Below are positions 1 to 64,000 of a stretch of 64,000 bases of DNA, piece after piece. Source of the DNA: Ignavibacteria bacterium RIFOXYC2_FULL_35_21 (GTDB lineage: Bacteria; Bacteroidota; Ignavibacteria; Kapaibacteriales; UBA2268); NCBI GenBank assembly GCA_001804705.1, contig MHAY01000071.1, positions 1 through 64,000 of the forward strand, given 5' to 3'. A program made the translations under genes and the position numbers. The notes beneath the pieces were generated by a model that had not been told where the DNA came from, made no database searches, and saw only the letters and a program-made list of their open reading frames with translations. Each line of letters opens with the position of its first letter. The first letter of the stretch is position 1.

Positions 1-93
1 ATTGTCAGTTTTAACGAACCGCCGTATGCCGAACGGCACGTACGGTGGTGTGAGAGGACGGTAAGGGAAATAATCCCTTACCTCCTACTCGAT
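1..93 (+). mobile_element. 3' end of a group II intron (domains V and VI)
   Basis: Domain V is the hairpin at 18-49: the arms ACCGCCGTATGCC and GGCACGTACGGTGGT are closed by a GAAC tetraloop at 31-34. It has the two-nucleotide CG bulge on the 3' arm and a CGC catalytic triad near the base. Domain VI follows at 52-90. GGTAAGGGA (60-68) pairs with TCCCTTACC (74-82), AGGA (55-58) with TCCT (83-86) and GAG (52-54) with CTC (88-90), leaving A87 bulged as the likely branch point. The intron should end at about T93 (CTCGAT). The reverse transcriptase ORF and 5' domains would lie upstream of the window. Confidence 0.88.
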
Positions 94-173
94 TGTTTGT
101 AAATTGCCGTGAAATAGATTTTATTTAAATTGCATTCTTTATAGTTACTATTTATTAAAATTGAGTATGATTT

Positions 174-1370
174 ATGTTTGAAATTCAACCTGCCCGCAGA
201 ACACTTGATATTCACTATGCCATCAGAGATATTGTTGTTATTGCAAATGAAGTAGCGAAAACGGGAAAAAAGATGCTTTACCTTAATATTGGAGACCCGA
301 ATGTTTATGGCCACAGGACTCCACAGCATATCATCGAAGCCATTTACAAGGCGATGAATGATAATCAGAACGGTTATGCACCATCTTCGGGTATCAAGGG
401 AGCTATTGATGCAATTGAGAGAGATGCCAACCGAAAAGGTATAAATGATATACTCGATATTTTTATTACTACAGGTGCAAGTGAAGCAATTGAAATATGC
501 CTGACTGCATTACTTAATTCCGGTGAGAATTTCCTTATGCCGACACCGGGCTATCCGCTTTATACCGCAATTCAAAGCAAACTTGAACTCGTGCCAAATC
601 CATACTATCTTGACGAAAACAACGGCTGGCAGCCTGATGTAGAAGATATAAAATCGAAAATAAATGATAAAACGAGGGCAATAGTCCTGATTAACCCGAA
701 TAACCCGACAGGTTCTGTTTGCCAAAAAGAGACATTATTAAAGATTATTGATATTGCTTTGGAACATAATCTTTTAATAATGAGCGATGAGATTTATGAC
801 AAACTATTGTTCGATGATAATGAACATGTATCAATCGCATCATTAAACAAAGATGTTTCGTGTGTTACTTTTTCAGGACTTTCAAAAAATTATGTAGCAC
901 CCGGATTCCGCCTCGGATGGGGTATTGCAAGCGGCAGAAAGAATGTTATGTATGAATATCTTGAAGCTGTAAACAGAATTCTAAGGGCAAGGCTCTGTGC
1001 CAATCATCCTATACAATATGCCGTGATTCCGGCATTGGATGGCAGTCAGGCTCATATTGCAGAAATGAATAAAATTCTACAAAAGCGAAGGGATATTGTT
1101 ATGAATATGCTCCCTCAGATTCCAGGAATAACCTGTGTTAAACCCGGCGGTGCATTTTATATGTTTCCTTCGATTGATGTAAAAGATGACAAACATTTCA
1201 CGATTGAATTAATCAAACAAACAGGAGTTGTAGTAGTTCACGGCGAAGGTTTCGGGCAGAAACCCGGCTCACATCATTTCAGGATTGTTATTCTTCCTCC
1301 GGAAGAAGTATTGACACAGGCATTTGAAATGATAGGTGAATTTTATGAAAAATATAAAAAGATGAATTAA
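174..1370 (+). CDS. alaA: AlaA-type PLP aminotransferase (alanine/glutamate-pyruvate family)
   Basis: A cytosolic fold-type I aminotransferase of 398 residues, the usual length. NPNNPTG is at about 174-180, the cofactor-binding Asp is in MSDEIYD near 205, the PLP-binding Lys is K238 in SGLSKNY, and an FRIV motif near the C-terminus holds the carboxylate-binding Arg. The whole pattern, including RLCAN, matches E. coli AlaA, which makes alanine from pyruvate using glutamate. Substrate specificity is inferred from the family. The gene starts about 80 bp after the end of a group II intron, so any native promoter lies between them or the gene is read from intron transcription. No partner genes are adjacent. 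Confidence 0.85.
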   Translation: MFEIQPARRTLDIHYAIRDIVVIANEVAKTGKKMLYLNIGDPNVYGHRTPQHIIEAIYKAMNDNQNGYAPSSGIKGAIDAIERDANRKGINDILDIFITTGASEAIEICLTALLNSGENFLMPTPGYPLYTAIQSKLELVPNPYYLDENNGWQPDVEDIKSKINDKTRAIVLINPNNPTGSVCQKETLLKIIDIALEHNLLIMSDEIYDKLLFDDNEHVSIASLNKDVSCVTFSGLSKNYVAPGFRLGWGIASGRKNVMYEYLEAVNRILRARLCANHPIQYAVIPALDGSQAHIAEMNKILQKRRDIVMNMLPQIPGITCVKPGGAFYMFPSIDVKDDKHFTIELIKQTGVVVVHGEGFGQKPGSHHFRIVILPPEEVLTQAFEMIGEFYEKYKKMN

Positions 1371-1381
1371 TAAATTTCGAT

Positions 1382-1518
1382 TTGAATAGTCCCTATCTTC
1401 AGATAGGGGAATAGATCCTAATCACATCATAAGACTTTAGTCACTTAATTTGATTAGGGGATAAATCCCTTTGTAACATTTCTTAATAACACCACTACTT
1501 GAAAGTAGTGGCTATTCA
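1382..1518. repeat. ~137 bp REP/MITE-like element, copy A
   Basis: The left end begins TTGAATAGTCCCTATC and forms a hairpin (CCCTATC...GATAGGG). The right end has a second hairpin, CCACTACTTGAAAGTAGTGG, and finishes GGCTATTCA. The outer ends are inverted copies of each other (TGAATAG...CTATTCA). The element shares its layout, ends and internal words (AGTCACTT, GGATAAATCCC) with the copy at 51831-51962. It abuts the stop codon of the fmdB-like gene. Hairpins at both ends with no ORF suggest a non-autonomous element mobilised by an IS200/RAYT-type transposase, which is inference. Confidence 0.75.
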
Positions 1519-1815
1519 TTATGAGGATTTTTCAGTTGTAGTTTCTGGTTTCTTTGGGGTTTCAATTTTCGTTTCTTTTGCTGTACCATTGTCCTTTTTA
1601 GGTTTTGAACTGCTGAAATTATTGTTTTTATGTACGTAATCAGTTAGATAAAAACCGCTGCCATTAAATACTAAGCCAACGTTCTTGCTTATTTTACGAA
1701 ACACCTCACCATCACAGCCGTCAAATTTGCATTTTTTTAATGGCTCTTCTGTAATTCGTTGAGTAATCTCAAATTCTCTTTTGCATTTCCTGCATTTGTA
1801 TTCATAAACAGGCAT
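1519..1815 (-). CDS. FmdB-family zinc ribbon protein
   Basis: A 98-residue protein starting MPVYEYKC, the signature of FmdB-type putative regulators. Two CxxC-like pairs (C8/C11 and the cysteines of KCKFDGCDG) should form one zinc ribbon in the first 45 residues. The conserved GSGFYLTDY motif follows near 52-60, then a low-complexity Ser/Lys/Thr/Glu tail. The family was named after a formamidase regulator, but its molecular role is not established. The gene is single and divergent from the sigma factor gene at 1924, and a REP-like element sits directly at its 3' end. Confidence 0.85.
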   Translation of the reverse strand: MPVYEYKCRKCKREFEITQRITEEPLKKCKFDGCDGEVFRKISKNVGLVFNGSGFYLTDYVHKNNNFSSSKPKKDNGTAKETKIETPKKPETTTEKSS

Positions 1816-1923
1816 TTTTATTATTCCTAAGGAATATTTATAAAATCATTATGCTATAACGTATGAATTTTTTTTATATTTTTAGCTGTAACGCTTTTCT
1901 TAAATCAACGTCAATGCTGATGA

Positions 1924-2442
1924 ATGGAACTAAATGAATTTAAAATAAAGATTTCCGAAATCAAGAATTTACTATTCCGCTTTGCAAAAAGGCTTCTCGG
2001 AAGCAGGGAAGATGCGGAAGATGTCGTGCAGGAAGTATTCATTAAGTTATGGAAGAATATTGGAAATCTTGATGAAAAGAAAAATTTTAATGCTTTTGCA
2101 ATGACTGTAACAAAGAATTTGTGTATTGACAAGTTGAGAGCAAAGAGAGGAAAACTCATAGAATTTGATGAGGAGATTTTTCAGGGAAGGGAAGAGAATT
2201 TAATTAGAAGCATTGAAAATGCTGATTCGATGGAAATTGCTAAATCGTTGATTGATTCACTTCCACTCAAACAAAAAATGGTTATGCACCTTCGGGACAT
2301 CGAAGGACTTGAATATGATGAGATTGCTGATTTGCTCGGCTTTGAGAAAAATGATATAAAGGTTACATTATGCCGGGCAAGAAAAAAAATCAAAGAACAA
2401 TTGATGGAGTTATATGAGTACGAAAGAATCGAAAATAGATGA
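1924..2442 (+). CDS. ECF-type RNA polymerase sigma factor
   Basis: A 172-residue sigma-70 family protein of extracytoplasmic-function type. Region 2 is near residues 10-75 (FAKRLLGSREDAEDVVQEVFIKLWKN, shown here as its core EDAEDVVQEVF). Region 4 is near 105-160, with a helix-turn-helix around LRDIEGLEYDEIADLLG and KVTLCRARKKI. It would redirect RNA polymerase to a small regulon. It is the first gene of an overlapping operon with a membrane protein (likely anti-sigma) and a DUF4252 protein. The next gene begins 29 bp before its stop codon, suggesting coupled translation. The signal it responds to is not visible. Confidence 0.9.
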   Translation: MELNEFKIKISEIKNLLFRFAKRLLGSREDAEDVVQEVFIKLWKNIGNLDEKKNFNAFAMTVTKNLCIDKLRAKRGKLIEFDEEIFQGREENLIRSIENADSMEIAKSLIDSLPLKQKMVMHLRDIEGLEYDEIADLLGFEKNDIKVTLCRARKKIKEQLMELYEYERIENR

Positions 2443-2977
2443 ACTTATAATTAAATATTTTGATGGTGAAACATCGCTCGAAGAGGAAAATGAGCTGAAA
2501 GAATTTTTCAATCAATCTGAAATACCTGAAAGGTACGAGAAATTTGTCAGTCATTTTAAGTTCATCGATACAGAATCAAAAGAATTTTTAAGTGATGATT
2601 TTGATGATGTTGTATCTAAGAGGATAACACAAACAAAAATTCACAAAACAAATTTTATTTATAAGATTGGTTATGGAATAGCAGCAGTTGCGGCTGTCAT
2701 AGCTATTCTGATGATGGCTTATGTGCAATATTCAAGCCTGCCATTTAAAAGCCTGAGACTTGATTACCTGTCGCAGGATACTTATAAAGACCCGAACCTG
2801 GCTTATGCCGAAACAAAAAAGACTTTGCTTTATGTTTCTTCGGAAATGAATAAAGGAATGGCTCAACTTGAAAAACTTTCAAAGTTTGACAAAAGCATTA
2901 ATGAGTTGGAAAAATTATCAGATTTTAATAAGTATCAATCAATGATTTTCAAAGGAGATAAGAACAATGAAAACTAA
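2414..2977 (+). CDS. Probable anti-sigma factor (single-pass membrane protein)
   Basis: A 187-residue protein. The N-terminal ~60 residues are acidic and helical (ELIIKYFDGETSLEEENEL resembles the zf-HC2-like start of Bacteroidota anti-sigma proteins, but without the zinc ligands). One transmembrane helix lies at about 82-105 (IGYGIAAVAAVIAILMMAYV), followed by an ~80-residue periplasmic part. The gene overlaps the sigma gene upstream by 29 bp and the DUF4252 gene downstream by 11 bp. The anti-sigma role is inferred from position and topology. I see no clear homology beyond this. Confidence 0.7.
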   Translation: MSTKESKIDELIIKYFDGETSLEEENELKEFFNQSEIPERYEKFVSHFKFIDTESKEFLSDDFDDVVSKRITQTKIHKTNFIYKIGYGIAAVAAVIAILMMAYVQYSSLPFKSLRLDYLSQDTYKDPNLAYAETKKTLLYVSSEMNKGMAQLEKLSKFDKSINELEKLSDFNKYQSMIFKGDKNNEN

Positions 2978-3509
2978 GAGCTTAATAACAACAGTGATTT
3001 TACTTGCATTTGTATTAACATTTGCATATTCAGCAGATAATCCTATCAATCAAATTTTCGAGAAATACGCCGGCAAAGAGGGTTTCACATCTGTAAATAT
3101 ATCAAAAGATATGTTTGATATGTTCAAGGATTTATCCGAAGAAGGGAAAGATAATAAATCAATTGGGGAGGCAGTTGATGGATTAGAAGGAATCAAGATT
3201 CTCACTTACTCTCCCGAAAAAACGAAATCGAAAAATAAGTTTGATTTTTATAATGAAATCATAAAAAATATCCCCTTGAGCGGATACTCCAGTCTAATGG
3301 ATGTAAATGAAGGAAATACTATTGTTAAATTTCTAATCCGCAAAGAAACAAAAGGAAAAATTTCCGAGTTTCTTATGCTTGTCAGCGAAGATAATGGTGG
3401 GACACTTATCTGGATTACAGGTGACCTCGACCTTAATAAGATAAAAAGACTGTCAAAGGATTTGAATTTCAAAGAATTTGAAAAGCTTGAAAAAGGTGGA
3501 GAAAAGTAA
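2967..3509 (+). CDS. DUF4252 family secreted protein
   Basis: 180 residues with a cleavable signal peptide (MKTKSLITTVILLAFVLTFAYS). The mature part starts NPINQIFEKYAGKEGFTSVN, the typical opening of DUF4252 proteins, and continues with VNISKDMFDMF and the middle segment LEGIKILTYSP. DUF4252 proteins are exported in Bacteroidota and are often encoded beside ECF sigma/anti-sigma pairs, as here. Their function is unknown. As third gene in the operon it may take part in sensing or be an autoregulated output. No terminator is evident after the stop codon. Confidence 0.75.
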   Translation: MKTKSLITTVILLAFVLTFAYSADNPINQIFEKYAGKEGFTSVNISKDMFDMFKDLSEEGKDNKSIGEAVDGLEGIKILTYSPEKTKSKNKFDFYNEIIKNIPLSGYSSLMDVNEGNTIVKFLIRKETKGKISEFLMLVSEDNGGTLIWITGDLDLNKIKRLSKDLNFKEFEKLEKGGEK

Positions 3510-3720
3510 AATAATTCTGAATTATGAATGTTGAAAAAGATAACATAAAAATGTTTCAATTTTATTTCATAAGGATTCATTAAGGAAATATATTTTCACT
3601 TAATAATATGTAGAGAAATGAATTTAGAACTTTTTTAAACTTGTAAAATTATTACATTAAAAATATTTTTCTTAATTTTACCTAAATAACATTTCTGTTT
3701 TATAAATCAAGGGGAAGATT

Positions 3721-4998
3721 ATGAAAAATTTTAAACGATATATTTATTTGCTTCTGCTGTCTTTAGCAGTTATTGGTGTAATTGTTAATTCGGGATGCTC
3801 CTCGTCAGACAACCCATCCGGACCAAATTTAAGCAATGATTCGATTTATGTGAATATTGTATATGATGATGCGACAAAGGTATTTAAGGACAGTGATTTA
3901 TCCAGCTTAAACAGGATAGACACTGCTAACCAGGTCTATTATTTCGATGCAAGCAACAGTTTGGCGGCATCATTACAGGAAGGCGATAATGTTGTGGTTG
4001 GCACATATTCTTATTTCAAAGTGAAGTCTATTACAAACACAGGTAGTGAAATTGAAGTTGAAGGAGAGTTTGCTCCATTGACGGATGTTGTGAAGGATGC
4101 GGAAATTGACTGGGACTACACTGTTTCTTTTGAAAGAGAAAAGTTCATGGAGGCATTCATTTCTAAAGGAGCAACATTGCAAACAGCAACAAGCGACAGC
4201 CTTGGATTCAGTTTTAAGTTTCCTCCTTTTGAATACAGCATTGGAATTAAATTCAGTAATGAAAAGGTGAATCTGACAATCATTGCTGAAAAGGTTATTG
4301 CCGACACAAAAGTAGCTAAACTGACAGTCACCGGTGAATTGAGGAAGTTTAAGACAACAGGAAAGATAAAAATACAGGACCATGTTTTGCAGGATTTCAA
4401 TGCAGGGAATAATTTTCAGGAAGTGGAATTTGGGTTGAAAGTATCTGCCGCAGGCTCAGGAAATGATATTGGAATTTCTGTACCTTTACCACTTTTAAAA
4501 TTTCCAATTGCCGGAATACCTTTTATTTGGTTTGAAATTAAATGTCTTGTTGTAATGAATGCCATGGTTCCACCACCGGAATCATCTACTCTTCTTGATT
4601 ATAAGTTCAAGTACAATGCTGATATGGGCTTACAATATGATAAGTCAAGTAATAGTTGTAATTATTCAACGAATCTTAAAAGTGATGAATCTCAGGAAAT
4701 GTCTAAACCACATGCTGCATCTGCTTCTATAATGACAATGAATTGGGGAATTGCTGTTCCTAGGTTTGAAATTAATGTCGGTGTACCAGAATTCCTGAAT
4801 ACAACAGTTGGATGGTTTAGCACTGCTTATTTAGTGAATGGATTTTTCCAATTCAATCCTGCATGCCAGGAAGCCAAGGTTGGATTCTATGGTGATTATG
4901 GATGGGAGCTTGGTGCTTTTGGGATGAGTTTTGCAAGTGGAGGAGATAGATTATGGTCGAAGGAGAAAGTTTATCTCAAAGCTGGGAATTGCGATTGA
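3721..4998 (+). CDS. Lipoprotein of unknown function
   Basis: 425 residues. A hydrophobic signal ends in the lipobox VNSGC at about residues 22-26, so the protein should be lipidated and processed by signal peptidase II. The linker SSSDNPSGPN follows, typical of FCB surface lipoproteins. The body looks mostly beta-stranded, with an N-terminal module near 40-110 (a bounded VVVGTYSYFKVKSI segment) and glycine-rich strands to the C-terminus. I do not recognise the family. GGGGAAG just before ATG (3711-3717) is a plausible ribosome binding site. The gene is single and ends in a strong terminator. Confidence 0.65.
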   Translation: MKNFKRYIYLLLLSLAVIGVIVNSGCSSSDNPSGPNLSNDSIYVNIVYDDATKVFKDSDLSSLNRIDTANQVYYFDASNSLAASLQEGDNVVVGTYSYFKVKSITNTGSEIEVEGEFAPLTDVVKDAEIDWDYTVSFEREKFMEAFISKGATLQTATSDSLGFSFKFPPFEYSIGIKFSNEKVNLTIIAEKVIADTKVAKLTVTGELRKFKTTGKIKIQDHVLQDFNAGNNFQEVEFGLKVSAAGSGNDIGISVPLPLLKFPIAGIPFIWFEIKCLVVMNAMVPPPESSTLLDYKFKYNADMGLQYDKSSNSCNYSTNLKSDESQEMSKPHAASASIMTMNWGIAVPRFEINVGVPEFLNTTVGWFSTAYLVNGFFQFNPACQEAKVGFYGDYGWELGAFGMSFASGGDRLWSKEKVYLKAGNCD

Positions 4999-5062
4999 TA
5001 GTTAGTAAGGTGTTACGAGTAACACTTGGCTTGATTATAAAAAAATTAATTGTAAAAGCAAT

Positions 5063-5094
5063 ACCCCAATCATCTGATTGGGGTTTATTTTTTT
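5063..5094 (+). terminator. Rho-independent terminator of the 3721 lipoprotein gene
   Basis: ACCCCAATCA (5063-5072) and TGATTGGGGT (5075-5084) are perfect inverted repeats, followed by a T-rich run (TTATTTTTTTTT). It lies between two convergent genes and reads as a terminator for the plus-strand gene. Confidence 0.85.
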
Positions 5095-5101
5095 TTATAA
5101 A

Positions 5102-5674
5102 TTATTCGTTTAACAATTTTTCAATATCAGTTGTTAAGCTGTCCGGTGTGGTTTTTGTCCAGTATCTGTCAACAACAGTTCCATTTCTGTCAATTAGAAA
5201 TTTTGTGAAGTTCCATTTGATGTTAGAATTAAGAAATCCCTGTTTAGCTGTTTTCAAATATTTATAAAGTGGATGAGCATTATCTCCATTTACTTCAATT
5301 TTATCAAAAAGAGGGAAAGTCACACTATAGTTTGCTGAGCAAAATTGCTTGATTTCTTCATTTGTGCCTGGTTCCTGAGCACCAAATTGATTGCAGGGGA
5401 AACCGAGGATTTCAAATCCTTTCTCATGATATTTAGTATAGAGTTCCTGTAATCCTTTATATTGCTTAGTGAAACCACAATAGCTGGCTACATTGACTAT
5501 TAATAACACTTTATCTCTGTACTGGTTTAAAGTAACTTCTTTTCCATCTATTGTTTTAACTTTGAAATCGTAGATAGATTGATTCATTTGAGTTCCATCT
5601 TCTTTTTTACTATATGAAAGGATGGTTCCTACTGCAATAAGAAACACACTGAAAAAAAATAATTTGAAATACAT
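5102..5674 (-). CDS. Glutathione peroxidase family protein (thiol peroxidase, exported)
   Basis: 190 residues with an N-terminal hydrophobic signal or anchor (about 1-20). The peroxidatic Cys is C66 in NVASYCGFT (Cys, not selenocysteine). Gln100 in FPCNQFGAQEPG and Trp154/Asn155 in KWNFTKFLID complete the catalytic tetrad. C112 in FCSANYSVTF sits near where the resolving Cys of thioredoxin-dependent homologues falls. The enzyme reduces peroxides. Reduction by thioredoxin rather than glutathione is usual for bacterial Cys-type members. Export to the periplasm is inferred from the leader. The gene is single, convergent with the lipoprotein gene. Confidence 0.88.
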   Translation of the reverse strand: MYFKLFFFSVFLIAVGTILSYSKKEDGTQMNQSIYDFKVKTIDGKEVTLNQYRDKVLLIVNVASYCGFTKQYKGLQELYTKYHEKGFEILGFPCNQFGAQEPGTNEEIKQFCSANYSVTFPLFDKIEVNGDNAHPLYKYLKTAKQGFLNSNIKWNFTKFLIDRNGTVVDRYWTKTTPDSLTTDIEKLLNE

Positions 5675-5689
5675 TGTTCACTCCGAATA

Positions 5690-5727
5690 AAAAAAAACCG
5701 CTCAGTTAGTAACGCTGAACGGTTTTG
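5690..5727 (-). terminator. Terminator after the SPOR gene (minus strand)
   Basis: On the minus strand AAAACCGTTCAG pairs with CTGAGCGGTTTT and is followed by a long T run before the glutathione peroxidase start. It ends transcription of the gene at 5750-6763. Confidence 0.75.
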
Positions 5728-5749
5728 AATATTTTAGGCTAACCTAATT

Positions 5750-6763
5750 TTACTTTTTAAATATTATAGGCTGGCATTTGCATTGCACCTGAACAATTTT
5801 CCTTGCCTGCTCGGCTGATTCTTTGGATGAGTATTCACCAACGACAACAGCATACATTTGAGTACCGTCAATATCTTTGTTCATTACATAAGAGATTAAT
5901 CTTTGCTGCTTGAATTTTGCAACTTCATTATCAGCGGCATCCTTAGTGCTATAAACTCCAACCTGCAGGCCGTATTTTTCGTTTTCCTGCACTTCTGCCT
6001 GGATTTCTTTTTTCACTTCTTGTATGGTTTTTGTATCGGCAGGTTTAATTTCTTCTTTTTTTGCAATATCAACTTTTGGCTTTGTATCTACCTTTTTAAC
6101 TTCTGGCTTTATATCTTCTTTTTTAACGGTTTCCTGTTTAGGTTTTGTTCCAGTTATTTTAGTCTCTTCTTTTTTGACAGGCTCCTGTTTTGGTATAGCA
6201 GTTGTTACTGATTTTGTAACTGTTGGAGGAATTTCTTTTTTAACAGGTTCTGTTTTTGGTTTAGGTTCCTGTTCAAGAGGTTTCATATCTTTTGAAACAG
6301 AGGAATGAGGAGCGTTTTTAGGATTCTTATCACTCTTGGCATAATTTATCGAATAGCGTACAACATCGGTTGCAGCAATAAGAAATTCGGAGGCAGGATA
6401 TTTTTTTCTGTAATTTTCAAGTTCTGATTTAGCAGATGATGTGTCTCCGATAACAGCATAAAACTGGACAATACGCCAGTAAGCATCATCAGCCCATTCG
6501 CTTTCGGGAAAGCTTTTAACTATGTTTTTATATTTTTCGACTGCGAGAAATGCATCGTCAATGACGACTGCAAGCAGGAGCTGTACGCCCGGGTCATTAG
6601 GAAATTCGGCAAGCAGGTCAGGTATTTGTTTCTTGACATCGGCTACTTTTCCCATAGCGACCATTTTCAGGTAATCTCTGACTTTTTGTGTCTGTGCTTG
6701 TGAATTATATGAGCAAAAGATGAACATCATCATTGCTAATGTGATGATGAGTTTGGTTTTCAT
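5750..6763 (-). CDS. Exported TPR-like and SPOR domain protein
   Basis: 337 residues. A signal peptide covers about 1-24 (ends SYNSQAQ). A TPR/YbgF-like helical region spans about 25-145 (LAEFPNDPGVQLLLAVV, FPESEWADDAYWRIVQFY). Then comes a long Pro/Lys/Glu linker (about 150-255, repeats of the KPKQEPVKKE type), and a C-terminal SPOR domain at about 260-335 (YGLQVGVYSTKDAADNEV ... YAVVVGEYSSKESAEQA). SPOR domains bind denuded peptidoglycan glycan strands at division sites, so this is probably a periplasmic cell-wall or division-associated protein. The repetitive linker explains the long spurious antisense ORFs across it. Confidence 0.82.
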   Translation of the reverse strand: MKTKLIITLAMMMFIFCSYNSQAQTQKVRDYLKMVAMGKVADVKKQIPDLLAEFPNDPGVQLLLAVVIDDAFLAVEKYKNIVKSFPESEWADDAYWRIVQFYAVIGDTSSAKSELENYRKKYPASEFLIAATDVVRYSINYAKSDKNPKNAPHSSVSKDMKPLEQEPKPKTEPVKKEIPPTVTKSVTTAIPKQEPVKKEETKITGTKPKQETVKKEDIKPEVKKVDTKPKVDIAKKEEIKPADTKTIQEVKKEIQAEVQENEKYGLQVGVYSTKDAADNEVAKFKQQRLISYVMNKDIDGTQMYAVVVGEYSSKESAEQARKIVQVQCKCQPIIFKK

Positions 6764-6903
6764 TTGTCCCCCAACAAATAATGTATATTATGCTCTATTA
6801 CAATCGGTAAATATAAACAAAAAATGGGTGATTTGTACATTAATTAATGAAATTAGGATTCAGATTTATGTAATTCTTTTATTATGAAATTTATGCTAAA
6901 ATG

Positions 6904-6934
6904 TTCATTTATGATTGAATTTAGGTTAATTTTG
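6904..6934 (+). promoter_or_regulatory. Probable promoter for murG (Bacteroidota type)
   Basis: TTC (6904-6906), 20 nt, then TAATTTTG (6927-6934). The spacing is identical to the two best promoters in the window (TTG-N20-TAnnTTTG), with one mismatch in the upstream element. The start codon lies about 40 nt further on. Confidence 0.5.
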
Positions 6935-6973
6935 CAGACATTTTATTATTGTAATACTTTAATTAAAAATTAA

Positions 6974-8101
6974 TTGGCTCGAGAAAAAGAATTCAGATTG
7001 TTAGTCGCCGCCGGTGGGACGGGCGGACATCTTTATCCTGCACTTGCTGTACTCGAACATATTGAAAATGTTTCGGGCAAGAAATTAAAAGCAATTTTTG
7101 TAGGAACTTCAAACAGGATTGAATCAAGGGTAGTTCCCCAATTGGGATATGAATTTTATGATATTCCGATTTCTGGATTCAAGGGATTGTTTTCATTAGA
7201 TACACTTATACTGCCATTTAAAATTGCCCGCTCGATTGGTATTTGCAGGAAAGTAATAAAAAGTTTTGAACCCGATGTAGTTCTCTGCACGGGAGCCTAT
7301 ATAAGCTATCCTGCCGGAGCGGCTGCCTATCATGAAAACATACCGCTTGTGCTTATGGAATCTAATGTTGCTCCGGGTAAAGCTATAAATATGCTCTCAC
7401 AAAAAGCAGATTTAATTATTACATCTTTTGAAGAGTCGGAAAATTTTTATAACGAAAATCTGAGTGGAAGAATAGTAAGCCTTGGAAATCCTGTTAGAAA
7501 AAATATCTGCTCCCTCCCGCCGAAGGAAGAAGCAAGACAGGCTCTCGGTTTAGAAACTCATAAAAAGACTATACTCGTCTTTGGAGGCAGCCTTGGTGCT
7601 AAATCAATTAATCATTCAGTGAATAATATCCTGTTTGCAATTGAAAAAGAAGGCTGGCAATTAATCTGGCAGACAGGTGAGAATTATGTTGTAAAAGGGC
7701 AGGTAAGCGAAAATATTAAAGTGTTTAAGTATATTGATAATATGTCCCTCGTTTATTCTGCTTCGGACCTTGTGGTTTCACGTTCGGGAGCAACGACAAT
7801 TGCCGAAATATGTACGGCAGGAAAACCGTCAATATTAGTACCGCTTCCGTCAGCATCAAATAATGAGCAGGCAATTAATGCAAATGTGATGGAAGCGAAT
7901 GGTGCTTCAATTATAATGCCGGATGAAGAAGTTGAGTCGAATCTTTATGAATATATTTGTAAGCTGATTGATGACGGAAATACATTAAAGTCAATGAGCA
8001 ACTCGGCAAAATCACTTGCAAAGCCTGATGCTGCAGAGAATTCAGCAAAGAAAATTGTTGAACTTGTAGAACTGATGAAAGGAAAAGCAAAGTCATTTTA
8101 G
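6974..8101 (+). CDS. murG: UDP-GlcNAc--undecaprenyl-PP-MurNAc-pentapeptide transferase MurG
   Basis: 375 residues, the usual length. The N-terminal GGTGGHLYPALAV motif (about 14-26) is the diphosphate-binding loop. The C-terminal half has FGGSLGAKSIN and the donor-binding SRSGATTIAEI and PLPSASNNEQAINA motifs. It adds GlcNAc to lipid I to make lipid II on the inner face of the cytoplasmic membrane. The reading frame starts with TTG (6974); no ATG is available before the essential GGTGGH loop. The gene stands alone, outside the usual mur-fts (dcw) cluster. Confidence 0.95.
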   Translation: MAREKEFRLLVAAGGTGGHLYPALAVLEHIENVSGKKLKAIFVGTSNRIESRVVPQLGYEFYDIPISGFKGLFSLDTLILPFKIARSIGICRKVIKSFEPDVVLCTGAYISYPAGAAAYHENIPLVLMESNVAPGKAINMLSQKADLIITSFEESENFYNENLSGRIVSLGNPVRKNICSLPPKEEARQALGLETHKKTILVFGGSLGAKSINHSVNNILFAIEKEGWQLIWQTGENYVVKGQVSENIKVFKYIDNMSLVYSASDLVVSRSGATTIAEICTAGKPSILVPLPSASNNEQAINANVMEANGASIIMPDEEVESNLYEYICKLIDDGNTLKSMSNSAKSLAKPDAAENSAKKIVELVELMKGKAKSF

Positions 8102-8174
8102 TTAAGTTATAAAATTGTGAATGATATTTTGGTATATTTTTGTGGAATAACATAAATTTATTTGTTAATAAGAA

Positions 8175-8696
8175 ATGGAATCAGAATTAAAAGAAATAAA
8201 AAAAGATGCCGAAGTGAAAACATTCACTCAAAGGCTTGATTTTTACTGGCAGTTTATTTCTGTTTACGCTATAGCCTTATTTATTTATTTCTTTTTGAAA
8301 GGACTTCTTTTTGATGCAACTTTTACAAAGATTGCAAAAGACCCTGTTGTGATTTTACTTGCATTATTTATCATTGGTTCCGGTTTTGCCCTGTTGTATA
8401 ACATTTTCAGAAAAAGGGCAATAATTGTTGGCAAAGATTTTCTTATTTTCAGAAACAGGTTCAGTGAAAAACTCTTCCATATTAATGATATAATTAGTAT
8501 AAATATTGTAAAAGAAAGAATTCCGAGAAGCAGAAGGAAAGGCGTAATTAAAATCATCAGAATTAAAATTAAAAATAGAAAACGGTTTATCAGAATTAGA
8601 ATGTCCTCATTCTGGAATGCAAAAGAGTTTGTAACTGCATTACTTGAACTGCGTAAGGGTGTCGAGGAAAAGTACAATTATGAATTTTTATATTGA
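8175..8696 (+). CDS. Membrane protein with two helices and a PH-like cytoplasmic tail
   Basis: 173 residues. Two transmembrane helices lie at about 26-46 (FISVYAIALFIYFFLKGLLF) and 56-78 (VVILLALFIIGSGFALLYNIF). A very basic C-terminal half (RIPRSRRKGVIKIIRIKIKNR) follows, with alternating strands that resemble bacterial PH (bPH) domains. I do not recognise a named family. A TATTTTTG element at 8135-8142 with TTG 17 nt upstream may be its promoter. The stop codon is 2 nt before the ATG of the next gene, so the two are probably co-transcribed. Confidence 0.6.
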   Translation: MESELKEIKKDAEVKTFTQRLDFYWQFISVYAIALFIYFFLKGLLFDATFTKIAKDPVVILLALFIIGSGFALLYNIFRKRAIIVGKDFLIFRNRFSEKLFHINDIISINIVKERIPRSRRKGVIKIIRIKIKNRKRFIRIRMSSFWNAKEFVTALLELRKGVEEKYNYEFLY

Positions 8697-8698
8697 TA

Positions 8699-9322
8699 AT
8701 GAAATATTTAAAATATATATTATTAATTTTAATTATATCCTTTATTATTAAAGGTAATTTCTTATTGGCAGTTGACAGCATTTCTCCCAAAACAAATTTT
8801 GAAATAATTGATTCTCTTTTAAATAATTATACGGATAAATTTTGTAATAATCAATTTCTCCAAAAAGGTGAAATAATCAGATTAGAAATCACATCTCACC
8901 CCGCAAGGTGGCTTCTAATGGATAAACTGCTCCGTGAATTAGCTCACGATAGCTGTGCGATTTCAAATGATTCTACTAAAAATGTTAGCTGTTCTTATGA
9001 AATCAACATCAATAATATTTTAGTAAAATATTTGAAAAATAACTTGTCCCAGGATTCATTAGACAGGGAAATTGTAGTTCATATTTCCGCTTCGAGGCTT
9101 AATAATGATAAAATTGTTCCGTTGGAAGAGTTTAAGAGTTCATTCACGGATAGAATTGCAAGAGATAATGTTGTATCGGTTGATAGCAAACAATATGACT
9201 TTGCATCATCACCTGTACCCTTACGGGAAAAAACTTTTTTTGAGGAGATTGTTCAGCCTGTTATATTGATAGCATCAACAGTTGTTGCGGTAGTATTGCT
9301 TTTTACGGTAAGGTCAAATTGA
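8699..9322 (+). CDS. Exported protein with a C-terminal membrane helix, unknown function
   Basis: About 207 residues from the ATG at 8699; an in-frame TTG at 8693 overlaps the previous stop codon and is a less likely start. An N-terminal signal (YILLILIISFIIKGNFLLA) precedes a periplasmic body with many Asp/Ser/Asn, and a hydrophobic segment at the extreme C-terminus (VILIASTVVAVVLLFTV) ends in RSN. The topology suggests a protein anchored in the inner membrane facing the periplasm. I do not recognise it. Translation is probably coupled to the upstream PH-like membrane protein. Confidence 0.6.
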   Translation: MKYLKYILLILIISFIIKGNFLLAVDSISPKTNFEIIDSLLNNYTDKFCNNQFLQKGEIIRLEITSHPARWLLMDKLLRELAHDSCAISNDSTKNVSCSYEININNILVKYLKNNLSQDSLDREIVVHISASRLNNDKIVPLEEFKSSFTDRIARDNVVSVDSKQYDFASSPVPLREKTFFEEIVQPVILIASTVVAVVLLFTVRSN

Positions 9323-9323
9323 A

Positions 9324-9827
9324 TTATTTGATTTTTAATATTCCATTTTGAACATTAATATGTTCTGTTTTGCTCTTATCGGAACCAAAAAAGTTAAATG
9401 AACCATTTATGGTCAATCCGTTCAATTCTGAAATAATAACGGTTCCTGAATCCGATAAAAATACTTTTTCGTCTTTCCCTTTGCCGACAATAAAACTACC
9501 GACTGCATATTCCTTGCCGCTGATGAAATCGCGCATAAAATTGAAAGTACCTGCTTTTAGATTTGTATCAAGATAAAAAATTGATATAACCATACTATGA
9601 TGTTTACTGCTTATATCTGAATAACTGCTAAATTGGAGCTGGTGGCCAGGTTTATTTATAATTACCATAACAACAGCTTCGTAATGAAGGCTGTCATATC
9701 CGGAAATATCGGCAAAGATTTCGGGTTCAGGCGGAGGTGGTTTAATAGTATCGCCGTCACATCCGGGAATAATAAATAGTATTATAACCATAAATACAAC
9801 GGCGATATATTCAATTTTTCTTTTCAA
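9324..9827 (-). CDS. Small lipoprotein, unknown function
   Basis: 167 residues. The signal sequence ends in a lipobox at IIPGC with the lipidated Cys at about residue 23, followed by the linker DGDTIKPPPPEPE. The mature part is predicted beta-rich (YEAVVMVIINKPGHQLQF, GTFNFMRDFISGKEYAVGSF), compatible with a small sandwich or lipocalin-like fold, but no family is recognised. It ends 1 bp from the stop codon of the convergent upstream gene and shares its orientation with the FKBP gene behind it, 40 bp away. Confidence 0.65.
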   Translation of the reverse strand: MKRKIEYIAVVFMVIILFIIPGCDGDTIKPPPPEPEIFADISGYDSLHYEAVVMVIINKPGHQLQFSSYSDISSKHHSMVISIFYLDTNLKAGTFNFMRDFISGKEYAVGSFIVGKGKDEKVFLSDSGTVIISELNGLTINGSFNFFGSDKSKTEHINVQNGILKIK

Positions 9828-9867
9828 TTCAGTATTCAGATAAAAATTACAAATACTAAAATATGAT

Positions 9868-10647
9868 TTACCTGGGCACCATCATTTCTGTATTAGGGTT
9901 TTGTTTTGCTGCTGCCGGATTAGGCGGAGTTACAGTCAATAATTCTATTTCAAAAATCATGAGACCAAAAGGGCCAACTTCGGGAGGCCCGGGAGCTTCT
10001 CCATAACCTAAATTAGAAGGGATAAATAATTTGTATTTTGCCCCCTCCTTCATTAGAAGTAAGCCTTCAACCCAACCTTTTATGAAATTTGTGTCAAGGG
10101 CAATTTTAAAGGGCTCTTTTCTGTCATAAGAACTATCGAAAATTTTTCCTTTATAGTTAGAACCCTTATAATGTACGGTTACAGTATCACTCATTTTTGG
10201 TTGTTTGCCGGTACCTTCTTTTAAGACCTGGTATTGCAGTCCGCTTGGCAAAGTTATAACACCAGGTTTTTTCTTGTTTTCTTCAAGAAATGCAGTACCT
10301 TCTTTTTTGTTTAAATCTCCTAGTTCATTTTGTCTTCTTTGCTGGTTTTTCATCATATCTTCCTGGAAAGACATCATAAGCTTCCTGCCTTGTTCTTCAG
10401 AAACCAAAACGGTGTCGCCATACAAGGCATCATATAAGCCTTTTGCAAGGATGGTGGGGTCAACCATGACAGAATCTTTTCTCATTAGTTTACCAAGATT
10501 AAAGGCACCAACGAAATATGCAATGGAATCCATTTTTGTTTTCAATTCTACTTTTTTGTCTTTCCAATTATCTGCTTCACCGGAACACGCATTGAAAGTA
10601 AAAACAAAAACAAATAGTACAAGAATTATTGAAATTCGATGAATCAT
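9868..10647 (-). CDS. FKBP-type peptidyl-prolyl isomerase lipoprotein (Mip/FkpA-like)
   Basis: 259 residues. The lipobox is FNAC with Cys at about 21. A helical dimerisation domain spans about 30-125 (MDSIAYFVGAFNLGKLM). The FKBP domain is at about 128-240: TLPSGLQYQVLKEGTG, VTVHYKG, FDSSYDRKEPFKI, and IPSNLGYGEAP with its catalytic Tyr. It catalyses cis-trans isomerisation of prolyl bonds and acts as a chaperone for exported proteins in the periplasm. A Pro/Ala/Asn tail follows. The gene order suggests co-transcription with the small lipoprotein gene downstream. Confidence 0.92.
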   Translation of the reverse strand: MIHRISIILVLFVFVFTFNACSGEADNWKDKKVELKTKMDSIAYFVGAFNLGKLMRKDSVMVDPTILAKGLYDALYGDTVLVSEEQGRKLMMSFQEDMMKNQQRRQNELGDLNKKEGTAFLEENKKKPGVITLPSGLQYQVLKEGTGKQPKMSDTVTVHYKGSNYKGKIFDSSYDRKEPFKIALDTNFIKGWVEGLLLMKEGAKYKLFIPSNLGYGEAPGPPEVGPFGLMIFEIELLTVTPPNPAAAKQNPNTEMMVPR

Positions 10648-10845
10648 AAAAAAACTCCGAAAAATTTTGAATAATAAAGTTTACCAAATTACGAAAAATC
10701 TTTTCAATTATTTTAATATAATAAGTATTGAAAAATGCAATTACAAAACAAAAAACCTTTATACCCGTCAAAAGATATTATTATTTTTATATACAATATC
10801 TTAAATTTGTGAAATTTACAAATTTAATAGAACACAGAGGTTATA

Positions 10846-11313
10846 ATGGCAAAAGTTGTCGAAGGAGTTTACGATGCAAAAGGAAAAACATTTGCAATAG
10901 TCGTTACTCGCTGGAATCAATTTGTTGTGAGCAAACTTTTAGAAGGTGCATTGGATGCTTTGAGGCGCCATAATGCCACAGAAGAAAATTTGACTGTTGT
11001 TTATTGCCCCGGTGCTTATGAAATACCTGTCGTTGCTCAAAAACTTGCGAAAACAAAAAAATATGATGCTGTGATTTGCCTTGGTGCTGTCATCAGGGGA
11101 GCAACTCCTCATTTTGACTATATTGCAGCGGAGGTTACCAAAGGTATATCAAGAATTAACCTTGAAACAGGTGTTCCGTGTATTCTTGGAGTTTTAACGA
11201 CAGATACAATCGAACAGGCTATTGAAAGGGCAGGGAGTAAAAGCGGTAATAAAGGTTTCGAGGCAGCACAGACTGCTCTCGAAATGGTTTCACTTTTACG
11301 GGCAATCAAATGA
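10846..11313 (+). CDS. ribH: 6,7-dimethyl-8-ribityllumazine synthase
   Basis: 155 residues, standard length. Motifs: VTRWNQFVV (substrate-binding aromatic), [22 protein letters not shown] with the catalytic His, and [16 protein letters not shown]. It condenses 5-amino-6-ribitylamino-uracil with 3,4-dihydroxybutanone phosphate in riboflavin synthesis. It stands alone, separate from other rib genes, and I see no FMN riboswitch upstream. A TAAATTTG word at 10802-10809 may be the promoter's -7 element, though no good TTG is found at the expected spacing. Confidence 0.95.
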
Positions 11314-11357
11314 TTATTTGATACTCATTATTTTTTTTCATTACACAGGAGTATCAA

Positions 11358-13637
11358 ATGGACTCAATAAAAATCAATTCGTTAAAATTGGTGCTTATTC
11401 TTATCGGAATTTCACTCTTTAATTGTTATTCATTCTCACAATTCAAAATTGACAGTTGGAAGATTTACTCGTCTTTGCTTGATGTAAGGGTTGCTGCTAT
11501 TGATTCGAAAGGAAGAATCTGGGCAGGCACAACTGGTGGATTGTTCGTTTACGATTCTTTGAATCAGCAGCCATTTCGCGAGTTCCGGAATACCGAAGGT
11601 TTCCTCAGCATGGAGTTTACCGCAATGAATGCCGATACGATTAACAAACTTGTGTATATGGGTACTTTTGACGGTTATATAGAGATCGCAGATGAAAATT
11701 TCAACATCACTCATATTACGGATATAGTGAGTGCAGGATTTCCGAATCCAATAATTAATGATATTTATCTTTATGATACACTGGCTTATATCGGAGGTGG
11801 TTTTGGATTAACGGTATTTGACCTCAAGCGCCAGGTGTTTGTCGAGACAGTTACTAAATTCGGCTCCTTTCAGCCGAAAACACCCGTGAAACAAATTTTG
11901 ATTAAAGACAATAAAATATGGCTGGCGACCGAAGCAGGTATAGCTATGGCAGATTTGAATACACAAATAATTGACCCGCAAGCCTGGAAAAACTATACTT
12001 CCTCAAACGGATTATTAGCCCAACAGCCGATAGTCGGTATTTGTTTTCATAATGATACTTTATATGCTGCCGTTAACAAAATATTATATAAGATGGATAA
12101 TGACACCTTTTTTGTAAAGAAAACTTTAGATGCTTGGGATAATTTTACGAAACTAAGTTCAAAAGACAATATGCTTCTTTATACTACTAATTATTACATT
12201 GCAACTTTGGAAGGTGGTAATATATATATAATCATTCCATCTACAATTAATAATCATATTCATTCTAAAGATGGATTTGTTTTGATGTTTAAGGAATCAG
12301 GATTAGGAATATATGAGAATGACTCTTTAATAAATATCAAACCAAACACACCTGCATCTAATCTGTTTTTGAGTATGGACCTTGATGAAAAAGGAAATTT
12401 GTGGTCGGCTACCGATTATGATGGCAGAGGCAGGGGCTTTATGAAATTATCAAATGGTGAATGGACAAACTATACATCTGATGCATATCCTGAAATATTG
12501 AATAATAGTTACTATAAAATTTATTCGGATAAAAACGGGAAGATATTCGCAAGCAACTGGGGGACAGGAATGTGTATTCTCGAAGAACGCGACACCGGTA
12601 ATGTTTTCACTATTATTAATAATAAAAATTCTCCGATGATAGGTATTGCAGAGGATATTAACTGGGTGATAGCCGGAGAATGTATTGCGGATAATCAGGG
12701 GGCCGTATGGTTTTCGAATTGGGGAAGGATAAGTCCCGGGCCATCAATGCTTGCTTATAAGAAAGACGGAACTTTTGTAGAATTTGAGAATTGCAGTTCT
12801 CCTACCAAGAGAAGTTTTATTTCAATTGCAATTGATTTATCAGGCACAAAATGGTGTGGCTCGAGTCCGTTTGAATCATGGGGACTGATGTATTTGAATG
12901 AGAGAAATACAATTGATGATAAAAGCGATGATATCTGTGGAGTGATGACAAATTCTTCAACGGGTGGAAAACTACTGGATAATGCTCAGACTGCCCTTGC
13001 AATTGACCAATTTGGTGCGTTGTGGATTGGGTATGATTCAGGATTGTCTGTTATTTTTAATCCATCGGGTGTGTTGGGCGGCGGACAGCAAGGGGTAAGC
13101 ATAAGGAAGGTGAGTATGCTGAGTACGCAGAGGGTGAATGATATTTTTGTTGATGCTTTGAATTATAAATGGATTGCTACGAATAACGGTGTATGGGTGC
13201 TGAATCCTGATGGGACAGAAACAATTGCAATTATTAATAAAAGTAATAGCCCTTTGATTGGCGATGATGTCTATTCTGTTGTGGTTGACGGAGAGACCGG
13301 GACAGCATATTTCGGGACTAAAAGGGGTTTGTGTACGGCAAGGAGTCTGGCGGTGAAACCGTTGGAGAATTATAATATAAGCTGTTACCCGCAGCCTTAT
13401 ATGCCTGATAGGGACGGATACGTGACCATTGAGGGTTTGACTGCAGATTCTGAAATTAAAATACTTACTATTGACGGCGGATTGGTGAAAGCGATGACGG
13501 TGAGCGGAAGGAAGGGGATATGGGACGGAAGGGACAGCAAGGGTAATTATGTTTCGAGCGGGATTTATATGATAGTGGCATCATCAACGACAACTGGGAC
13601 AGCTTCAGTGGGAAAGATGGTGGTGATAAGGAAATAA
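11358..13637 (+). CDS. Two-component-regulator-type beta-propeller protein with C-terminal sorting domain (PorZ-like)
   Basis: 759 residues. A signal segment covers about 1-27 (ends YSFSQ). Two sets of propeller repeats follow, with the typical WAGT/WIAT blades (AAIDSKGRIWAGTTGGLFVYD, NYKWIATNNGVWVLN). The last ~85 residues contain a type IX secretion sorting/FlgD-like domain (IKILTIDGGLVKAM, WDGRDSKGNYVSSGIYMIV) ending in VGKMVVIRK. This architecture is that of PorZ, the surface component of the type IX secretion attachment complex that hands A-LPS to cargo. Some regulators share the propellers, so PorZ is likely but not proven. The start lies just after ribH. Confidence 0.75.
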   Translation: MDSIKINSLKLVLILIGISLFNCYSFSQFKIDSWKIYSSLLDVRVAAIDSKGRIWAGTTGGLFVYDSLNQQPFREFRNTEGFLSMEFTAMNADTINKLVYMGTFDGYIEIADENFNITHITDIVSAGFPNPIINDIYLYDTLAYIGGGFGLTVFDLKRQVFVETVTKFGSFQPKTPVKQILIKDNKIWLATEAGIAMADLNTQIIDPQAWKNYTSSNGLLAQQPIVGICFHNDTLYAAVNKILYKMDNDTFFVKKTLDAWDNFTKLSSKDNMLLYTTNYYIATLEGGNIYIIIPSTINNHIHSKDGFVLMFKESGLGIYENDSLINIKPNTPASNLFLSMDLDEKGNLWSATDYDGRGRGFMKLSNGEWTNYTSDAYPEILNNSYYKIYSDKNGKIFASNWGTGMCILEERDTGNVFTIINNKNSPMIGIAEDINWVIAGECIADNQGAVWFSNWGRISPGPSMLAYKKDGTFVEFENCSSPTKRSFISIAIDLSGTKWCGSSPFESWGLMYLNERNTIDDKSDDICGVMTNSSTGGKLLDNAQTALAIDQFGALWIGYDSGLSVIFNPSGVLGGGQQGVSIRKVSMLSTQRVNDIFVDALNYKWIATNNGVWVLNPDGTETIAIINKSNSPLIGDDVYSVVVDGETGTAYFGTKRGLCTARSLAVKPLENYNISCYPQPYMPDRDGYVTIEGLTADSEIKILTIDGGLVKAMTVSGRKGIWDGRDSKGNYVSSGIYMIVASSTTTGTASVGKMVVIRK

Positions 13638-13647
13638 ATAAGATTAA

Positions 13648-14085
13648 CTTAGTAACTCATGTTACACATAAATTATTATTTCTGGAAGCAATAATTTTTA
13701 GTTTTCAATTCTGTAATTTTCTATGTTAAAAAAGAAATAGGCTTTACGTCATTTGGCCTATTTAAAACTTTGAAGTCATAAAATTATTTAATTACTCATG
13801 TTACGCAATATTGAAAACTTTATTCTACACCTTTGTAATTTTAAAAACCTTATCAAATACGTTTAACCTTAGTAAAAAGTAAAGTAACCGGCTATATTAA
13901 CTTGTTGTCCCAATTTTTGGGTACACTTCAGACTAAGGTTTGTAAAATTTATGCGTAAGGTGACTTAATTAATTAAATATTTTGAAAATTTGCTCATTAA
14001 AAATTCAATGAAAATTAAAAAATTGTTAATTGAAAATTCTATTCCTATGAAAATAATATCATGTTGCGTAACATGAGTTAGTAAG
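13648..14085. repeat. Intergenic insertion remnant bounded by inverted repeats
   Basis: The left end CTTAGTAACTCATGTTAC (13648-13665) and the right end GTAACATGAGTTAGTAAG (14068-14085) are inverted copies with one mismatch. A third copy, TTACTCATGTTACGCAAT (about 13792-13809), lies inside in the same orientation as the left end and matches the right end over GTTACGCAA. The 440 bp between have no ORF of note. This looks like a decayed insertion sequence or nested remnants. The right end covers the stop codon of msrC. Nothing else is seen in this gap. Confidence 0.6.
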
Positions 14086-14557
14086 CTTTCCCATAAAATT
14101 TTCCGATAGCGTACATATCAGAGGCGTTTACGAGGAGGTCAACTAATTTTCTGAGGTTGAGGGCGTCATCATGGGTGAATCTGGCGAGTGAGTGACTGTC
14201 GAGGTCGAGGACGCCGTAAATTAAGCCATTTTTTATTAATGGTATAACAATTTCGGAATTTGCTTCGGCATCGCATACTACATGCGTCGGAAACTCATGT
14301 ACATTATCAACATTGACTACTTCTCTTTTATTGACGGAAGCCCAGCAGACACCTTTATTCTTATGAAGGCGGACGCAAGCGGGCTTACCCTGGTAGGGAC
14401 CGATGAGCAATGAATCTTCGGATAAAAGATAGAAACCTATCCAACTGACATCGGGCATTTTTGAGAATAGATGTGCAACGAAATTGGAAGCATTGACAAC
14501 AAAGTTCCTTTCGTCAATAACCAAACTTTGGATTTCATCGAGTAAATCCTTGTACAT
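14078..14557 (-). CDS. msrC: Free methionine-(R)-sulfoxide reductase (GAF domain)
   Basis: 159 residues, one GAF domain. The three family cysteines are present: KPACVRL, NKGVCWAS and THVVCDAEANSEIVIPL, as is the GVLDLDS motif. It reduces free methionine-R-sulfoxide using thioredoxin-type reductants. The usual GVCGxA is GVCWAS here, a mild variation. The stop codon (14078-14080) lies inside the inverted repeat at 14068-14085, so the last residues may have been reshaped by the insertion. The gene is single. Confidence 0.88.
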   Translation of the reverse strand: MYKDLLDEIQSLVIDERNFVVNASNFVAHLFSKMPDVSWIGFYLLSEDSLLIGPYQGKPACVRLHKNKGVCWASVNKREVVNVDNVHEFPTHVVCDAEANSEIVIPLIKNGLIYGVLDLDSHSLARFTHDDALNLRKLVDLLVNASDMYAIGKFYGKAY

Positions 14558-14806
14558 AAAATAATATTACCCCTTTTGGTAAGAACCAGATTTCAAAATA
14601 TAAATAATTAATTTGAGAAGCAAAATAAAATTGTATAAAATTGAAAGATGTAGAATGTAAAATGCAGGGACAAATTCTAAATCTACCAATGTGATGCCAT
14701 ATTTAAAAATAATTCTGAATTATAAAACCTGAATTCTGAATTGATGTGGGAAAATGATAATTTTGAATAGGAACTATTAGTAATAATTTAAAATTTGGAA
14801 TATAAA

Positions 14807-15469
14807 ATGGATAATATAAATAATAAAACGGATTCATATTACGAAGGCGAAAGAAGAGAAATGCTGGAGTTTATTCCTGCAGAATGCCGAAGAATATTGG
14901 AGGTTGGGTGTGGTGCTGGTAAATTCGGATATTCACTGAAGCTTAGGTCGAAATCTGAGGTTTGGGGAATTGAAATGAACGAGAAACAGGCTGATAAAGC
15001 TAAACAATTGTTAGATAAAGTGATTTGCAGGGGATTAGAAACCAATTTGAAAGATTTGGAAGATGGTTATTTTGATTGTATTGTATTTAATGATGTTTTG
15101 GAACATATTGCTTATCCTAATGACGTGTTAATTGACTTAAAAGCAAAACTCACCGAGAAAGGATTTATTGTAGCCTCGATTCCTAATGTGAGGTATATAA
15201 TTAATCTTAAAGAATTACTATGGAACAGGGATTGGAGGTATCGCAATGAAGGAATACTTGATAATACTCATCTTAGATTTTTTACAAAAAAAAGTATTAT
15301 TAGAATATTTGATGAATGCGGCTATGAGATAGTGAAAATCAAAGGGATTAATCCTTATGGCAGAAAGTTGTTTTTTGGAATTTTTAACATACTGACTTTG
15401 GGTTTTTTTTCTGATTCGAAATATCTTCAATACGGATGCCTTGTTCGTAAGAAGTTATTTATTTTTTAG
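14807..15469 (+). CDS. Class I SAM-dependent methyltransferase
   Basis: About 220 residues from ATG 14807 (an in-frame TTG at 14795 would add four residues). Motif I is ILEVGCGAGKFGYSL (about 28-42), motif II has the acidic VWGIEMNE, and motif IV is FDCIVFNDVLEHI. The body resembles Methyltransf_23/MetW-like enzymes. The C-terminal KELLWNRDWRYRNEG...TRLRFFT-like stretch (NTHLRFFTKKSI) is common in methyltransferases near polysaccharide genes, where they act on sugars or lipids. The substrate is unknown. It converges with the next gene and overlaps it by 11 bp. Confidence 0.8.
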   Translation: MDNINNKTDSYYEGERREMLEFIPAECRRILEVGCGAGKFGYSLKLRSKSEVWGIEMNEKQADKAKQLLDKVICRGLETNLKDLEDGYFDCIVFNDVLEHIAYPNDVLIDLKAKLTEKGFIVASIPNVRYIINLKELLWNRDWRYRNEGILDNTHLRFFTKKSIIRIFDECGYEIVKIKGINPYGRKLFFGIFNILTLGFFSDSKYLQYGCLVRKKLFIF

Positions 15470-15893
15470 ATTTCATTTTGTTCTGTACATATTTTAATTC
15501 AGACAGGTCGTGGGCTAAATCAAGGAGATTGAGGTAAGCACCCTGTGTATTCTGCAAATAAACATTTTTTATTCTTTGGTTCGTACCATCATCAGAGAAA
15601 CTAATAAAAGTATTTATTTGGGATTGAAATTTAATTAAATTATCTTTTAATTCTACATCAAGCTTATTGAATCCTTCTTCGCCTTGTTTGGTTTTTTTTA
15701 AGGCTTCAAAAAGATACCAGATAGAAGCACCATTAAAAATGAAATCATTTATCAAATTTTCCTGCCCAAAGGTAGCCCCAATCTCAAGGAAAATCTCGAG
15801 GTCATTTGGTTTTCTAAGGTTACCTCCTGATGAATCCTGGAGAAATTTGACTACTTCCTTTGTATCTTGTGAGATAATCATTGATGTTATCAA
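15459..15893 (-). CDS. Conserved hypothetical protein (helical)
   Basis: 144 residues, soluble, largely helical and charged, with no signal peptide. Recognisable words are TFGQENLINDFIFNGASIWYLFEAL and a Lys-rich C-terminus (NKMKSKK). I do not recognise a family. Its start overlaps the stop of the upstream lipoprotein gene by 4 bp (ATGA), so the pair is very probably translationally coupled. With the ferredoxin-NADP reductase gene it forms a three-gene minus-strand operon. Confidence 0.6.
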   Translation of the reverse strand: MITSMIISQDTKEVVKFLQDSSGGNLRKPNDLEIFLEIGATFGQENLINDFIFNGASIWYLFEALKKTKQGEEGFNKLDVELKDNLIKFQSQINTFISFSDDGTNQRIKNVYLQNTQGAYLNLLDLAHDLSELKYVQNKMKSKK

Positions 15894-16510
15894 TACTGAA
15901 TTGTCGCTACAATTGAATTAAAGATTTTATCAATTTCTATCTGGGATGGTAAAGACTTACCTGTTATATTCATAGGAATCAGTGCAAATTCATAGTATTG
16001 GTTGATAGATGATTTAAAGACCGCAGTTTGGGAAACAAGGGCGCCGGATGAGTTGGAATAATTATATTTGGCAAATGACATAGTACCTAATTGCATTAAT
16101 GAATATTTACCAACCTGTTTGACTGCCCCTGCAGTTTTATTTTCATGATAGCTTAAGCTTGTCCTTGCTAACCCGAGAAGTCCTTCCTTACTTACGATAC
16201 TGTCTGTAATATCATTTTTTCTTATGGCTGAGAAGACAGCACTGAGTGTATAGTCGGGATTGACAGCGACCGCAAATACATCGGCTGAAGCTTTTTCTTC
16301 AACATTTACAAAAAACCAGTCCTGTGGAAGAAAAGCAATTATGTCTCCTTTTTTAGAGCGTACAAGTTTGTCGGACATAGGTATTTCAGGTTTAGGGCTT
16401 AGGTTTATCATTGTAACTTCATCTTCGACAGTATTGTGTTTGACAACAATACAGCCGCTGATGAGAACAAGGGTTAAAATGAGAATTATGCTTTTTATAT
16501 TTATCATCAT
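15890..16510 (-). CDS. Lipoprotein of unknown function
   Basis: About 206 residues from the ATG at 16510 (or 16507); the longer frame to 16543 would overlap the reductase gene and place 11 extra residues before the signal. The signal ends in LISGC, followed by IVVKHNTVEDEV. The mature part contains KGDIIAFLPQDWFFVNVEEKASADVFAVAVNPDY, which resembles PsbP/MOG1-type folds seen in lipoproteins that hold a DUF1795-like sandwich, but I cannot assign it. It lies between the reductase gene and a small helical protein gene with overlaps on the downstream side. Confidence 0.65.
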   Translation of the reverse strand: MMINIKSIILILTLVLISGCIVVKHNTVEDEVTMINLSPKPEIPMSDKLVRSKKGDIIAFLPQDWFFVNVEEKASADVFAVAVNPDYTLSAVFSAIRKNDITDSIVSKEGLLGLARTSLSYHENKTAGAVKQVGKYSLMQLGTMSFAKYNYSNSSGALVSQTAVFKSSINQYYEFALIPMNITGKSLPSQIEIDKIFNSIVATIQY

Positions 16511-16517
16511 GACAATA

Positions 16518-17324
16518 TTAATATTCCTCAATGTGTAAAGCACCCGGATTTTTTTTGGAATGACGAGTGTAATTACGTTTAATTAGAAAATCAGAAACCG
16601 AAGCAATCATCTTTGGATTACCACAGAGAAAGAAATGGGTTTTTTCCGGATTTATTTCAATCCCGATATTTTCTAAAATTTTGTTATTAAGATGTATTTC
16701 TATGTAACCTCTTAAGCCTTTCCAAGAATCGTCAGCCTGAAGCAGAGTGGGATAATAATAAAAATTTTCAAAATTATAATCAATAAATTCAAGTTCGCTT
16801 CGGTAACCGAGGTCCCACAAATAAGCGGCACCATGTATGACGACTAACTTAGTATCTTTATGTTCCTTAAGGTGTGAACGCAGGAAGGATATATATGGTG
16901 CAAGCCCCGTTCCTGTTGCAATCATAACAATATTACATCCGGGCGGTGTAAGGTCGAGATTGAAAAAGCCGAGAATCCTTTTATCAACCCAAATCCTGTT
17001 CCCTTGGGTGAGATTAAACAATCTCGGTGTTAGAGTACCCGATTTAACCTGGCTTATATAAAACTCAAAGTCCTGGGTTTCATGGTTAGCAGAGGCTATC
17101 GAGTAGGGGCGCTTAATAAGTGATTCAGGCTTTAAATTCTCCTCTTGTATGACGGAATTAGGCGAACGCTGTTCGCTGGCAAGTAATCCTATTGCAGTAA
17201 ATTGCCCAGCCCTGAAAGTTGTTCTCGGTTCGTCGGTTCTGATTCTTAGCACCATTAAATCAGGAGTGATAAGTATTTTTCCGGTAACGGTTGCATTGTA
17301 TGGTGAATTTTCCATAAATACCAA
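16518..17324 (-). CDS. fpr: Ferredoxin--NADP reductase (Fpr type)
   Basis: 268 residues; MENSPYN at 17315 is an alternative start. The FAD domain has FRAGQFTAIGL and the RPYSIAS motif. The NADP domain has the IATGTGLAPYISFLRSH glycine motif, VIHGAAYLWDLGYR and the FFLCGNPKMI CG motif. The C-terminus ends in HIEEY, as in subclass I bacterial Fpr enzymes, which end near an aromatic residue. It transfers electrons between NADPH and ferredoxin or flavodoxin in the cytosol. It is the first gene of a short minus-strand operon. Confidence 0.9.
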   Translation of the reverse strand: MVFMENSPYNATVTGKILITPDLMVLRIRTDEPRTTFRAGQFTAIGLLASEQRSPNSVIQEENLKPESLIKRPYSIASANHETQDFEFYISQVKSGTLTPRLFNLTQGNRIWVDKRILGFFNLDLTPPGCNIVMIATGTGLAPYISFLRSHLKEHKDTKLVVIHGAAYLWDLGYRSELEFIDYNFENFYYYPTLLQADDSWKGLRGYIEIHLNNKILENIGIEINPEKTHFFLCGNPKMIASVSDFLIKRNYTRHSKKNPGALHIEEY

Positions 17325-17537
17325 TAAAAATCAAATAAAACTAAATCCTTTCCATCGATTTTTAATCAACTGAAAAAGAAAATACGGATTTTATAAATAA
17401 AATAAACGTTAAAAATATGAAATAATTGAAAAAATTAAAATTTGTTTTTTAAGAAAAATCAAATAACTAAAAATGGCTTGATGAAAAAATCGGACTACAA
17501 TGGAAAGCAAAAATTTCATATTATTTTTAAAAACATA

Positions 17538-17568
17538 TTGGTTATATTAATAATTTTTCTTAATTTTG
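17538..17568 (+). promoter_or_regulatory. Promoter of the tRNA-secE block
   Basis: TTG (17538-17540), 20 nt, then TAATTTTG (17561-17568). This fits the Bacteroidota -33/-7 consensus (TTG and TAnnTTTG), and the tRNA-Tyr 5' end is 15 nt further. It probably drives the tRNA cluster and perhaps the following secE operon. Confidence 0.8.
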
Positions 17569-17582
17569 TTGTCCTTTTAACT

Positions 17583-17666
17583 GGGTAGGTACCGAAGCGG
17601 TTAAACGGGGCAGACTGTAAATCTGCTGGGCACAGCCCTACGGAGGTTCGAATCCTTCCCTGCCCA
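17583..17666 (+). tRNA. tRNA-Tyr (GTA)
   Basis: 84 nt with a long variable arm. The acceptor GGGTAGG pairs with CCTGCCC, the anticodon loop has CTGTAAA giving anticodon GTA, and the T loop is GGTTCGAATCC. CCA is not encoded in full. First gene of a five-tRNA cluster. Confidence 0.97.
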
Positions 17667-17695
17667 CAGATGAAATTGTATCGGAAAGATATGAT

Positions 17696-17768
17696 GCGGG
17701 AGTAGCTCAGTTGGTAGAGCATCAGCCTTCCAAGCTGAGGGTCGCGGGTTCGAACCTCGTCTCCCGCT
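17696..17768 (+). tRNA. tRNA-Gly (TCC)
   Basis: 73 nt. The acceptor GCGGGAG pairs with CTCCCGC. The anticodon stem TCAGC/GCTGA encloses loop CTTCCAA, anticodon TCC. The T arm is GCGGGTTCGAACC. CCA is not encoded. Confidence 0.96.
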
Positions 17769-17847
17769 CAAAATTTTAAAGTGAATGTTCGTTGATATTT
17801 TTACTGCTGAGTAGGATAAATCTCGTTTTTAGAAATTAAAATGAATT

Positions 17848-17920
17848 GCGGGAATAGCTCAGTTGGTAGAGCATCAGCTTCCCAAGCTGAGGGCCGCGGG
17901 TTCGAATCCCGTTTCCCGCT
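17848..17920 (+). tRNA. tRNA-Gly (CCC)
   Basis: 73 nt, nearly identical to the preceding Gly tRNA. The acceptor GCGGGAA pairs with TTCCCGC. The anticodon stem is the same TCAGC/GCTGA, but the loop is TTCCCAA, anticodon CCC. It looks like a duplicate of its neighbour that diverged at the anticodon. Confidence 0.95.
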
Positions 17921-17933
17921 CGTGTGAAGTAAG

Positions 17934-18009
17934 GCTGATGTAGCTCAGTTGGTAGAGCACATCCTTGGTAAGGATGAGGTCACCGGTTCAATCCCGGTCA
18001 TCAGCTCCA
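17934..18009 (+). tRNA. tRNA-Thr (GGT)
   Basis: The acceptor GCTGATG pairs with CATCAGC. Anticodon stem CATCC/GGATG encloses loop TTGGTAA, anticodon GGT. The T loop is GGTTCAATCCC. CCA (18007-18009) is encoded, unlike in the neighbouring tRNAs. Confidence 0.96.
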
Positions 18010-18020
18010 AGGGATTGATT

Positions 18021-18093
18021 AGGGGTGTAGCTCAATTGGCAGAGCGACGGTCTCCAAAACCGTAGGCTGCGGGTTCGATTCCTGCCGCCCCTG
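18021..18093 (+). tRNA. tRNA-Trp (CCA)
   Basis: The acceptor AGGGGTG pairs with CGCCCCT. Anticodon stem ACGGT/ACCGT encloses loop CTCCAAA, anticodon CCA. The T arm GCGGG/CCTGC is intact. It lies 24 nt before secE, the usual position next to the secE-nusG operon. Confidence 0.96.
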
Positions 18094-18117
18094 CTGTGAA
18101 ACAAAAAGGATTTTTTT

Positions 18118-18303
18118 ATGATTGGAAAAATTAAAGAATTTGCAAATGATGTAGTCAAGGAAATGAAAAAAGTTTCCTGGCCCTCAAAAGAACAATTGAA
18201 GGAATCAACAATCGTTGTGATTATTACCACGATTATTATTACTCTTATTGTCCTTGCGATTGACAAAATTATGGATTTGTTAATCAAGGGTATTTTCGCT
18301 TAA
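18118..18303 (+). CDS. secE: Preprotein translocase subunit SecE
   Basis: 61 residues, the short single-helix form. The amphipathic N-terminal motif VVKEMKKVSWPSKEQLKEST is followed by one transmembrane helix (IVVIITTIIITLIVLAIDKI). SecE clamps the SecY channel in the cytoplasmic membrane. AAAAGGA upstream of the ATG is a reasonable ribosome binding site. It begins the secE-nusG-rplKAJL-rpoBC block. Confidence 0.93.
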   Translation: MIGKIKEFANDVVKEMKKVSWPSKEQLKESTIVVIITTIIITLIVLAIDKIMDLLIKGIFA

Positions 18304-18327
18304 TATTACTAACGCTTCTATCCCGAC

Positions 18328-19176
18328 ATGGACGAAATTGAAAATATGGAAGAAATAGATAACATTCAAACAGATGATACAGAAATTGATTCTGACTTAG
18401 CTGATACTGAAATTATTTCGGAAGAAGCCGGTTCGGATTCAATTGAAGCTGATGTTGAAAATGTTGAAGAAGAGATTGAAGCAATCGAATCAGTTTCTGA
18501 TATTCCTGAAACAGATGCCGAAGTTGTGGAAGCTAAGGCAGAAGTGGATTCAGAGGCTGATACTCTTGTGACGGAAGCCTTTGTTAATGAATCCGAAAAT
18601 GTAATTTCAGAAGCTATACCTGTTGTGGATACCAATAAACCTGACGGGAAGTGGTATGCCATCCGTACATTTACCGGTCATGAAACTAAAGTAAAACTCT
18701 CGATTGAAGCTGAAGTAAAAAGATTGAAACTTAACGAAAGAATACTTGAGGTTATTATTCCCCAGGAAACTGTTTTTGAAGTCAGGGGAGGAAAGCGAAG
18801 AACCAAGATTAAAAACTTTCTACCGGGTTATATTTTAGTCAAAGCTGTTATGGACAAGAAGATAATCGAGATTATTACTAATGTTCCTTCGGTGGTGAGT
18901 TTTGTAGGGAATAGGGCACAACCTTCACCATTGCAGCCGCATGAAATTGATAGGATAATCGGCAGGGTTGAGGAAAGAAGAAGCATAGCAACGATAGTAA
19001 CACGTTTTGAAATCGGAGACCCGGTTAAAGTCATTGAAGGGCCATTTACGAATTTCAATGGCACCGTTAAAGAAGTAAATCATGAAAAACAAAAACTAAA
19101 AGTTGAAGTCGGAATACTTGGAAGAAAAACTCCGGTTGAACTTGATTTCAGTCAGGTCGAACTTGAAAATCATTGA
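18328..19176 (+). CDS. nusG: Transcription termination/antitermination protein NusG with acidic N-terminal extension
   Basis: 282 residues, about 100 more than a typical NusG. The NGN domain begins near residue 107 (GKWYAIRTFTGHETKV) and includes FLPGYILVKA. The KOW domain is at about 225-280 (FEIGDPVKVIEGPFTNFNGTV). NusG binds RNA polymerase and promotes processive elongation and coupling to translation or Rho. The first ~100 residues hold about 37 Asp/Glu and a single Lys, with no aromatic core, so they look disordered. The start ATG at 18328 is 24 nt after secE; no ATG lies closer to the NGN domain that would remove most of the extension. Confidence 0.93.
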   Translation: MDEIENMEEIDNIQTDDTEIDSDLADTEIISEEAGSDSIEADVENVEEEIEAIESVSDIPETDAEVVEAKAEVDSEADTLVTEAFVNESENVISEAIPVVDTNKPDGKWYAIRTFTGHETKVKLSIEAEVKRLKLNERILEVIIPQETVFEVRGGKRRTKIKNFLPGYILVKAVMDKKIIEIITNVPSVVSFVGNRAQPSPLQPHEIDRIIGRVEERRSIATIVTRFEIGDPVKVIEGPFTNFNGTVKEVNHEKQKLKVEVGILGRKTPVELDFSQVELENH

Positions 19177-19217
19177 TTATAATAATAAGATTTTGTAATA
19201 TTTTTTTTAGTTGAGAA

Positions 19218-19643
19218 ATGGCAAAGAAATTAGCGGGAACGTTCAAATTGCAGTTAAATGCCGGCGAAGCCACAATGGCTCCGCCTGTGGGGCCTGCATT
19301 CGGACAAAGAGGCCTAAACGGAATGGAATTTGTGAAACAATTCAATGCTAAAACAGCAAAACAAAAAGGAACAATATTACCTGTTCTTGTAACCTTTTTT
19401 ACTGATAAATCTTTCACGTTTATTGTAAAATCACCACCTGCATCAATTTTGTTGTTACAGGCTGCCGGAATCAAAAAAGGTTCTGCGGAATCCAATAAAA
19501 CAAAAGTCGGCAACGTAACAGTAAAGCAATGTGAAGAAATCGCAAAAATAAAAATGGAAGATTTGAACTGCGATACTGTCGAAAGCGGTATCGAAATGGT
19601 AAAAGGCACTGCAAGAAGTGTAGGTATTGTAGTCGAAGGATAA
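19218..19643 (+). CDS. rplK: 50S ribosomal protein L11
   Basis: 141 residues, standard length. It has [29 protein letters not shown] at the N-terminus (core [13 protein letters not shown]), [13 protein letters not shown] in the middle and the C-terminal rRNA-binding helix segment [12 protein letters not shown]. It binds the GTPase-associated centre of 23S rRNA and takes part in the stringent response. It is followed after 31 bp by rplA. Confidence 0.97.
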
Positions 19644-19674
19644 TAAAATTTGTAAAATATAATTTAAATCAACA

Positions 19675-20376
19675 ATGAGTGATTCGGGAAAAAGATATAA
19701 GTCATTAACAAAAAGCTATGATTCGTCTCAAATGTATCCGTTTCAGGATGCCATAGCAATAGTAAAAAAGAATGCGACGGCAAAGTTTGACGAATCGTTT
19801 GAAGTTGCCATCAGGCTTGGCGTTGACCCAAGGAAAGCCGACCAGCTTGTTCGCGGTACGGTTTCCCTGCCGCATGGCACCGGCAAAACAGTCAGGGTGC
19901 TTGTTCTGGCTAAGGCTCCAAAGGACAAGGAAGCTTTGGATGCGGGAGCAGACTATGCAGGACTGGATGAATATGTAGAGAAAATCAAAAACGGCTGGAC
20001 CGAAATAGATGTAATAATTGCAACACCTGACGTTATGGGTGAAGTCGGCAAGCTCGGAAGAATTCTTGGCCCAAGGGGTTTAATGCCAAATCCAAAGAGT
20101 GGAACGGTAACTTTTGACCTCGACAAAGCCGTTAAGGATGTCAAGGGAGGAAAGATTGAATACAGGGTTGACAAAACCGGTAACATCCAGGCAGCAATAG
20201 GTAAATGCTCTTTTGAACAAAATAAGCTTATTGATAATGTGGCGACTTTTTATTCAAGCATTATGCGTTCAAAACCAAGCACGGCAAAAGGGAAGTATAT
20301 TAAAGCTATATATTTTAGCTCTACAATGGGCCCAAGTGTTGTCGTGAACGAGCAGTCATTACAGACAAAAGAATAA
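19675..20376 (+). CDS. rplA: 50S ribosomal protein L1
   Basis: 233 residues, standard length. Recognisable parts are [35 protein letters not shown], the [20 protein letters not shown] loop and the C-terminal [10 protein letters not shown]. It forms the L1 stalk near the ribosomal E site and usually also represses its own operon by binding mRNA. It is separated from rplJ by an 89 nt structured leader. Confidence 0.97.
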
Positions 20377-20465
20377 ACAGGACTATTACGCGCTCTTAAC
20401 AAAGGCGTAGCTTCTCTGCCCCTCGGGGTTTGTGCCTTAGTTAAGAATAATATAAATGGTAAAAT
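20377..20465 (+). promoter_or_regulatory. L10(L12)4 autoregulatory leader upstream of rplJ
   Basis: CTTAACAAAGGC (20395-20406) pairs with GCCTTAGTTAAG (20434-20445), leaving single A/A mismatches, and an inner CCCCTCGGGG hairpin sits at 20419-20428. A stem with internal loops at exactly this place, between rplA and rplJ, is the known site where the L10-L12 complex binds its own mRNA. The role is inferred from position and structure. Confidence 0.7.
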
Positions 20466-20990
20466 ATGATTACAAAACAAAGAAAACAGGAAATAGTTTC
20501 TGAGCTTGCAGAAAAGTTCAGGAAAGCAAATGGATTCTATCTTGTTGACTTTGTCGGTATGAATGTCGGTGATTCAATCAGAATCCGCCGGGTATTCAAA
20601 AAAATGAACGTGGATTACAGGGTTGCTAAGAATACCTTGATTCTGCGTGCTTTGAAAGAAGTCGGCGATTATCAGTTACCCACTGAAATTTTCAGCGGCC
20701 AGACAGCTATTATTTTTGGCTATGATGACCCTGTATCGCCTGCGAAAACGTTGAAGGAAAATATTGATAAGTTCAATAAACCCTTATTCAAGGGTGCTTA
20801 TATTGACGGACAGTTCTTCGATGCAAAGCAGCTTAAAACGGTTGCTTCATTACCGACCAAACAGGATTTGATGGCATCTATTGTTGGAAGCCTGCACGCA
20901 CCAATCACCGGAATTGTCGGTTCAATCAATGCCGTGATGCGTGATTTGGCAAGTGTTATAGAAGAGGTTGCCAAAAAACAGGCGGCTTAA
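20466..20990 (+). CDS. rplJ: 50S ribosomal protein L10
   Basis: 174 residues. The N-terminal part has FRKANGFYLVDFVGMNV and YRVAKNTLILRAL; the C-terminal helix that recruits L12 dimers is IEEVAKKQAA. It anchors the L7/L12 stalk to 23S rRNA. It probably represses rplJL translation by binding the leader just upstream. Confidence 0.96.
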   Translation: MITKQRKQEIVSELAEKFRKANGFYLVDFVGMNVGDSIRIRRVFKKMNVDYRVAKNTLILRALKEVGDYQLPTEIFSGQTAIIFGYDDPVSPAKTLKENIDKFNKPLFKGAYIDGQFFDAKQLKTVASLPTKQDLMASIVGSLHAPITGIVGSINAVMRDLASVIEEVAKKQAA

Positions 20991-21024
20991 TTTTTTTTTG
21001 AAAAAATAATTTAGGAGAAAAACA

Positions 21025-21408
21025 ATGTCAGCTATAGTAGAAGAATTAGTTGAGAAAATTTCCGGTCTAACGTTACTTGAAGCAGCGGAATTAAAAAAAG
21101 AATTAGAGGATAAATTTGGTGTATCTGCAGCGGCACCGGTTATGGTTGCCGGCATGGGGGCACCGGCAGCAACTGAAGCTCCAAAAGAGGAAGAACAAAC
21201 CGAATTTGCAGTGGAATTAACCGATATGGGCGATAAAAAACTCAACGTTATCAAGGTGATTCGCGAGATTACCGGACTTGGATTGAAAGAAGCCAAGGAC
21301 ATGGTCGAGGGTGCGCCAAGCGTCGTAAAAGAAAGTGCTTCAAAAGATGAAGCTAATGAAATCAAGAAGAAGCTCGAAGAACAGGGTGCAAAGGTTACAT
21401 TAAAGTAA
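21025..21408 (+). CDS. rplL: 50S ribosomal protein L7/L12
   Basis: 127 residues. An N-terminal dimerisation helix ([19 protein letters not shown]) is followed by an Ala/Pro/Glu hinge and the C-terminal factor-binding domain ([24 protein letters not shown], core [12 protein letters not shown]). The stalk recruits elongation factors. AGGAG seven nucleotides before ATG is a clear ribosome binding site, in keeping with the high synthesis rate of this protein. Confidence 0.97.
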
Positions 21409-21433
21409 AAACGTATAATTTGGAAATATGATA

Positions 21434-21467
21434 TTGGGAGTTTGCGGCTCGATACCGCAACTCCCAA
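21434..21467 (+). terminator. Intercistronic hairpin between rplL and rpoB (attenuator-like)
   Basis: TTGGGAGTTTGCGG pairs with CCGCAACTCCCAA around a CTCGATA loop. The following sequence is only moderately T-rich, so it may be a partial terminator or a processing site that lowers rpoBC relative to ribosomal protein expression, as known in the equivalent E. coli gap. Confidence 0.65.
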
Positions 21468-21569
21468 CACTACTTTAATTTGATGGTAATATTTAGTGAA
21501 TTTTTGGTTACAAGTTTCCGTTAAAGGAAAATTTTAAATAGTATGCCGATTAATGAAAATGTCTTAGAA

Positions 21570-21608
21570 TTTTTTGAAGTGTTTTCCATGTGGAAATGCT
21601 TCAAAAAA
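21570..21608 (+). promoter_or_regulatory. Second hairpin in the rpoB leader
   Basis: TTTTTTGAAG (21570-21579) pairs with CTTCAAAAAA (21599-21608), and inner TTTTCC pairs with GGAAAT-type bases. The stem ends 35 nt before the ribosome binding site of rpoB. Its flanks are T on one side and A on the other, so it could terminate minus-strand transcripts or attenuate rpoBC. Confidence 0.55.
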
Positions 21609-21653
21609 TCCTAATTTTTGAGAACAAAAATTTTAAAGAATTGGAGGTTCCCT

Positions 21654-24600
21654 GTGAGCACCACAAAATCAAATGAGCCGAAATTTTATATAGGTAAAGA
21701 CCATATAGTCAGGCTTAGAGATAGGGTTGATTTTTCGACAACCAAAAAAATAACGGATTATCCTGACTTGCTGGATGTCCAGAATAAATCTTACAGTGAT
21801 TTCCTGCAGGATAACCTTACTCCTGCAGACAGGAGAAACATAGGGCTTCAGCTTGCATTTAAAAATAATTTTCCTATCGAAGATTCCTCAGGCGTTTTTC
21901 AGCTTGAATTTCTTCACTATTCGGTTGAGATGCCAAAATACAGCGAAGACGAGTGCAGAGAAAGAGAGCTTACTTTTGCAAAACCCCTGAAGGCTAAACT
22001 CAGATTATCCAGCAAAGCCGAAAAAAATTCCGAGGACTATATCGAATCGGTTGAACAGGAAGTATATTTAGGCAATATACCTTCAATGACATCAAGGGGA
22101 ACATTTATTATAAATGGAGCAGAACGAGTGATTGTATCACAGCTCCACCGTTCACCGGGGGTGTTTTTTGATGACACTTTACATCCCAACGGTACCAGAA
22201 TTTATACAGCCCGGATTATTCCTTTCAGAGGCTCATGGATAGAATTTGCAACTGATATTCATGATGTGATGTTTGCATATATTGACAGGAAGAAGAAATT
22301 TCCTGTAACAACATTGCTGAGAGCACTTGGTTATTCTTCTGACGAGGAATTGCTAAATCTTTTTGATTTAGCTGAATTTCTTGATATTGAAGAAATAGAT
22401 GAGACTTTAGTAGGTAAGCGGATAGCATCCGATTTGATTGATATGGCAACCGGAGAAATTATAGCAATCCGTGATACTGTGATTACAGAAGAACTTCTCG
22501 AAAATATGAAAAATGCCGAGCTTAGTTCATTGAAGGTTTATAAATACTCTGACCCGAATGATGAGCCTATAATTGCCAGAACTTTGGCAAAAGATACTTC
22601 GAGAACGAGAGAAGATGCATTAGAGGCAATTTACAGGCAACTTCGTTCAAGCGAACCGCCTGATATTGCAACTGCTGAGGCTTTACTTGAAAAGTTATTT
22701 TTCAATCCCAAAAGATATGATTTGGGTGTTGTCGGAAGGTTCAGAATTAATCAAAAACTGAAACTAAAGGTTGACCTGGCAATAACAACCCTTGAAAAGG
22801 ATGATATCGTTGCGATTATAAAACACCTTATCAAACTTCATGATGACAAGCAAAGCGGTGATGATATTGACCATCTCGGTAACCGCCGTGTCAGAACTGT
22901 AGGTGAACAACTTACAGCCCAATTTAATGTTGGTTTGGCTCGTATGGCAAGGACAATAAAAGAAAGAATGGGCATTCATGATGGTGAGCAGTTAGCTCCC
23001 GCAGAACTTGTAAATGCAAGAACCATAAGTTCAGTAATTAATCAGTTCTTCGGAACTAACCAATTATCACAATTTATGGACCAGACAAATCCCCTTGCAG
23101 AGTTAACTCATAAGAGGAGAACTTCAGCATTAGGCCCGGGTGGATTAACACGAGAAAGAGCAGGGTTTGAGGTGCGTGACGTACATTATACACATTATGG
23201 AAGGTTATGTCCAATCGAAACTCCTGAAGGCCCGAACATAGGTTTAATTTCATCTCTTGCTATTCATGCAAGAATAAATGACCTTGGGTTTATTGAGACT
23301 CCATACAGAAAAGTTGTAAAAGGCAAGATAATTGACGAGATTATTTATCTGACCGCAGAGAAAGAAGACGGATATATTATTGCACCAGCTTCGTCGCCTT
23401 TCAATGATAAAGGAATGTTGACCGGAGATAAGATTAAAGCAAGAAAATCGGGTGATTTCGTTGTTGTATCTACTCATGATGTAGAATTTGTTGATATATC
23501 AACTGACCAAATAACAAGTGCAGCGTCATCACTTATTCCGTTTCTCGAACATGACGATGCCAACCGTGCCCTCATGGGTTCTAATATGCAGCGTCAGGCA
23601 GTACCACTCGTCAAACCTACTGCACCAATTGTTGGTACTGGTATGGAAGCAAAAGTTGCAAAAGATTCACGGACATTACTGCTCGCAGAAGGAGACGGAG
23701 AAGTTGAGTATGTATGCTCCGATTATATCCGTGTCAGGTATGACGACAAACGAACTGATAAAGAGAAACTGACAAGTTTTGATTTTAGGAAAATGGTAAC
23801 CTATCCTATATTGAAGTTTTTTAGAACAAATCAGGATACCTGTATAAACCAAAGGCCTATTGTAAAACAGGGCCAAAAAGTAGTAAAAGGCATGCCGCTC
23901 GCAGATGGTGCTTCGACCGACAGAGGTGAGCTTGCATTAGGCCAAAATGTAATGGTTGCATTCATGCCCTGGAGAGGTTATAACTTTGAAGATGCTATAA
24001 TAGTATCCGAAAGACTTGTTGCCGAAGATATTTTTACATCAATTCATATTGAAGAATTTACTTTACAGGTTCGCGATACCAAACGCGGCGAAGAGGAATT
24101 CACCAGAGAAATTCCAAATGTCAGCGAAGAAGCTACAAAGGATTTGGATGAAGACGGTATCATCAGAACCGGTGCTAAGGTACAGGAAGGCGATATACTG
24201 ATTGGTAAAATCACTCCCAAAGGCGAAACCGACCCGACACCGGAAGAAAAACTTTTAAGGGCAATTTTCGGTGATAAAGCAGGTGATGTGAAAGATGTTT
24301 CGCTCAAAGCAACACCCGGATTAAAGGGTGTCGTTATTAATACAAAACTTTTCACCAGGAGAGTAATTGTCAGTGAGAAAGATGGTAAAACAGAAGAAAA
24401 GAAAAGGCAGGAAAATCTCAATAAAAGAGAAAAGGATACATTAAAAGACCTGGACGATGACTTTATTAAAAGGTTAATATCAGTTCTGACCGGAAAAACC
24501 ATTCTCGGTATCAGACACGATAATGGTTCCGTTGCTATCAGGAGTGGAGTTAAGATAACAGGCAAAGAAATAGATAATCATTATAAAAACGAAGCTTTGA

Positions 24601-25490
24601 AGCCTGAACTAATAGATGTCGAGCATGAAATTATTTCCGGGAAAGAAGATTCCAAGTTGGTAAAGACTATGATAAAGAATTATCATGCAAAAAGGAATCA
24701 TGTTATTGCCATTTTCAAAGCCGAACGAAGTAAAATAGCCGCTGGCGATGAACTTCAACCCGGTATTCTTCAAATGTCTAAAGTATATATAGCAAAGAAA
24801 AGAAAACTCCAGATTGGTGATAAAATGGCAGGCAGGCATGGAAATAAGGGTATAGTTTCGAAGATTGTACCACAGGAAGATATGCCGTTCTTACCGGATG
24901 GTTCACCTGTGGACATTGTACTTAATCCATTAGGCGTACCTTCAAGAATGAACCTCGGTCAGCTTTTCGAAACAGCACTTGGCTGGGCAGGGGTAAAGCT
25001 TGGATTACAGTTTGCAACACCGATTTTCGACGGTGCCAGTTGGGAGGATGTAAGTAATTATCTGGAAAAAGCAGGACTTCCTGCAGGGGGAAAGACAATC
25101 CTTTACGATGGCAGGACCGGTGAAACTTTTGATGAAAAAATCACTGTCGGTGTAATTTATATGCTAAAGCTTTCTCACTTGGTTGAAGATAAAATTCATG
25201 CAAGGTCAATTGGCCCATACTCACTTATTACTCAGCAGCCATTGGGAGGAAAAGCCCAGTTCGGCGGTCAGAGACTTGGTGAGATGGAAGTCTGGGCACT
25301 TGAAGCATATGGAGCCGCCCATACTTTGCAGGAGATGATTACACTAAAATCGGATGATGTTCAGGGCAGGGCGAAAATGTATGAAGCTATTGTAAAGGGC
25401 GATAATATGCCAACTCCGAATATACCTGAGTCGTTCAATGTTCTTATTCGTGAGCTTCAGGGCTTGTGCCTTGATTTAAATATTGATTAA
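21654..25490 (+). CDS. rpoB: DNA-directed RNA polymerase subunit beta
   Basis: 1278 residues from the GTG at 21654, which has GGAGG at 21643-21647, six nucleotides upstream. The longer frame from a TTG at 21618 would put that site inside the gene. Seen in order: the lobe regions, the rifampicin region ([32 protein letters not shown]), [14 protein letters not shown]-type motif ([13 protein letters not shown]), [36 protein letters not shown], and the C-terminal [24 protein letters not shown]. The rifampicin region looks wild type. It forms the catalytic core with RpoC, 35 bp downstream. Confidence 0.97.
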
Positions 25491-25525
25491 TATAAAGAAA
25501 AATAAATTTAATAAGAGGAGCAAAA

Positions 25526-28500
25526 ATGCAATCGAAATCAATTCCCAGAAAGGGATTTTCGCGCATATCAATTAAAATTGCTTCACCTGACGATATACTC
25601 AACAGGTCAAATGGCGAAGTAACAAAACCGGAGACAATCAACTACAGGTCTTTCAGGCCTGAAAAGGACGGATTGTTCTGTGAGAAAATTTTCGGTCCGA
25701 TTAGAGACTGGGAATGCGCCTGTGGTAAATATAAACGAATAAGGTATAAGGGTATCGTTTGCGACAGATGCGGAGTTGAAGTTACACAGAAATCTGTCAG
25801 GCGTGAACGTATGGGGCATATTATGCTTGCTGTCCCGGTTGTTCATATTTGGTTCCTGAGAACTCTCCCAAGTAAAATCAGTGCAATTCTCGGGATGCCT
25901 ACAAAGGATATTGAAAGGATTGTCTATTATGAATCATATATTGTTGTTCAACCCGGAAAAACAGGTTTACAACAAAAAGACTTATTAACAGAAGACCAAT
26001 ATCTGGATATATTGAGTAATCTGTCCGAAGAAGAATTAAATATGGATGATGATGACCCTAATAAATTCATTGCCCACATTGGCGGCGAAGCAATTAAAGA
26101 ATTACTAAAGAGGGTTGAACCGGAGACATTATATGGTGAATTAAAAGCATTGCTCAAGGAAGAGACTTCACAGCAGAAAAAAACAGATTTACTTAAGAGG
26201 CTTCGTACTCTCGATTCCTTCAGGCAGGCACAGAGAAATAATCTGAATAACCGTCCCGAGTGGATGGTCCTTGATGTTGTGCCGGTAACTCCTCCCGACC
26301 TCAGACCCCTCGTGCCTCTCGAAGGAGGCAGGTTTGCAACTTCCGACCTGAATGATTTATATCGCAGAGTTATTATCAGAAATAACAGGCTTAAGAGACT
26401 GATTGATATTAAGGCTCCTGAAGTTATCTTAAGAAATGAAAAGCGAATGCTTCAGGAATCGGTTGATGCACTTTTTGACAACAGCCGCCGTGCTGTCAGA
26501 AGCGAATCGCAGCGTGCTTTGAAATCACTTGCAGACACATTGAAAGGTAAAACAGGAAGGTTCAGGCAGAATCTACTCGGTAAGAGAGTTGACTATTCAG
26601 GCCGTTCGGTAATTGTTGTAGGTCCTGAACTGAGGCTTCATGAATGTGGCCTTCCTAAAGACATGGCTGTTGAATTATTCAAACCTTTTATTATCAGGAA
26701 ACTGATAGAAAGGGGACATGTTAAAACAGTCAAGAGTGCAAAGAAAATGGTTGAGAGAAAGACTAACGAAGTTTGGGATATTCTTGAAAAAGTGATTGAA
26801 GGGCATCCCGTTCTGCTCAACCGTGCGCCGACATTACACAGGCTTGGTATTCAGGCATTCCAGCCAAGACTGATTGAAGGTAAAGCCATTCAGCTGCATC
26901 CATTGGTCTGTACTGCTTTCAACGCTGACTTCGACGGTGACCAGATGGCGGTTCACATACCTATAAGTTATGAAGCTCAGCTTGAAGCTTTACTTCTGAT
27001 TTTAGCTCCTCATAATATCATGCACACTCAGAATGGCGACCCAATTGCCGTACCTTCGCAGGATATGGTGCTTGGTGTATATTATCTAACAAAAGTAAGG
27101 CATGAAGCACAGGGCGAGGGCAAGATGTTTTCTTCTTCAGACGAAGTTATTATTGCTTATAATTCTGGTATAATAAATTTACATGCCAAAATTAAAGTCA
27201 GGATTAACGGCGAGCTAATTGAAACAACAACAGGCAGAGTATTATTCAACAAAATAGTACCTGAAGAATTAGGATTCCTAAACGAACTTCTTGCAAAGAA
27301 AAGATTGAGGCAAATTATTGGTATTTGTTTTAGGAAAGCTGGGCTTGCAAAGACTGTTGAATTTCTCGATGCTCTGAAAGATATAGGATTTAAGTTTGCT
27401 ACAAAGGGTGGTATGTCGGTTAGTATTAACGATGTTCTTGTACCAATTGATAAGTTGGTTATCATTGGCCAGGCACAGAAGAAAATAGATGAAATTGAAT
27501 TTGCTTACCAAAACGGCGTGATAAGTAGTGGTGAGAGATATAATAAAATTATAGACACATGGTCAACTGCAACAAACAGGGTGGCGGATAAGTTATACTC
27601 AGAATTATCCAAGGCTCAACAGGGATTCAATACATTTTGGATGATGCTCGATTCACAGGCAAGAGGTTCTAAAGAACAGATACGTCAGCTTGCCGGTATG
27701 CGAGGCTTAATGGCAAAACCAAAAAAATCTCTTTCAGGCTCGACCGGTGAATTAATTGAAAATCCGATTATTGCAAACTTTAAGGAAGGTTTGTCAATAC
27801 TTGAATATTTTATATCTACACACGGTGCGAGAAAAGGTCTTGCCGATACGGCTTTGAAAACAGCTGATGCAGGTTATTTGACAAGAAGGCTTCATGACGT
27901 TGCACAGGATGTTATTATATCTGATAATGACTGTGGGACAATCCGTGGTGTCGATATGACAGCCCTTAAGGATGGAGAAGAAATAAAAGAACCGTTGTTT
28001 GAACGAATTCTCGGCAGAGTTACACTCAAAGATATTGAGAATCCATTAACCGGAGAAATCATTGCTCGTGCCACTGATGTGATTGACGAGGAAATAGCGA
28101 ACAGGATTGAGCAGACCTCAATCGAATCGGTTACTATTCGTTCCGTTCTAACATGCGAGTCGAGGCAGGGTGTTTGTGCCAAATGCTATGGACGTAACCT
28201 TGCAACCGGACAGCTTGTTGACACAGGCGAAGCAGTCGGTACGATAGCTTCCCAGTCAATCGGAGAGCCTGGGACACAGTTAACGCTAAGAACCTTCCAT
28301 ACGGGTGGTACGGCTTTGCTGGTTGCTTCGCAGTCCTCTGTCGTAGCTAAGTTCGACGGACAGATTCAATTTGAAAATGTAAGGATTGTCAGCTATGAAG
28401 GAGATGAAGGTGAGACCCAACTTGTTGTCAGCCGCAGCGGTGTCATAAATATCGTTGACCCCGATAGTAATAGAACATTGACTAAATATGATGCAACTTA

Positions 28501-29809
28501 TGGGGCAATTCTTCATGTCAAGAATGGATTTTTAATAAAGAAGGGCCAGATGATTTACGAATGGGACCCCTATAACGCTTCAATAATTACCGAAGTCGAA
28601 GGAAGAATCCGTTACAGGGACCTTGTCCATAACGTTACTTACCGTGAAATCAATGATGAACAGACAGGCCATATAACAAAGGTTGTTGTCGAATCACGCG
28701 ACAGGACAAAATCACCGACAATTGATTTAATTGATGACTCCGGTAAAGTTCTGAAATCGTATAGTATTCCGACAAAAGCTCAGCTTAGAGTTGAAGATGA
28801 TGATGTTGTCGGAGTGGGTACACCACTTGTCAAAATTCCGAGAGACCTCGGCAGAATGCGTGATATTACAGGTGGTTTGCCCAGGGTTACCGAACTATTT
28901 GAAGCAAGAGCTCCGCAAAATCCGGCAATCGTTTCGGAAATTGACGGTATTGTTTCATTTGAAAAGATGAAGAGAGGACAAAGAATAATAATCGTAACAA
29001 GCAGCGACGAAAAAACGAAGCTTGAATACAGCGTACCGATTGGTAAATACATTCTCGTTCAGGAAGAAGATTTCGTTCGTGCAGGTGACAGGCTTACCGA
29101 AGGTTCGATTAATCCTCATGATATATTACGTATCAAGGGAGCTAATGCGGTTCAGGAATACCTTGTGAACGAGATTCAGGAAGTTTACCGTATGCAGGGT
29201 GTCAAGATTAATGATAAGCATATTGAAGTCATAGTAAGGCAGATGCTACAGAAGGTAAAAATAGTTGATTCAGGTGATTCTTCGATGCTTGAAAACGAGA
29301 ACATTGATAAAATCAAGTTCCTGGATGAAAATATGGAATTGAAGAATCAGGTAGCTGTCATTGAACCCGCTGATTCCAAGATGAAGGTTATGCAGCTTGT
29401 TGACAAGAGAGTAATGAGAAGCATTAACCAGGAATTGAAGAAGAAAACGAAGAAAACTGCAACAACCCGTAATGCCGAACCTGCTATTGCAGAGCCTATT
29501 TTACTCGGTATTACTCAGGCATCGTTGACAACTGAAAGCTGGCTCTCTGCTGCATCATTCCAGGAAACCACAAGAGTGCTTTCGGACGCTTCCGTTTCAG
29601 CGAAAATTGACCACCTGATTGGCTTGAAAGAAAATATTATCCTTGGCCAGCTTATACCTGCAGGTACAGGTTTAAGGACTTACCAGGATATGATGATTGA
29701 CAGCCAGGTTGGTAATATCTTCGGAACAAAGAAAGTAGAACCCGAAGAAGAAGAAATAGACGAAGATGATATTCCTGTAGCTAAGGGAGTTAAGTTTATT
29801 TACAAATAA
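25526..29809 (+). CDS. rpoC: DNA-directed RNA polymerase subunit beta'
   Basis: 1427 residues. The N-terminal zinc finger is CACGKYKR...CDRCGVEV; the catalytic loop is [12 protein letters not shown] with three Asp for Mg2+; the second zinc site is [13 protein letters not shown]; the trigger loop region has [19 protein letters not shown]. The start has GAGGAG eight nucleotides upstream. The C-terminus ends with an acidic stretch and GVKFIYK, as in Bacteroidota relatives. It is the last gene of the block and is followed by a strong terminator. Confidence 0.97.
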
Positions 29810-29828
29810 TAACATCTGAATGTTTTAA

Positions 29829-29860
29829 TAAAAGCCGCTTGATATGAGCGGCTTTTTGTT
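29829..29860 (+). terminator. Terminator of the rpoBC operon
   Basis: AAAAGCCGCTT pairs with GAGCGGCTTTT around a GATAT loop, followed by T residues. It starts 20 nt after the rpoC stop codon. Confidence 0.92.
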
Positions 29861-29872
29861 AAAAAATGACTT

Positions 29873-30301
29873 ATGGATAGTGAAATTATTGAATTAGAAT
29901 CTTCGACTAAGATTAGAGTCAGGTATGCAGAAACAGATAAGATGGGTTTTGTTTATAATGGCATGTATTTCACCTATTTTGAAGTAGGTAGAACTGAAAT
30001 GATGAGAAAAGCCGGGCTTCCTTATTCGGAATTAGAGAAATTAGGCTACCAGCTCCCATTAGTTTCTGCTCATGTTGATTTTAAAAGCCCTGCATTCTAC
30101 GATGATGAACTTGAAATAGTTGCTCATCTTAAATTTGAGAAAAAAGCCACAATGAAGATAAATTATAATATTTTTCGTGATAATTCGACAATTGCAGAAG
30201 GTTATACTGTACATAGTTTTATTAATGCAGTTACAAAGAAGCCCGTTAGGCCACCGAAAGTTTTTATCGAGGCTCTTGAGTCTGCAAGTAAACAAAAATG
30301 A
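29873..30301 (+). CDS. YbgC-type acyl-CoA thioesterase (hotdog fold)
   Basis: 142 residues, one 4HBT domain. The motif RVRYAETDKMGFVYNGMYF contains the catalytic Asp region (YAETDxMGxVxxxxY) and is followed by FEVGRTEMMRKAG. These cytosolic enzymes hydrolyse acyl-CoA or acyl-ACP; the substrate is not predictable. It begins 14 nt after the rpoC terminator and is followed 58 nt later by the PorQ-like gene. Confidence 0.88.
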   Translation: MDSEIIELESSTKIRVRYAETDKMGFVYNGMYFTYFEVGRTEMMRKAGLPYSELEKLGYQLPLVSAHVDFKSPAFYDDELEIVAHLKFEKKATMKINYNIFRDNSTIAEGYTVHSFINAVTKKPVRPPKVFIEALESASKQK

Positions 30302-30359
30302 TAAGGAGTGATTATTAAGCTTTCGCTTACTAAATTTCACAATTGAAGGAAAATAAGAA

Positions 30360-31304
30360 ATGAATTTACATAAGTTTATTTTAATTGCTTTGTATTTTTC
30401 TGCTTCGTCAGTTTTGTATTCAAGCACAACTACTCCTTTCCAATTTTTAAGATTTAACGAAAGCGCCCGTGCGGCGGCTCTGGCTGGTTGTTTTGTTGCT
30501 ATGCCCGAAGATGCAGGTGCTGTGTTCTTTAATCCTGCAACAATTTCAACCGTAACAGAGAAGCACTTTTCCACTACATTTCTAAAGCACATACTCGATA
30601 TAAATTCCGGAAATGTTACATACATTAAAAAGTATGATGATGTAGGTACATTTGCAGGAGCAGTCAGCTTTACAAGCTATGGCTCGTTTGATTATGCAGA
30701 CCAGTATGCAAACCGTAACGGCACCACTTTCGGTGCAGTGGACATGATGCTCTCAGGCACCTACTCAAATGAACTTGATTCTAATCTTTATTATGGGGTA
30801 AGTGCCAAATTTTTTATGGTAACTCTTGAAAAGTACAGTACCACTGGCTTTGCAGTTGATGCAGGATTGATTTACCTGATGCCTGAGAAAAGAACAAACA
30901 TTGGTATTTCAATTCTTCATGCAGGAACGGAAATAACAACAATTGGCGGCGAGAGCGTAGGTATTCCCTTAGATATAAGAGCAGGTTTCAATCACAGGCT
31001 TCGCGGATTACCACTGCTAATTAACTTCTCGTTCAATCACCTTGCCGACAGAACAGATAATTTCTTTGATAAATTTATGAATTTCTCGATTGCAGGGGAA
31101 TTATATGTTGGCAAATATGTACAGGCAAGAGTAGGATATAATAACCAGATAAGGAAGGAAACATCACCCTCTACTGACAGAGGTTTATCGGGTTTTTCCG
31201 GTGGTGTGGGTGTGAAAACAAACGATTTCAATATTGACTATGGTGCGGCACAAATCGGCAAATCGGCTTTGCTACATAGATTCAGTATCAGCCTTGACTT
31301 ATAA
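30360..31304 (+). CDS. porQ: PorV/PorQ family outer membrane protein, probably type IX secretion protein PorQ
   Basis: 314 residues with a signal peptide (about 1-21). The mature N-terminus has FQFLRFNESARAAALAGCF and GAVFFNPATIST, the signature of FadL-like PorV/PorQ barrels. The length (about 290 mature residues) and single-gene context fit PorQ better than PorV, which is longer. Beta strands continue to the C-terminal RFSISLDL. In type IX secretion, PorQ and PorZ belong to the attachment complex at the cell surface. It is 32 nt ahead of a small exported protein with which it probably forms an operon. Confidence 0.75.
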   Translation: MNLHKFILIALYFSASSVLYSSTTTPFQFLRFNESARAAALAGCFVAMPEDAGAVFFNPATISTVTEKHFSTTFLKHILDINSGNVTYIKKYDDVGTFAGAVSFTSYGSFDYADQYANRNGTTFGAVDMMLSGTYSNELDSNLYYGVSAKFFMVTLEKYSTTGFAVDAGLIYLMPEKRTNIGISILHAGTEITTIGGESVGIPLDIRAGFNHRLRGLPLLINFSFNHLADRTDNFFDKFMNFSIAGELYVGKYVQARVGYNNQIRKETSPSTDRGLSGFSGGVGVKTNDFNIDYGAAQIGKSALLHRFSISLDL

Positions 31305-31336
31305 TTATGTTTTATAAATTAATAATCGGAATAGTT

Positions 31337-31744
31337 ATGAAGAAAATTTTAATATCATTATTTCTCTTTGTGCTGGCTTCTGCATCGGCATATTCTCAGT
31401 TACAGCAGCAACAGCCGCCGCCAAAGTTAAAACCTACTTTTCATGTGGAAGACCTTGTGTTTGTCTATCAGACACTTGAAACAGTTGACATATCAGGCGG
31501 TGAAGTTGACGTATTTCTCGAAGTGAGAAACTTTTTACAGGCAACAATCAAGAGTATTCAGGAAGCAAAAAAGCAAGCCGGTGATACTTACCAGACGGAA
31601 ATTCCACTGCCTTTAGCACAAAACATGCTTTCATTCCTCTCGAGGGCAAAATTCAGCGGAAGAAATGCCGAACTATACAAAAGATTTGTTGATTCATTAG
31701 TGGAATCATCAAAAGCATTACAACCGCAACAGGGAAATAAATAG
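31337..31744 (+). CDS. Small exported protein of unknown function
   Basis: 135 residues from ATG 31337 (MKKILISLFLFVLASASAYS signal peptide); the frame is open 30 bp further upstream, but that start gives no sensible signal. After a Gln/Pro-rich linker the mature part is helical (FHVEDLVFVYQTLETVDIS, EVRNFLQATIKSIQEAKKQAG). I do not recognise the family. Its position directly behind the PorQ-like gene suggests an envelope role, possibly in type IX secretion, but this is inference. Confidence 0.65.
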   Translation: MKKILISLFLFVLASASAYSQLQQQQPPPKLKPTFHVEDLVFVYQTLETVDISGGEVDVFLEVRNFLQATIKSIQEAKKQAGDTYQTEIPLPLAQNMLSFLSRAKFSGRNAELYKRFVDSLVESSKALQPQQGNK

Positions 31745-31770
31745 AAATTGAATTATTTTTTTTTTGTTAT

Positions 31771-31794
31771 AACCACACCTTTAAAGGTGTGGTT
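31771..31794. terminator. Perfect palindrome between convergent genes
   Basis: AACCACACCTTTAAAGGTGTGGTT is a 24-nt perfect palindrome placed between two convergent genes. T-rich tracts are weak on the 3' side of either strand, so it may work as a bidirectional terminator or transcript-end stabiliser. Confidence 0.6.
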
Positions 31795-31802
31795 ATTTAA
31801 TT

Positions 31803-33113
31803 TCAGCAATACTTCGCATCAAATTCCTTATAAAGCGGGAAGCGTGATGTCAATTCCTTAACTTCATTCTTTACCTGCTTAATTACATCTTCTTTGTCGA
31901 AATTCATCACGACTTTATCGAGCATATCTGCTATTTGCCTCATCTCATCTTCTTTCATGCCGCGTGTGGTCATTGCGGGTGTGCCAAGCCTTATGCCTGA
32001 TGTAACGAGAGGCGGTTTCTGGTCGTAAGGTACAGCATTTTTGTTGCAGGTAATTCCTGCGGCATCCAAAGATTCTTCTGCCTGCTTGCCTGTCAGGTTC
32101 TTATTAGTCAGGTCAACGAGCATCAGGTGATTGTCAGTCCCTCCGCTGACAAGATTGTATCCTTTCTTGGTTAATGCCTCTGCAAATGCTTTTGCATTTT
32201 TCATTACCTGTATAATATATTGATTAAATTCCTCTGTCAGGCACTCGCCGAAAGCCACAGCCTTAGCGGCTATAACGTGCATCAAAGGACCACCCTGTAT
32301 ACCGGGCATGACCCATGAATCAATGATTTCACCCATCTTTTTTGTTCTTCCTGATTTCGGAGCTACCAAGCCGAATGGATTGTCATAATCCTTACCAAGG
32401 AGGATTACTCCTCCTCTGGGGCCTCTCAATGTTTTATGAGTCGTACTCGCTACAACATGGCAGTATGGCAGGGGATTATTCAAATGTCCCTTTGCTATCA
32501 GTCCTGCGGGATGTGCTATATCGGCAAATAAAAATGCACCGTATCTATCTGCAATTTCCCTGAATGTCTTGAAGTCAATGTCTCTCGGATAAGCAGAAGC
32601 ACCGACTGTAATCATTTTGGGTTTGTGCAGTTTTGCCAAATCTTCCACCATGTTGAAGTCAATTCTTCCTGTTTCTCTGGCTAATTCATAAGGAATAAAT
32701 TTAAAAAACCTGCCTGAAAAATTAACTGGTGAGCCGTGTGTGAGATGTCCTCCGTGAGCAAGGCTCAATCCCATAACTGTGTCGCCATGCTGAAGGTAGG
32801 AAAAGTAAACTGCCATGTTCGCCTGGCTTCCGCTGTGGGGCTGAACATTTGCATATTCCGCACCGAATAACTTTTTAATCCTGTCGCGTGCAAGATTTTC
32901 TGAAACATCAACCCATTCACAGCCGCCATAGTAGCGTTTTCCCGGGTATCCTTCGGCATATTTGTTTGTTAGCACAGAACCTTGTGCCTGCATTACCGAA
33001 GGTGATGTAAAATTTTCACTTGCGATTAATTCGATTTTTTCTTTTTGACGTCTGTATTCACCTACAACTGCATCGTACAATTCATTATCTGTTTGCTTGA
33101 CAATATCGTACAT
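31803..33113 (-). CDS. glyA: Serine hydroxymethyltransferase
   Basis: 436 residues, standard length. [13 protein letters not shown] and [15 protein letters not shown] are at the N-terminus, [14 protein letters not shown] follows, [10 protein letters not shown] holds the cofactor-binding Asp, and [13 protein letters not shown] carries the PLP Lys. It interconverts serine and glycine while charging tetrahydrofolate with a one-carbon unit. It is cytosolic. It stands alone and converges with the PorQ operon. Confidence 0.97.
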
Positions 33114-33243
33114 AATTTACCTTCAAATTTTAGTTTTGTTAATTATATTCATGCAATCTAAAACATAAGAAATTAATTCGCAAAATAGGAATCGGGAAAT
33201 GGGAGTTGGGAAATGGGAATTGGAATTTGAATTAAACAGGTTT

Positions 33244-33395
33244 ATCACGTAGTGATTATATATTAGTAGCTAATGAATTACCAGGACGACGCTTATCCCG
33301 TAGGGATTATATTGGTGATATATAACCCCTACGAGGTAACTTGTGCTAATGACATATCCTAATCTATTAATGTTCATTCCCTAAAGGATTGGTAC
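33244..33395. repeat. Palindromic intergenic repeats (ATCCCGTAGGGAT type)
   Basis: ATCACGTAGTGATTATAT (from 33244) and ATCCCGTAGGGATTATAT (from 33295) are diverged copies 51 bp apart, each a 13-nt palindrome followed by an AT-rich tail of the TATTGGTG type. A degenerate third (CATTCCCTAAAGGATTGGTA) lies near 33375. Just upstream (33190-33230) are short GGGAATTGG/GGGAAATGGG repeats. No gene is seen in the 395 bp gap between glyA and the aldolase gene. Confidence 0.55.
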
Positions 33396-33415
33396 TTGAT
33401 TAATAAAAATATTTT

Positions 33416-33446
33416 TTGGAAATAATTACATTTGTTTGTAATATTC
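33416..33446 (+). promoter_or_regulatory. Possible promoter for the aldolase gene
   Basis: TTG (33416-33418), 20 nt, TAATATTC (33439-33446). The upstream element and spacing are right, but the -7 element matches TAnnTTTG only in part. The aldolase ATG is 63 nt further on. Confidence 0.35.
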
Positions 33447-33508
33447 CATACTATAATAATAGAAGAAAGAATAAAATTTAATATTAAGTATAAAAAAGGA
33501 ATAAACTC

Positions 33509-34573
33509 ATGCTCGAAAAGATTAAAGAATTGCTTGGTAAAGACGCACAAAATTTACTTGAATTCAACTCATCGAAAATCAAAAAGGAACAGCTTGAACT
33601 GCCGGGACCTGACTTCGTGGACAGGGTGTTTGCCCATTCGGACAGAAACAACCGTGTGCTGGGAAATTTACAATGGTTTTACATGCATGGCAGGCTTGCC
33701 GGAACAGGATACATGTCAATTTTACCTGTTGACCAGGGGATTGAACATTCAGCAGGTGCGAGTTTTGCAAAAAATCCGATTTACTTTGACCCGGCAAAGA
33801 TTATTGAATTAGCAATCGAAGGCGGATGCAATGCAGTTGCTTCGACTTTTGGTGTGCTGGGGATTTGTGCGAGAAAATACGCTCACAAAATTCCGTTTCT
33901 TGTTAAGGTTAATCATAATGAACTTCTCACTTACCCGAATAAGTTCGACCAGATTATGTTTGGAAATATTCAGCAGGCTTATGACATGGGTGCCGCCGCT
34001 GTGGGAGCGACTATTTACTTCGGCTCACCCGAAAGCGGAAGGCAGATTGTGGAAGTTGCCGAGGCATTTGCCTTTGCCCATGAGTTGGGTATGGCAACTG
34101 TGCTATGGTGCTATCTGCGTAATCCGGAGTTTAAAAAAGATAAGGATTATCATGTATCTGCCGACCTGACCGGACAGGCAAATCATCTTGGTGTTACTAT
34201 TCAGGCGGACATCATCAAACAGAAACTGCCCGAAAACAATGGCGGCTACACTGCGATGAATGCAGGTGGTGTAAGCTACGGAAAGATTGACAATAAGGTT
34301 TATACAGATTTAACTTCAGACCATCCCATTGACCTTTGCCGTTACCAGGTAGCGAACTGCTACATGGGAAAAATCGGCTTAATCAACAGCGGTGGAGCTT
34401 CGGGTGCAAACGACTTCGCCGAAGCCACAGCCACAGCCGTGATTAACAAACGTGCCGGTGGAATGGGCTTGATTTCAGGCAGGAAGGCATTCCAGCGTCC
34501 CATGGTTGATGGAGTGAAACTACTGAACACAATACAGGATGTGTATCTGTGTAAGGATGTTGGGGTGGCGTAG
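33509..34573 (+). CDS. fbaB: Class I fructose-bisphosphate aldolase (FbaB/DhnA type)
   Basis: 354 residues. [20 protein letters not shown] marks the beta-strand start of the archaeal-type class I aldolase; [12 protein letters not shown] contains a strand Lys; [37 protein letters not shown] supplies the active-site region, and [12 protein letters not shown] binds phosphate. It splits fructose 1,6-bisphosphate through a Schiff base, without metal. It is single, between the glyA repeats and the restriction island. Confidence 0.93.
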
Positions 34574-34613
34574 AGTAGAATTTGTGAATATTAAAACCGT
34601 TTGTGTAAGGTAA

Positions 34614-34708
34614 TGTCACCCTGAGCGAAGTCGAAGGGTGTCATTCTGAGCGAAGTCGAAGGGTGTCATTCTGAGCGAAGTCGAAGAATCTCCTTGTGTC
34701 ATTCTGAA
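34614..34708. repeat. Tandem TGTCATTCTGAGC-type repeats (25 bp period)
   Basis: Three units start at 34614, 34639 and 34664, each TGTCAYYCTGAGCGAAGTCG plus AAGGG or AAGAA, and a truncated one (TGTCATTCTGAA) starts at 34697. There are no spacers between the units. Single copies or relatives occur near 41440 and 51752. Repeats of this family are widely scattered in intergenic DNA of many bacteria. The array lies directly before the restriction-modification genes. Confidence 0.8.
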
Positions 34709-34726
34709 TATATTTCTGAATCTATG

Positions 34727-34756
34727 TTTATCACAATAATAAAATTTGTAAATTTG
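34727..34756 (+). promoter_or_regulatory. Possible promoter of the restriction-modification operon
   Basis: TTT (34727-34729), 19 nt, TAAATTTG (34749-34756). The -7 element is perfect for TAnnTTTG; the upstream element is weak. The endonuclease ATG follows 26 nt later. Confidence 0.45.
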
Positions 34757-34781
34757 GAAAAAATATTTTCTTATTTAAGTA

Positions 34782-36584
34782 ATGAAACCTTGGAGTATAT
34801 CTACTACAGTTAGAAACCCTGAAAGAATAAGAGACTTTCTTGGTGTTTTAAAGCATTTGGAGGGAAAACCTTTCAATACAGATAATCAAGAGAAGTATCA
34901 AATCTTATTAATACAGAACAAATTTTATAAGCCATTAAATATTCCAATTAAATTCCAAAAATATTATGACAATCCAGAATTAGAAATACCTTTTAAAATT
35001 GCATCAGAAATTTTTTATCATCAAGATTATGAAGACCCTGCTATGCGCGGAAGACAATCTGTGAATCCATTAAATAAATTGGGTTTTTCAATAGCTCGAG
35101 AACGGGAAGGAAACATTATTATCACAGAACTTGGTAATCATTATATCTCAGGAGAATATGATATTGGTTATATTTTTTTTAAATCATTATTAAAACTTCA
35201 ATTTCCTAATCCTTGGAGTAGTGATTTCTCTACGAAAGATGGCTTTGATGTACAACCATTAATTTCAACAATGCACTTGATAAATAATGTCAATAAAAAA
35301 AGTGATAAAAAAGGTTTGACCCAAATTGAGTTTTGTTTGTTTGTACCAACATTAATAAATAATAATCTTATTGATTATTATGTAGAAATGATATTTAAAT
35401 ACCGCAAAGAAAGAAACAAAGACAAATTCATAAAAGATTTTGCAAAGGAATTTTATCAAACAAATAATCTCATTGATAAACAAATTAAAAATTTCTATGA
35501 GTATGGTGATAACATAATGCGGTATTTCCGCTTGACAAAATATTTTAAGGTAGCAACAGATAAATTCGGATCCGATTGGAGAATTGATTTTGAACCGTCA
35601 AGGAAATTAGAGATTGAATTAATACTGAATAAATTTAATGGACAATCTTTAAAATTTAAAAACAAAGATGAATTTCTTAATTATATTTCTGATATAACAC
35701 TGCCCAAACTCCCGTCTGAAGATTTAGTAAACTTAAAAGCTATTGCACATTCACTTGTTATTAATATTTTAAAATTTGCAAAAGATAATAATGTCTTACT
35801 TTCAAATCATGAGAAAAATATTATTGAATCAAGAATAGATGATGCTTCAAAAAAAGAAGTTGAAGAATTGATTAGTAATGTTCGAAAAATCAATCTTGCA
35901 TTAATCGAAAGGCAAAATAAAAGTTATTTATTATATAATGTTGATAAACTTAAAAGTATAATATCCGATTTAAAAAATTCCAAAATATTAAAAAAATATG
36001 CACCCGAGCAATTTGAAAAAATTATCGCAGAAGCATTAAAAATTATCAATGATGAAATACGAATCCAACCAAATTACCCTGTTGATGATCAAGGAGAACC
36101 TATCGATCATGCATCGGGTGGTAAACCAGATATTGAGTGTTATTATAATTCATACAATGCTATTTGTGAAGTTACTCTAGATTCTTCCAGAAATCAATGG
36201 ATGAGGGAATCTCAGCCAGTAATGAGACATCTTTGGGAATTTGAAAAGAGTAGTTCAAATACATTAAATTATTGTCTTTTTATCGCTCCAAAAATCCATA
36301 TCGACACTGTTTTTTATTTTTGGACATCAATAAAACATGGTTATGCCAGTCCTTCGGATAATATAATAACTCAAAAAATTGTTCCAATTTCATCCGAACA
36401 ATTTGCCATGATTTTAGAGACATGTTTAAAACTTATCGAAAAAGGAAAAAGATTTTCACACAATGAAATCGGTGAACTATATAATGGAGTTATCAGTTTG
36501 AAAGATAGTGTAAATAGCCATACTGAATGGTATAAAAATATTCCACAAATAATTGAAGAATGGAAAAGAAAAATTGTTGCATAA
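34782..36584 (+). CDS. AlwI-family type IIS restriction endonuclease
   Basis: 600 residues. The opening WSISTTVRNPERIRDFL, followed by LGVLKHLEGKPF, is the start of RE_AlwI family nucleases (Pfam PF09491), whose founding member recognises GGATC and cuts outside it. A candidate PD-(D/E)xK core is GGKPDIEC at about 445-452 and ICEVTLD about 15 residues later, with Thr in place of the final Lys. The gene leads a tight operon: its TAA overlaps the ATG of the first methyltransferase (TAATG). Specificity for GGATC is inferred from the family. The gene itself contains GGATCC (35568-35573) and two further GATC sites, unlike host genes. Confidence 0.88.
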   Translation: MKPWSISTTVRNPERIRDFLGVLKHLEGKPFNTDNQEKYQILLIQNKFYKPLNIPIKFQKYYDNPELEIPFKIASEIFYHQDYEDPAMRGRQSVNPLNKLGFSIAREREGNIIITELGNHYISGEYDIGYIFFKSLLKLQFPNPWSSDFSTKDGFDVQPLISTMHLINNVNKKSDKKGLTQIEFCLFVPTLINNNLIDYYVEMIFKYRKERNKDKFIKDFAKEFYQTNNLIDKQIKNFYEYGDNIMRYFRLTKYFKVATDKFGSDWRIDFEPSRKLEIELILNKFNGQSLKFKNKDEFLNYISDITLPKLPSEDLVNLKAIAHSLVINILKFAKDNNVLLSNHEKNIIESRIDDASKKEVEELISNVRKINLALIERQNKSYLLYNVDKLKSIISDLKNSKILKKYAPEQFEKIIAEALKIINDEIRIQPNYPVDDQGEPIDHASGGKPDIECYYNSYNAICEVTLDSSRNQWMRESQPVMRHLWEFEKSSSNTLNYCLFIAPKIHIDTVFYFWTSIKHGYASPSDNIITQKIVPISSEQFAMILETCLKLIEKGKRFSHNEIGELYNGVISLKDSVNSHTEWYKNIPQIIEEWKRKIVA

Positions 36585-37384
36585 TGGAAACAAACAAAAT
36601 ATATAAAGGTGATTGTGTTAATATTCTAGAAACAGAAATTGATAAAAATTCAATTCCATTGATTTTTGCCGATCCACCTTATAATCTTTCTGGTAAGTCA
36701 TTAGATTTAGCAAATAATACAACTGGTGGCGCATATTACAAGGTAAATGAGAAATGGGATACTTATAATTATGAGGATTATCTTAATTTTACTGAAAAAT
36801 GGATTTCATCTTGTAAGTCCGTTTTATTTCCTAATGGAAGTTTATATGTATCTTGTACACAACATAATATTGCCGAAATCATTATTATCTCAAAAAAGTT
36901 AGAATTGAAATTAAATAATATAATTACTTGGTATAAAGTTAATGCCATGCCTAACATAACTAAAAGAACTTTCACACATGCTACAGAATTTGTTTGTTGG
37001 TTCGTTAAGGGTAAAAATTGGATTTTTAATTACGATGCTGTTAAACAATTCAATCCGCAAAAAACAAAAGAAGGACAGAGTAAACAGTTGAGAGATTTTT
37101 TAAACTTTATAGAGTTACCAATTGTTCAGGGTAAAGAGAGGATTAGAGGAGAAAACGGTAGAGCATTGCATCCTACACAAAAACCAGAAAAACTTTTAGA
37201 GTTAGTTATTTTAGCATCATCAAATGAGAATGATATAGTCCTAGACCCGTTTTTTGGTATGGGAACAACCGGTGTTGTTGCTCAAAAATTAAAAAGAAAT
37301 TGGATAGGTATTGAAGAAAAAGATGATTATACAGCCTTAGCACAGGAAAGATTAAATTCAAATAAAATTATATTAAATGAGTAA
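36584..37384 (+). CDS. DNA methyltransferase 1 of the AlwI-type system (beta class, DPPY)
   Basis: 266 residues from the ATG at 36584, which overlaps the endonuclease stop codon; the frame is open 24 bp further upstream. Catalytic motif IV, FADPPYNLSG, is at about 28-37 and comes before the SAM motif DPFFGMGTTG (about 220-229), the order of beta-class N6-adenine/N4-cytosine enzymes. HPTQKPEKLLELV precedes the SAM motif. It probably modifies one strand of the asymmetric site. It is paralogous to the next gene (same DPPYNLSG, HPTxKPEKLLE and DPFxGxGTTG). Confidence 0.9.
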   Translation: METNKIYKGDCVNILETEIDKNSIPLIFADPPYNLSGKSLDLANNTTGGAYYKVNEKWDTYNYEDYLNFTEKWISSCKSVLFPNGSLYVSCTQHNIAEIIIISKKLELKLNNIITWYKVNAMPNITKRTFTHATEFVCWFVKGKNWIFNYDAVKQFNPQKTKEGQSKQLRDFLNFIELPIVQGKERIRGENGRALHPTQKPEKLLELVILASSNENDIVLDPFFGMGTTGVVAQKLKRNWIGIEEKDDYTALAQERLNSNKIILNE

Positions 37385-38204
37385 AATAGAATTATATCAT
37401 GGCGATTGTATTGAATTAATGCAATCATTAAAACCAAAAAGCATTGATTTAATCTTTGCTGATCCCCCCTATAACCTTTCTGGTAATGGTTTTTTGACAA
37501 CACAAAATGGCAAAGTTGCAAAATTACATAAAGGTGATTGGGATATTATTGAGGATATTCATTTATTTAACGAAAATTGGATTAGTCAATGTATACGGGT
37601 TTTAGCTGACACAGGTACACTTTGGATTAGTGGTACATTACATAACCACCCTTCTGTGGGTGTAATCCTAAAAAAATTAGGTTTATGGATTATTAATGAT
37701 GTGATTTGGTTCAAACCAAATGCCACTCCGTTATTATCAACAAATCGGTTAGCACCATCAACCGAATTAATTTGGGTAGCCAGTAAATCAAAAAAATATT
37801 ATTTTGATTATACAATGGCAAAAATTATTAATGATGGCAAACAGATGAAAAATATGTGGGTAATTAATGCTGAGAAACACAAAACTATTCATCCCACAGA
37901 AAAACCAGAGAAACTTTTAGAAAGAATTTTATTAATTGCAAGTAAAGAAGGTGATGCAATTTTAGATCCGTTTATGGGAAGTGGAACAACAGGAGTTGTT
38001 GCAAAACGATTAAATAGAAATTTTATCGGTTACGAGATTAGTAAAGAATATTTTGATATAGCAAATGTAAGAATTGGTATCGTACAACCGATAAAAGAAT
38101 TGATTACCGCAATTGAAAAAGAACAAAATCGAAATGACAAACAATATGCTTTAGTAATGGAAAAGAAAGGTAAATATAAAAGCCCAAAAAAAAAGGTTTC
38201 ATAA
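37377..38204 (+). CDS. DNA methyltransferase 2 of the AlwI-type system (beta class, DPPY)
   Basis: 275 residues. Motif IV FADPPYNLSG is at about 27-36, followed by HPTEKPEKLLERIL and the SAM motif DPFMGSGTTG at about 197-206. The start overlaps the previous gene by 8 bp. Systems with asymmetric targets need one enzyme, or one domain, per strand, and two paralogous enzymes would meet that need here. The C-terminus is Lys-rich. Asp-Pro in motif IV is encoded GAT-CCC, creating a GATC that host genes avoid. Confidence 0.9.
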   Translation: MSKIELYHGDCIELMQSLKPKSIDLIFADPPYNLSGNGFLTTQNGKVAKLHKGDWDIIEDIHLFNENWISQCIRVLADTGTLWISGTLHNHPSVGVILKKLGLWIINDVIWFKPNATPLLSTNRLAPSTELIWVASKSKKYYFDYTMAKIINDGKQMKNMWVINAEKHKTIHPTEKPEKLLERILLIASKEGDAILDPFMGSGTTGVVAKRLNRNFIGYEISKEYFDIANVRIGIVQPIKELITAIEKEQNRNDKQYALVMEKKGKYKSPKKKVS

Positions 38205-38259
38205 AATAATAATTATTAAATTTTTAAAACCATTTTAAAATCATTTTAAAACCGTTTTC

Positions 38260-38290
38260 TTGACATATCCTCCCCACAATCTTATCTTTG
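38260..38290 (+). promoter_or_regulatory. Strong Bacteroidota-type promoter without a coding gene downstream
   Basis: TTG (38260-38262), 20 nt, TATCTTTG (38283-38290): a full match to TTG-N20-TAnnTTTG, with the same spacing as the tRNA promoter at 17538. No ORF follows; the sequence from about 38295 folds and ends in a terminator-like element. Confidence 0.75.
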
Positions 38291-38294
38291 CACC

Positions 38295-38392
38295 GCATGT
38301 TCTTTGCAAAACAATGTCGGGCTGTATCAGCCGAAGCCGGTTGTTGTGTAACGTAAATCCCAATTCATCGGGAGGGTTTTCTTTCTAAAGCT
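38295..38392 (+). ncRNA. Candidate small RNA
   Basis: About 100 nt between the promoter at 38260-38290 and a T-rich tract. ACAA...TTGT with inner CGG...CCG and GGCTG-TAT-CAGCC form a stacked hairpin at about 38311-38347. A 3' stem AAATCCC/GGGAGGGTTT around AATTCATC ends in TTTTCTTTC, like a terminator. It is richer in G+C than its surroundings. It is not 4.5S or 6S RNA by the motifs I know. I cannot name it. Confidence 0.45.
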
Positions 38393-38598
38393 GAAGTTAT
38401 AATTCATTGAAATTCTAAATTTAAAAAAAGAAAATTAAGCATGTAGTTAGTCTTTTGGGCATAAATTTTAATATATTTAAGCACATTCAATCACTTATAA
38501 TTAAAAGAATTAAATAATAATTTTGAGCAAAAGAAAAATCATGTCAAACATGCTCAAATTGCCCAAATCTGCCCAATTTTGTCTCTCAATAACCAAAA

Positions 38599-38641
38599 AA
38601 CTCTGTGAAACTCCGTGCAAAACTCTGTGAAACTCTGTGGT
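38599..38641. repeat. CTCYGTG tandem repeat
   Basis: Four units of CTCTGTG or CTCCGTG separated by AAA-type linkers (about 11 nt period), then GTAAAAT. This resembles an interspersed intergenic repeat seen in many environmental bacteria. Between 38393 and 38841 I see only this, AATTGAAAATTGG-type repeats near 38680-38725 and the ATTCGTA array. Confidence 0.6.
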
Positions 38642-38801
38642 AAAATTTGCTTTATCCTCAATTCTGCATTTTAAATTTAGAATTGAAAATTTATTTAAAA
38701 TTGAAAATTGGAAATTGAAAATTTTGAAAAACCTGCTCCGGATGCACAAAATGCACGTTTTGGCTCTATATATCCAAATTCTCTAAGAAAATTTAACCAC
38801 C

Positions 38802-38832
38802 ATTCGTAATTCGTAATTCGTAATTCGTAATT
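38802..38832. repeat. ATTCGTA 9-nt tandem repeat
   Basis: ATTCGTAATTCGTAATT continues for about 3.5 periods of 9 nt. The preceding 29 nt (from 38773) match the spacer at 41401-41435, so the repeat belongs to a longer duplicated intergenic segment. Confidence 0.7.
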
Positions 38833-38841
38833 ATTTTTTGG

Positions 38842-39411
38842 CTACCACTCAAACAAGACGTAGTTGAGGTTTGCCATTATTGAAATTAATGATTTTGAGG
38901 TTTCGGCTATGTTATAAAACTTTACTTCGGCTCCGATACCAAATTTTTTACCAAGCTTCAAGTCGTATTGTCCTGAGAGCATATATCCGAATTCAAAGCT
39001 GTTGCTTTTGGATTCACCTGTATTATCAGAGATTTTTGAGCTTATATAATAATATCCGATACCTGTATTAATTCTAAATGGCGTCGAACCATAAGAGAAA
39101 ACAACTAATATGGGATAGGCATCCAAGTCTGCGTTAATGTCTTCTGTTTTCAAACTTGCAATTCCGAGGAAACCTGATTCAATACCAACGCTAAGTATGT
39201 GTTCGGTTAACCATTGCGCCCTGAAGGACAAAGCAATTTTATTTTTCTGAATATCATCCGAATAATCCGTATAGAATTTTGATAAGCCGAAAGAATACCC
39301 GCAGGAAGCGGTAAGAAGCACCTTGTAGGATGAATCGGTTTTCACATAAGACATTGCTTCTTGATATAGCAGTGCAGACAATAATAATATTATAAAAACT
39401 TTGTATTTCAC
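38842..39411 (-). CDS. Small outer-membrane beta-barrel protein
   Basis: 189 residues with a signal peptide (about 1-21). The mature part consists of alternating strands of about ten residues (VLLTASCGYSFGL, IALSFRAQWL, SNSFEFGYMLSGQYDL, FGIGAEVKFYNI) and ends in an aromatic residue (NYVLFEW), consistent with an 8-stranded OmpW/OMP_b-brl type barrel. Function unknown. It is the third gene of an operon behind the glycerophosphodiesterase lipoprotein, 6 nt away. Confidence 0.68.
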   Translation of the reverse strand: MKYKVFIILLLSALLYQEAMSYVKTDSSYKVLLTASCGYSFGLSKFYTDYSDDIQKNKIALSFRAQWLTEHILSVGIESGFLGIASLKTEDINADLDAYPILVVFSYGSTPFRINTGIGYYYISSKISDNTGESKSNSFEFGYMLSGQYDLKLGKKFGIGAEVKFYNIAETSKSLISIMANLNYVLFEW

Positions 39412-39417
39412 TTTAAA

Positions 39418-40641
39418 TTACTTTGTATAAAATTCGAAAGCAAGGATAGAAGGGTAGTTTGTAACGATACCGTCAAACTCACCTTCAGCATAATAACTCT
39501 TCATAAATTTCACATCATCAATTGTCCAGACAAATACTTTTACTCCTTCGTAGTGCATCTGCCTTACCTCATTGAGCTGTGTGCCAAGCGTCCAGGAGGC
39601 TCCCCAGTATTCTGATTTTGTTTTTCTGACATCATCAACACTTATTTCGCAAAGTGAATTGACATTATTGAAATAATTATTATCAATAAATTCATTTTTT
39701 ATTGTTTCATTTGTAATGCCAACCACAATATCAATATTTCGGTTGACAGCCACTGCTTTTAATTTATTAGCTTCAATAATCGGGATGATGTATTTTAGAG
39801 AATTAAATGATTTAATATCCAGCCACACAAGACGAATTCCGGTTTTATTAATAACAAGGTCCAAAGTTTCTTCTAATGAAGGAAGTTCTTCTCCATGTTT
39901 CAACTTGCACAGCTTTTTCAAATGAGAGTAATTGTAATTCTCGATAGGACCGGTCAGAAAATCTCCGTTAACCAGTCTCGAGCTTATAAAATCATCATGG
40001 AATAATACAGGTACATTATCTTTAGTAATTCTAACATCAATTTCAATTGCATTTGCTCCTAATGATTCAGCTAGCTCAATCATTTCGAGACTGTTTTCGG
40101 ATGCAGGAAGTTTATCGGAATTTCTGCCTCCTCCGCGATGGGCAATGATATAAAATGTGCTGTCAGGTTTGAGTTTTTCTTTAAAAGAAATTACAAAGCT
40201 TTTCTTATTATTACCCACATTAAAAATACCTCTCATTGTTATTTTATCAGATTGTAAACCGCTTAGAATTTCTTTTGCGCCTTCATTATAATCTATGACA
40301 AACCTCGAAAGCCCGGTTACCTGGTTAGGAAGTGCTCTGTAGTATCCTTCCAATACAATGTTATTATTGACGATTCCTGTTTCAAAAATGAAAAAATTAA
40401 TTGACTTCCCACAGTACATTGATAAACTTGATTTATTCGATTTAATCACACATAAGTCACCCAATATATTATTACCTTCAATTACAGTATAAACACCATT
40501 AAGATTCGATTGATAATCCTGATTCATCGGCAATGAACCTATAAGTTGGCTTTCATCACCGTAACCCGGATAACTCAGGTCAATAATATTCTGACAGCTC
40601 TGGTAAAGAAGGAAAATTATTAAGAAAATAAATATTCTCAT
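39418..40641 (-). CDS. Glycerophosphodiester phosphodiesterase, lipoprotein
   Basis: 407 residues. The lipobox LYQSC places the lipidated Cys at 16. An N-terminal beta-rich domain of about 140 residues precedes the GDPD domain at about 160-405: IIAHRGGGRNSDKLPASENS with catalytic His-Arg, EIDVRITKDNVPVLFHDD with metal ligands and the second His, and VWTIDD and DGIVTNYPS at the end. It hydrolyses glycerophosphodiesters to glycerol 3-phosphate and an alcohol at the cell envelope. It overlaps the upstream gene by 4 bp. Confidence 0.88.
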   Translation of the reverse strand: MRIFIFLIIFLLYQSCQNIIDLSYPGYGDESQLIGSLPMNQDYQSNLNGVYTVIEGNNILGDLCVIKSNKSSLSMYCGKSINFFIFETGIVNNNIVLEGYYRALPNQVTGLSRFVIDYNEGAKEILSGLQSDKITMRGIFNVGNNKKSFVISFKEKLKPDSTFYIIAHRGGGRNSDKLPASENSLEMIELAESLGANAIEIDVRITKDNVPVLFHDDFISSRLVNGDFLTGPIENYNYSHLKKLCKLKHGEELPSLEETLDLVINKTGIRLVWLDIKSFNSLKYIIPIIEANKLKAVAVNRNIDIVVGITNETIKNEFIDNNYFNNVNSLCEISVDDVRKTKSEYWGASWTLGTQLNEVRQMHYEGVKVFVWTIDDVKFMKSYYAEGEFDGIVTNYPSILAFEFYTK

Positions 40642-41345
40642 ATTATGAATCCTACTAGAAACTCAGGGATGAATAGCCACACCTGGTTTGTTGTGTAAGC
40701 AAGCCAGCTTTGGTAATAATATCTTGTATAATTTAATTTAACACCTAACATGAATACATTTTCGTTCCATAAAGGTTGTTCCAGTATCAATGATGACGAA
40801 ACATTGACAATCTGGTCTTTTTGGGTAAGCACTTCAATGTCACCGATGCTTTTAGACAAATGAAACATCAAGGCGGCTTCGTTTTTCAAAGTTGCCCGAA
40901 GTTCACCAAAATCATACCCAATTGCAATTGTCGGGTAATTAATCCAACCATATATTGAAGAATTAAAGTAATCAAAGTAAGCAAAACCAAACCAATAAGC
41001 CATGTTGTCGCCAACAGAGAATGAAAACTTATCAATGCTAAAATGCCAGCTCGCACCTGCAGAAATGTGATTTGTAAGCACATTTGTATGAATTATTCCA
41101 TTAATTGAAAAGTTAAATGGAAGTCCGAATCTGCCGTGATAAAATAACATTGGTACTTGATTGATTTGGTCATCAACTATAAATTTCGGTAATTTCCCGA
41201 TTGTTATACCAACGCTATTTACATATTTCCAGTTATTAAATGGTTCTGGATAATACAGGTATTTATCTGTATCGGCAACCTCCTGAGAAAGCAAACTGAA
41301 ATTCGCAATAATTATTAAAAAAAATGTTGATAAAAATATTTTCAT
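40638..41345 (-). CDS. Outer-membrane beta-barrel protein, unknown function
   Basis: 235 residues with a signal peptide (ends SLLSQ at about 21). The mature part is rich in Tyr, Trp and Phe in alternating strand patterns (GRFGLPFNFSINGIIH, FSFSVGDNMAYWFGFAYF, LRATLKNEAALMF) and ends FLVGFII, typical of an outer-membrane barrel. It is the first gene of a three-gene minus-strand operon with the glycerophosphodiesterase, so it may import or anchor its substrate; that link is inference. Confidence 0.65.
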   Translation of the reverse strand: MKIFLSTFFLIIIANFSLLSQEVADTDKYLYYPEPFNNWKYVNSVGITIGKLPKFIVDDQINQVPMLFYHGRFGLPFNFSINGIIHTNVLTNHISAGASWHFSIDKFSFSVGDNMAYWFGFAYFDYFNSSIYGWINYPTIAIGYDFGELRATLKNEAALMFHLSKSIGDIEVLTQKDQIVNVSSSLILEQPLWNENVFMLGVKLNYTRYYYQSWLAYTTNQVWLFIPEFLVGFII

Positions 41346-41400
41346 TATAAATATACCAAATGTATTATATCTAAAGTAAAAATTTTGAGGATTTAATCAA

Positions 41401-41479
41401 TCCAAATTTTCAAAGAAAATTTAAACGCCATTCGTATCATGTCACCCTGAGCGTAGTCGAAGGGTCGTAATTCGTAATT
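41401..41479. repeat. Duplicated intergenic segment carrying an inserted TGTCA repeat
   Basis: TCCAAATTTTCAAAGAAAAT...GCCATTCGTA matches 38773-38809, and the shared ATTCGTAATTA end follows at about 41469-41479. Between the two halves (about 41437-41465) lies a single TGTCACCCTGAGCG-type repeat unit that the other copy lacks. Confidence 0.7.
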
Positions 41480-41482
41480 AAA

Positions 41483-44116
41483 CTACTGCCCAGTATCCAC
41501 AGTCAGGAAGATTGAACATTCTTCGGTTTTACCGCCGCACTGAGTTTTTTCGACAATGCAGATTTTATATTTCCCTTTTTTTGTAAAATTATACTTTAGG
41601 TTTTTCAGATTCTTTCCTTTTTTAATTGTCTTTTTTGCGTTTGGGTCAACGATTTGCCATTCAATATACTTGTCGGCACTGCAATTGGCAAAGCACCGGC
41701 TTTCGTATATGAAATTAACCTTTTGCGGTTTACCGAGATATAAAAAGTTGTTAATTATGCTTGCTTTTATTTTGTTGTTCATGTAATACAAATTAATACA
41801 GCCACAGCTTGGGCAGTCGGGAGCAGCTCTCATGCTTGCATCTGAGCTTTGCTCGAGATTAGTAATCGTGCATTTCGACTCTGCGTAAAATTTATCATTT
41901 CCGCTGACACTATCTGAGCAAAGTGTTGTCCCATAAATTGTGTATTTCCCGCAATAAGGGAAATCATATATTAATACAGGGCTGTAAACCAAAATAGGTA
42001 CTGTGGGTAGAGTAATAGCTGCAAAATACACATCCGGATTAATGACCCTTATTATTTTTTCCAATTCGATGCAATCACCCTGGCATTTACCGTCAATTGC
42101 GATTTCTGCCGGAACTCCCATCAGCACACCTCTTTTCTGATTCAGTGGAGGCACGCCAATCCTATTGAACAGGAGCCTCATTACGCAGTTACAGTTTTTG
42201 ACAGGATTGGTTTTTTCTTCGATTTTCATCAAGCTATCAGTTTTAGGTAATGGTTTCGTATAAATCTCTCTCCCCGTTATCGCAGATACAAGGAAATTAT
42301 CCTGATAGGTTTCAATCTCCCACTTACCGTTTGGATGTTGGGCAAACATATTTTTGATTGTTTTTCTATCGGTTTCGTTTATCGGAAAACATTTGGTTTT
42401 TTCATTTCCATCTTCTGTCAGAATGCCAATTGTTTCTTTCACATCAAATTTCAGATAACAATCGGGGAGCTTGTGTTTTTCAGGCCCCTTCCATGTCCAG
42501 ACAACATTATTAGTGTTACAATCGTAAGTTATGTTTATATGCAAATAGCAAAGCCTGTCTCCTAAATACTTATTGAGTGCCGAATTAAAAATTTTGTAAC
42601 AGGAATTAATGTCATCATAAGGAGGAAAAACTAAATTGATTTCATTTGAATTAGGAGGACAGCACTCGGCTTTGATTCTAATATGCCCTATTGCTTCCCA
42701 CGCAGCAAGCCCGATATCGGAATCAATTTTTATACTGTCGTTTTTCCACTGCAATTCAACTGCATTCTTTAGCTTTACGAGGTCATTTTTGTATTGATTG
42801 CATTCTGTTTTCAGTTCATCAATAGAATTTTTTACAAAATCATTACATTTGGTTAATTCATAAAGTTGTTTTTGATTTTGAACAAGGCAATTAACAATCG
42901 AATATGCTGTCTGCAATGCATCACTTTCGCTCTCTTTGAGTTTGCCATCGCATAATACGCTTATGAAGTTTACGAAGTTATCATATATGCCGAAATCTAT
43001 TGCACGGTTTTCAGTATTAATCCAATTTTTCTGCTGTTTTGAGTAAGTAGTCAAAAGGCTTTGAATATCCATGTTTTCGGAATGAATTTTGTCAATAAGG
43101 CATTTATACCTGGTTTTGAAAAGTTCCCTGTGATAATATTCTTTGGGTTTTAACCTATCGCAAACAGGCTCGGATTCACATGAATCAGGCAGTTCGCATG
43201 AAGTTTTTGTTAATGAAATTCCTGACGTTTTGGCTCTTTTCACAAGTTTAGATTTTAATGCTGAAAATTTGTCATTATATGTTTTAATATTTCCTGCATT
43301 ATCTTCCAACTTTTTTAGTAGTAAACCCCAAAAGCCGATTTCAACCGAATCAATAGTGTAGATGAGACTATCGAGAGTTTTCTTCTCCTGGGTTAATATC
43401 AGGTAGTCAAATGGTCCCGCCTGGATTTTATGGATATTTGTGTCTTTCTCCTCATAAATAAAATTCAGGTGATATTGGATGCCTTTGTCTCCGCCCTTCC
43501 AGCAAAATTTCACATTATCGGGATTCACAACTGCACCATCCTCAGGCTCGATTAATTCAGTAACAAATACATCGGGAGGCGCCGCTATTTTATTCCAAAG
43601 AAATATGTTTATGGAACTCGATGCAATCAACTTTTTGTCTTTATAAGCTTCAACCTGCCATGCATAAAATTCCATGGGGGATTCATGAATATTAGTTATT
43701 CCTTCTTTTTTCTTGTCATTATCTTTCTTCCCTTTGGAAGGTTTATCATTTAAAAAATTGGTTATATCATCAATTTTATATGTGTTGCCTTGCATCAGTT
43801 CCTGAAAAATTTTTGAACCTTTCTGAAAGTATGATTTTGGAGCTTCTTCGAGCCGGGGATAGTTCTTTACATTCATTCCCGTATCAACTAATCTGGCGAT
43901 GAAAAGTTTGTATTTGATGTCTTTCTCCTTGAGAGGCACCCACTGAAAATCAACAATAACAGCAGATAAGCTCTCCATATCTGACGGAGAAACGATTTGA
44001 ATTTCTAATTTTGCTTGTGATTGTAAATATGAAAATGATAATAGAAAAATAATAAATATTAAAATCTTATTAACCTTTTTAATATCTTGATTAATTACCT
44101 GCATACTTGACTCCAT
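41483..44116 (-). CDS. Very large cysteine-rich exported protein, unknown function
   Basis: 877 residues. A hydrophobic signal or anchor lies at about 18-34 (ILIFIIFLLSFSYLQSQ); ATG 44104 is an alternative start. The first domain (LEIQIVSPSDMESLSAVIVDFQW) looks like a fibronectin/Ig-type fold common in FCB surface proteins, and FCWKGGDKGIQYHLNF looks like a second. A helical middle (about 300-470) follows. The C-terminal half is Cys-rich, and the whole protein has about 30 Cys (CPSCGC, CFANCSA, CIVEKTQCGGKTEEC), ending in a PKD-like module. I see no sorting domain. It is not recognised. Single gene. Confidence 0.6.
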   Translation of the reverse strand: MESSMQVINQDIKKVNKILIFIIFLLSFSYLQSQAKLEIQIVSPSDMESLSAVIVDFQWVPLKEKDIKYKLFIARLVDTGMNVKNYPRLEEAPKSYFQKGSKIFQELMQGNTYKIDDITNFLNDKPSKGKKDNDKKKEGITNIHESPMEFYAWQVEAYKDKKLIASSSINIFLWNKIAAPPDVFVTELIEPEDGAVVNPDNVKFCWKGGDKGIQYHLNFIYEEKDTNIHKIQAGPFDYLILTQEKKTLDSLIYTIDSVEIGFWGLLLKKLEDNAGNIKTYNDKFSALKSKLVKRAKTSGISLTKTSCELPDSCESEPVCDRLKPKEYYHRELFKTRYKCLIDKIHSENMDIQSLLTTYSKQQKNWINTENRAIDFGIYDNFVNFISVLCDGKLKESESDALQTAYSIVNCLVQNQKQLYELTKCNDFVKNSIDELKTECNQYKNDLVKLKNAVELQWKNDSIKIDSDIGLAAWEAIGHIRIKAECCPPNSNEINLVFPPYDDINSCYKIFNSALNKYLGDRLCYLHINITYDCNTNNVVWTWKGPEKHKLPDCYLKFDVKETIGILTEDGNEKTKCFPINETDRKTIKNMFAQHPNGKWEIETYQDNFLVSAITGREIYTKPLPKTDSLMKIEEKTNPVKNCNCVMRLLFNRIGVPPLNQKRGVLMGVPAEIAIDGKCQGDCIELEKIIRVINPDVYFAAITLPTVPILVYSPVLIYDFPYCGKYTIYGTTLCSDSVSGNDKFYAESKCTITNLEQSSDASMRAAPDCPSCGCINLYYMNNKIKASIINNFLYLGKPQKVNFIYESRCFANCSADKYIEWQIVDPNAKKTIKKGKNLKNLKYNFTKKGKYKICIVEKTQCGGKTEECSIFLTVDTGQ

Positions 44117-44232
44117 TATTTTGCAATTGTATAAATTAAAATAATAATAAACGTCTAAATTATAATTTTTATTTTCTTTAACAATAATTCATTTGTTAAA
44201 GCGATTCTATAAAGTCAATTTTACAATAGCTT

Positions 44233-45981
44233 ATGAAAGAATTAATAAGATTACTGCCTTATCTGGCAAGATACAGAACCAAACTTGTTTGGGGAGGTAT
44301 TTTTGTAACAATTTCGAATATATGCTCATCAATTATTCCAAGAATTGTCGGCAATACTATAGACCTGATTAAAGGCTCGAATTTTTCGACAAATGATGTA
44401 TTGATTTCAATTGGTATCATACTTGGTTTGACAGCAGGAAGCGGACTGTTCATGTTTCTTACGAGACAGACAATAATAGTTGCGTCGAGGCTGATCGAAT
44501 ATGATTTGAGGCAGGATTTCCTGCTTTCAATTGAAAAACAATCATCTTCTTTTTTTCAGAAAAACTCAACAGGCTCACTGATGGCTCACGCTTCGAATGA
44601 CATTGGTGCGGCACGCGAATTTCTTGGCCCTGCGATTATGTATTCGGCAAATACAATCACGGCATTTACATTTGTAATGTATTTTATGCTCAGCCTCGAT
44701 GTAAATCTGACACTTCTTGCACTTGTACCCTTACCAATTATAGCATACTCGGTTTATCAAATCGGTAAGAAGGTTCATGTGGCTTTCAGGGATGTTCAGG
44801 AGCAGTTTTCTCATTTAACATCACATTCTCAGGAGACTTTTTCAGGTGCAAAGATTGTTCGTTCTTATGGCAGAGAGGAATATGAAAGCAAAAAATTTGA
44901 ATTTCTGAGCATTGACTATCTGAAGAAAAATGTTCGTCTTGCTAAGTACCAATCTTACTTTGTCCCGATAATTATTACATTAATCGGCTTGTCAAATCTG
45001 ATTGTTCTTGCTTATGGCGGCTATGAAGTGCTGAACGGCAGGGCTACACTCGGTAAGCTTACTCAGTTTTTCATATATATAAACATGCTCATCTGGCCCA
45101 TAGCCGCAATTGGCTGGGTAACAAACCTCGTGCAGAGAGCCGCTGCATCAACAGTAAGACTTGGAAAAATCTTCGATATAGTTCCCGAAATTAAAGATAA
45201 TGAGCAAACCGATAATTCAATTAATAATATTCAAGGTGATGTTGAATTCAACAATGTTTCATTAATTTATAATTCAAATAATTATCCTGCTGTCGAAAAT
45301 CTCAATCTTAAAATTCCGAAAGGAACTTCTCTTGGGATTGCAGGTGGAATCGGCTCAGGTAAAAGCTCATTGATTAATCTTATTCCCAGATATTATGATG
45401 TAAGCGAAGGGAACATTTTAATTGACAGTAAAAACATTAAACAAATTCCACTCGATACATTAAGAAAAAATATAGGACTTGTCCCTCAGGAACCATTCCT
45501 TTTCTCGTTGAGCATAGCTGAAAATATAAGATTCGGGAATCCTTCTGCATCTAATGAAGAAGTAGAATATTTCAGTAAAATAGCTCAACTTCACGAGGAT
45601 GTACTGACATTTCCCGAAAAGTACGATACTCTCCTCGGAGAGCGTGGTATCACCTTATCGGGAGGACAGAAGCAAAGACTCGCAATTGCGAGGGCATTAA
45701 TAAAAAATCCTTCCGTAATAATTCTTGATGATGCTTTATCTGCTATTGATACTCAGACAGAAGAAAAGCTCATAAAGGAACTCAACAATGTGATGGAATT
45801 CAGAACTACGATAATTATCTCTCACAGAATTTCCACCGTTATGAGATGTGATAACATCATTGTGCTTGATTCAGGCAAGATTATTGAATCCGGCAATCAT
45901 AATAAGCTTCTTCAATTGAATGGCAAATATGCCGAGATGTTTGCCTTACAGCAGTTGGAGGAAGAGATCGAAATGATGTAA
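44233..45981 (+). CDS. ABC transporter, fused permease and ATPase (exporter type)
   Basis: 582 residues: six transmembrane helices in about 1-310, then the nucleotide-binding domain with Walker A GGIGSGKSSLIN, Q-loop VPQEPFLF, signature LSGGQKQRLAIARA, Walker B VIILDDALSAID and the switch His in IIISHRIST. It forms a homodimer or pairs with another half-transporter; the cargo (lipid, drug or peptide) cannot be told. MsbA-like lipid export is one possibility, but the protein more resembles the YheI/LmrA group. It is single. GATC occurs twice in this gene region (44493, 45966), which is unusual for this window. Confidence 0.88.
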   Translation: MKELIRLLPYLARYRTKLVWGGIFVTISNICSSIIPRIVGNTIDLIKGSNFSTNDVLISIGIILGLTAGSGLFMFLTRQTIIVASRLIEYDLRQDFLLSIEKQSSSFFQKNSTGSLMAHASNDIGAAREFLGPAIMYSANTITAFTFVMYFMLSLDVNLTLLALVPLPIIAYSVYQIGKKVHVAFRDVQEQFSHLTSHSQETFSGAKIVRSYGREEYESKKFEFLSIDYLKKNVRLAKYQSYFVPIIITLIGLSNLIVLAYGGYEVLNGRATLGKLTQFFIYINMLIWPIAAIGWVTNLVQRAAASTVRLGKIFDIVPEIKDNEQTDNSINNIQGDVEFNNVSLIYNSNNYPAVENLNLKIPKGTSLGIAGGIGSGKSSLINLIPRYYDVSEGNILIDSKNIKQIPLDTLRKNIGLVPQEPFLFSLSIAENIRFGNPSASNEEVEYFSKIAQLHEDVLTFPEKYDTLLGERGITLSGGQKQRLAIARALIKNPSVIILDDALSAIDTQTEEKLIKELNNVMEFRTTIIISHRISTVMRCDNIIVLDSGKIIESGNHNKLLQLNGKYAEMFALQQLEEEIEMM

Positions 45982-46129
45982 CAAGTTTGTATTGTTTAAT
46001 GTAAATTAAGAATTTGATTTACTTTTCATTATATTTAATTTTGAACCCATGATTATGGGTTTTTGATATTCTTTCTTTTTAATTTAATTCAAAACTCTTT
46101 TTAAGGAAATAAAAGTTTTATGGAAAATT

Positions 46130-46765
46130 ATGCTTGAAGCGATTGTAAGTTTTCTTTCAACAGTACCATGGTATTGGGTACTGATTGTTGCTTTGTTAAT
46201 CACGGCACTCGAAAACATATTTCCTCCTGCACCATGCGACACAGTTCTTGTGTTCACCGGAACGCTCGTCGGACTTAATGTTGTCGGTTCTATCCCTTTG
46301 GTTTTGGTAGCAACACTTGGCTCTACAATTGGTTTTGCAATTATGTTCAGGCTCGGAAGCACACTTGGTGTCAAAATTGTAAAATCACCGAAATTTACAT
46401 TTATCAGCGAAGAATCAATGAAGAAGCCTGAACAGTGGCTGAGAAAGTATGGGTATTTTCTAATTGTTGCCAATAGGTTCTTGTCCGGCACAAGAGCGAT
46501 TATTTCTTTTGTAGCAGGTATGTACAAAATGCGTTTGGACTGGACAATTATTTTATCTGCTGTCAGTGCTTTGATTTGGAATTCAATTCTCATTTATTCA
46601 GGTTATCTGCTTGGTGAGAACTGGCGCCGGGCAGAATATTACATGACATTATACGGAAGAATCATAATACCAACGATAGGTGGAATTATACTGATTATTA
46701 TATTGATTAGATGTTATTTGAAAAGAAGAAAAGCAAAAGAAACTGTTTCAAAGATGGAAGCATAA
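46130..46765 (+). CDS. DedA family membrane protein
   Basis: 211 residues. The first motif ENIFPPAPCDTVLVFTG (about 27-43) and the conserved GYFLIVANRFLSGTRAIISFVAGM (Arg and Gly pattern at about 106-128) identify a DedA/SNARE-associated protein. There are four to five hydrophobic segments and a basic tail (RCYLKRRKAKE). DedA proteins are proposed undecaprenyl-phosphate or phospholipid flippases of the inner membrane. It converges with cheB, leaving 4 bp between the genes. Confidence 0.88.
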   Translation: MLEAIVSFLSTVPWYWVLIVALLITALENIFPPAPCDTVLVFTGTLVGLNVVGSIPLVLVATLGSTIGFAIMFRLGSTLGVKIVKSPKFTFISEESMKKPEQWLRKYGYFLIVANRFLSGTRAIISFVAGMYKMRLDWTIILSAVSALIWNSILIYSGYLLGENWRRAEYYMTLYGRIIIPTIGGIILIIILIRCYLKRRKAKETVSKMEA

Positions 46766-46769
46766 CATT

Positions 46770-47831
46770 TTATTTTTTCAATAATACTTCCATTATTCCC
46801 TGAGTTATTTGGTCAACATCAAATTGCATATCTATTGCCCTGTATTCTGCGGCTTTATTTATCGAATCTGCGAAACAACTGGAAGGTAAATCCTGGGCGA
46901 TTGTAATAGCCCCTGAGCTTTTCATCGCTTTTAAGCCTAAAGCACCATCCTCTGTGTTTCCGCCAAGCAGTACAGCGATTGCATTTGAGCCTAAATACTC
47001 TGCGGCAGAAAACATGAGAACGTCAATCGAAGGCCTTTGGTTATTTACCCTCTCACCGCTTTCAATCGAAACTTCTGCCCTGCCACCTGTTCTTACGATT
47101 TTCATGTGGAAATCACCTGGAGCTATCAGCACCAACCCGGGTTGTACCCTATCTCCAATTTCGGCTTCCTTAACATTCATAGCTGAAATCTCATCCTGCC
47201 TGTAAGCCAATGTTTTGGAATAACCCTGGTGTATGTGCTGAACAACAAGAACAGCAGGCATGTTTTGAGGAAACCGTGATATTATTTTCCTTAGTCCCTC
47301 GACTCCCCCGACAGAACCTCCGATGATAATTACTTTATCCTGTATTGATGCGGCGATTTCAGGCTCTAAGTTTGGCGTCCTTCTTATAAAACCGAAATTT
47401 TTATCTTTCCAGTGAGAAACGTTTGCTGAAGCTGCTAATTTGATTTTTGAAGACAAGTCCTGAATAAAATCATTCAATGCCCTGAGTATTGTGTTAATTG
47501 GTTTTGGTACGAAATCAACTGCACCGGATTCGAGTGCCTGCAAGGTTATGTGTTTCCCTTTTAATGTCGTGTAACTGACAGCAACAACAGGTATGGGATT
47601 ATTGGGCATAAGTTGCCTTAGAAATTCAATACCGTCCATCTGTGTTGTCTCTATATCGAGTGTTATTACATCAGGTTTCAGTTTCAATATCATATCCTGT
47701 ACCGAATCTGTATCCGGTGCAGAGCCGACAACCTCTATTTCCGGGTCCTTCGACAATTCCTGAGTAATCGTGTTCCTGTTATGGGGAGAACCGTCAATTA
47801 AAATTACCCTGATTTTCCTGTCTTCTTCCAT
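46770..47831 (-). CDS. cheB: CheB-type chemotaxis methylesterase with receiver domain
   Basis: 353 residues. The receiver domain (about 7-125) has the phospho-acceptor Asp in VITLDIETTQMDG and KP in FVPKPINT. The CheB domain (about 165-350) has the nucleophile Ser in IIGGSVGGVEGL, His in VVQHIHQGYS and Asp in LLGGNTEDGALG, so all three catalytic residues are present. It demethylates chemoreceptors. The acidic pair of the receiver reads IDGSP instead of DDS, so one Mg2+ ligand is missing. No cheR, cheA or receptor gene is nearby. It could serve a non-canonical pathway. Confidence 0.88.
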   Translation of the reverse strand: MEEDRKIRVILIDGSPHNRNTITQELSKDPEIEVVGSAPDTDSVQDMILKLKPDVITLDIETTQMDGIEFLRQLMPNNPIPVVAVSYTTLKGKHITLQALESGAVDFVPKPINTILRALNDFIQDLSSKIKLAASANVSHWKDKNFGFIRRTPNLEPEIAASIQDKVIIIGGSVGGVEGLRKIISRFPQNMPAVLVVQHIHQGYSKTLAYRQDEISAMNVKEAEIGDRVQPGLVLIAPGDFHMKIVRTGGRAEVSIESGERVNNQRPSIDVLMFSAAEYLGSNAIAVLLGGNTEDGALGLKAMKSSGAITIAQDLPSSCFADSINKAAEYRAIDMQFDVDQITQGIMEVLLKK

Positions 47832-48165
47832 TCAATCTAAATATTGCATCCTACAATCAAAAGATTATATCCTGAGAAACGAAACTGTTTTTCAGTAAAT
47901 ATAATCAAGCAAATTATACAATATCAGAATTATTTAAAAGAAATATTTGCTTTTAATAATGATAAATGCAAATTGCTTCCTTTAAACACAAATCTTATGA
48001 AATAATAATTTGTTGTTATCAAATTTAATGAGAAAATATTTAGCTTTATATAAAAAAATATTTTATATTAAATGACTAATTTACATCAAGAATATTTTTT
48101 TATGTTTTCTAATTATTGTAAGATTGGTTAAAAAAACAATATTTCAAATTTAGTGATTAATACTA
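47832..48165. other. Intergenic region without recognisable genes
   Basis: 334 bp of AT-rich DNA between the divergent cheB and barrel genes. I find no ORF, RNA gene or clear repeat. It must hold promoters in both directions, but no TTG-N20-TAnnTTTG match is evident. Confidence 0.5.
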
Positions 48166-48657
48166 ATGAAAAGAATTAACATTTATATATTTTTATTATT
48201 CATTTTTTTTTCATTTTCCGGACTTAAATCATATTCATTTATTCCTCAAGATACACTTGGAAGACACTTATGGTATATCGAATTGATAGGTGTTAATTAT
48301 GGCATATCATTTAATTATGAATATATTTTTTCAAAAGATACAATATTAAAAATCAGCTTAAGAACAGGTATAGGTGGAACATTTTTTTTTATTAGCCGCT
48401 ATGGTATTCCAATTATGATTAATTTCATTATAGGCAGAGTAGATTGTGTAGATATTGGTTTAGGTTTATTGTTTGATAAAGTGAAATATCTTGGAATTGA
48501 AGATTATCCTACACAGGCAATAAAATTTATAGGAAATATTGGTTATAGGTATATCGGAGATAGTGGATTCTTATTCAAAATTGGCTTAACGCCAATTTAT
48601 CATGCAGATAGGGGATTTTTACCAATTATAGGAATTGGTTTAGGGCATTATTTTTAA
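48166..48657 (+). CDS. Small outer-membrane barrel protein, tandem paralogue 1
   Basis: 163 residues with a signal peptide (ends GLKSYS). The mature part opens PQDTLGRHLWYIELIGVNYG and ends GLGHYF with a terminal Phe, as outer-membrane barrels do. Alternating strands (GISFNYEYIF, LKISLRTGIGGTFFF, IGNIGYRYIG) fill the rest. It is clearly related to the next gene (shared HLWYIE, NYEYIF, INFIIG, IGYR, GHYF). Function unknown. The high AT content of this pair compared with the surrounding genes is noticeable. Confidence 0.65.
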   Translation: MKRINIYIFLLFIFFSFSGLKSYSFIPQDTLGRHLWYIELIGVNYGISFNYEYIFSKDTILKISLRTGIGGTFFFISRYGIPIMINFIIGRVDCVDIGLGLLFDKVKYLGIEDYPTQAIKFIGNIGYRYIGDSGFLFKIGLTPIYHADRGFLPIIGIGLGHYF

Positions 48658-48711
48658 GAAAATAAGCCATAATTATTTATTAAAGAAAAAACAATAGAAA
48701 TAAATTCAAGT

Positions 48712-49212
48712 ATGAAAAAAATAGTATATTTTGGTTTATTATTTATTCTTTTTTCATTTTCAGAATTAAAATCCGATTCTTCAACTCATCAGGATTCTTT
48801 GGGGAATCATTTGTGGTATATTGAAATGAGCGGGAAAAATATTTTTTTAGCTTCTTTTAATTATGAATATATATTTGCAAAAAATGAATTTTTATTTGAT
48901 GATGTGAGTTTAAAAGCTGGTATTGGTGGTCTTTTTATTGTTGCTTTTTTACGTTTTGAGTTCCCGGTTACGATAAACTTCATAATTGGTAAAAAACATT
49001 GCTTTGAAACCGGCATAGGTGTTTCCTTTGATTATGTACCTGAAAGTTTTAAGTATGAATATCCTTCACAGGTTGTTAAATTCAGAGGTAGTATTGGATA
49101 TAGGTTTATAAATGATAAGGGATTAATATTTAGAGCTGACATAATTCCAATTTATTTTGCAGGTTCAGGTTTAAATGTTTTTTATGGCATAAGTTTTGGC
49201 CATTACTTTTAA
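48712..49212 (+). CDS. Small outer-membrane barrel protein, tandem paralogue 2
   Basis: 166 residues with a signal peptide (ends ELKSDS). It has the same layout as the upstream gene: HQDSLGNHLWYIEMSG at the start, ASFNYEYIFAKN, VTINFIIGKKHCFETGIGV, and C-terminal ISFGHYF. The two genes, 54 bp apart in the same direction, look like a local duplication that has since diverged. Function unknown. Confidence 0.65.
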   Translation: MKKIVYFGLLFILFSFSELKSDSSTHQDSLGNHLWYIEMSGKNIFLASFNYEYIFAKNEFLFDDVSLKAGIGGLFIVAFLRFEFPVTINFIIGKKHCFETGIGVSFDYVPESFKYEYPSQVVKFRGSIGYRFINDKGLIFRADIIPIYFAGSGLNVFYGISFGHYF

Positions 49213-49259
49213 GATTTATATATACAATGTTCAATAACAAAACTTTTATAAATTTCTTT

Positions 49260-50021
49260 TTAAGCATCTCTCAAACCATACCTATCCAAAGTAAAAGTTT
49301 CACCAAGATATAACCTCTTAACTTCCTCGTTTGAGGCTATTTCTTCGGCACTGCCTGCAGTATAGATTTGCCCGTCAATCAATATATAAGCCCTGTCTGT
49401 TATTGATAATGTTTCGTGGACATTATGGTCTGTTATTAGGACACCGATTCCCTGGTTTTTCAGTTTGCGTACCATACGCATAATATCTTCGACTGCAAGC
49501 GGGTCAATACCTGCAAAGGGTTCGTCGAGAAGAATGAATTTGGGATTGGAAGCAAGCGTCCGGGAGATTTCACATCTGCGGCGTTCCCCACCCGAAAGTG
49601 TATAGCCCTTGCTTTTTCTTATATGCTGAATACCGAATGTTTCCAAAAGGTACTCAAGTTTTTCTTTTCTTTCTTTGCGTGTCAGAGGTTGTAATTGCAA
49701 AACGGATTTAATATTATTTTCGACTGATAATTTTCTGAAAATTGATGCCTCCTGGGGCAGGTAGCTGATACCGAGATGAGAACGTTTGTACATTGCTTTA
49801 TTTGTTATGTGTTCATTGTCAAGTTCAACATTCCCCGAATTTGGCTTTATCATTCCGACAATCATATAAAAAGTTGTTGTTTTTCCTGCTCCGTTCGGAC
49901 CCAATAAACCTACTACTTCTCCCTGCTGAAGGCTTAGGGACACTTCTTTTACTACAGTTCTTTGTTTGAACCTTTTTACAAGATTATGTGCTTTCAGTTC
50001 GCTTAGCTTTTCTTGTTCCAA
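49260..50021 (-). CDS. lptB: LPS export ABC transporter ATP-binding protein LptB
   Basis: 253 residues. Walker A GLLGPNGAGKTTTFYM, Q-loop YLPQEASIFRKLSVENNI, signature LSGGERRRCEISR, Walker B FILLDEPFAGIDP and switch LITDHNVHETL match LptB closely. With LptF/G it powers extraction of lipopolysaccharide from the inner membrane. The usual lptA/lptC neighbours are missing here. It begins 2 bp after the HtrA-like gene ends, so the two share a transcript. Confidence 0.93.
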   Translation of the reverse strand: MEQEKLSELKAHNLVKRFKQRTVVKEVSLSLQQGEVVGLLGPNGAGKTTTFYMIVGMIKPNSGNVELDNEHITNKAMYKRSHLGISYLPQEASIFRKLSVENNIKSVLQLQPLTRKERKEKLEYLLETFGIQHIRKSKGYTLSGGERRRCEISRTLASNPKFILLDEPFAGIDPLAVEDIMRMVRKLKNQGIGVLITDHNVHETLSITDRAYILIDGQIYTAGSAEEIASNEEVKRLYLGETFTLDRYGLRDA

Positions 50022-50023
50022 TA

Positions 50024-51232
50024 CTATCGTCCTATTGATTTCAATGTTAATGTTTTTGTAATTTTTTTATCGTCTCTGAGTAAAGTGAAATTCAGCTTTT
50101 CACCTACGGTGCAGTCTTTGACTATTACGTTATAATCTTCAACTTTATTAATTGGTTGATTGTCAATTTCTAAAATTATATCTCCGGGTTCAATTCCTGC
50201 TTCCTCTGCAGAAGATTTTCTTATTATGCTGTAAACCACAACACCTTCTTTAACACTTGAAGATATATAGGGCGCCAAAGATTCATCAACTTCCCGCACA
50301 TCCATTCCAACATTAAAGTTTCTGTTTATTTTCTTATTATTCTTGATTATGTCAACAACTTTTTTTACTCTGTTAATAGGAATAGCAAACCCAATTCCGA
50401 TACTGCCTGCACCCCTAGAACTTTGAGAAGTTGAGAATATAACGGTATTGATGCCGATTACTTCACCGAGTGAATTAACGAGAGGTCCGCCTGAATTTCC
50501 TGAACTGATTGCCGCATCGGTTTGAATCATGCCTCTATAAACTCTGTCATCCTGAGTAAAGTTGATATTTTTATTTGAAACAACTCCTACTGTGATTGTC
50601 GGTTTTGTGTTAATATCAAATAAACCGAAGGGATTGCCGAAGGCAATTGTCCATTCTCCGATTATTACATCTTCAGAATTTGCCAATTTGAGGTAAGGGA
50701 AATTATCCCCTTTAATTTTGAGCAAAGCAACATCGCTTGTCTTGTCTGCTCCGATAATTTCGGCATCAAATTTCTTTCCGTCAGTAGTTGTAATTATTAT
50801 TTTCGAAGCATTGCCTGCAACATGATGATTGGTTAGTATATACCCATCGGATGAAATCAGGAAGCCTGAACCCAAACCCTGAACAGAGTATTGTCTTGTC
50901 CTGCTTCTTCTTTGATTGCCGAAAAAGTGCTGGAAAAACGGGTCGTCAAAGAACATGTTGTATGGGTCACGGTATTCAACCTGATATACTTCCGTAACAT
51001 TGATACCAACAATCGCAGGACTGCATTCCTCCACAGCTTTTGTTATGGCATTTTGCCTTGAATTCGATATATCATCGGATGAGCCGTTACTATAAACAGA
51101 ATAACTGTTCTTTGCTTCTGTATATAATTCATTTTCTGAACTGCCCGGTTCCCTGCTTTCTGAATTACAATTTTGAAATGTAAAAAGTATAAAAAGGCTG
51201 ACAATGAATAGTTTGATATTCCTTAAAAACAT
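50024..51232 (-). CDS. HtrA/DegP-like serine protease, lipoprotein, one PDZ domain
   Basis: 402 residues. The lipobox FQNC places Cys at 22, so the enzyme is membrane-anchored. The S1C protease domain (about 75-290) shows His in ILTNHHVAG, Asp in SDVALLKI and Ser in GNSGGPLVN. One PDZ domain follows at about 300-395 (AEEAGIEPGDIILEIDNQPI). It degrades or refolds damaged envelope proteins. Gene order HtrA-LptB suggests an envelope maintenance operon. Confidence 0.9.
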   Translation of the reverse strand: MFLRNIKLFIVSLFILFTFQNCNSESREPGSSENELYTEAKNSYSVYSNGSSDDISNSRQNAITKAVEECSPAIVGINVTEVYQVEYRDPYNMFFDDPFFQHFFGNQRRSRTRQYSVQGLGSGFLISSDGYILTNHHVAGNASKIIITTTDGKKFDAEIIGADKTSDVALLKIKGDNFPYLKLANSEDVIIGEWTIAFGNPFGLFDINTKPTITVGVVSNKNINFTQDDRVYRGMIQTDAAISSGNSGGPLVNSLGEVIGINTVIFSTSQSSRGAGSIGIGFAIPINRVKKVVDIIKNNKKINRNFNVGMDVREVDESLAPYISSSVKEGVVVYSIIRKSSAEEAGIEPGDIILEIDNQPINKVEDYNVIVKDCTVGEKLNFTLLRDDKKITKTLTLKSIGR

Positions 51233-51251
51233 ATTTATCCCATTAAAATTA

Positions 51252-51599
51252 TCAATAAAGATTAAGCGAGTTTAGTTCATCCATTAAATTATCCACAGTA
51301 TCGCTCAAAGATTCACTCTTACCTTTAATTACCCTGCAAAGGTGGTGCAATCTGTTGTAATAATCTTCATCGGGTTTGCGTATGACTTCCTGCTCGAGGT
51401 CGCCGTTATTTTGATAAATTTCGAACCTGATTGGAAAATCATTTGTCTTTGCAAGGTTTCTCGGGAATGTCAGAATAACATAATGCTCCTTAAGGTTAAG
51501 TCTGAAAATACCTTCGTCATCGGTTGCATCCCATTTGATTAACTTATTTGTTGTTCTTTCGACTACAACACTCAGAAAAGTTTCGAATTTGTCCTTCAA
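51252..51599 (-). CDS. Small conserved hypothetical protein
   Basis: 115 residues, soluble, no signal. The sequence alternates short strands and helices (EGIFRLNLKEHYVILTFPRNL, FPIRFEIYQNNGDLEQEV), and a helical C-terminus follows (DTVDNLMDELNSL). I do not recognise the family. It is 19 bp upstream of the HtrA gene on the same strand and probably the first gene of that operon. Confidence 0.55.
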   Translation of the reverse strand: MKDKFETFLSVVVERTTNKLIKWDATDDEGIFRLNLKEHYVILTFPRNLAKTNDFPIRFEIYQNNGDLEQEVIRKPDEDYYNRLHHLCRVIKGKSESLSDTVDNLMDELNSLNLY

Positions 51600-51830
51600 T
51601 GCCTTCTCCCGTAATTATTATTAATATATCAATGTTATATACTGTGCAAAATTAACGGCTCATTAAAAACAATAAACGTTATAAATCGAAATCTATTATT
51701 ATTAAATTTGTGTTTTAAATTAATGGAATTGCTGAATTGAATAAAACTCTGTCATTCTGAGTTCCTGGCCACCGCCGATGCGATGGTTAAACAAACATAG
51801 GACAAGTTAGAAACGGGCTTTATATCTAAT

Positions 51831-51962
51831 TTGAATAGCCACTATCTTTAGATAGTGGAAGTTGGCCACCTGATTCCGACTTCAGTCACTTGTTTTTATT
51901 AGTGGATAAATCCCGTACGTGGTGGTCATTTATTCCCACTATTTAAAAATAGTGGCTATTCA
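51831..51962. repeat. ~132 bp REP/MITE-like element, copy B
   Basis: It starts TTGAATAGCCACTATC with hairpin CCACTATCTTTAGATAGTGG and ends with hairpin CCACTATTTAAAAATAGTGG followed by CTATTCA. The terminal inverted repeat TGAATAGCCACTAT is perfect over 14 nt. Internal AGTCACTTG and GGATAAATCCC are shared with copy A at 1382-1518. The rest of the 450 bp gap before priA holds a degenerate TGTCATTCTGAG unit near 51751 and no gene. Confidence 0.78.
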
Positions 51963-52051
51963 TCCGACATAAAATGAAAGATGTCTTTAATAGGATTAAG
52001 AATGACAAATTATAAATTGGCTTCCATATTATTTAACCTGATTAATCCTTT

Positions 52052-54571
52052 ATGCAGTCAATAGTAAATATAGCAATACCTATTCCGGGAAATCAATTGT
52101 TTTCATACAGGATTTCTCACGGCTCCGATGAAAGCACCTTAGTTGGCAGAAGAGCTCTTGTTCCCTTTGGTAAGAGGACTTTGACAGGGTACATAGTTGA
52201 AATGTGTAAGGATAATAAAAAAGAAGGCTTGAAATCGGTTTATGAACTATTGGATTCCGAACCTGTTTTCTCTAACGAAATGCTTGAACTGACTAACTGG
52301 ATTGCAGATTATTATTTCTGCTCTTGGGGTATAGTGCTGAAATCTGCTATTCCTTCAGGTATGTCACCAAAAAGCGTGATCAAGGTACAGCTTGTCTATT
52401 CTCCAACTGAAAATGAATTAAATGAAATCCAAAAAAAATCACCAAAGAAAGCGGCTTTAATTCGGTTTTTGTCAGGGCATAATGATTTTCTTACGATTAA
52501 TTATCTTGAAGAAAATCTGAAATCAGGCTCTGTGGCGGCTCATCTCGAAGCACTCGAGCAAATTAACTGGGTTAAAATAAACAGAATGATTGAAGATGAT
52601 ATTGCTCCCAAAACTCAAAAAGCAGTCATTCTTTCACAGGAATTAGTAGATGATTATGACAAATTCAAAAATGCTTTGATTGAATTAGACAAGAAATCAA
52701 TCAGGCAGTCACTATTATTAAATTATATCAATCAACATTTCTTAGAATCACATAAACCGGTATTAATAACGGATGCTATAAAAGCAACGAAATCAAATTA
52801 TCAATCTATAAATTCATTAGCATCAAAAAATTTGATTGAAATACTTGAAGTCGAGGTTGACCGCTCTGCTCCTATTGAAATAAAAGAATCTCTATCACAA
52901 AGAGACGAGAGCAAGCTTCTACTTAATGAAGAACAGTCTCATGCTTTAAATGAGATAATTACAGGATATAATAATTCTAATTTCAATGTTTTTCTTCTGC
53001 ATGGAGTTACGGGAAGTGGTAAAACACTAGTGTATATTCATGCAATCAGGCAAGTCATAACAACAGGGAAAACAGCCCTTATACTTGTCCCTGAAATATC
53101 ATTAACACCTCAGTTGATTGACCGTTTCAAATCCGTTTTCCATGAGAAAATCGCAGTGCTTCACTCACGTATGTCCGAAGGGGAGAGATATGACACATGG
53201 AGAGCAATAAAAAAAGGGGATGCTAAAATCGTCATTGGAGCACGTTCTGCAATATTTGCTCCTTTGAATAATATTGGATTAGTCATTGTTGATGAAGAAC
53301 ACGAGCCATCTTTCAAGCAGAATGAACCTGACCCCAAATACAATGCAAGGGATGTCGCACTTGTTCGCGGAAAAATTGTTCATGCGGTTGTCGTTCTTGG
53401 CTCGGCAACACCTTCAATCGAGAGTATGTACAATGCAAACACTGGCAAATACAGACTTCTTAACATTACCCAAAGAGCAGACGGAGCCAATCTTCCAAAA
53501 ATTGAAATTGTGAATATAATTGAATCTAAAAGAAAAAATGAAGTTACAGGTATCCTGACGAAGACTCTTCTTCAGGAAATTGAAAAACGTGTCATAAAAA
53601 AAGAAGGTGTGATTTTATTCCAGAACAGGCGTGGCTTTGCCGTCTATCTCGAATGTCCCGAATGTGCCCATATTCCCATGTGTAAAAATTGCTCTGTTAC
53701 TTTAACATACCACAAAGCTAAAGGACAGCTACGCTGTCATTACTGCGGCTATACTGTAAATGCTTCAAAGAAATGCCAGGCTTGTTCGCATTCTCCGATG
53801 AAGGAGGTTGGCTTTGGCACTCAGAGAATCGAGGATGACCTCAATGAATGGTTTAAGGAAAAAGAGATTAAGCCTGTAATTGCAAGAATGGACTTGGATA
53901 CTACTTCGAGAAAAGATGCTCATAGAAAAATACTCCAGGCGTTTTCAAACGGGCAAACAGATATCCTTATCGGTACACAAATGGTCGCTAAGGGTTTGGA
54001 TTTTGACAGGGTAACATTGGTAGGCGTCGTTAATGCTGATTTACAACTTTATCTTCCCGATTTTCGTGCTTCCGAAAGAACATTCCAGCTTCTGACACAA
54101 GTATCAGGCAGGGCAGGGCGTACAAGTGAAAAAGAGGGAGAAGTAATTATTCAGTCATCTCACCCCGAACATCCTGCTATTCAATCTGCTTTAAACGGTT
54201 CTTATACTGAATTTTATGAAAATGAAATAAAAGCACGAAAGGATGCCCTATACCCGCCTTACACAAGATTCAATGTTATTCTTTTTTCCGGGAAAAATGC
54301 AAAAAAGGTGGATGAATGTTCCGAGAATTTTAAAAGCTTACTTCCTCATGATAGAAAATATATATTGGCTCTGGGTCCTGTCGAACCTGTTATCCCCAAG
54401 GTTAGAAACAATTTTAGGAGATTAATAGTTATAAAAAATAATAAGAAAACTGACCCATCCGGAAAGCAATTGAGACACATCTTTGCAGAAGCATATGATG
54501 TATATAATGAAAAATATGCATCTTCATCAGTTAAAGTTGTATTTGATATTGATTCCTATTCGGGATTATAA
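52052..54571 (+). CDS. priA: Primosomal replication restart helicase PriA
   Basis: 839 residues. The N-terminal DNA-binding domain starts VNIAIPIPGNQLFSYR. The helicase has Walker A LLHGVTGSGKTLVYIH, Walker B VIVDEEHEPSFK and LVLGSATPSIES-like VVLGSATPSIE. A zinc-binding insert runs CPECAHIPMCKNCS...CHYCG...CQAC with eight Cys, and GTQMVAKGLDFDRV and QVSGRAGR follow. PriA reloads the replisome at stalled forks. It is slightly longer than E. coli PriA (732). It stands alone downstream of a REP-like element. Confidence 0.95.
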   Translation: MQSIVNIAIPIPGNQLFSYRISHGSDESTLVGRRALVPFGKRTLTGYIVEMCKDNKKEGLKSVYELLDSEPVFSNEMLELTNWIADYYFCSWGIVLKSAIPSGMSPKSVIKVQLVYSPTENELNEIQKKSPKKAALIRFLSGHNDFLTINYLEENLKSGSVAAHLEALEQINWVKINRMIEDDIAPKTQKAVILSQELVDDYDKFKNALIELDKKSIRQSLLLNYINQHFLESHKPVLITDAIKATKSNYQSINSLASKNLIEILEVEVDRSAPIEIKESLSQRDESKLLLNEEQSHALNEIITGYNNSNFNVFLLHGVTGSGKTLVYIHAIRQVITTGKTALILVPEISLTPQLIDRFKSVFHEKIAVLHSRMSEGERYDTWRAIKKGDAKIVIGARSAIFAPLNNIGLVIVDEEHEPSFKQNEPDPKYNARDVALVRGKIVHAVVVLGSATPSIESMYNANTGKYRLLNITQRADGANLPKIEIVNIIESKRKNEVTGILTKTLLQEIEKRVIKKEGVILFQNRRGFAVYLECPECAHIPMCKNCSVTLTYHKAKGQLRCHYCGYTVNASKKCQACSHSPMKEVGFGTQRIEDDLNEWFKEKEIKPVIARMDLDTTSRKDAHRKILQAFSNGQTDILIGTQMVAKGLDFDRVTLVGVVNADLQLYLPDFRASERTFQLLTQVSGRAGRTSEKEGEVIIQSSHPEHPAIQSALNGSYTEFYENEIKARKDALYPPYTRFNVILFSGKNAKKVDECSENFKSLLPHDRKYILALGPVEPVIPKVRNNFRRLIVIKNNKKTDPSGKQLRHIFAEAYDVYNEKYASSSVKVVFDIDSYSGL

Positions 54572-54635
54572 ATTAAAAAAATCATAACTTTTCAAAAAAA
54601 ACTCCGTATAATTATAGAGAAGATTAGAACACAAA

Positions 54636-54968
54636 GTGAAAAATATAATTAACAAGTTATTATATAGGGAAACATTAAAAAAATATTTCGAACCGGAATT
54701 GTTATTCTGGATTGTAGCCCTTTTATATCTTTCATTAATAAATGTAGAAGCTCATACACATTTCAGCTTTTGCCCATTGCATAATCTTGGAATTGAATGG
54801 TGCCCCGGATGCGGCTTAGGCAGGTCAATATCTTATCTACTTCACGGGAATATTTTGCAATCATTCGAAGCTCATTGGCTGGGCCCTATTGCTTTTTTAA
54901 TCATATTATTCAGAATATATCAATTAATAAGAAATTTAGTTTTAAGAAATAAAATTATTTATCAATAA
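54636..54968 (+). CDS. DUF2752 membrane protein
   Basis: 110 residues with a GTG start (54636). The motif FCPLHNLGIEWCPGCGLGRS is the Cys-Gly signature of DUF2752, flanked by two hydrophobic segments (FWIVALLYLSLINV and WLGPIAFLIILFRIYQL). Function unknown. It is 9 bp ahead of a TM2-domain gene, a pairing common in Bacteroidota. Confidence 0.82.
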   Translation: MKNIINKLLYRETLKKYFEPELLFWIVALLYLSLINVEAHTHFSFCPLHNLGIEWCPGCGLGRSISYLLHGNILQSFEAHWLGPIAFLIILFRIYQLIRNLVLRNKIIYQ

Positions 54969-54977
54969 GGAGGAATT

Positions 54978-55331
54978 ATGGCAGATGTTTTTAACTACTT
55001 ACCGATGCTCGAGGGCGAAGAACTAATGTACGTTCAGCATTTAATCAAGGATTTGTCCGACGACCAGGCTAAGCAGTTTGCAATGATATATTCGGCTCGT
55101 CGCAAAGACCCTCAGATAATTTTGATTACATGCCTCGTAGGTTTTCTAGGCATTGCAGGAATCCATAGGTTTTTGCTCGAACAAATCGGTATGGGTATTT
55201 TGTATATTCTGACCGGAGGCTTGTGTTGGATTGGTACAATCGTTGACCTTGTAAATTACAAGAAATTGACTTATGAATACAATCTGAAAATTGCAAATGA
55301 TGTTTCAATGATAATCAAAAGCAGAAATTAA
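54978..55331 (+). CDS. TM2 domain protein
   Basis: 117 residues. The TM2 domain occupies about 50-105: LITCLVGFLGIAGIHRFLLEQIGMGILYI and GGLCWIGTIVDLVNYKK, two helices joined by a short turn. The N-terminal half is an acidic helix. A strong ribosome binding site AAGGAGG precedes the ATG. TM2 proteins are of unknown role. It is co-transcribed with DUF2752 and followed by a good terminator. Confidence 0.85.
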   Translation: MADVFNYLPMLEGEELMYVQHLIKDLSDDQAKQFAMIYSARRKDPQIILITCLVGFLGIAGIHRFLLEQIGMGILYILTGGLCWIGTIVDLVNYKKLTYEYNLKIANDVSMIIKSRN

Positions 55332-55350
55332 TTTTATATAATTGGTTATG

Positions 55351-55384
55351 GCGTCAGGAGTAACTCCTGACGCTGTTTTTTTTA
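55351..55384 (+). terminator. Terminator after the DUF2752-TM2 pair
   Basis: GCGTCAGGAGTTACTCC-type stem: GCGTCAGGAGT (55351-55361) pairs with ACTCCTGACGC, then TGTTTTTTTT. It also marks the boundary with the convergent HAD gene. Confidence 0.9.
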
Positions 55385-55918
55385 TTTCAATTTACTGAAC
55401 AAGTTAGTAAATACTTCATCCAGGTTCCGAAAAACATAGTCGGCATTTGGGAAATCACCATTCTTAGCAGGTTTCAGTAAAACTGTTTTTAAGCCTGCTC
55501 TTTTTCCAGCCGTAACATCTGATTTTCTATCTCCTATCATCCACGAATTTTCAATATCTATATCCCATTTTTCAATTGCTTCCAGGAGCATTCCGGGATT
55601 TGGCTTCCGCCTGAAACTGTTGTTTTCGGCAAGTTCGGTGGAGTAGTAAATATCATCGAAATTACTTCCCGTCAATTCCTTTAATTTGCTTTGCATATAT
55701 CCATGAACTATCTCCAGCTCTTTTTCTGTCATTAATCCTTTGCCTATTCCCTGCTGGTTTGTTGTCAGTATTGTCAGATAAGCTGCCGATTTAATATTCT
55801 TAAAAAATTTAATAAAATCGGGCACAAACCTAAAATCTTCTGCTGATTTGATATATTTCCCAACTATTCGGAAATTAACAACACCGTCTCTATCAAAAAA
55901 AATTGCTTTGCGTTTCAT
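55382..55918 (-). CDS. HAD-IIIA phosphatase, GmhB/HisB-N-like
   Basis: 178 residues. HAD motif I FFDRDGVVN has both Asp; motif II is LTTNQQGIGKG; RKPNPGML carries the motif III Lys; SWMIGDRKSDVTAGKRAG is motif IV. This matches heptose 1,7-bisphosphate or histidinol-phosphate phosphatases. The Cys-rich zinc loop of classical GmhB is absent (YYSTELAENNSFRRKPNPG has no Cys). Together with the glycosyltransferase upstream it suggests LPS core or other glycan synthesis. It overlaps that gene by 1 bp. Confidence 0.82.
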   Translation of the reverse strand: MKRKAIFFDRDGVVNFRIVGKYIKSAEDFRFVPDFIKFFKNIKSAAYLTILTTNQQGIGKGLMTEKELEIVHGYMQSKLKELTGSNFDDIYYSTELAENNSFRRKPNPGMLLEAIEKWDIDIENSWMIGDRKSDVTAGKRAGLKTVLLKPAKNGDFPNADYVFRNLDEVFTNLFSKLK

Positions 55919-57138
55919 TAGTGAGCGCTATCCATTACTTCATACATAATTTTATCTAAAGCTTCAAAAACAGATTCCCATGAATGAGTCTCAACTATCA
56001 ATTTTCTTGCATTCTCAGAAATCACTTTTGTATAATTATCATCCTTCAACAATCTTATTGTATAATATGATAATTCTTCGTTTGAAATTCCAATAAGTAC
56101 ATCTTTGCCGTGTGTTGCCGGAATTCCCTGAATGCCTGTTATTGTGGTAACCACAGGGCAGCCGCAAGCCATCGCTTCAATAAGCTTATTTTGAATACCT
56201 GAACCTCCTGAGTGAGGATGTAAAAAAACTCTTGCATTTTGTAAGTATGGAACCATATCGGGTACATTCGGATATATTTTGATTGAATCAGATGCGAGAG
56301 ATTGAATTTCGCTTGAAGGATTCGCTCCGACAATGTTCAGCCTGCAATCAGGAATTTCTGATTTTACCTTTGGTAAAATATTATTCACAATATCTCTAAT
56401 CATAAGTACATTTGCCCATATATCGAGCTTACCTGCAAAAAGAATATTCTTGCGATTGGCGAATCGCTTAGGCATTCTGAATTTATTTATATCAGTTCCA
56501 TTCGTAAGCAATCTGTATTTTGGTTTCGGATTTTGAACTTGAATTGATGAAATATCCTGTTCGGTTACAAGAGTTGTTATATCAAAATAATTCACTATTT
56601 CAGGTTCGTATTTGACAAGCCGCTTGTATTCCCACCATCGTGTTAATTTCTGGATTATATTTTTTGTGCTTTGGTATGACCTTTTCTGATAAACAACCCT
56701 GCAATCCTCAGCCATCAGGATTTTATTAATCTTATAATTCTTAAGATATTCTGCTGTCCTCATGAAAAAAGCAAAAGTCATATCGAATTGTTTTTCTTTA
56801 ATTAAATCATCAACTACTCTTTTAAATTCAGGTTGTGTGTAATATCCGATTTCAAGCGGGAATCTAAAGAATGTTTTAAACAAATGCCTGATAGAAGCCA
56901 TAGCCGGACTCAATGGAATAACATGTAGTTTAAGTCCGAGCTTTTTCATTTCATTTACATATTCATCAGGTACATTTTTTCCTTGATAAAAAGAAACAAG
57001 CGTCACATCATTATTTTTTGCAAGGTAAGATAAAATATTATAAGGTTTCAGCCTGTCACCGCCAATCACAGGAAATGGCAGTCTTGCTGTCAGGAAAAGA
57101 ATTTTCAGTTTCTTATTATTTATGTTTTCGTGAACCAT
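55918..57138 (-). CDS. Glycosyltransferase family 4-like protein
   Basis: 406 residues, GT-B fold. The N-terminal Rossmann part begins LKILFLTARLPFPVIGGDRLKPYNIL, and the C-terminal part has NILFAGKLDIWANVLMI, PDCRLNIVGANPS, FLHPHSGGSGIQNKLIEAMACGCPVVT with the donor-binding Glu, and a final LDKIMYEV helix. It probably adds a sugar to a cell-surface glycan. It lies between the aminotransferase-V gene (2 bp) and the HAD phosphatase gene (1 bp overlap), in one operon. Confidence 0.87.
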   Translation of the reverse strand: MVHENINNKKLKILFLTARLPFPVIGGDRLKPYNILSYLAKNNDVTLVSFYQGKNVPDEYVNEMKKLGLKLHVIPLSPAMASIRHLFKTFFRFPLEIGYYTQPEFKRVVDDLIKEKQFDMTFAFFMRTAEYLKNYKINKILMAEDCRVVYQKRSYQSTKNIIQKLTRWWEYKRLVKYEPEIVNYFDITTLVTEQDISSIQVQNPKPKYRLLTNGTDINKFRMPKRFANRKNILFAGKLDIWANVLMIRDIVNNILPKVKSEIPDCRLNIVGANPSSEIQSLASDSIKIYPNVPDMVPYLQNARVFLHPHSGGSGIQNKLIEAMACGCPVVTTITGIQGIPATHGKDVLIGISNEELSYYTIRLLKDDNYTKVISENARKLIVETHSWESVFEALDKIMYEVMDSAH

Positions 57139-57140
57139 TA

Positions 57141-58304
57141 TTATTTAATCTTCGATATAAAATCTTTCAGAGCCGATACCAGCCTTTTATAATCATCAAT
57201 CTCATTATAAACCTGGGCTGAAATTCTGAAAAACACTTTATTATTTAATGTATGGAATGGCAGTTCAATCCTATATTCCTTCATAAAATGATTTCTCAGT
57301 TCCATAGTTGTTTTCTCATCAATAGTTATTTTTATCGGTAGTTCGATTGATGACATAAATCCCAGCATATCATATTTAGCATGTTCAGTCACATTAAGCT
57401 CTCTGCATATTAAATCTGTCGCATCACATATAAGTTTGTGATTATATTCTCTCAATTTTTCAAAACCTAATGAATTGTAAAAATCAATCGCAGGGGATAA
57501 AGAAAACCATGGTGAAGGGTTTTTAGTGCCTGTCCATGCAAATTCTTCCTGGAAACCATTCCCATGAAACAGAGAAATAGCAAGTGGATTTATTCTGTTT
57601 TGCCACTCTTTTGAAACCCACAATAATGCACATCCTTTAGGAGTGAACATCCATTTATGACAATTACCTGTATAAAAATCTGCACCAAGTGATTCAAGAT
57701 TCAACTCTAACATACCCGGTGCATGAGCCCCATCAATTATTGTTATTATTCCTTTTGACTTACAAATCCTGATTATTCCTTCTATTGGAAAAATTAGAGC
57801 AGTAGGCGATGCAATATGGTCAAGAATAATAATTTTTGTTTTTGAGTTTATTTGTTGAGTGATTATCTCAACGATTTTATCATTATCAATAACAGGAAAA
57901 GGAATATCAAACTCGATTGCTTTCGCACCGGTTCTCTCTGCAATGAACTTCATTGTATTTCTGATACCGGGATAAACATGATTTGGAGTGATAATTTCAT
58001 CACCCGGCTTTAGCTCTTTTTCCAATGACCTGAGAATTGTGTTAATGCCTGTTGTTGCATTTTCTACTAACACTAAATTTTCTTCATTAGCATTTACAAA
58101 TTTTGCAAGCCTGCTTATAGATTCTTTGAGTAAGACAGGAAATTCGTCTGCAAAAAATGAAAGAGGTTCTCTTTCGAGTCTTCTTTCAATTTCTTCTTTT
58201 GCCTGTAAAACCTTTAGTGGAGTAGCTCCGAATGAACCGTGATTCAGGAATGTAACCTCGTCATCCAGCAACCATTCATTCTTTATTTTATATCCAAATT
58301 CCAT
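57141..58304 (-). CDS. Class V PLP enzyme, isopenicillin-N-epimerase-like
   Basis: 387 residues. FLNHGSFGATP near the N-terminus, VENATTGINTILRS, IIDGAHAPGML with the cofactor Asp, and TGNCHKWMFTPKG with the PLP Lys mark the class V fold with the HGSFGA motif of isopenicillin-N-epimerase-like enzymes. The true substrate is not known; these annotations often cover cysteine desulfurase- or hercynylcysteine lyase-like functions. First gene of the operon with the glycosyltransferase and HAD genes. Confidence 0.83.
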   Translation of the reverse strand: MEFGYKIKNEWLLDDEVTFLNHGSFGATPLKVLQAKEEIERRLEREPLSFFADEFPVLLKESISRLAKFVNANEENLVLVENATTGINTILRSLEKELKPGDEIITPNHVYPGIRNTMKFIAERTGAKAIEFDIPFPVIDNDKIVEIITQQINSKTKIIILDHIASPTALIFPIEGIIRICKSKGIITIIDGAHAPGMLELNLESLGADFYTGNCHKWMFTPKGCALLWVSKEWQNRINPLAISLFHGNGFQEEFAWTGTKNPSPWFSLSPAIDFYNSLGFEKLREYNHKLICDATDLICRELNVTEHAKYDMLGFMSSIELPIKITIDEKTTMELRNHFMKEYRIELPFHTLNNKVFFRISAQVYNEIDDYKRLVSALKDFISKIK

Positions 58305-58514
58305 TTTTCTTACTTTAATAATTCATAATTTACAATTTTTAATTTTCAATTTTCTATCAATTTAAAATTTTCAATATCTAATCAAAACTCATATTATAAC
58401 TTTTTGTATTTTTTATCTTGTATAAAATAATAATTCAATCTTTATAAATTTAAATTTTGAAAATTCAATGAAAATTGAAAATTTATCTTATATTTTACAC
58501 CTTAACATATGTAT

Positions 58515-60512
58515 TCAGTTCTCACTTTCTTCAAAATCCTGAAGCACAAACCTTTCTGCAAAGCCTTCATTAATTCCATCGAGAAACCTCGTTGGTTTCG
58601 ATAGCACTATCCCTTGTTCCCTGTCATAAATATTAGTAGGATATGTCAGGTATAAATAATCCTTCGCTCTTGTACATGCCACATAGAACAGTCTTCGTTC
58701 TTCTTCAATTGAATCAATCGAATCAGCCGCTTTAGATGAAGGGAATCTGCCATCCAAAATCCAAATCAGAAACACAGCTTTCCATTCTAATCCTTTTGCA
58801 GAATGAATTGTTGTCAGTGTAAGATATTCATCCTCTTTCGATTCTTCCTCGATATCAATCACCGATTCAATCGGCGGCTTGATTGCCATATCATTCAGAA
58901 ATTCATTTGTTGATTTATATCTTTCAGCGATTGTAATGAACATTTCAATATCTTTCCATCGCTTCTGCCAGTCATCATATTTATTTTGTAGCAATGGCTT
59001 ATAAAACTCTGCAATCAGATTTGCTCTTTCCCCGATATTAATTTTTCCTGTACTAATTTCATTAATAAATATAAACATGCTATTTATTGAATCCCTTCCT
59101 TTCGGAATCCAGGTTAAGTCAGGTGATTTTGTAATATCAACACCTTTCTCAGCGATTTGTTCGATTATTCTCGTTGATGTCCTTGGCCCGACTCCGTCCA
59201 GCAGGAGCAATGCTCTGTTCCAGCTTACGGCATCTCTCGGATTTGATAGTATCTTAAAAAATGAAGTCATATCTTTTATATGTGCAGTCTCGACAAATTT
59301 CATCCCGCCGAATTTTTTGTATGGTATATTTGCCTTGTTCAGTTCAATCTCAAGGTCGAATGATAAAAAGGCGGAACGGAAAAGGATAGCCATTTCTTCA
59401 AGAGGTATTTGTTGTTCTCTCAGTTCAAGAATTTCCTGGACAAGGAAGAGAGATTGCTGCCGCTCATTCTCTGAGGTAATAATTTTCGGTTTTTCAATTG
59501 CAGATTTTCTTGAAAATAGTTCCTTCTGATATTGAAAAGGAGCAGACTTTATTATTTCATTTGTCAAAGTTAATATTTCTTGAGTGCTTCTGTAATTCTC
59601 TTCTATCTTGTATATCTTGCAATCCTTGAAGGAAAAAGGAAAATCGATTATATTCTTAAATTCTGCTCCGCGGAATGAATAAATACTTTGTGCATCATCG
59701 CCGACAGCCATGACGTTTTCATTTGGTCCTGCCAGATGTTTCACAATTTCATGCTGAAGCTTGTTTGTATCCTGATACTCATCAACCATCAGGTATGTAT
59801 ATTTTCTGTTGATTTCCTTTTTTGTATCGTGAAATTCATTCAGCAGTTTGTATAAGTACAAGAGCAGGTCATCATAATCGAGAATGTTATATTTTAGTTT
59901 GTAACTTTTGTAAGCCTGAAAGATTTGATTGATGTTATCAAGTTCCTCAAAAAAGAATGGAAAATCTTTCAGGATAACATCTTCTATATTCAGGCATCTG
60001 TTAACTGATAAATTGAAAATTTTAAGCAATGTCTCCTTCTTTGGAAATCTTTTCTTACTCTTATCAAACCGCATTTGAGTACGAAGGAGATTGATTGTGT
60101 CTTCGCTGTCCCCCTGGTCTAAAACATTGAAATTACCATCCATTCCGAGAATTTTGGAATATCTCCTGAGAATGTTGAGAGAAAATGAGTGAAAAGTACC
60201 ACCGGATACTCTTTCACATCTACCGTCGAGTAGGGTAGATGCTCGTCTCAGCATTTCTGCCGAGGCTTTTCTTGTGAATGTCAAAAGCAGAATTGAATCA
60301 GGTTGAACACCATCTTCAACCAATCTGGAAAGCCTGTAAACGAGAGTTCTGGTTTTGCCAGTCCCGGCTCCGGCAATAACGAGAGCGGCTCCGTTATTGT
60401 GCATGACGGCATCATATTGGGCAGGATTAAGTTCATTATTATATGCGATTTTATAGCCAATCCTTTTTCTTGGCTCGACATCTGTAACCCTTTTTAATTG
60501 TATTTTTTTCAA
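58515..60512 (-). CDS. UvrD/Rep-type superfamily 1 DNA helicase
   Basis: 665 residues. The Q motif is ELNPAQYDAV; Walker A is IAGAGTGKTRTLVYR; motif Ia LLLTFTRKASAEML; motif II LMVDEYQDTNKLQ; motif III GDDAQSIYSFRGAE; motif IV EENYRSTQEIL; motif V TTIHSAKGLEW; motif VI FYVACTRAKDYLYL. It unwinds DNA 3'-5' in repair or replication restart. It is shorter than UvrD/PcrA (about 720) and lacks their C-terminal tail, closer to Rep-like members. The gap downstream (58305-58514) carries only AT-rich AATTTTCAATTTT-type repeats. Confidence 0.9.
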   Translation of the reverse strand: MKKIQLKRVTDVEPRKRIGYKIAYNNELNPAQYDAVMHNNGAALVIAGAGTGKTRTLVYRLSRLVEDGVQPDSILLLTFTRKASAEMLRRASTLLDGRCERVSGGTFHSFSLNILRRYSKILGMDGNFNVLDQGDSEDTINLLRTQMRFDKSKKRFPKKETLLKIFNLSVNRCLNIEDVILKDFPFFFEELDNINQIFQAYKSYKLKYNILDYDDLLLYLYKLLNEFHDTKKEINRKYTYLMVDEYQDTNKLQHEIVKHLAGPNENVMAVGDDAQSIYSFRGAEFKNIIDFPFSFKDCKIYKIEENYRSTQEILTLTNEIIKSAPFQYQKELFSRKSAIEKPKIITSENERQQSLFLVQEILELREQQIPLEEMAILFRSAFLSFDLEIELNKANIPYKKFGGMKFVETAHIKDMTSFFKILSNPRDAVSWNRALLLLDGVGPRTSTRIIEQIAEKGVDITKSPDLTWIPKGRDSINSMFIFINEISTGKINIGERANLIAEFYKPLLQNKYDDWQKRWKDIEMFITIAERYKSTNEFLNDMAIKPPIESVIDIEEESKEDEYLTLTTIHSAKGLEWKAVFLIWILDGRFPSSKAADSIDSIEEERRLFYVACTRAKDYLYLTYPTNIYDREQGIVLSKPTRFLDGINEGFAERFVLQDFEESEN

Positions 60513-60646
60513 TCTTATTGGCTATAATAAAATAACAAATAGCAAAGTTAATTAATTGCTTTGAGACAAATAAATCAAATAATAAATTTCCATTTTACTT
60601 TATAATTATTTATTTTAATAAAATAAGTTAGTATCTATTTAATTTT

Positions 60647-61555
60647 ATGGGGTTTGTTATGCTGAAAAAATTACCTTCTTTTGTTTTATTAATTATATTT
60701 ACAGTTTCATTGTGTTTTTCTCAGAACTTTAAAGTTAGAGAAGGATTAACAACCGCAATAAATAGCTCAGGAATTTCTAATCCGGAATTATTAATGTGTG
60801 CAGCTATGAATGGAACAATTGCAGGCTCACCTATATCCTTGGAATTTAATATTAACATAGGAGTAGCTAATGCCTGGCTTTACTTTTTTAGGTCTGCTGA
60901 TGACCACAATACAAAGAAGTCAGTAGCCGTTTCAAGACAAATGAATATTTTTATACCTATCCCCCTTCCGAATAATCAGTATTTTGATAGTCTTGATAAT
61001 GAATTCGATTTAGCTTTTAGTCTTAATGATGTACCTTGGATGGATAGCGATTCAATAATTGTGTATCTAAGAAATTATCAGGTGTATTTAGATTTCATAA
61101 ATAATCATTCAAATTCTTCTGTTAGTTATGTATATCTCATGAAACCAGACCACGATCCTGGCAAGCCTGATAATACTTACTGGCTTATTATGATTAATGC
61201 AAGTGACACTTCTCTTGGATGTTTTGTAAATGCGTTAACCGGCGAGGTTATGTGTCAGGAAATACCAATTTCCTCAGTTGAAGAAAACGAAATAGGAAAT
61301 TATGAGTTGAGCATTTATCCCAATCCCGCAAAGGATAATCTTTTTATCACTCTTCCTGATAGGCTCTCAACAATAAATAACGAATTGCAAATATTCGATT
61401 CTGAAGGGAAATTGATTTATAGTTTTGCAGTAAAACCTGTTGATGGTGTCAACTTAATTTCAATACCTGTGAAACTATTCTCGGCAGGTCATTACTTTGT
61501 CAATATTACATCAGCAAAAGGAATATTATCCGGGAAATTTATCATAGAGAAGTAA
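60647..61555 (+). CDS. Secreted protein with type IX secretion C-terminal sorting domain
   Basis: 302 residues; ATG 60659 is an alternative start that gives a cleaner signal peptide (LLIIFTVSLCFSQ). The N-terminal domain of about 190 residues is unknown. The last ~75 residues are a type A sorting domain: LSIYPNPAKDNLFITL, ELQIFDSEGKLIY, LFSAGHYFVNI and KFIIEK. Cargo of this type crosses the outer membrane through the type IX machine and is cleaved and anchored at the surface. It may be co-transcribed with the next gene, 34 bp downstream. Confidence 0.82.
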   Translation: MGFVMLKKLPSFVLLIIFTVSLCFSQNFKVREGLTTAINSSGISNPELLMCAAMNGTIAGSPISLEFNINIGVANAWLYFFRSADDHNTKKSVAVSRQMNIFIPIPLPNNQYFDSLDNEFDLAFSLNDVPWMDSDSIIVYLRNYQVYLDFINNHSNSSVSYVYLMKPDHDPGKPDNTYWLIMINASDTSLGCFVNALTGEVMCQEIPISSVEENEIGNYELSIYPNPAKDNLFITLPDRLSTINNELQIFDSEGKLIYSFAVKPVDGVNLISIPVKLFSAGHYFVNITSAKGILSGKFIIEK

Positions 61556-61589
61556 GAAAAGTTATTATTAAAAAATTGTCAGGTATCTC

Positions 61590-62828
61590 GTGAAGAAGAT
61601 TTTATTAGTTATATCATATTTTATTTTATTTTTATTAACAGCAACGTCTCTCTTAGCTGATAAATGCAAAGACTATCTTGCCTTTTCATCACCGGAGGAA
61701 ATCACTACATTCGGGATTGATACTACCGGGCATTGGTTTGCCATCGCTTCTAATATTTCAGGAAATTACCGGCTTGTAATTGACGGGAAAGAAACAGGTA
61801 TTTTCAGGGATGTTAAAAAGATTGTTTTTTCAAATGATGGTACAAGATGGGCATGTTTTGCTAAAGATAATGTTCGATGGTATGTCATAACCAACGATAC
61901 AACATTGGAAATTCCAACAAGTGACGTTGGAGAACTCGCTTACAGCCCCGATTCAAGGGCTTTGGTTTATTCTTACTTTGAAGGTGAGAATGAGGTAATT
62001 GTTTTACCAAACAGAAAAATAAATGTGATTAATAGAATAGGAAATTTTTACCCCGGTTTTGGTGGTAATACTATATCATTTCTGGGTATCAGGGGAGAGG
62101 ATACTGTGATTAATATAAACGGAACCGAGTCCCAGCCTTTTGAAGCTATAATACCTATGGGTTACTGGCAGGACGGCCAGATGGTCTATGCGGCTAAGAA
62201 CGGCGGTGTTTGGGAAGTATATAAAAACTTTACTTCCATTTCCGAACCTTATCAGGAAATCACAGATGCGAAAATAAATATTTATGGGACTGTTGCAGCC
62301 ATTCTCGCAAGGCAAATGAGCGGTAATTATATAAGTGTGATTTTTTCGGATGAATATTATGACCCGTTGGTTAGCAAACCTTATGATTATGCCAATGCTC
62401 TTGTCTTGCATCCATCATTGCCTATGGCAGCTTTCAGAGCTACCATAAATACAAATAACTTTATAGTTTTAAGCAATACTGATTTTTATGGCGGGCAGAC
62501 AGCCGGCTATCCTTTTTTTAGTTATGATGGCTCCGAACTGTATTTCTTCGGATGCGATATTGATTGTTTTGCCAATATTAACGGGAAGAAGTATCCGATC
62601 AATTCACAGATTGACCTCCTGTCAATTTATGCTATGAAGCCCGAAAGCAGGAGTATTGCATATGCTACAAGCACCTCGTTGGTAGTCAGAGATTTGGAAA
62701 AGGATATGCTTTACTCAGGTATGATGGTTGACCAGGTATCAGCTCCAATATACAATTGGCGTAATAAACGATATGAAGCCTTAGGAAAAATTAATCAAAG
62801 GCTTTATTTATTGACTTGTGAGTGGTGA
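61590..62828 (+). CDS. Exported beta-propeller-like protein
   Basis: 412 residues from a GTG start (61590), read through the signal peptide (ends SLLA at about 23). Repeated short blades such as FAIASNISGNYRLVIDGKETG, WACFAKDNVRWYVIT and LAYSPDSRALVYSYF resemble WD40-like/TolB propeller repeats. There is no sorting domain or lipobox. Function unknown. It lies between the sorting-domain protein and a lipoprotein, probably in one transcript. Confidence 0.65.
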   Translation: MKKILLVISYFILFLLTATSLLADKCKDYLAFSSPEEITTFGIDTTGHWFAIASNISGNYRLVIDGKETGIFRDVKKIVFSNDGTRWACFAKDNVRWYVITNDTTLEIPTSDVGELAYSPDSRALVYSYFEGENEVIVLPNRKINVINRIGNFYPGFGGNTISFLGIRGEDTVININGTESQPFEAIIPMGYWQDGQMVYAAKNGGVWEVYKNFTSISEPYQEITDAKINIYGTVAAILARQMSGNYISVIFSDEYYDPLVSKPYDYANALVLHPSLPMAAFRATINTNNFIVLSNTDFYGGQTAGYPFFSYDGSELYFFGCDIDCFANINGKKYPINSQIDLLSIYAMKPESRSIAYATSTSLVVRDLEKDMLYSGMMVDQVSAPIYNWRNKRYEALGKINQRLYLLTCEW

Positions 62829-62869
62829 AATATTTCATACATTTTTTCTATTAATTAAGGAGATGAAAA

Positions 62870-63583
62870 ATGAAAATCTTGTTATTTATTTTTGTTATAG
62901 CATTCTTTGTGTTTTTAACTGGATGCTCAGAGACAACTGATTCGGGGAATTATGCAATAGTGAACATCCGCTCGGAAATGACACAAGGTACTGTTAGTCT
63001 GGCGGAATTATTAAACAAAGGAATTTCAATTCAAAAATCAGAAGTTGATTCTATAAGAATTAAAAGAGTAAGGATTTTGTTATCACGTATCAATTTCCAT
63101 CTTGAATCAGAGAACGACAGCCTTGATAAAGAATTTAAAGCTGGTCCATCCCTTTTTGTCGGTGATTCTACCGAAACATATTTTGAATTAGCTAATAGCG
63201 TGTTAACTGCCGGAGTTTATGAAAAAATTAAGTTTGAAATCCATAGGTTCAGCACAAGTGATTTACCTCAATATGTTAAGGATACAATATTCAAAGATTT
63301 TGCTACAAGTGATAGATTTTCAGTCATTATTGAAGGTGTAGCTTACAAAAACGGAACTGCTTATGATTTTAATTATAATGGTACACCGACTGCAAATCTG
63401 TCCTTGAAATTTGAACCTTCTATTGTTCTTCAGGAAAATGTTACAACAAACATTTATCTTCAGGTCAGTCCTGTTGACTTGTTGAAAAGCGGGACTTCAG
63501 TGCTTGACCCGCGTGATTCAAGCAACGTGAATGACATTGATAATTTAATCAAAGCGGCAATAAAAGCTGTAAAAAAGCAATAA
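62870..63583 (+). CDS. Lipoprotein, unknown function (DUF4382-like features)
   Basis: 237 residues. The lipobox FLTGC places Cys at about 19, followed by SETTDSG. The mature part is beta-rich: IRIKRVRILLSRINFHLE, LTAGVYEKIKFEIHRFS and TNIYLQVSPVDLLK. The pattern of a constrained variable followed by 'AGVYEKIKFEI' is like DUF4382 proteins, but I am not certain. AAGGAG before ATG is a good ribosome binding site. Confidence 0.65.
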   Translation: MKILLFIFVIAFFVFLTGCSETTDSGNYAIVNIRSEMTQGTVSLAELLNKGISIQKSEVDSIRIKRVRILLSRINFHLESENDSLDKEFKAGPSLFVGDSTETYFELANSVLTAGVYEKIKFEIHRFSTSDLPQYVKDTIFKDFATSDRFSVIIEGVAYKNGTAYDFNYNGTPTANLSLKFEPSIVLQENVTTNIYLQVSPVDLLKSGTSVLDPRDSSNVNDIDNLIKAAIKAVKKQ

Positions 63584-63601
63584 ATTTATAAAAGAATTAT
63601 C

Positions 63602-64000
63602 ATGGGTAGTCATTCTAATCAATTGGCAAGTTATCTTATAGCATGGATAATAATAACTTTTATTGGTGTTATATTATTTTTGCTTCCGGTTGTTTATGAT
63701 GTTCAAGCTGCATTTACAGGGTTCGCTCTCTTTGGCATTGGTGTCTTATTTGCAGGAACAGGCTTTGGAATGACGATTAATTATTCCGTGAGAATCCTGA
63801 AACAAAAGTTTAGCGAACCAAAAGCTTTACCAATTGTCGAATGGATATTATCGGATGAGGAGTGGAAACAATACTGCATTCAAAGACTAAAATATAACTT
63901 AAAATCATACTTAAATTTATATTATCTTGTTATAGCTTCTGGTTTAATTATTTATGTGGTATTATTATTTGTTTTGGAAGAACAAACGACAATAATTGAC
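63602..64000 (+). CDS. Membrane protein, truncated by the window edge
   Basis: An open frame from ATG 63602 runs to the last base (133 codons visible, no stop). It begins MGSHSNQLASYLIAWIII, with hydrophobic segments at about 12-31, 38-60 and 110-126, the first two close together, and a charged cytoplasmic stretch with VEWILSDEEWKQYC between. I do not recognise it. It follows the lipoprotein gene by 18 bp, probably in the same transcript. Confidence 0.6.
   Translation, partial: MGSHSNQLASYLIAWIIITFIGVILFLLPVVYDVQAAFTGFALFGIGVLFAGTGFGMTINYSVRILKQKFSEPKALPIVEWILSDEEWKQYCIQRLKYNLKSYLNLYYLVIASGLIIYVVLLFVLEEQTTIID

What the first reader, a model, noticed from the sequence alone, without database searches (positions are those of the whole stretch)
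34782..38204. Host DNA strongly avoids GATC; the restriction-modification island does not
Scanning the whole window by eye, I find 13 GATC tetramers. Six lie in the 3.4 kb island (35569, 36087, 36105, 36671, 37461, 37965) and only seven in the other ~60 kb (1414, 11684, 44493, 45966, 52378, 61154, 62597). At a rough 37% G+C about 200 would be expected outside. Avoidance reaches codon choice: rpoC 26045-26059 encodes Asp-Asp-Asp-Asp-Pro as GAT GAT GAT GAC CCT, switching to GAC before C, while both island DPPY motifs use GAT-CC. The host lineage seems to have been under long selection against GATC, and the island looks recently acquired from a genome without it. AlwI's GGATC alone would not explain loss of all GATC.
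Basis: partly seen in the sequence, partly recalled or inferred. Interest (0 to 1): 0.85.

Follow-up and report, generated by a model that had tools for sequence, protein, structure and literature searches.

The report
Genome-wide GATC avoidance, except in newcomers
This Ignavibacteria-related bacterium and its close relatives have purged the four-letter word GATC from almost all of their DNA, most likely because restriction enzymes cut it, and recently acquired genes, including the restriction cassette in this window, stand out because they still contain it.

Summary
The window holds 13 GATC sites at the listed positions. Outside the cassette there are 7 against 181 expected (O/E 0.039, the lowest of all 256 tetramers); inside there are 6 against 12.1 (O/E 0.50; P = 7e-5). 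A 302-kb sample of the same genome gives 45 against 884 (O/E 0.051). Asp before a C-initial codon is GAC in 75 of 76 cases, against 24% elsewhere.

All four sampled species of the genus avoid GATC. Across 75 genomes the trait is patchy, with at least 8 changes on a tree. GATC gains remain suppressed on the branches within the genus (4 against 22.7 expected).

Two sister species lack the insert. It spans 6.9 kb, not 3.4 kb: an AlwI-type cassette carrying all six GATCs, plus a GATC-free GDPD block that looks like a separate event. About twenty other methyltransferase or restriction loci here are, taken together, GATC-rich too.

Best reading: selection by GATC-cutting type II restriction, with fast turnover of the systems; the known phenomenon of restriction-site avoidance in an extreme form. 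AlwI is not the cause. The responsible system was not identified in this genome. One sister species carries an M.DpnA-type plus MutH/Sau3AI-type pair, itself probably recent.

The parts
34573..41468 (.). Segment present here and absent from sister species G002 and G003, where about 93-98 bp join the flanks
   Evidence: blastn of window against L061 and L064: alignments end at 34572 and resume at 41468/41469
34614..34698 (+). Three tandem copies of a short repeat (TGTCA..CTGAGCGAAGTCGAAGGGTG); a fourth copy lies at 41440-41474, at the other end of the insert
   Evidence: the repeat finder family D2
34782..36584 (+). AlwI-family restriction endonuclease, 600 aa; GATC at 35569, 36087, 36105
   Evidence: PF09491 4.4e-72; N.BspD6I in PDB 6.2e-28
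36560..37384 (+). Beta-class N6_N4 DNA methyltransferase M1, 274 aa; GATC at 36671
   Evidence: PF01555 8e-60; 39% identical to the G003 M.DpnA-type methyltransferase
37377..38204 (+). Beta-class N6_N4 DNA methyltransferase M2, 275 aa; GATC at 37461 and 37965
   Evidence: PF01555 4.7e-58; 44% identical to the G003 M.DpnA-type methyltransferase; 68-70% to AlwI-type cassettes in G058, G137, G044
38772..38808 (+). First copy of an intergenic motif that is single in G002 and G003; second copy at 41400-41436. The two bracket the GDPD block
   Evidence: the repeat finder family D3 and junction sequences of G002 and G003
38842..41345 (-). Outer-membrane beta-barrel-like protein, GDPD phosphodiesterase and a 235-aa ORF; the surrounding 38205-41468 has 0 GATC against 7.0 expected
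   Evidence: Pfam matches (the beta-barrel match below its cut-off); counts
25526..29809 (+). rpoC, host core gene without GATC; used for the relatives' tree and the codon example at 26045-26059
   Evidence: TIGR02386 above cut-off; counts

Best explanation
The host lineage has been under long selection against GATC by type II restriction-modification systems that cleave unmethylated GATC. Shown: GATC is almost absent in all sampled core DNA, gains of GATC are suppressed on the branches within the genus taken together, and the trait is patchy across the family. Inferred: the pressure came from GATC-specific type II systems that are gained and lost faster than composition changes, so most avoiding genomes show the footprint without a recognisable cutter. 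The AlwI-type cassette is one of many newcomers that have not yet lost their GATCs. Its own site (GGATC for the founding AlwI family) contains GATC, but it did not cause the avoidance.
For: O/E 0.051 over 302 kb. Codon switching, 75/76 GAC before C. All 4 genus members at O/E 0.05-0.12 and sister G015 at 0.03. At least 8 changes of strong avoidance on an rpoC tree of 75 genomes, a patchiness expected of mobile systems. Branch-specific GATC gains, matched for codon position and change type: 0/4.0 (G000), 2/3.7 (G001), 0/6.9 (G002), 2/8.1 (G003); pooled 4/22.7, P about 2e-6. GATC systems do occur in the family: DpnII + Dam + M.DpnA-type in G040 (O/E 0.07) and G026 (0.41); DpnII in G048 (0.25); M.DpnA-type + MutH-family endonuclease in G003 (0.12) and G010 (0.11). 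Turnover: the G003 pair sits at the locus where G000 has a different methyltransferase cassette, with flanking genes 90-94% identical. Rusinov et al. 2015 (PMC4687349): orthodox type II systems cause avoidance, long-lived ones most, and avoidance can outlast a lost system.
Against: No GATC endonuclease was identified in G000: no MutH family, only a 24-bit DpnII match, no DndC. Not every endonuclease family could be searched. Recognisable GATC systems do not predict O/E across genomes (Mann-Whitney P = 0.16). The G003 pair itself contains 4 GATCs in about 1.6 kb, so it also looks recent and is not shown to be the ancestral cause. On the G000 branch alone the suppression is modest (0 against 4.0, P = 0.02).
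Confidence: 0.72

Rival explanations
1. Relic only: the ancestor had a GATC restriction system, it was lost before or early in the genus, and the deficit is now simply decaying.
For: No identified GATC cutter in G000. G001 shows no significant suppression (2 gains against 3.7). PMC4687349 documents traces of lost systems.
Against: Pooled gains on the four branches are 4 against 22.7 expected; G002 alone 0 against 6.9. O/E is still 0.05 although species differ at 12-18% of coding positions.
Confidence: 0.18
2. The window's AlwI-type system caused the avoidance.
For: It is the only system in the window with a GATC-containing site, and its methyltransferases are M.DpnA-like.
Against: It is absent at this site from G002 and G003, which avoid GATC equally; surviving GATCs are not depleted in AlwI context, 21/45 against 37.7% expected; the cassette is itself GATC-rich.
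Confidence: 0.02
3. Mutation bias, DNA mechanics or mismatch-repair signalling, not restriction, depletes GATC.
For: CTAG is low in most relatives whatever systems they carry, so non-restriction causes of palindrome loss exist. PMC4687349 raises methyl-directed mismatch repair as a possible factor for GATC.
Against: Patchy distribution with sharp differences between neighbours on the tree (G018 0.02 against G012 0.72; G064 0.14 against G055 0.69). MutH family is absent from G000, G001 and G002.
Confidence: 0.07
4. Phosphorothioation (Dnd) at GATC drives the loss.
For: From general knowledge, some Dnd systems mark GATC.
Against: DndC (TIGR03183) has no match in any of the four genus members; over cut-off only in G067 and G085.
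Confidence: 0.01

Closest known systems
Restriction-site avoidance (Rusinov et al. 2015, PMC4687349)
   Same: Under-representation of a palindromic type II site over the genome; avoidance seen with and without the cognate system; GATC is named there as an outlier among sites
   Different: Very strong here (O/E about 0.05), visible in 75/76 Asp codons; examined here on a phylogeny and by branch-wise gains; the cognate system in this genome is not identified
DpnII-type GATC restriction (Dam-type + M.DpnA-type methyltransferases, DpnII endonuclease)
   Same: Present in relatives G040 (O/E 0.07) and G026 (0.41)
   Different: Not found in G000; G003 pairs an M.DpnA-type methyltransferase with a MutH/Sau3AI-family endonuclease instead
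AlwI restriction-modification (GGATC)
   Same: PF09491 endonuclease next to two methyltransferases, as expected for an asymmetric site
   Different: Specificity not tested; the Pfam family also holds GAGTC enzymes such as BspD6I (general knowledge)

Membership tests
Restriction-site avoidance footprint | Site O/E well below 1 against a Markov expectation (0.78 threshold in PMC4687349) | tested here: met
   O/E 0.039 in window, 0.051 in 302 kb
Restriction-site avoidance footprint | Cognate orthodox type II system in the genome or its relatives | tested here: inconclusive
   Found in relatives G003, G010, G040, G026, G048; not identified in G000
AlwI restriction-modification system | AlwI-family endonuclease | tested here: met
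   PF09491 4.4e-72
AlwI restriction-modification system | Two methyltransferases for an asymmetric site | tested here: met
   Two adjacent PF01555 proteins; same arrangement in G058 and G137
AlwI restriction-modification system | Cleaves GGATC | not testable with these tools
   Needs expression or methylome data
Sau3AI/DpnII GATC system in this genome | MutH/Sau3AI or DpnII endonuclease | tested here: not met
   No PF02976 match; PF04556 only 24 bits over 84 profile positions
Dnd phosphorothioation | DndC | tested here: not met
   No TIGR03183 match in G000-G003

The most novel reading that the evidence does not exclude
In this family GATC avoidance is kept up over long times although no single GATC system stays: successive, unrelated GATC systems (DpnII type, MutH type, unknown types), or pressure exerted on exchanged DNA rather than by a resident cutter, act on one standing footprint, so the avoided word outlives every enzyme that enforces it.
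Probability: 0.25. Interest if true: 0.65.

Novelty: new member of a known kind. Interest (0 to 1): 0.45.

Why it matters
It gives a clean, strong example of restriction probably shaping a whole genome down to codon choice, in a lineage rich in restriction systems, and a practical by-product: in such genomes GATC clusters mark recently acquired DNA. The genus, with four species and several relatives of different GATC status, would allow measuring how fast a restriction footprint forms and fades.

Tried and rejected
Dam-like methyltransferase at C94 as the GATC enzyme: its homologues sit beside EcoRV endonucleases, and G012 with an EcoRV pair has GATC O/E 0.72. ThaI-type pair at C36: association across genomes was strongest for CGCG, its named site, with GATC behind it. 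m4C-type methyltransferase at C90 with the 383-aa partner in G001 and G002: target word not resolvable, no PDB relative. Methyltransferase-nuclease-like fusion at C73: relatives also in non-avoider G012. Matching systems to words by association: the EcoRV control failed to recover GATATC, so the method is not diagnostic here. The pairwise gain test (0 against 19.7 for G001 to G000) overstates the expectation if the common ancestor already lacked GATC, so the polarised test is the one relied on.

Full report
Observation. All 13 GATC positions are exact. Outside the cassette 7 are seen and 181 expected (O/E 0.039, the lowest tetramer); inside, 6 against 12.1. A 302-kb sample of the same genome gives 45 against 884, O/E 0.051; next lowest are CTAG 0.22, GCGC 0.39 and GGCC 0.42. 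Most regions that I had fetched because they hold methyltransferases are left out of that sample (L012 is the exception), so it is not random, and the whole genome could not be counted. Codon choice follows: Asp is GAC in 75/76 cases before a C-initial codon and in 185/775 elsewhere; Ile is ATC in 5/213 after G and in 226/1123 elsewhere; no Arg or Gly codon ending in GA precedes TC.

The insert. The cassette is an AlwI-family endonuclease with two beta-class methyltransferases. Sister species G002 and G003 have the flanks joined by about 93-98 bp, so 34573-41468 is extra here. The cassette holds all six GATCs; 38205-41468 has none against 7.0 expected. A motif single in the sisters is duplicated at 38772-38808 and 41400-41436, bracketing the GDPD block, and a dispersed repeat lies at both outer ends. 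I infer two events: arrival of the cassette, and gain of the GDPD block here or its loss in the sisters between the repeats.

Newcomers carry GATC. In 22 methyltransferase or restriction loci of this genome, including the cassette, 66 GATCs were counted against 139.9 expected (O/E 0.47), about ten times the core level. This list was drawn up by me from the searches and is not exhaustive. GATC clusters also mark a stretch with a serine recombinase (L025). Some systems are GATC-poor and so look resident: the ThaI-type pair, the Tsp45I-type pair, the C73, C94 and C90 methyltransferases. The genome had 17 PF01555, 7 PF02086 and 2 PF00145 matches; these are match counts, and some proteins match more than one family.

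Relatives. In samples mostly of 20 kb or less around rpoC, all four genus members and sister G015 avoid GATC (0.03-0.12); others in the family range from 0.00 to 0.81 and class-level genomes are mostly 0.8-1.2. On an rpoC tree of 75 genomes strong avoidance (O/E up to 0.15, my cut-off) needs at least 8 changes. O/E from one 20-kb stretch is approximate.

Is the pressure current? With changes matched by codon position, base change and synonymy, and polarised by agreement of the other three species, GATC gains are 0/4.0, 2/3.7, 0/6.9 and 2/8.1 on the G000, G001, G002 and G003 branches; pooled 4/22.7, P about 2e-6. Pressure therefore continued during the genus's divergence. For G000 alone the evidence is modest (P = 0.02), and only about 9-10 kb of core genes were used. 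An earlier pairwise version gives larger contrasts but inflates the expectation.

Which enzyme? Not AlwI: surviving GATCs are not short of AlwI context (21/45 against 37.7%), and avoiding sisters lack this cassette at this site. No MutH-family endonuclease, no strong DpnII and no DndC in G000. G003 has an M.DpnA-type methyltransferase with a MutH-family endonuclease. I recognised the methyltransferase as M.DpnA-like from memory; the tool support is that it is 47% identical to one lying beside Dam and DpnII in G040. A distant relative of the endonuclease is annotated Sau3AI family. That pair carries 4 GATCs and looks recent, and at the orthologous locus G000 has another cassette. Recognisable GATC systems do not predict O/E across genomes (P = 0.16). 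I conclude that systems probably turn over faster than the footprint, as argued for restriction sites generally (PMC4687349), and that the enzyme behind this genome's footprint is unidentified.

Limits. Counts and samples come from draft genomes. Specificities of all systems here are inferred from family names; none was assayed. That MutH/Sau3AI, DpnII and M.DpnA act at GATC, and AlwI at GGATC, is general knowledge. Several association tests and candidate systems were tried before this account was settled; those that failed are listed under tried and rejected.

Noticed in passing
G000:C3 (L221:4017-6066) and G003:C47 (L225:4413-6058): Orthologous locus with flanking genes 90-94% identical holds different methyltransferase cassettes in two species: a restriction-system exchange spot.
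   Followed up: partly
G000:C94, L008:8058-10793: M.EcoRV-type methyltransferase without an EcoRV endonuclease; an OLD-like AAA ATPase lies directly upstream.
   Followed up: partly
G000:C90, L216:3152-6023: Where G001 and G002 have a 383-aa putative endonuclease after an m4C-type methyltransferase, G000 has a GmrSD_N protein holding two GATCs.
   Followed up: partly
window-wide and relatives: CTAG is also strongly avoided; on the branches of the genus its gains are 0/5.3, 0/4.3, 0/9.0 in G000, G001, G002 but 4/8.1 in G003.
   Followed up: partly
302-kb sample of G000: Hexamers GTCGAC (0/17), GTATAC (2/41), CAGCTG (4/40) and ATCGAT (7/60) are also strongly depleted, hinting at further restriction footprints.
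   Followed up: no
L025 (G000:C60:1-20000): GATC-rich stretch (21 sites, O/E 0.40) with a serine recombinase, pentapeptide repeats and a polysaccharide synthesis gene: probably acquired.
   Followed up: partly
G003:C108:7635-11912: rpoC of G003 reads with one in-frame TGA, possibly an assembly error.
   Followed up: no
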